NCBI GenBank assembly: GCA_011634665.1
Contig: WAEK01000057.1
Span: 1-21,396, forward strand
Direction of reading: 5' to 3'
Length of the DNA stretch: 21,396 nt
Origin: Mortierella sp. BCC40632
Lineage: Eukaryota > Mortierellomycota > Mortierellomycetes > Mortierellales > Mortierellaceae
Made by a program: the position numbers and the translations under genes. Positions within the stretch are counted from its first letter, which is position 1, and each line of letters starts with the position of its first letter. The notes beneath the pieces were generated by a model. It worked only from the letters and a program-made list of their open reading frames with translations. It was not told the origin of the DNA and made no database searches. Shown here in pieces: positions 1 through 21,396 of the stretch.

Positions 1-23
1 TAAAAAAAAAAAAAAACTACCAT

Positions 24-581
24 TCACTTTTTTATGTGTTTAATATCCAATGTTTCTTTGGCCTCTTCAATTAACAATTTGTACTCCTCTTCCCCTTCTG
101 TTGTCTTTGTCCATTTTACATCTTCCAGTACTTCATTTTCGCTAATTTTGTCGTTATCCCCAACTTTGGTCCACTCTAAGTAATGTGCGGATAGTCGAGT
201 AAACAGTGGCATTTGTGTAGTATTTTCCAAGTAAGACATAAGAGTGCCTTTCAATAAAAACTCATCGTTTAACATCATTTCCGAGAAACGCTTATATACG
301 TTAACTCGAATCTTTTTGGTATCCTTTGTAAAGTTTATGTCAAGAGCAACCGTCTTTCCAATAACATTCAGCGCGATCTCATTATTGAAATTTTTCCACT
401 CATATCCATTTTTAGTCCTTTCCTTATAATGAGAGACTCCTTGTATTGTCGCATACATCATGATAAAATCTGGCACGCCCTCCGCATCATTACTGAAGAT
501 TTTACTTGTAATATTCATTTTTGCAATAATTTCAACTGCATTAATCGCGTCATCAATACTGTTATATTTATGTTCCATCAT
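24..581 (-). CDS. OB-like hypothetical protein, probably an exon-2 remnant
   Basis: The frame encodes 185 residues from ATG at 581 and ends in a lysine-rich tail before a poly-T/A tract. The middle (about residues 65-135) alternates hydrophobic strands with a segment 'FLLKGTL' and then a second strand pair. The same arrangement occurs in the second exons at 5945-6659 ('VMKGKI') and 8272-8890 ('IVRGTL'). I infer a distant paralogue with an OB-like beta barrel; the fold is not proven. The frame stays open 30 nt upstream of the ATG, through a pyrimidine-rich stretch ending TTTTAG. An acceptor there would have phase 2, the same phase as in the two paralogues. No exon with the YERL motif is visible upstream; a 143-bp MITE sits at 667-809 instead. 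It is therefore either a 5'-truncated gene or a single-exon copy. Confidence 0.5.
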   Translation of the reverse strand: MMEHKYNSIDDAINAVEIIAKMNITSKIFSNDAEGVPDFIMMYATIQGVSHYKERTKNGYEWKNFNNEIALNVIGKTVALDINFTKDTKKIRVNVYKRFSEMMLNDEFLLKGTLMSYLENTTQMPLFTRLSAHYLEWTKVGDNDKISENEVLEDVKWTKTTEGEEEYKLLIEEAKETLDIKHIKK

Positions 582-666
582 GACCCTAAAACGAGTAATA
601 TAAAACCGAATTTAAGATCACAGTAATTTGAAAGGCTTGCATATATATCACAATACAGTCCTTATA

Positions 667-809
667 TTCTCCATTTCATCTGTTTTTGTTTTTTCCACTC
701 TTATTTTCGTGGATTATGCACGGTCCGTTGCATGGGGTTACTGCGAAGGGAACTGTTAATCCTCAAATAAGCAGCGCAAACTGAAGTCAAAAATAGATGA
801 AAAGGGCAA
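667..809 (+). mobile_element. 143-bp TIR element (Stowaway-like MITE), copy 1
   Basis: It begins TTCTCCATTTCATCTGTTTTTG and ends with the imperfect inverse (CAAAAATAGATGAAAAGGGCAA). It is flanked by TA on both sides (665-666 and 810-811), as expected for a TA target-site duplication. By eye count it differs at about 7 of 143 positions from the copy at 3161-3303 and is more diverged from the inverted copy at 21224-21366. All three are exactly 143 bp. There is no coding capacity, so it would depend on a transposase in trans. TA target sites suggest the Tc1/mariner group. Confidence 0.85.
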
Positions 810-825
810 TAAATGACTTTATCAA

Positions 826-880
826 TTTGCCTTTTCATCTGTTACACATTTCTCCTGTTTCTGACCTCTGTTTACAATGC
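826..880 (-). repeat. Possible 5'-end fragment of the 143-bp MITE
   Basis: The plus strand reads TTGCCTTTTCATCTGTT, then an extra stretch, then CTGACCTCTGTTTAC. This resembles the first 40 bases of the minus-orientation element (TTGTCCTTTTCACCTGTT...GACTTCTGTTTG) with an insertion. It lies directly beside the intact copy 1. Confidence 0.4.
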
Positions 881-1769
881 ATATTAAAAAAATTGCCACC
901 CCCCCCCCCTCTCCTCAACACCTTCCACGACAACCCTGTGTAACAAACAGTATAAAATATTTGAAAATATGATACCTCCCCCCCCCATTTCGTTATAGAC
1001 AATAACGAAACAATCGTGTTTTCCTTATTCAGTTTACCTTCTACTCTTTTTGGACTACATTCTTGTTGACGACTTTATCCTCTAGTCTGATAGTATTAAA
1101 ACTACTTAATATACCATCCACATAATCAGGGCTACTGCTATTTCTTGTCATGCCGTTAATAATTTAGTAAATATGTTTGACTCAACTTCGCCCTTTACAA
1201 ACTAAAAAAATTAGATCTTCCCATTATATATTGTATATGTTAAAATCTCCTTCAAAATATCGAATCACTTGTATACTAAATATTCTGTGACAATTCACTT
1301 GTTTCCAACCTGCGTTTACACAGCTTATTTGAGCTTTAACAGACTCCTCCGTAGAAACCCTCCCAAAAAAATGATCGGAAAAACAACAGATAAAAAGAAC
1401 AACAGATCTACAACGCTGACTTAGGCTTGTGGAAACTGATAGCCCATTTATACCACTCCACCTTCTCGATCAATATTTTTAATTCTCATGATTCTCATGA
1501 AGCAAATCTTTTATAACTCGATCTTTTCATCTATTCAATACTACCTGTTAATTTAGTTTCTGTTTTTTATTTATTTATTTTTTCTTTTGGAAAGGACTAT
1601 TTTTTTTTGGCACTCCACTATTCTGCACTAAACTTTGCAAATCTGCATTTCATACTTTACATAATCGCCCAAAAGCGCTTTCATGGCTGGCAGAGTCAAC
1701 TGTCATTTTTCAACACAACTATTCCCTCCATTCCTCCTCATTTCACTCTTTTCTCGAGGAAAAGAATGA

Positions 1770-1911
1770 TAATCCTTTCCATCATTGAGACCTCCGTTTG
1801 ACCAGTTTTACTCGAGGAGCAACAGTCCCCTTCGCAGTTGACCCGTTCAACAGATCGTACGTAATCCACTAAATAAGATCTGAAAAATCCATTTACTGAT
1901 GAAATAGACAA
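1770..1911 (-). mobile_element. Diverged full-length copy of the 143-bp MITE
   Basis: It aligns end to end with the copy at 21224-21366. The conserved core is CCCTTCGCAGT and, further on, GTAATCCAC against CATAATCCAC, ending GATGAAATAGACAA against GATGAAATGGAGAA. Length is about 142 bp. It is much more diverged than the other full copies, so older. It ends about 60 bp downstream of the 3' end of the gene at 1973-2797. Confidence 0.7.
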
Positions 1912-1972
1912 CACTGAAGACCCTTCTATATGAATATTAAACTAACTTTATTATTATCCTTTTTCTACTTCT

Positions 1973-2797
1973 CTAAATGTCATTGTATTTAGGTAATTCG
2001 TCCGATAGACATTTTCTCCATGATACATATGTAGGGCATGCTCCATGAGTGCTTTCGTCATCACTTACAGCCTCTATCGGATGATCATCTATCCAATAAA
2101 CGCTGATACTCGGTGGACAAGCCTCATTCACTAATTCAAATATTCCTTCACTAATAGCCTCACATAGCCATTCTGTAGCCCTCGTCGGATACTTGCCTCT
2201 GACGTAATAACCAAAACTCACAGACAATAAGTTCTCCTCGTCGTTCCTCCTCCTCTCCCCTCGCTGACCACTCATTATTCTCTTTATATCTTCTGCTCTC
2301 AATGACCGATCAAATTTGTAATCCCTTATGTCTCTACAGACTAAATTCTTCTCTATAAACTTGTCGCTCATAAAGCCATACACAATAAGCTCCCGTACTC
2401 TAATGACTTGTAGTGACTCATTATTTAACAACAATGCCTTCCATGACAACAAATCAAACTCGATGGATGTCAGTCCAATTCTCTTCAACCTTCCTACATT
2501 GCTATTCAGAGCAACAACGATTTGACGAAGCTTAAACCCTGTTGAATCAATCCATAACTCTTCTAGATTAGGCGAATTCACTATCAACCTTAGAACATAT
2601 AGTTTATCCTGCTCCGATAAATAATCTCTATTTGTATTCACAAGCGCATTTGAAAACCCAACGCACAAAACACTCAATGATGGAAACGGTAAACCATCCA
2701 GATATCTCCACGAAGGCCCAAGACAACCTTGAATACTTTCATCCAGATCAAGAACCATTCTTTGAACATCACATGACCTCTCGGCTATACTTTTCAT
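1973..2797 (-). CDS. Leucine-rich-repeat hypothetical protein
   Basis: I take the ATG at 2797, giving about 274 residues. The frame is open up to 2860, but that end is a TTG and an in-frame stop lies 21 nt further out, so an upstream exon joined by an acceptor near 2845-2860 is possible. The centre has three repeat-like segments of the form NLEELWI, RLKRIGL and SLQVIRV, spaced 25-35 residues apart. This is the pattern of LRR proteins such as fungal F-box/LRR adaptors. No F-box is visible in what remains, so a ubiquitin-ligase role is a guess. The C-terminal third is acidic (a DDHPIEAVSDDES stretch) and has no family signature I recognise. A TATA-like box lies about 190 bp upstream. Confidence 0.55.
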   Translation of the reverse strand: MKSIAERSCDVQRMVLDLDESIQGCLGPSWRYLDGLPFPSLSVLCVGFSNALVNTNRDYLSEQDKLYVLRLIVNSPNLEELWIDSTGFKLRQIVVALNSNVGRLKRIGLTSIEFDLLSWKALLLNNESLQVIRVRELIVYGFMSDKFIEKNLVCRDIRDYKFDRSLRAEDIKRIMSGQRGERRRNDEENLLSVSFGYYVRGKYPTRATEWLCEAISEGIFELVNEACPPSISVYWIDDHPIEAVSDDESTHGACPTYVSWRKCLSDELPKYNDI

Positions 2798-3160
2798 AAA
2801 AACTACACTTTCGTGTCCACACTTCTTAGAGTAACAGACACCATCCCTTTTCTTGCACAATTTAGTTCTTATATTCTTTCATCATCCTTTTTATAATAAC
2901 AAATCCATCCTTCAAGACTCTCGCCTTACCAAACTGTGACTTTATTTTCTTTGTTACATTTCCTCTTGTCTTCCAATGTCCTATCTTTATATTCTCCGTT
3001 TCTTACTTTATTATTTCTTTTGATATGACATATCAAAAGCATTTAGTTTATCAAAAAAAACTACATTATTTTAAGGTAATACATTATTAACTAATTTGTG
3101 GCTGCCCTATTCCAAAAAAAATGTTTTTTAATTTGGATTATTATTTTTATATGTGCTGTT
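2798..3160. other. Upstream region of the LRR gene
   Basis: On the minus strand it contains a TATA-like box and a GTAAGG donor-like site near 2930 that could start a 5' intron. I could not find an in-frame acceptor that joins it to the LRR frame, so no exon is called. The rest is AT-rich. Confidence 0.4.
2985..2992 (-). promoter_or_regulatory. TATA-like box, LRR gene
   Basis: On the minus strand the sequence reads GAATATAAAGATAGGA, close to the TATAAAGA/TATAAAAG boxes before the other genes in this window. It lies about 190 bp upstream of the chosen start, leaving room for a 5' UTR intron. Confidence 0.4.
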
Positions 3161-3303
3161 TTCTCCATTTCATCTGTTTTTGTTTTTTCCACTCTTATTT
3201 TCGTGGATTATGCACGGTCCGTTACATGGGGTTACTGCGAAGGGAGATGTTAATCCTCAAATAAGCAGCGCAAACTGAAGTCAAAAACAGGTGAGAAGGA
3301 CAA
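3161..3303 (+). mobile_element. 143-bp TIR element (Stowaway-like MITE), copy 2
   Basis: Same length and ends as copy 1 (TTCTCC...GGACAA) and nearly identical internally. The right flank is TA (3304-3305); the left flank is TT, so one base of the target duplication appears mutated. No open frame of note. Confidence 0.85.
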
Positions 3304-3420
3304 TACTTTCCAATACTTTTTGGTTTTCCGCTCTTATCTTAGTCAGAATTCATGCGCAAATGAGGACTTTATTTATTTATGTATTTATTATAAACTAAAA
3401 TGGACTTCTATTACTTTGTA

Positions 3421-3514
3421 AAGAAAAAAAAGAAAGAAAGAAAAAAGAAAGAAAAAAGAAAAAGAAAGAAAGAAAAGAAAGAAAAGAAAAAAAAAAACAA
3501 AAAAAAAAAAAAGA
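3421..3514 (+). repeat. Purine tract, A-rich with AAAG/AAAAG units
   Basis: Almost pure A and G over about 95 bases. The lysine-rich open frame across it follows from base composition and is not a gene. It precedes 120 bp of unassigned sequence before the 3' end of the next minus-strand gene. Confidence 0.8.
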
Positions 3515-3638
3515 GGATAGTCGGTATTTATCACGGCATTGCCACAATACCTAGAAGAACGCTACCCCGTGCTCTGCCCTGCTCAACTGTTCAAACATGG
3601 ATGGGTTGCTGTAACTATATCCCGGGGGGGATGGTCCG

Positions 3639-4572
3639 TTAGTTGGGAGATAATGACAAGGGTCTCGTACTTTGGACTCGTGCCATCAAAAAGAGGTCTG
3701 TCAAGATGACGCTGTCTTCACAGGGGTAGTACCTTTCGATGACTGTCCCATCATCTCCGACTTGTCGGGCTTTCCAGTGCCAAGACTTGGCTGTGTCAAA
3801 ATTGGTAGAAGAAATCTTTTGGGTTCTGGTAATGTACGCCTTTACTTCTCCAACTCTCATTGTCGAGTCTACAATGACAATATTACTTTCAACTTTTCGA
3901 CCGAGATGTTCGTACGCAACGATGACTGACCTTTCCCCGATCTGTTTCAGCTTGTCTAATGAATTGGAGAGAATTTCCCCCATGTTAGGCATACCCATTT
4001 TTTTTACACCGTTTCTCAATCACAACAGCGACCGACTTCAACCCCCTCAGATACATACCCCTTGGCATCGGTAGAGTCACACTTAGATAGTCAATCCCAA
4101 ACCGTAGACCGACATTTGGGATGTCCTTTACTAGGAACGTCGCAGGATAGCAGGCCACCTTTACCACTGGCCTCCCTCCGGCTCCTGGAGTCTCCGAGAT
4201 CCACTTCAGCTCCATTTCTCCGTAGTCCATTCGTTTGAGTCCTACCGGCTTGTTCGAAACGCTATTGAGCAAATGCTCGTTCACCCGCTTTTTTACTCCG
4301 CTCATCGAGTCTTCTCCTTTGACCTCGACATAGAATACAGACTTGCTGTGGTGTTCAATCCTGACTCTAATCAGAACCCGCTCCTCGTCCTCGACCTTTT
4401 CGAGCCCATTCTCCGTAAACGGCCCCCATCTTTTCATACCTACTAACCTCTCTGACCCCATTCGCTCTACTCGCTCTACTCGCTCCCCTACTCGTTCTAC
4501 TGATGGTCCTAACGGTCCTGACGGTGGGGGAGGGGAGGAGAGGCGCGTCAAACAAGGCGACGCTCCGAGCAT
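3639..4572 (-). CDS. Two-exon protein with two ubiquitin-like modules (tentative)
   Basis: Two frames overlap and neither is complete alone. Splicing a 103-nt intron (3956-4058; donor GTATGT, branch CTAAC at the right distance, first AG after it is CATTAG) joins them in phase 1 into about 276 residues: exon 1 4059-4572, exon 2 3639-3955. Residues about 66-164 and 180-266 share a layout of two strands ('RVRIEHHSKSV' against 'IVAYEHLGRKV'), then a helix containing VKK or VKA, then further strands. This resembles ubiquitin-like beta-grasp folds, where a VKxxI helix follows the first hairpin. That fold is an inference. The N-terminus is uncertain: ATG 4572 abuts a CA repeat and residues 25-37 come from a GAGTA-type repeat; ATG 4461 is the alternative start. 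Confidence 0.55.
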
Positions 4573-4578
4573 GCTTAC

Positions 4579-4601
4579 CACACACACACACACACACACA
4601 C
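4579..4601. repeat. (CA)n microsatellite
   Basis: Eleven CA units directly upstream of the candidate start codon of the gene at 3639-4572, so probably in its 5' UTR. Confidence 0.95.
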
Positions 4602-4680
4602 CTGGGCACGCAACCGTACCTTTAAAGTCCTGATGGTGACTCTGATGGCGACTTCGTGACTTCGTGAGATGGATATGTCC

Positions 4681-4880
4681 CAGAGTCTGACCCCCTCCTC
4701 CCTCCCTTTTATGCCCCCTCCTCCCCCTCCCTCCCTACCAACCTGATTTCTCCCCGCCCGTTACCCCCGCCCTTTTCCCAAAAAGCTCAATCCCCCATCT
4801 CGCTCTTCCCTATAGCCCCCCGCCCCGACCCCGAAGCCTGAATTTCCTTTCCCTCCCTGCCTCCCAATAACCGCCCTCCA
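4681..4880. repeat. C-rich pyrimidine tract between a protein gene and the rRNA fragment
   Basis: About 200 bases dominated by CCCTCC/CCCCTCC units, unlike the AT-rich surroundings. A TATA-like box for the minus-strand gene lies inside it. The tract stops about 40 bp before recognisable LSU rRNA sequence starts, so it may mark the rearrangement junction. Confidence 0.7.
4706..4713 (-). promoter_or_regulatory. TATA-like box, gene at 3639-4572
   Basis: The minus strand reads GCATAAAAGGGAGG, 134 bp upstream of ATG 4572. It resembles the AGTATAAAAGAGG boxes at 11503 and 18154. Confidence 0.4.
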
Positions 4881-4921
4881 AATTCTCTTGCTTCCTAGAG
4901 GAGAATTTATAAGAGGGTTAT

Positions 4922-4961
4922 AATAACTGGCTTGTGGCAGCCAAGCGTTCATAGCGACGTT

Positions 4962-4997
<36 letters not shown>

Positions 4998-5041
4998 ACT
5001 GAAGCAGAATTCAGTAAGCGTTGGATTGTTCACCCACTAAT

Positions 5042-5096
<55 letters not shown>

Positions 5097-5493
5097 ATGA
5101 AGTGTTGTTGCAATAGTAATTGAAGTTAGTACGAGAGGAACACTTCATTCGGATAATTGGTATTTGGGTCTGCCTGAGCAGGCAATGACCCGAAGCTATC
5201 ATCCGTTGGATTATGGCTGAACGCCTCTAAGTCAGAATCCGTGCTAGAACGCGACGATTACCGCCTTTTCCGATATCTAGTTGAATACGAATAGGTCTTC
5301 GGGCCCTGAGTCATACTACGTGGGGAGGTCTTGCATGGCGGAAAGGCTGTGTGAGGCACCTGCTTTTAAAACAAAATATTGGAAGAGATAAATCCATTGC
5401 AGACGACTTTTTATGAACAGGGTATTGTAAGCAGTCGAGTAGCCTTGTTGCTACGAGCTGCTGAGATTAAGCCCATTGTTCTACAGATTTGTT
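4922..5493 (+). rRNA. 3' fragment of LSU (25S/28S) rRNA, domains V-VI
   Basis: The sequence from AATAACTGGCTTGTGGCAG through CGTTCATAGCGACG and GTTCACCCACTAATAGGGAAC to the universal sarcin-ricin loop segment AGTACGAGAGGAAC and the 3' helix (GAGATTAAGCCC, then GATTTGT) follows eukaryotic nuclear LSU rRNA almost without gaps. Compensating changes, such as GGGTC/GACCC where yeast has GCGGC/GCCGC, indicate a real rRNA lineage and little decay. The 5' ~2.8 kb of LSU, 5.8S and 18S are absent. Homology stops abruptly at the peptidyl-transferase region, where GTTACCACAGGG is expected and AGAGGGTTAT is found. It cannot act as an rRNA gene alone. It is a stray rDNA fragment, the edge of a broken array, or an assembly join. 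Confidence 0.93.
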
Positions 5494-5604
5494 TTTTTTA
5501 AAAAAACGATTCTTCTTCTTCTTTTTTATAATAAAAGCTTGCTGCGTAAAGATCAGAGAGAGATCATTGTCTTTGTAAAGAAAAAAAGGGCGCGCCCTCT
5601 CTGC
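5494..5604 (+). other. T-rich sequence after the LSU 3' end
   Basis: It begins with T8-A7 and repeated TTC, then the palindrome GGGCGCGCCC at 5588-5597. If collinear with rDNA this would be the start of the 3' external spacer, where T-rich Pol I terminators lie. That is inferred from position only. Confidence 0.4.
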
Positions 5605-5760
5605 TGTGTCCCCTCCCCTCCTGTGCTCCTGTGTCTGATTCTGTGACTGTCTCTCCGGGACTGCTACCCTCGCCCCTCTCTCTCTCTCAATCCCGCCCTT
5701 TCGTGCCTCTTCCCCGCCCTTCCGTGCCCCATTCCCGCCCTTCCGTGCCCCAATCCCTCC
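5605..5760 (+). repeat. Dispersed repeat R, copy 1 (after the LSU fragment)
   Basis: It contains CTCCTGTGCTCCTGTGTCTG, GATTCTGTGACTG, GGGACTGCTACCCTCGCCCC and CAATCCCGCCC in the same order and spacing as 7822-7935, with few mismatches. In copy 1 a CGTGCCCCAATCCC-like unit is further multiplied two to three times. Both copies end in a (CT)n run and both lie downstream of the 3' end of a paralogous gene. Confidence 0.85.
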
Positions 5761-5765
5761 CTTCC

Positions 5766-5808
5766 GTCTCTCTCTCTCTCTCTCCTCCCCTCTCTCTCTC
5801 TCTCTCTC
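5766..5808. repeat. (CT)n microsatellite
   Basis: Interrupted CT repeat closing repeat R copy 1. The equivalent run after copy 2 is at 7933-7962. Confidence 0.9.
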
Positions 5809-5944
5809 CTACACTCCCCTACAGATCTCTCTTCTCCTTCTTCTTCTTCTTTTTATTCCCTCCCCAGATTTCACCCTTCTGTTACACTACTCATTTCCGC
5901 TTTTCAACACACTATTTTTCTACTTCTTCTACTTTTCATTTACT

Positions 5945-7084
5945 CTATCTAAAATCTAACTCCCCGTTAACTCTCCTCCACTTCTCGTCATTCGCTCGAT
6001 ATTTTTCCTCTTCTTGCCTGAAAATATTTAGATAATCCCTTATGAAAAAATGTCTCGTTATATTAATTTCTTCTACGTTCTCCTTGAGATTTTTCCACAA
6101 AAAATCCTCTGAAACTTCAACAATCTGAGGCTCACGTTGCTCGACGTCTCTAATGCCTGAAAGCCTAACTAACTCCTTGTTTACTTCGACTACTTTTCGA
6201 ATTCGTTCCCAGTGACTGTACATTATGGACACAGTTTCGATTGATACTTCCAACCGTAATATTTGCGAACCAGCTCTCGAATTTCTTTTCTCAATACTCG
6301 AATTACTAATCTTCCCCTTCATAACAATCGGTGAACCTCTATTACTTCGGGCTAGTCTTAAAAACTTCGTTCTTTCCTCAGAGTTTAAGGAGACATTAAC
6401 TTCCACATTTATCTCGCGAAAGACCAATTCGACAGGTGGAGTATCATATTCCCATTCGCTTATACATAGGCCTATTGTAGTCATATAAAACTTGCTGCTC
6501 ATGAGAATATTTCGCCAGTATTTCCCTTTCATGATGAATAATTTCCCAACTCTTATCCTGCCATAGATACAAATATTTTGGTCTTCCTCGACCGATATTC
6601 TTGGACTATAGACACTCATCATAAACTCTTTTCCGTTCCCCAATTCGTCCAATAGACAACTTGTTATTTTTGTCCGCAATGAAAGTAAAATTAGCACTTT
6701 TTTCTATCAGATTTTGAACCAAAAACAGAATGACAATACACCAATCAACATTAGAACCTACCTTTGCTTAGACTTTTCTCTTTTCCATTCATTTCTCTCC
6801 GAACCTGATGATGAAACACCAAGACCGGTCATCCGTCCAATAAGCGACCCAATGCCTGAAGAGAGGTCAGACATTAGAGCTTCCTCTCTGTTTTCTGTTT
6901 TTGCCAAGTTGCTGCTAGAAAGAGTCGGTCTTTCACGGTCACCCTGGCTTGAAGGAGTAGTGGTGTATTGGAACGGAGGAGGTGGTCTTTGCCTTTTCTC
7001 CTCTTCGTCCTCATCATCTTGTCTGAGCCTTTCGTAGCCATTGCGGGTAGAGGACGCTCCTGCCTTGTTCTTTTGGGACGACAT
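5945..7084 (-). CDS. Two-exon YERL/OB-like protein, paralogue 1
   Basis: Exon 1 is 6762-7084 and exon 2 is 5945-6659. The 102-nt intron (GTAGGT donor, TGCTAAT branch, first following AG is AACAAG) joins them in phase 2 into 345 residues. Exon 1 is polar: YERL at 17-20, an acidic run (DDEDEEE), then P/S/T-rich sequence and REEALMS at 66-72. Exon 2 has alternating hydrophobic strands; about 191-255 holds 'INVEVNVSL' and 'PIVMKGKI', an OB-like arrangement, followed by a charged helical tail. The gene at 8272-9212 shares both exon motifs, their positions and the intron phase, so the two are paralogues. If the OB reading is right, nucleic-acid or protein binding is plausible. No known family is recognised. 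The AAG acceptor is the weakest part of the model. Confidence 0.6.
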
Positions 7085-7210
7085 TTGGTGGTTCTTTACT
7101 TTTCTTTTCTTCTTTTTATCTATCTGGTTTAATTAAATGAGGAAAAAGGGAAGTGAGCTGTGGAGAACGGGAGGAACTGGATAAGCTTCTCCTTCGCTCT
7201 TCGGACCATC
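7085..7210 (-). other. 5' UTR of YERL/OB gene, paralogue 1
   Basis: On the minus strand, between the TATA box and ATG 7084, the sequence is A/G-rich near the start codon (AAAGAAAAGTAAAGAACCACCAAATG). No upstream ATG was noticed between the expected transcription start near 7185 and the start codon. Confidence 0.4.
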
Positions 7211-7238
7211 TATTTATACTATTTGGAATCGTGACGTC
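7211..7238 (-). promoter_or_regulatory. TATA box plus CRE-like site, paralogue 1
   Basis: The minus strand reads AGTATAAATAGATGG (TATA at 7211-7220), and 11 bp further upstream GACGTCAC (7231-7238), a CRE/ATF-type half-palindrome. The TATA lies about 130 bp before the start codon. Confidence 0.55.
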
Positions 7239-7821
7239 TTTGCTCAAACTAGTGGCAAAGACCGTTGACTTATAGAGCCCTTTCTCATTAGAAAAGTCAA
7301 CGGACAGAATCAAGTTATAAAAAGAAAAGAAAAAAAAAACACCCCATTCCCCCCATTCTTATCATTTCTAACCCGGTTATTGACCATCAGTTACTCCTCT
7401 CACAGAAGCCATTCTTTTTCTTCCAATTATTGAGATACAAATTTCCTTTCTCTACTGCACAATGCCATTCCCATTCACACATTCTACGCCCCAACCCAAT
7501 CATGGATCCCCACACCATCCAAATCCTCATAAAGCTGACATAAACCCTGGTGAATTTCACGTGCCTATCCTTTCCTTTTCCCTTCCTCACTTACTTTGAA
7601 TCTTCAACACTCTACGCTACCTTTTTTCATTCTTCTACCGCGTCCTATTCAAATAGTCTATCCCCAGTTTCTTCCTATTAAATGTCCCTATCTCATCGTC
7701 TCTTTATTCTACCCTTTACGTGTCTTTTCTATGTCGACAGGTCTGGTTTCTTCTTGATTGCAACTAAAAACTTTGGATTCACGACCCTCACTACCCTCAC
7801 CGACCCTGAACACAAGAGGGC
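7239..7821. other. Intergenic, no gene seen
   Basis: Pyrimidine-rich plus strand. The open frames here lack ATG starts or coding character. Confidence 0.5.
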
Positions 7822-7935
7822 TTCTCCTCCCCTCCTGTGCTCCTGTGTCTGATTCTGTGACTGCCCCTCTGGGACTGCTACCCTCGCCCCTCTCTCTCAA
7901 TCCCGCCCCTCCATGCCCAATCCCTCCCTTCCGTC
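7822..7935 (+). repeat. Dispersed repeat R, copy 2 (no rRNA attached)
   Basis: It matches 5605-5760 over the whole core (CTCCCCTCCTGTGCTCCTGTG, then GATTCTGTGACTG, then CTGCTACCCTCGCCCCTCTC), ending in CCTTCCGTCTCTCT and a (CT)n run to 7962. No LSU sequence precedes it, so the repeat moves or duplicates independently of the rRNA fragment. Confidence 0.85.
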
Positions 7936-7962
7936 TCTCTCTCTCTCTCTCTCTCTCTCTCC
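7933..7962. repeat. (CT)n microsatellite
   Basis: About 14 CT units closing repeat R copy 2. From here to 8271 the sequence is pyrimidine-rich with no gene. Confidence 0.9.
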
Positions 7963-8271
7963 GCTCTTACAACTAACACAAATGCTGGTACCTATCAAGT
8001 GTCCACCATTCACTCGATTACACCTAACTTTTGAATCCTCATACACCTGCTGTATCTTTATTTTACATTTCTTTCTTCCACAACTTCCTCTACTTTTTAA
8101 CTATCATTCCAAAACATTCGCTCTCAATTCATCTCCTATTCTACCTTACCCTCTGCCCCAACTCTCACCTCCTTATTTTCTCACAACATCAGATCCACCA
8201 TAGATGTAACCCGTCCACTGTTTTATATCTTACTTTTTAACTCTTTCTAGTTAAGTTTTGATGATAGACCC

Positions 8272-9212
8272 TCACTGCTTTCCTCCATGTCTACCATCAT
8301 ATTCCACCTCTTTCTTCCATTTTTTATAGACTAATTTTCCATATCTAACCCTCCATTCTCTTTCATGTTCTTGTGAAAAACTGTCCATGTCCTTCCATCT
8401 ACAACTCTTCCATATGTAGTATCTTACCACCTTACATTCTTTTAACATATCATTATCATAATTGTTTGGGCCTTCCACTTTATCTTCCACACTGACTTTG
8501 AACAGTACCTGCGCTGACACCTGAAAACTAGGTCGACACTCGCTCCCTTTCAATATAAGACTTGTCAACGTACCCCTAACAATTATATTATCCCCTTCAT
8601 TGACTATTTTGCGAAAGTCATTTATACTATCTTGATCCTTAAACTCAAACTCAATTCCTACCTTACAATCGTCATTGCGAAAAGGGTCATCTTCAAGATT
8701 TGACCACGATCCGTCCTCATTGTTGATAATAGGCCCTCCTACTACATTAAGCTTGTCATTCAGACCAAAATGTTGCACATTGTCATCCTCATCAATCCAT
8801 CCCATTTTCCCTTTGTACTCAAATTTAACAAGCACCTCCTTATCTTTAAATTCGATTACTTTTCTAATAAATGAGTCAACCATGTTAATACTGTCATGAG
8901 TTCGTTTCATTGTACTATTATTATCACTACATTTAGTTCTTACCCATCATTTAAATCCTTTTCCATCTCATTGATATTATCTCTTGACATCAGACCCTCC
9001 CTGATTTCCTTTGCTGTAAATAACTTTGAAATAATATTAAAATGTCGAGGCCTTCCTCCAAAATCCGCTACTTTCTCTGACAGATTATGAGAGCGAAGTT
9101 TCTTGGGATTATCCCCATCACATTTTCTTTCATCGTGATTTTCTTTTAGCCTCTCATAGTCATTTTTCCTTGCGAAAGAGTTGGTAACTATACCCCAACT
9201 AGAACCAGCCAT
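8272..9212 (-). CDS. Two-exon YERL/OB-like protein, paralogue 2
   Basis: Exon 1 is 8944-9212 and exon 2 is 8272-8890. The 53-nt intron (donor GTAAGA, acceptor CATGACAG) joins in phase 2 into 295 residues. Start ATG 9212 is chosen because the frame further out is not alignable and a TATA box lies 80 bp upstream. Exon 1 has YERL at 19-22 followed by a charged run, and REGLMSR at 71-77, matching paralogue 1 (17-20 and 66-72). Exon 2 has strands at about 165-222 ('VGIEFEF', 'IIVRGTL', 'VSAQVLFKV') like an OB barrel, preceded by an acidic Trp/Asp-rich linker and followed by a basic tail rich in Trp and Lys. Overall identity to paralogue 1 is low; gene structure and motifs carry the case. No function is assigned. 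Confidence 0.65.
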
Positions 9213-9292
9213 TCGCACCTTCGCCTCCTGGAGAATTAAAAAAATAAGATAAACGCTTTGTCGAAAAAATGAGTGCAAACCACTACTATTTA

Positions 9293-9300
9293 TCTTTATA
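9293..9300 (-). promoter_or_regulatory. TATA box, paralogue 2
   Basis: The minus strand reads TTTATAAAGATAAATAG, 81 bp upstream of ATG 9212. Confidence 0.5.
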
Positions 9301-9511
9301 AAATTAGCGTAAAATATACTGATTGTTAAGTTGATTAAACGAAACCGCCCTACATTTTTTTTTTTTTTTAAATTGCTAGTCGCACATTGTTACCCGAAAT
9401 ATACTTTCGCTAAATCTGTCCAACGCAGATGACATGTGACATTTGACAAATCACCTCCTCCTTTTGTGAATACAACATAAAGAATTCTCAACTTATAACA
9501 GACAGCCTAAG
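9301..9511. other. Intergenic, poly-T run and possible start of decayed gene
   Basis: A T13 run lies at about 9356-9370. Around 9433-9475 a plus-strand frame (HVTFDKSPPPFVN) may be a further remnant of the decayed gene that follows. Confidence 0.3.
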
Positions 9512-10049
9512 CTCGAGCGCACTCCTCTTGGCTTTCATCACACAGAGCTCAACGTGCAATCCACTCACTGCGTCCAGACATTGACTGACAAGCACCTCAC
9601 GGTCTGGTTCAGAGGAGCGACTATGTCGAGTCGATAACGACAGATGGACAATGAAGGGTTTCTATCGCGGGATATTTCCATCTTAGCTCACTGAGACGAT
9701 TCAAGCGGCAAGCGATGTACCGCGTGGTATTGGGTGGGAGGCCACTTACAATTTCTATCAAAATATTTTTGACAAGGATTACGGCCTCATTTAGATTCCG
9801 CGTTACAAGGCCGTCATAGAATGGGAACGTGAAAACGGCATCACGACAGGACAAGAATACTCAAAAGTGAGACCGGACAACACCGATGAAAAGGAAGAAT
9901 GAAACAATTGGTTCAAAGACGGGGGCGAGTCAGACGAGATGGACGATCTTTGTGACTGTGGCAAAAGTTCGGAGTTACACAATACCGGCCAACAGGGAAC
10001 ATCTTCACTCATGGAGCGAATGAGTACAGTGGCCAGATGGCGGTTCTGA
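9512..10049 (+). pseudogene. Decayed plus-strand coding region
   Basis: The base composition becomes balanced here, unlike the AT-rich surroundings. Frame 9512-9634 reads as sensible protein (LTVWFRG near its end) and stops at TAA 9635. After a frame change, 9645-10046 reads continuously except for TAG 9684, TAG 9792 and TGA 9900. The stretches between are protein-like, with SDVPRGIGWEATYNFYQ, IPRYKAVIEWERENG and DEMDDLCDCGKSSE. Each of the four stops is one C-to-T step from CAA, CAG or CGA. I infer a dead gene, perhaps from a transposon family; the family is not recognised. The minus-strand open frames here are its shadows. Confidence 0.5.
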
Positions 10050-10342
10050 GAGAAAAGACAAAGCATTAACAGTGACAGTTTGGTTGACATTAGCAGATAG
10101 TGTTTATTTGGTTGACAATTGGCCGAGGAAGCACTGTCCAAACCATTTTTTTTTATTAAAAAAATACACAGCCTAAGCCACGGGTAAGTTTTGCCTGGAG
10201 AAAGCTTGATTCCGCATGCTTATTATCTACTATCGGTAGTCCCTCCTTCATAAAGTCCTTTTTCATCTCAAATAATCGCCATTTTTAATGTTCTTTTACA
10301 GCAAGCAGTAAAACAGTATGAATTCTCATGCCACTATAGTTA
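10050..10342. other. Short intergenic stretch, nothing recognised
   Basis: AT-rich with a T10-A7 inverted run near 10147-10166. No gene seen. Confidence 0.5.
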
Positions 10343-11343
10343 TCAATCAAAGTTTGATTCATGCCTTCCCTTGTTCGATCGGTTAAGAATATTTTCAATG
10401 TCTTGAAACACCTCCAATAGCTGCGTTGTATCTGCATCATTCAACTTCTCCGCGAATAGCTTAACATAGTCTTGATATCCTGTACTCCAAAGTTTGACTT
10501 CAGAAACGCCATTTTCAAGTAAAAACATATTGATCACTTTCATGACAGCGGCTTCCACAACCACCCTCTCTTGCCATTCTTGCTTCTCATCACCAAGTTT
10601 ACGCTCGATTAACCCAAGCGAGCCCTGCAATACTTTTTTTTTTTGCAACCTGACTTTCTGTTCCACAGCCCTCAATACCTCCACCACCTCTTTCCCATCG
10701 AACAAACCAAGCCCAATAATGAGTTTAGCAAGTCTTAGAAGAATGAGCATCCTCAATCCTTGAATCTCAATCCTAATAGTCTCCGACTGGCCTTCAACTC
10801 CTTCCATCATGAGTTCGTCTTGGATCTGGTACGCTCGGCTCAAATCATTCTTTAGTTCCTCGTATCCATGTAAAGTCTCCTTCATGTCAAAGTCTAATGA
10901 AGGAGGCTCCGATGCAGAGAGGTTTTCTCTAGTGCACTCCGTCTTATCTTCCAATAACTGTTCAACATTGACTTTGTTACTCAAACGAATTATCACCCTT
11001 GGATCGTCAACCAAATCAAGCCTTAACACAATACTCGAAAATTTTTTTGTAATATATCAATCTTCTTCTCAAGTATTCTCAAAATGAAAGACCTCCCAGG
11101 TCTCTTGAAATATCTTGTCTCTTTAACAAGAAGTCCAGATTGCTTCTCGGCAACTGCAATAACAGCTTGTAATAGCTTCTTATGTCCTTTAATGCTCTCA
11201 TTCCTGTCCAATAAAGTTGGACACAGAATAGATCCGATTTGTCCATTTTCTACTACCAAGAGATGAACCGTCAGGTTATTGAGCAAATAAACCAACAAAG
11301 CATTATCCAAACAATACTTCATGCTTCTAGTCTGATTTACCAT
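10343..11343 (-). CDS. Two-exon alpha-helical hypothetical protein
   Basis: Two frames overlap by 7 nt. A 77-nt intron (10958-11034; donor GTATTG, branch-like AGTAACA, acceptor GAACAG) removes the stop and joins them in phase 0, giving 307 residues: exon 1 11035-11343, exon 2 10343-10957. The donor is not a strong match, so two alternatives remain: a -1 slip at A-AAA-AAT (11041-11047 region) or a sequencing indel in the A7 run. The protein is predominantly charged and leucine-rich, with probable long helices at about 130-260 and no signal peptide or membrane segment. No family is recognised. A good TATA box 160 bp upstream supports transcription. Confidence 0.55.
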
Positions 11344-11502
11344 TTCTCTCTGATGTAAATGACATGACCAATAATAATTTTCAGAGAATCAGAGAATCAG
11401 AGAGAGACAATTACTCAGAGTAGTCGAATCTGATGTAATACCTTGAGGTTGGGGGAGGTGGAGATAAGAGGTGAGAAGCAAGAAACTCGTTCCTACATTC
11501 CT
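11344..11502 (-). other. 5' UTR of the helical-protein gene
   Basis: It contains a short tandem GAGAATCA/GAGAGA repeat (11383-11406). An apparent 63-residue frame across this region starts with GTG and is not called. Confidence 0.35.
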
Positions 11503-11510
11503 CTTTTATA
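11503..11510 (-). promoter_or_regulatory. TATA box, helical-protein gene
   Basis: The minus strand reads GAGTATAAAAGAGGAATG, nearly the same as the box at 18154-18161 (TAGTATAAAAGAGAGG). Confidence 0.6.
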
Positions 11511-14008
11511 CTCACAACACGAGCGCCTCTCAAACTTACACAACATTCCTTCTTCCGTATTTTCCCTTTATTGCGTCTTACCCTGTCTATTCTTCCTTCC
11601 ACTCACAACAAAAATTCTACATTTCGTCTGACATGGATTTCCCGAAAGATACTCCAAACATAAATTCCTCCTCGGCATTACTACTTGCGGTACAGTTTTT
11701 CTAGCTCGATGGAACTGAATCCCTTATCTGCTTCGGGTTCGTTAGCAGCGCCCTTATCTCATCTACCCCTTCTTCACTTTTTCGACTTTCTTGCTTTCTT
11801 CCATAAAATTTTCCTAACCTTGCTTCCAGACTCTCTGACTCTATCGCGCCACCATTTACTCTCACTAACCCAAAACACCTAAATTTTCCATCTCCACATC
11901 TCAACCAATAACCTGATCATCACATTTCACCATCTCCTTCTTCCACTTCCATAGTCAACATAGTGTCTCTTATTCAAGCCTATTGCACGGACGGCACATC
12001 TTTCAACGACTCCTACTTTCTACATTAATTAGAATTTCTAAATAGACGGCTTGTACTTCAATTTTTCTCTTTCAACACAGTTGAACCAGTCAACCCGGAG
12101 TCAATATCTTGTTTTTAACCACGATTTGAACTGCTTCTTTGAAGATTAACGGCTTCCTTCGCAGTAAACTCTTGTATAACGTAAAATACAAACAATTGCG
12201 GATAAAACATAAACCAATGAAATGGATAGTGCTTTACACACGATGCGTTTAGAAGGTTGACATTCCGTCCCCCTCCCACTCTCTCTCTCGCTCTGAACAC
12301 TCGACAACCATCAACGACCCTCGACTACCCACAGACACCAGATTTTCCCTTCCCTCCCACCTCCCGCCTCTTTTTCAGACTTATTTGTTTCCTGTACAGC
12401 AAGGCGGGCAATACAATGCACTGACTCCACTTGTTTCCTTTGCTTTAAAACATATGAGATGGATTCAACACAAAGCTTTTCCGCGGATTAAATTACTCAA
12501 CAAACTTCCAGCATTCTCCGTCTTATCAAAGGCTTGACCTTTTATTTTCATCAAGGCATAACGGCGTGTTACTCCAAATATTTTTATGATTTTCATATTT
12601 TCATAAAAACGAATATGGGCTGGTGTTTGAACAAATCACCTTTACCATATCACACTAGCACACTCTATGTTCAACAAACCTTGACACATTCTTTGCAATA
12701 TTTTTTCCCATCCACTTTCAATTACAATTCGCATCAGCAGTTCATCCTCTTAAACAAATGCTGTCATCTGAGTTCTCAGAAAAAGGCTACCATGGAATCA
12801 ATCTCGTTCATGTGTCCAACCGAGTTACACATTTTCTAAAAACTCAAAAAGGGTTCTTCAAAAAGAACGAAACATGTGCATTCAGAGTATCTTTCATGAA
12901 TTGTAGAAAGATTAGCAAATGGTTTCCAACAACCACATTATACTCAAACTCTTTCATGAAGGAAAACAATCATTCCGTTATTTTTCATTTAATGAGTTTT
13001 TTACTCGATTCATTCCACTATTATGAACATAATTAAATGCCAAAAGGAATACCGATGGCGATCCCAAATTATAAAAATGCCTTGCTCTTGACTCTTGATA
13101 ATTCGATATCGCCTTTATGCTGAAGTGTCAGCAATTCTCGTCGCGATTATCAGCTCTGCTGATGAACTGCACTTGTACATAATATCTCAGGTATTCCAAG
13201 CGTTCACTAAAACGATCTATATAAGATTGTCAACCATCAAGGACCCACCTCGACAATAAAATATAGATTACGAAACTTCAGTGTTAGATATTAAAAATTA
13301 TCTCATCTTCGAACGAATACTCCCGCATGTTCTGACACCTTTGAGATCAAGTGAAATGCCAGCGGATTTATCTCGAAAGTTACTCTATCGAGTACCACTC
13401 CCACCAAGACTATCTCTTGTTATTAACAAGATATCCTTAGCTTTTTAAAGACATGACTTTAAGCTTATCGCATGCTTTTGTATAGCCATTTTAGTCTCTA
13501 AACGAAAGTGGCTGGCACCAAGTCCGCATCAAAAACAGACATGATTTTGCATTTCACAAAAACTTCCCCCCATCCTTTTTAACCAATAAAGATGAGAGGC
13601 CCTGTCAAATCTCAAATGGTAAATGCAAGGCAAGGAAACGAAGGTCTCCAGTGCATTTAACTAGAAAATCCAATTGTTTCAGGCACCACCCTTCAATGCA
13701 TTTGTTCGACCTGTCCTTCATGCCGAACCATTCCATGTTAAGAACAGTCTTCAGGTGACAGCAAAGACAGTTCTCCAATAAGAGTGGCTGGACATCATCC
13801 CGGCTTTTGGCTAGGATGAATTGATTCCCTCACAGATACCCATCCCTTTGACCAGAAGAGATGGATTCTATTCTTCCATCCCATGCATTTTTCCAGAGTC
13901 CAAAGAATGTTCAATCTTCATATCATAATAAATACCTTTGACCTTCTTTCGAGAAAATTAATATGATAGAGTGCAAGTTTCCAGGCTTCTATGAAATTTC
14001 AATATCTC
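11511..14008. other. 2.5-kb stretch without a convincing gene
   Basis: ATG 11633 opens 23 codons on plus, and 11701-11904 is open on minus; both are short and no splice model kept a frame. ATG 12758 opens 92 codons on plus with weak coding look. A degenerate MITE lies at about 12096-12229. The remainder to 14008 shows no RNA gene, repeat or gene I can support. Confidence 0.45.
12096..12229 (-). mobile_element. Degenerate copy of the 143-bp MITE
   Basis: It aligns with 21224-21366 at GTTTTT, then GAAGATTAACGGCTTCCTTCGCAGTAA against GAGGATTTGCCGCTCCCTTCGCAGTAA, and at the end CAATGAAATGGATAG against CAGATGAAATGGAGAA. The left terminus is not recognisable. Confidence 0.55.
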
Positions 14009-14027
14009 AATAAAAGACGTGACGTCA
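14009..14027 (+). promoter_or_regulatory. TATA-like box and perfect CRE palindrome, zinc-finger gene
   Basis: AATAAAAG (14009-14016) followed by TGACGTCA (14020-14027), the palindromic CRE/ATF site, 59 bp before the start codon. A related GACGTCAC lies upstream of the gene at 5945-7084. Confidence 0.45.
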
Positions 14028-14085
14028 TATTTCACATTCTCAAAACCAGTCTACACACATTTTTTTCCAACCTCGCATCTCCACC

Positions 14086-14622
14086 ATGACAGATCAGGAC
14101 CGTCACACATGCACCTTTGATACTTGTAAACTTGGACTCATTAACAAATCAAATCTATCACGCGTTGACAAAGCCCATGTTTCTCGTTACCACAGCGATG
14201 CTCCTATTAATGTCAAATGCAAGTTCTCTGGAAAAACATTTTCCGTTAAGCGAGACGAAAATGCCAACATGAATTACCGCTGCCCTTGTGGTAAAACGCT
14301 GATTCCAAGATCATCCGTTCTCCGTCATTATAACCTCTGCACCAAGGCCCAAGTATTTTTATATAGCATTCTTTCCGGCTCAAATGTCTTATCAGACGCC
14401 TGTCCATCTTCCCCATCTTTTTCCGCACATACTCAACACGAGCTTCCAACAAGTCAAGGTCAACATTCATCGTTCCCTAAGATCCAAAGGACCAAACAAT
14501 TAACAAAAAAATGGAGATTATCACCTTTGCAACAAAGAGTGAAATTGCATGATGCCGCCATCAACAATCTCAGAACAAGACTTGAAAGGCTTGAAAAGAA
14601 AAATAAACAACATAAAAGTTGA
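14086..14622 (+). CDS. Small zinc-finger protein with C-terminal coiled coil
   Basis: 178 residues, single exon; ATG 14086 sits in a good context (CCACCATGA). The first finger is C9-x4-C14-x16-H31-x4-H36, a slightly long C2H2. The second is C66-P-C68-x12-H81-x3-C85 ('RCPCGKTLIPRSSVLRHYNLC'), a C2HC variant. Residues 90-140 are a polar Ser/Pro/Thr/Gln linker. Residues about 147-176 form a basic heptad-like helix (LQQRVKLHDAAINNLRTRLE), probably a dimerising coiled coil. The expected role is sequence-specific DNA binding as a dimer, in the nucleus. It heads a run of right-hand genes (nuclease-like, protease-like), so it may be the DNA-binding part of an element or a regulator. No named family is recognised. 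Confidence 0.7.
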   Translation: MTDQDRHTCTFDTCKLGLINKSNLSRVDKAHVSRYHSDAPINVKCKFSGKTFSVKRDENANMNYRCPCGKTLIPRSSVLRHYNLCTKAQVFLYSILSGSNVLSDACPSSPSFSAHTQHELPTSQGQHSSFPKIQRTKQLTKKWRLSPLQQRVKLHDAAINNLRTRLERLEKKNKQHKS

Positions 14623-14807
14623 AGAGTATTATCAATACACAGAGCTCCGCAGAGCAGCTCTCTTTCAGATTCATACGATTGTTTATTTCCTAGACAATTT
14701 CAATAATCTCAAAAGCCATCACCTGCACGGACGCGGAATAAATATTTTGTTGAAACGTGACACGTTGTCAGTACCCAAAGCAAATAACAAGAAACAGTTA
14801 TGCTCGG
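14623..14807. other. 3' flank of the zinc-finger gene
   Basis: Short non-coding stretch leading into the tandem repeat. No terminator or RNA recognised. Confidence 0.4.
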
Positions 14808-15223
14808 CATTGAGCTCTTTACTGCAAGAGCGACAGTCATGTCCCACAGACCTGCTAATCTAACCTGCTCGAGAGTAACCATTCTTGGCAACAGCGATCT
14901 CTTTGCTGCACGTGAAACAAATTTCTTGGCACAAGGAGCTCCTTGCTGCACGGGTAACAAATTTCTTGGCACAGGGAGCCCTTTGCTGCACGGGAAACAG
15001 ATGTTCTAGACTCTTTGCTGCACGGGAAACAGATTTCTTGGCACAGGGAGCTCCTTGCTGCACGGGTAACAAATTTCTTGGCACAGGGAGCTCTTTGCTG
15101 CACGGGAAACAGATGATCTAGGAATCGTGAGTTCTTTGCCAGACGGATGTTCTAGGCACAGTGAGCACGGGAAACAAATGTTCTTGGGCGCAGTGAGCTC
15201 TTTACTGCACGGGAAACACATGG
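14808..15223. repeat. 40-bp tandem repeat (minisatellite) with a 112-bp higher-order period
   Basis: The unit is CTTTGCTGCACGGGAAACAG plus ATTTCTTGGCACAGGGAGCT. Clear 40-bp units start at 14901, 14941, 15013, 15053 and 15093. A shortened 30-bp unit (14981-15010) ends GATGTTCTAGA, and a similar end GATGATCTAGG closes the unit at 15093. The block from 14941 recurs at 15053, giving a 112-bp higher-order period. Both edges hold degraded units (14808-14900 and 15134-15223). As 40 is not a multiple of three, the many open frames here are artefacts. A lone half unit (ATTTCTTGGCACAAAG) lies at 18266-18281. Confidence 0.9.
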
Positions 15224-15655
15224 ACCAAAAAAATAGGGTTTTGAGCATTTCGGTACAAAGGGATACAAAAACGACTCTCGCATAATGGACCAATCCAGTC
15301 TACTGTTGACTGCACACGCACAGGAGACAAAGCGCAGCTTTTTTGACCAATCTCCGACACAAGAAATGGACTGAAGCAACCTAACCTAATCATTCTGGAG
15401 ACTGGAAACCTACTGAGCACAGGAATGGTCTGGGGAACCGTTCTGTAAGAGAGGAAGATAAAAATCTGCATGAATAGACGGTCTGGTATGTGATAGCTAT
15501 TACTTCACAGAAGTTGACTGGATCTCAAAAAGCAGCAACACTCTACACTCCATAACACTTTCACTGCCCCTTGTTCCGAAAATTCACTTTATAACAGAAA
15601 ACACTTAAACAACTCTCGCCAGGGTTTCTCGTCATATCCATCTTCGTCTCCTACC
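15224..15655. other. Upstream region of the nuclease-like gene
   Basis: No gene. AGATAAAAATCTG near 15457 is a weak TATA candidate 200 bp before the start codon. Confidence 0.4.
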
Positions 15656-17347
15656 ATGACAACTCACGAAAACGACTATCTTAAAACCAATTTGCCGGAC
15701 AAATACACAATTGAAGGATGGGCACTCAAAGAACTTCACACTAAAAACTCTGCATCGATAAAAGAATTGGAACAAAAATGGACCTCCACTGTGTTAAGAT
15801 CTCTAAGTAAGGAGCCTTTGCGCTCGGAGAAGCACAACGCTTTCCTTCGCTTGTCCCATTTCACAAAGGACACTAGACTTTCATTTTTCAAAAGCGCTAT
15901 GAACTCTGTAAGTTGTTGAAACTGGAGCAGAGTGGATCTTATTCTACCTTTTATTTTTTTTTTTTCCTTTTTTTTTTTAAGTTACTTTTTACGGATTGAC
16001 TAATTCTACCATGGTATCGTATAGTACCAAGTTATTACCGCCATAGCGCCTATTGCAACCGAGAATACAATTGCAGTTGCTGAACTCGAATCGATCTCAC
16101 TACGGGAGAACATTAATTCATTAATTGAATCCAAAGGAAAAAGAAAACGAGCGGACACATCAACAACTACAATTTCACCACGTCAAAGCGACAACAAAGC
16201 ACAGATACCTACTCATTTGTCATTCGATGGTCTACCAAAATCTCTTTCCGATATTTTAAATCGTTTCAACACTGCAATCTCGAATGGTTCAACGAGAATG
16301 CCCTGGGTTCTCAGCTCTGGAACTATCGTGGATGACAAACTTACTGCCTTTGCTTGCTCCCTAAAAGGAGAAGATGCTCTCCACTCCTTTATTTTTGATA
16401 CAAGCAACGCCGACATCATGAGACTATTCACAGAAGCCGAACAGCTTGAAATCCAAACAATAAATCTCCCTAGAAGATCCAACAATTCCTATTTATCCAA
16501 ATACCTCGCAACCTTCAACTATCCGACACTGAAAGAACTACGAACCCGACTTAGAAACAATGACTCGGATGACGTGGACCCTGACAGATGTCACGATCTA
16601 TCCGAGATTCGTTTATGCCGTCGATGGATTTACAAGTCAATCCTTAAAATGGCTGATTTAATGGAGATGGCTTCAGTCCAAAACTTTGGTTCCGATCTCA
16701 AGTCCGAAAGATGGTACGAAATACTCGTTTGGAGTATTCTGGACGAATATGCAATGAATAGCAACAACGTAGAACTGTTAAGGGGTGAGCAGACAAGCAG
16801 TGCTAGCTCATTTCGTAAAAACTCTTTTACACGAACTGCTGGCGAAAGAAAAAAGATGGGGCGAAGGATAGACGGACTGTTTCGATCAAAGTTTGACAAG
16901 ATGGAGATGGGGGGAATCGAACTTGGACGGCAAGAGGAAAATAGCGACGGCACCAAGTACTCTGAAGATGGATTGAAACTGCAAAAGATGCTTAAAGACC
17001 AGTTCGATTTTGCACTCCACCATAAACCCAATATATCCAAAAAGGATGTAGAAATGCTAGGTCTTCACCTTCTGGGTCTTTCGATGCAAGTCATTTCCCT
17101 TGATTGGGTTGGCGGTCTCTTCCTACGGTTCCGTAGAGAGGACAAGACTACCTTGCCGACAACCATGGATAATTTCCATCATTTGCTAATGGCCATGGCC
17201 AGAATTATGTTATTATTCAATCGTCTATCTGACAACATCATCAGAATCAATCCTTCAAGACCTTCCTCTTTACTTGAAGACATTATCAGTCCACCCACCG
17301 AAATTATTCAGCTATCGCAAGAGACGCCAACCGCAACATCTCCTTAA
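15656..17347 (+). CDS. Two-exon PD-(D/E)XK-nuclease-like protein, early-diverging fungal family
   Basis: Exon 1 is 15656-15907 (ATG in CTACCATGA) and exon 2 is 16025-17347. The 117-nt intron (GTAAGT...pyrimidine run, GACTAAT branch, GTATAG) is phase 0, giving 524 residues. A basic cluster GKRKR at about 122-126 could be a nuclear localisation signal. The C-terminal half has helix SERWYEILVW (Glu 312 and 316), then RRIDGLF (Asp 367), then GGIELGR (Glu 383), then TKYSEDGLKLQKMLKD. A helix Glu, strand Asp and strand Glu in this order resembles the PD-(D/E)XK restriction-endonuclease-like core, though the usual Lys after the last Glu is Gly-Arg here. I recall similar RRxDG / E-x-G / KLxKxLKDM proteins as large families in Mucorales; this is memory, not a search. 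Function is inferred; activity may be lost. Confidence 0.65.
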
Positions 17348-17484
17348 AACTATAACATCCCTCATGCTTTTAATAATAAAAAAGGATTAATTTTTCTATT
17401 TCTCCTTCAACATATTCCTCTCTTCATTCCACAACTACTTCCTTCATCAAACCTTTCCACCATACACCCATTCACTCTATACCT
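17348..17484. other. Convergent 3' ends
   Basis: 137 bp between two convergent genes. TTTTAATAATAAAAAAGG near 17368 is a likely polyadenylation region for the plus-strand gene; AATTAATAATAAATTTTAG on minus serves the other. Confidence 0.4.
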
Positions 17485-18102
17485 CTAAAATTTATTATTA
17501 ATTAAAAAATGATACGAACTTAACTCCCTTCTCAGAACAGTAATATCCTTTGAGATCTCGTTCATTAGTCGATGGACTTTATCCTTTATAACGGAGAGCT
17601 GACTTCCTTCTATTCTTTGCGGTTCCACTGACCACCCAACAAGATGACCTTGAATAAACGATAGTCTCTGATAAAAATTCGTAATCTTTTCTACGTAATC
17701 CAACCTCTGCAAACGTTCCCCATTTCCTACTATTTCTTTTGTCAGCTTTGACAACTCTGACCGAAAGTTGTCCTTGTACTTGGTAAATTTATCTTCACTA
17801 TCCGGCATATCCCCTGGTGGTATGTTCTCAATGTCATCAGCATCGTCTGAGTCCTCAAACCAATACCGACAATTAGATTCCGCCACCTCCCACACGACAT
17901 CAAACCACTCCATGTACATCTTAATCCTTGTACCGATCGTTTGGTCCAAAATAGACAGACACTCTTCAAAGTTTTTTTTCCCTCTGTTATATTGCAAATC
18001 CATTGCAGCTATATTGAGCGCACTGTTAAAAGTGCTAAGAGTGGATTTTTTTTTTTTCTTTGCTCTGGATGGCTTGTTTTGGGGCTTCCTTTTCCTATTC
18101 AT
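17485..18102 (-). CDS. Small basic/acidic helical protein with N-terminal NLS
   Basis: 205 residues from ATG 18102, single exon. The first 20 residues are very basic (RKRKPQ...RAKKKKK), a likely nuclear localisation signal. An acidic patch (EDSDDADD and DMPDSED) lies at about 80-105. The remainder is helical and charged, with Trp/Tyr-rich MEWFDVVWEVAESNCRYWFE before it. No family is recognised. It converges on the nuclease-like gene and has its own strong TATA box 50 bp upstream, so it is probably an independent transcription unit. It may act with chromatin or nucleic acid, which is inference from composition only. Confidence 0.6.
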   Translation of the reverse strand: MNRKRKPQNKPSRAKKKKKSTLSTFNSALNIAAMDLQYNRGKKNFEECLSILDQTIGTRIKMYMEWFDVVWEVAESNCRYWFEDSDDADDIENIPPGDMPDSEDKFTKYKDNFRSELSKLTKEIVGNGERLQRLDYVEKITNFYQRLSFIQGHLVGWSVEPQRIEGSQLSVIKDKVHRLMNEISKDITVLRRELSSYHFLINNKF

Positions 18103-18153
18103 TCTGATTTTACACTGAGAGACCTAATCTGGGTATCCCAAATTTCGACCTCT

Positions 18154-18161
18154 CTTTTATA
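18154..18161 (-). promoter_or_regulatory. TATA box, small basic protein gene
   Basis: The minus strand reads TAGTATAAAAGAGAGG, 52 bp upstream of ATG 18102. Confidence 0.6.
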
Positions 18162-18698
18162 CTATTTTTATAATTTAGTCTCTTTCCTTCTTGACAAATA
18201 AAAATCCCACTAATCACTCTGCTCAAACAACCACGCTACTGATCCACACCTACATCATGAAATAATTTCTTGGCACAAAGCATGTATAACAGACTCACAT
18301 TTGCATTCTGAGTATCTCGAGTCGTTTTACTTTTTAAATCTCTTTTTTTTTATCCGGTTCTCTCCCCATGAAGACCCATGACTCATTTCCGCATACTAAT
18401 CCTAAATGCAGCATGAAAGCCCCCCCATTAAATTGCTTCTGTCCCATCTGTCCCATGACCTAACCCGCCAAAATACGGATCCATTTTATGTTACACGGAT
18501 TAACGTATCTCACCATTCCTCCTACATCAAACTCCGCTTCCAGATCCCAGTCCAGTCCTCCTGTGCTTGATCGGCGGGAACTCTATTCTCTATTTTTCAG
18601 ACTCCGTGCACAGCTTTCACATTAAACCAGAACTAAACAGGTTCACCATTATCACCCCTGTTCCTCCCATTATCTTTTTTTTTTTTTTTTTTTTTTCT
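18162..18698. other. Divergent intergenic region
   Basis: Separates the minus-strand gene from the protease gene. It holds a lone half unit of the 40-bp repeat (18266-18281) and a T22 run (18675-18696). No gene seen. Confidence 0.5.
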
Positions 18699-18706
18699 TT
18701 ATAAAG
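18699..18706 (+). promoter_or_regulatory. TATA box, protease gene
   Basis: TTTATAAAGATAAC directly after a poly-T run, about 190 bp before the start codon; the same TATAAAGATA form as at 9293-9300 and 2985-2992. Confidence 0.45.
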
Positions 18707-18767
18707 ATAACTTTGCTGTCATCCCTCCGAATTCAAATATTACCCTCCCACCTTTCCCCTCTTTTCG

Positions 18768-18880
18768 CAAAAAAAAAATATTATAAAAAAAAAAGAAAAA
18801 AAAAAAAAAAAAAAAAGAAAAAAAAAAGAAAAGAAAAGAAAAGAAAAGAAAAGAAAAGAAAAGAAAAGAAAAGAGAACAA
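18768..18880 (+). repeat. Poly-A and (AAAAG)n tract in the 5' UTR of the protease gene
   Basis: A runs give way to about ten AAAAG units (18828-18874). The lysine-rich frame across it merges with the protein frame but is not likely coding; the first ATG after it is at 18893. Confidence 0.85.
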
Positions 18881-18892
18881 AAAATTATAAAA

Positions 18893-21057
18893 ATGATCTC
18901 AACAAAAGACCAATTCATATCTGAGCTTTACATCCTCATTGGTGTTGCATACACTTGTACTCATATCACCCAATCCCACATAAACACGCTCGTCTCTCTG
19001 GGTTTCGAACTATCGACCTCAAGCTCACAAACCAACTACATCGATTCCATCTGCGACTCACTCTCATCGATTAGCACACTTTCAAGCTCAATTTTGACTC
19101 CTTCCACTTATCAACAAGTTTCTCCCAATATTCACAATGTTGTAACCTCCGACAATACCCTTCAACGTATACTCTCTCCTCCGCTGTACTCTCAAGACTG
19201 GCCCCACCTTGATCTTATCTCGAGTTCCTCCAACAACACCCATCAACTCGACAGTCGGTTCTCAAATACTCAACAAACAACCCCAAGTCCGCCCAGTCAA
19301 CAATGTCACTTATCTTATACTCCTGCTAAGTAACGTCTGCCTTCATTGTAATTCATTACGCGCGTGACGGGTTCACCTCTTCGCGGGGGCTCTATTCAAT
19401 ACTTACATGGTTTTATATATTGATATTATTTTTCGAATCCTTAGACACTCTTCACAGTGTTCTCCTACAAACACTCCAGAAATATCGAAAATACTCGACC
19501 ACATAGCCAACTCCCCTACCACCCCCTGGATGATTCTATTGCGTTTTGAGAAAAACACAGACAATATTAGTGCGCCTTTCGACGTTAAAAGTGATACCAA
19601 CTCGCCATTCGACAATGCAGCGCACTCTCCTACAAGCATCAGCTCCTCATGCACACCACCTAGCACTAAGTGCGATGCCTCTTCTCAATCCAATACCTCC
19701 ATTTATTCAGAAAAATATTGCATGCCATGGGGATTCTCGTTTAATGGCATCCGATATACAGAACACTTGCTCTCTTGATGCGCCTCTCATTGCATGGTTC
19801 ATTTTACGGTCTTCCAAAAACAACGCTCATCCACCATTCCTGCTATCTTCTAAAATAATCAACGGTTTATCCAATATGGACCACCTAATGGACGTTGAAA
19901 ACGCATTGACGTCACAAGAGTGGAGTAAGGCTAGATGGATTTGGTGTACAAAGGTCCATACATCAACAACCCAGTCTCAAAAACACCGATCACTCTGGGG
20001 AAGTATCTATGAGACTTTCCTAGACCATTTGCCCGATTTAACGACAATCAAGTATACTCAAAGGACATGCTGTACAGCGACCACATGCCCTGACTTTCAA
20101 AAGACAGAGTTCAAAGTAATGCATTCAATCCTCATCCACAACCCTTTCAACATTACACAACACATTCTCAACAATTCAATACAACCCGGACACTCGAATT
20201 GCTCGTGCTTTATTGACAGTGCGCAAGCTCACACTATGGACTTCACTCAACTCCGAAAACAATCAATACGTAACGTTGACACCGGAGATATTAATGAGTG
20301 GTTTTCTTGTTCAGGCGTTCGCACAAGTGGAGATATTTCTATTACACAATCACCCTATATCCTTGTTTTAAACTGCTTGGATTCATGGCACTCCATGAAA
20401 GCGACAGAAGGTCACCTTAAAATGCCTGAGCCGACTCTTACTTTTCATGGATACACGTATTACCTTGGTGCTCTCTTTTTTGGAAACGGATCCCATTTTA
20501 GTTGTCAAATAATTTGCGATGAAATGGCAATTTTTTATGATGGCCTGTCAACTATTCCGTGCCAGCAGATGCCCAAAACCGTTATGGGGTTACCAGAGTC
20601 GTATATGGACAATGGATACATACTCGACCAAGTTTGGTACATCAAATCTACAGCCTCCTCTCCTTTGACCTCTGACCAATCAAACGAAACCCAGTCCTAC
20701 ACATCCAAGTCTCCCAACTTACAACAAAAACCCAGTTTCTCAAGCTCAAGCTTCAACCATACAAAAAGTACACAACTTCGACGTTCCCTCCGATATATAC
20801 CATCGATTCAACAGACAAACACAGAAAAAGACTTTTATCCGGTCGGTCTATCGATCGCTGATGTAAAACTTAAAGGAAAAAGACCGGTGTGTGCGTTTTG
20901 TAAAAAGCTTATTGATCGAGGTGACACTAGGCTTGTATATAAAAAAAAAATGACGTCCAATAACTTGCACGGCGTCACATTCACTCATAGAAATCTCAAC
21001 TGTTTAAAAGCTCTTCCAACTAAATACCAACTCAAAGCCGAAAAACTCGTTGTTTAA
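18893..21057 (+). CDS. USP-like cysteine protease with PARP-like zinc finger, frame-shifted before the active site
   Basis: Exon 1 (18893-19329) joins exon 2 at 19445 through a 115-nt intron (GTAACG...CTTAG) in phase 2. Exon 2 is read to 19760 (GIRYT), where the frame must move by +1 (one base skipped or two lost) to continue as NTCSLDAPLIAWFIL (Cys codon 19768). The uncorrected frame stops at 19776. Conceptual length is about 682. N-T-C-x-L-D is the Cys box of clan CA ubiquitin proteases. Gly-S-HFSC (His codon 20494) and FYDGL (Asp 20539) form the His box. Cys pairs between them may bind zinc, as in USP fingers. The C-terminus has C-x2-C-x28-H-x4-C (codons 20890-21003), like a PARP-type finger. 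The expected role is deubiquitinase or SUMO-protease-like, which is unproven. It is a broken copy unless the shift is a sequence error or programmed. Confidence 0.65.
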
Positions 21058-21127
21058 TAGCAAAATAATAAACCTGAATCTGTTTTTACCATTTTCAACC
21101 TACGTTGTACTACTTATCTAAGGAGAA
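21058..21127. other. 3' flank of the protease gene
   Basis: CAAAATAATAAACC just after the stop is a plausible polyadenylation signal region. Nothing else seen. Confidence 0.35.
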
Positions 21128-21200
21128 AACAACCTCCTTCACAGTAGCCTCGTGCTACAGATCGTGCAACTGAACGTATATATTCCATAAATATAAGAAC
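21128..21200 (-). repeat. Partial, diverged MITE copy
   Basis: CTCCTTCACAGTAGCCTCGTGCTACAGATCGTGCAAC follows the element core CTCCCTTCGCAGTAACCCCATACAACGGACCGTGCAT. It sits immediately left of the intact copy at 21224, separated by an A-rich stretch, so one copy landed beside an older one. Confidence 0.55.
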
Positions 21201-21223
21201 AAAAAAAAAACAAAAAACAAATA

Positions 21224-21366
21224 TTGTCCTTTTCACCTGTTTTTGACTTCTGTTTGCCCTGCTTAATGGAGGATTTGCCGCTCCCTTCGCAGTAACCCCA
21301 TACAACGGACCGTGCATAATCCACGAAAATAAAAGTGGAAAAACCAAAAACAGATGAAATGGAGAA
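21224..21366 (-). mobile_element. 143-bp TIR element (Stowaway-like MITE), copy 3
   Basis: Begins TTGTCCTTTTCACCTGTTTTTG and ends CAAAAACAGATGAAATGGAGAA. It is flanked by TA on both sides (21222-21223 and 21367-21368). Orientation is opposite to the copies at 667 and 3161. Same length as both, moderately diverged from them in the middle. Confidence 0.85.
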
Positions 21367-21396
21367 TAATAGACGACCTAGAATAATTCTTTATTC

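Follow-up and report, generated by a model that had tools for sequence, protein, structure and literature searches.

What kind of protein is encoded on the forward strand at positions 18893 to 21057 of the 21,396-bp stretch analysed here (the window), and does it belong to the host or to a mobile element? The window is contig C57, positions 1-21,396, and its assembly totals 49.9 Mb over 62 contigs. A preliminary description, made from the letters alone, read the gene as a ubiquitin-specific protease (USP)-like enzyme fused to a PARP-like zinc finger, possibly the protease of a mobile element in early-diverging fungi. The interpretation favoured here, on balance rather than firmly, is that of a divergent USP-fold cysteine isopeptidase carrying a PARP-type finger and belonging to a small transposon-linked family of Mortierella-type fungi.

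Reading the codons places every residue of the preliminary description as given there or within its range: the start is ATG at 18893, the predicted catalytic residues are TGC (Cys) at 19768, CAT (His) at 20494 and GAT (Asp) at 20539, and the gene stops with TAA at 21055-21057. The start and stop of the proposed gene therefore hold, whereas its single frame does not, as there are probably two exons, judging from the sequence, and the frame is broken in the assembled copy. Exon 1 (18893..19329, +) runs from the ATG as an open, Ser/Thr-rich frame of 145 codons plus 2 bases up to a GT donor, and matches nothing in Pfam at E<=1. It is followed by a putative 115-bp GT...AG intron (19330..19444, +), proposed from the sequence and the fit of the reading frame, and the exon 1/exon 2 junction is in phase in a second copy of the gene on contig C37. 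Exon 2 (19445..21057, +), delimited by its frame and by alignments to a paralogue, comprises a linker, the protease, a second linker, the zinc finger and the stop. The window frame is interrupted in exon 2, upstream of the Cys box; the C37 copy reads through this site but has its own break after the His box. Over 2165 bp the two copies are separated by 2 substitutions and by 5 indels, each one or two bases long, and because such near-identical copies are broken at different places, both breaks look like sequencing or assembly noise rather than decay.

The two copies lie in a shared region. The window aligns along its whole length, at ~98% and with many gaps, to C37:29,988-51,511, where the order of its parts is rotated. 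The first and last bases of C57 are adjacent on C37, and repeats mark the inner junction of the rotated copy. Should the window be the entire contig, C57 may be circular, one unit of a tandem array or a duplicate closed into a circle during assembly. GC content is 0.40 in the window and C37 versus 0.44-0.49 in eight loci from C2, C5 and C8, and the region is possibly an AT-rich accessory region. Several repeats are found here. A 2.3-kb repeat (window 3340-5620) occurs whole or in part on C31, C34, C37, C39, C41, C50 and C57, with 44 matches in total and shorter pieces on further contigs. A repeat of ~147 bp occurs at window 665-811, 3161-3309 and 21219-21368 in direct and inverted copies that are 90-95% alike; in the C37 order, two of these flank a 195-aa ORF at 24-611. 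Upstream of the gene, a 440-aa ORF (16025-17347, +) has a GR.D...E.G-like pattern that by eye resembles a PD-(D/E)XK nuclease. It matches nothing in Pfam at E<=1, and related sequences occur at other sites on C4, C7, C6, C14, C5, C17 and C1.

The gene is one of a family with at least three distinct protease loci in this genome: C57/C37, C2:127,618-128,913 and a broken copy at C5:677k, which has lost the His and the reading frame. The C2 locus is an intact 544-aa stop-to-stop frame that is 33% identical to the window protein over query residues 75-505 (142 of 429 aligned residues, E 3.2e-70). Identity at codon positions 1, 2 and 3 is 203, 230 and 143 of the 429 aligned codons; together, the paralogue and this pattern mark the gene as a conserved protein, beyond what chance would give. 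Outside the genome the family is scarce. A protein database search with the window frame yielded 3405 candidates and none at E<=10, whereas a search of 5.8 billion sequences with C2 scored 6884 candidates, two of which are relatives: P0002 from Lunasporangiospora selenospora (Mortierellaceae; E 4.2e-83) and P0003 from Mortierella sp. GBAus27b (E 4.6e-12). On this evidence the organism carrying the window is probably a Mortierellomycete too. A combined alignment (A4) again recovered P0002 only, among 7997 scored candidates, and 27 pattern matches in viral contigs gave none that was confirmed. As annotated, P0002 has neither the finger nor the stretch with His and Asp, and the similarity of P0003 ends soon after the Cys box, so conservation of these two parts is confined to C2 and C57/C37.

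The readable part of the protease domain in the window spans 19756..20651 (+), beginning just before the Cys box. By sequence, it has no match in Pfam, NCBIfam or the PDB, and a PDB sequence search with the window frame and the protease profile returned nothing at E<=10. The evidence for its fold comes from structure. An AlphaFold model of the C2 paralogue, weak overall (pLDDT 56), gives 53 Foldseek matches in the PDB at E<=0.001 (best 5.7e-7), and the matches to USP structures fall mostly over model residues 69-320. The predicted catalytic Cys (19768..19770, +) sits at the N-terminal end of a long helix, helix 25-40 of the C2 model directly following Cys24. The predicted catalytic His is followed by Phe at the aromatic gatekeeper position (20494..20499, +), and the predicted catalytic Asp (20539..20541, +) lies 15 residues past the His in a YDG motif aligned in C2, the window and C5. 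Between the Cys and His, four cysteines with codons at 20071, 20086, 20200 and 20308 (20071..20310, +) are Cys in all four sequences aligned there (C2, window, P0002 and C5) and likely form the zinc site of a USP fingers subdomain. C2 and the window agree on a Cys-His-Asp triad in USP order; P0002 as annotated retains the Cys only, and in the C5 relic Arg replaces the His.

The USP-like (C19) assignment is borne out by the fold ranking, the order of the residues and the conserved fingers cysteines, even though the established profiles do not reach the family. UCH (PF00443) finds nothing at E<=1 in the window and C2 proteins, while 45 UCH exon matches elsewhere in the genome mark its ordinary USPs, none of them at C57, C37 or C2:127k (the UCH search matched 0 of 14 control genomes). 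Peptidase_C98 (PF15499) likewise finds nothing at E<=1 in either protein or in the genome, with one of 14 control genomes matching below the cut-off. The preliminary description had staked its reading on a papain-like core and on a homologue with the Cys, the His and four zinc ligands; the C2 model, weak as it is, matches papain-like USP structures, and C2 keeps the catalytic residues, the four fingers cysteines and the C-C-H-C ligands of the C-terminal finger. The protease would thus represent a USP-fold family missed by present Pfam profiles.

A USP fold need not be catalytic. The domain could be a pseudo-protease that, like PAN2, retains the fold to bind ubiquitin or SUMO, and it is possibly a decaying element remnant. 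PAN2 is among the Foldseek matches of the C2 model, and the C5 copy has neither the His nor an intact frame. Moreover, USPs typically keep an oxyanion Asn five residues before the Cys, a position that is not conserved here (His in C2, Arg in C37 and Gln in P0002). Against this, C2 and the window, at 33% identity, both retain the whole Cys-His-Asp triad together with the aromatic residue that follows the His, and a non-catalytic role is considered improbable.

The C-terminal finger occupies 20791..21054 (+), with ligand codons TGT 20890, TGT 20899, CAT 20986 and TGT 21001. Its spacing is C-x2-C-x28-H-x4-C, and H-x4-C also occurs in C2. The zf-PARP spacing, C-x2-C-xn-H-x2-C, is therefore not matched at the last ligand; a zf-PARP domain elsewhere in the genome (L060) ends in H-x2-C. 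Even so, among Pfam families zf-PARP scores highest with the window finger, reaching 16 bits where the cut-off is 39.3 (E 0.022), in one of four finger copies. The first 13 Foldseek rows for the finger are PARP1 or LIG3, at E 0.17-0.70, and by eye C-x2-C-x3-I-x5-R is common to the finger and the host zf-PARP. A six-frame zf-PARP search of the genome at E<=0.01 found another place only and not this finger (0 of 14 control genomes matched), and a PDB sequence search with the finger profile gave three weak rows (E 1.4-9.5), none of them PARP. The finger could instead be another treble-clef-like type (e.g. YlxR-, FBP- or LIM-like) that serves protein contact and has no kinship with PARP. The Pfam and Foldseek rankings and the motif common to the host zf-PARP argue against such an origin, which is judged somewhat unlikely. 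Of the PARP-finger spacing proposed at the outset, the C-x2-C...H...C order survives and the last interval does not, so that the finger is plausibly PARP-like rather than an exact zf-PARP.

Fingers of this type also recur apart from the protease, at C5:1,203k, C5:473k and C8:836k; the C5:473k copy has stops and the C8:836k copy has Phe for the last Cys. Upstream of the stray finger at C5:1203k (L012:3118-3390) lies a 361-aa ORF (L012:1112-2197) that by eye is PD-(D/E)XK-like.

The link to transposons comes from the neighbours of the relatives. Directly upstream of the C2 protease is a 506-aa ORF (L010:59-1579) with a GCM match at E 0.0014, below the cut-off. In P0002, a region 43% identical to this ORF and a protease 51% identical to that of C2 are joined in one protein, and P0003 has the same order. 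At C5, the GCM/transposase-like region and the protease are both present and both broken. An F-S-D-x-E stretch and the layout of the C2 ORF look like those of a DDE transposase. No transposase profile matches this ORF, a PDB search by sequence gave two weak rows without support, and BLASTP against 3 of the genome's 41 MULE places gave a best E of 0.72. Exact inverted matches around C2 and C5 reach 12-13 bases at most, and a search limited to exact matches found no element ends. A genome search for the GCM family found nothing, as it also did in the controls, and is uninformative. Two side observations concern this region. Between the C2 transposase-like and protease ORFs lies a TA-flanked inverted-repeat element of ~0.8 kb (L010:1579-2387), the ends of which recur elsewhere as inverted pairs ~0.7-0.8 kb apart, in the manner of a MITE-like family. 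Separately, L026 (G000:C11:1280824-1281153) encodes a GCM-type domain that is 48% alike, in a 419-aa frame with no transposase-like part visible, and maybe represents a host transcription factor.

These data can also be read as a fast-evolving host USP gene, encoding a lineage-specific deubiquitinase or SUMO protease, whose GCM/transposase-like linkage at C2 and in Lunasporangiospora reflects either its capture by an element or a fusion gene of the host that was never mobile. In the window, the gene begins with an ATG of its own and contains a putative intron, and a transposase-like partner is reported neither on C57 nor on C37; the case for a transposase consists of a sub-cut-off GCM match and a motif reading, and the genome encodes ordinary USPs. 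A host gene of this kind accords poorly with a family of two relatives in so large a database, both in Mortierella-type fungi and with the same upstream region, with broken copies of both parts lying together at C5, and with the failure of the UCH profile to match the protease. It is regarded as unlikely. The earlier suggestion of a mobile-element protease in early-diverging fungi is consequently upheld in part: it fits the two Mortierella-type proteins and the position of the C2 and C5 proteases behind a GCM-domain, transposase-like region, while no such partner is reported for the window copy and the exact-match search found no element ends.

On the favoured, transposon-linked reading, the Cys-His-Asp protease with its zinc-stabilised fingers would remove ubiquitin or SUMO from proteins, and the C-terminal finger would most likely hold it on DNA, perhaps at breaks, if it works as the fingers of PARP1 and LIG3 do. 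In other family members, the protease adjoins, or shares a single chain with, a GCM-type DNA-binding domain and a transposase-like region. In the most likely mechanism, the enzyme, by ancestry a transposon protein, would be brought to transposon DNA or transposition breaks. There, it would free the transposase, or factors of repair and silencing, from ubiquitin or SUMO. Having a start and a putative intron of its own and no reported partner, the window copy may be a freed, stand-alone descendant in an AT-rich repeat region. What the data show is the paralogy, the conserved residues, the constraint on the coding sequence, the fold ranking of the protease and its linkage, adjacent or fused; enzymatic activity, the modifier removed, DNA binding, the identity of the transposase and the biological role are inferred. 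A bolder version, offered as a doubtful extension, places a GCM-type DNA-binding domain, a transposase, a USP-fold deconjugase and a PARP-like finger in one chain of a Mortierellomycota transposon protein. In this version, the finger would dock the deconjugase on the breaks that the transposase makes, thereby controlling which repair or silencing factors stay tagged, and the window gene would be the freed, intron-bearing protease-finger half on an AT-rich accessory region.

Compared with known enzymes, the family resembles USP deubiquitinases (MEROPS C19, Pfam UCH) in predicted fold, Cys-His-Asp order, four fingers cysteines and an aromatic residue after His. It differs in having no UCH profile match, in its C-terminal PARP-like finger and in a Phe after His, where USPs usually have Tyr. 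The Cys box, C-x-L-D-x2-L-x-A, resembles that of USPL1 (C98), a distant USP that is not known to have a PARP-like finger. The parts of PMC8983731 available describe USPL1 with His-Phe, a four-Cys fingers zinc site and a His-Asp gap of 16, against 15 in the window, and the accessible text of PMC7391069 gives the aromatic gatekeeper rule for the residue after His. PF15499 has no match in the genome at E<=1, and USPL1 chains are absent from the 50 matches listed for the C2 model, which does not count against kinship. The finger shares with those of PARP1 and DNA ligase III the C-x2-C...H...C order, the I-x5-R of the host zf-PARP and first place in Foldseek, and departs from them in its H-x4-C and its sub-cut-off Pfam score. 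Herpesvirus-type VTD enzymes were set aside as an identity for the protease on account of their Asp-x-His motif (PMC9741609). KDZ elements were also considered; the terms protease, peptidase, Ulp1, USP and ubiquitin do not occur in the main text of PMC12730594. In the titles and opening parts of abstracts covered, no transposon protein combining a USP with a PARP finger was found.

Coupling a USP-fold enzyme to a finger of a DNA-break-sensing type raises the testable idea of local deconjugation at transposition intermediates. Proteases of this general sort are known from transposons of several lineages. The consulted parts of PMC2836005 report Ulp1 and OTU proteases in Ginger1, Mutator and Helitron elements and propose a possible effect of deconjugation on the repair that accompanies transposition; those of PMC9741609 describe VTD deubiquitinases spread via transposons, mainly Helitrons; and Table 1 of PMC6446971, in the excerpt available, lists MuDR-6_HM with an ovarian tumour gene. 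In these sources, as far as they were accessible, the role of the proteases is only conjectured. Such elements resemble the proposed one as DNA transposons carrying a ubiquitin or SUMO protease, and differ in protease family, VTD having the Asp-x-His motif. The closest arrangement is Trichomonas vaginalis XP_001314237.1, which the same excerpts of PMC2836005 describe as a transposase joined to Peptidase C19. It shares the pairing of a USP-type domain with a transposase; it has Transposase_11 in place of the GCM-type region, and its C19 domain is recognised by a domain model. Since transposon-borne Ulp1, OTU and VTD enzymes and one C19 fusion have already been described, the family described here is not a wholly new kind of system.
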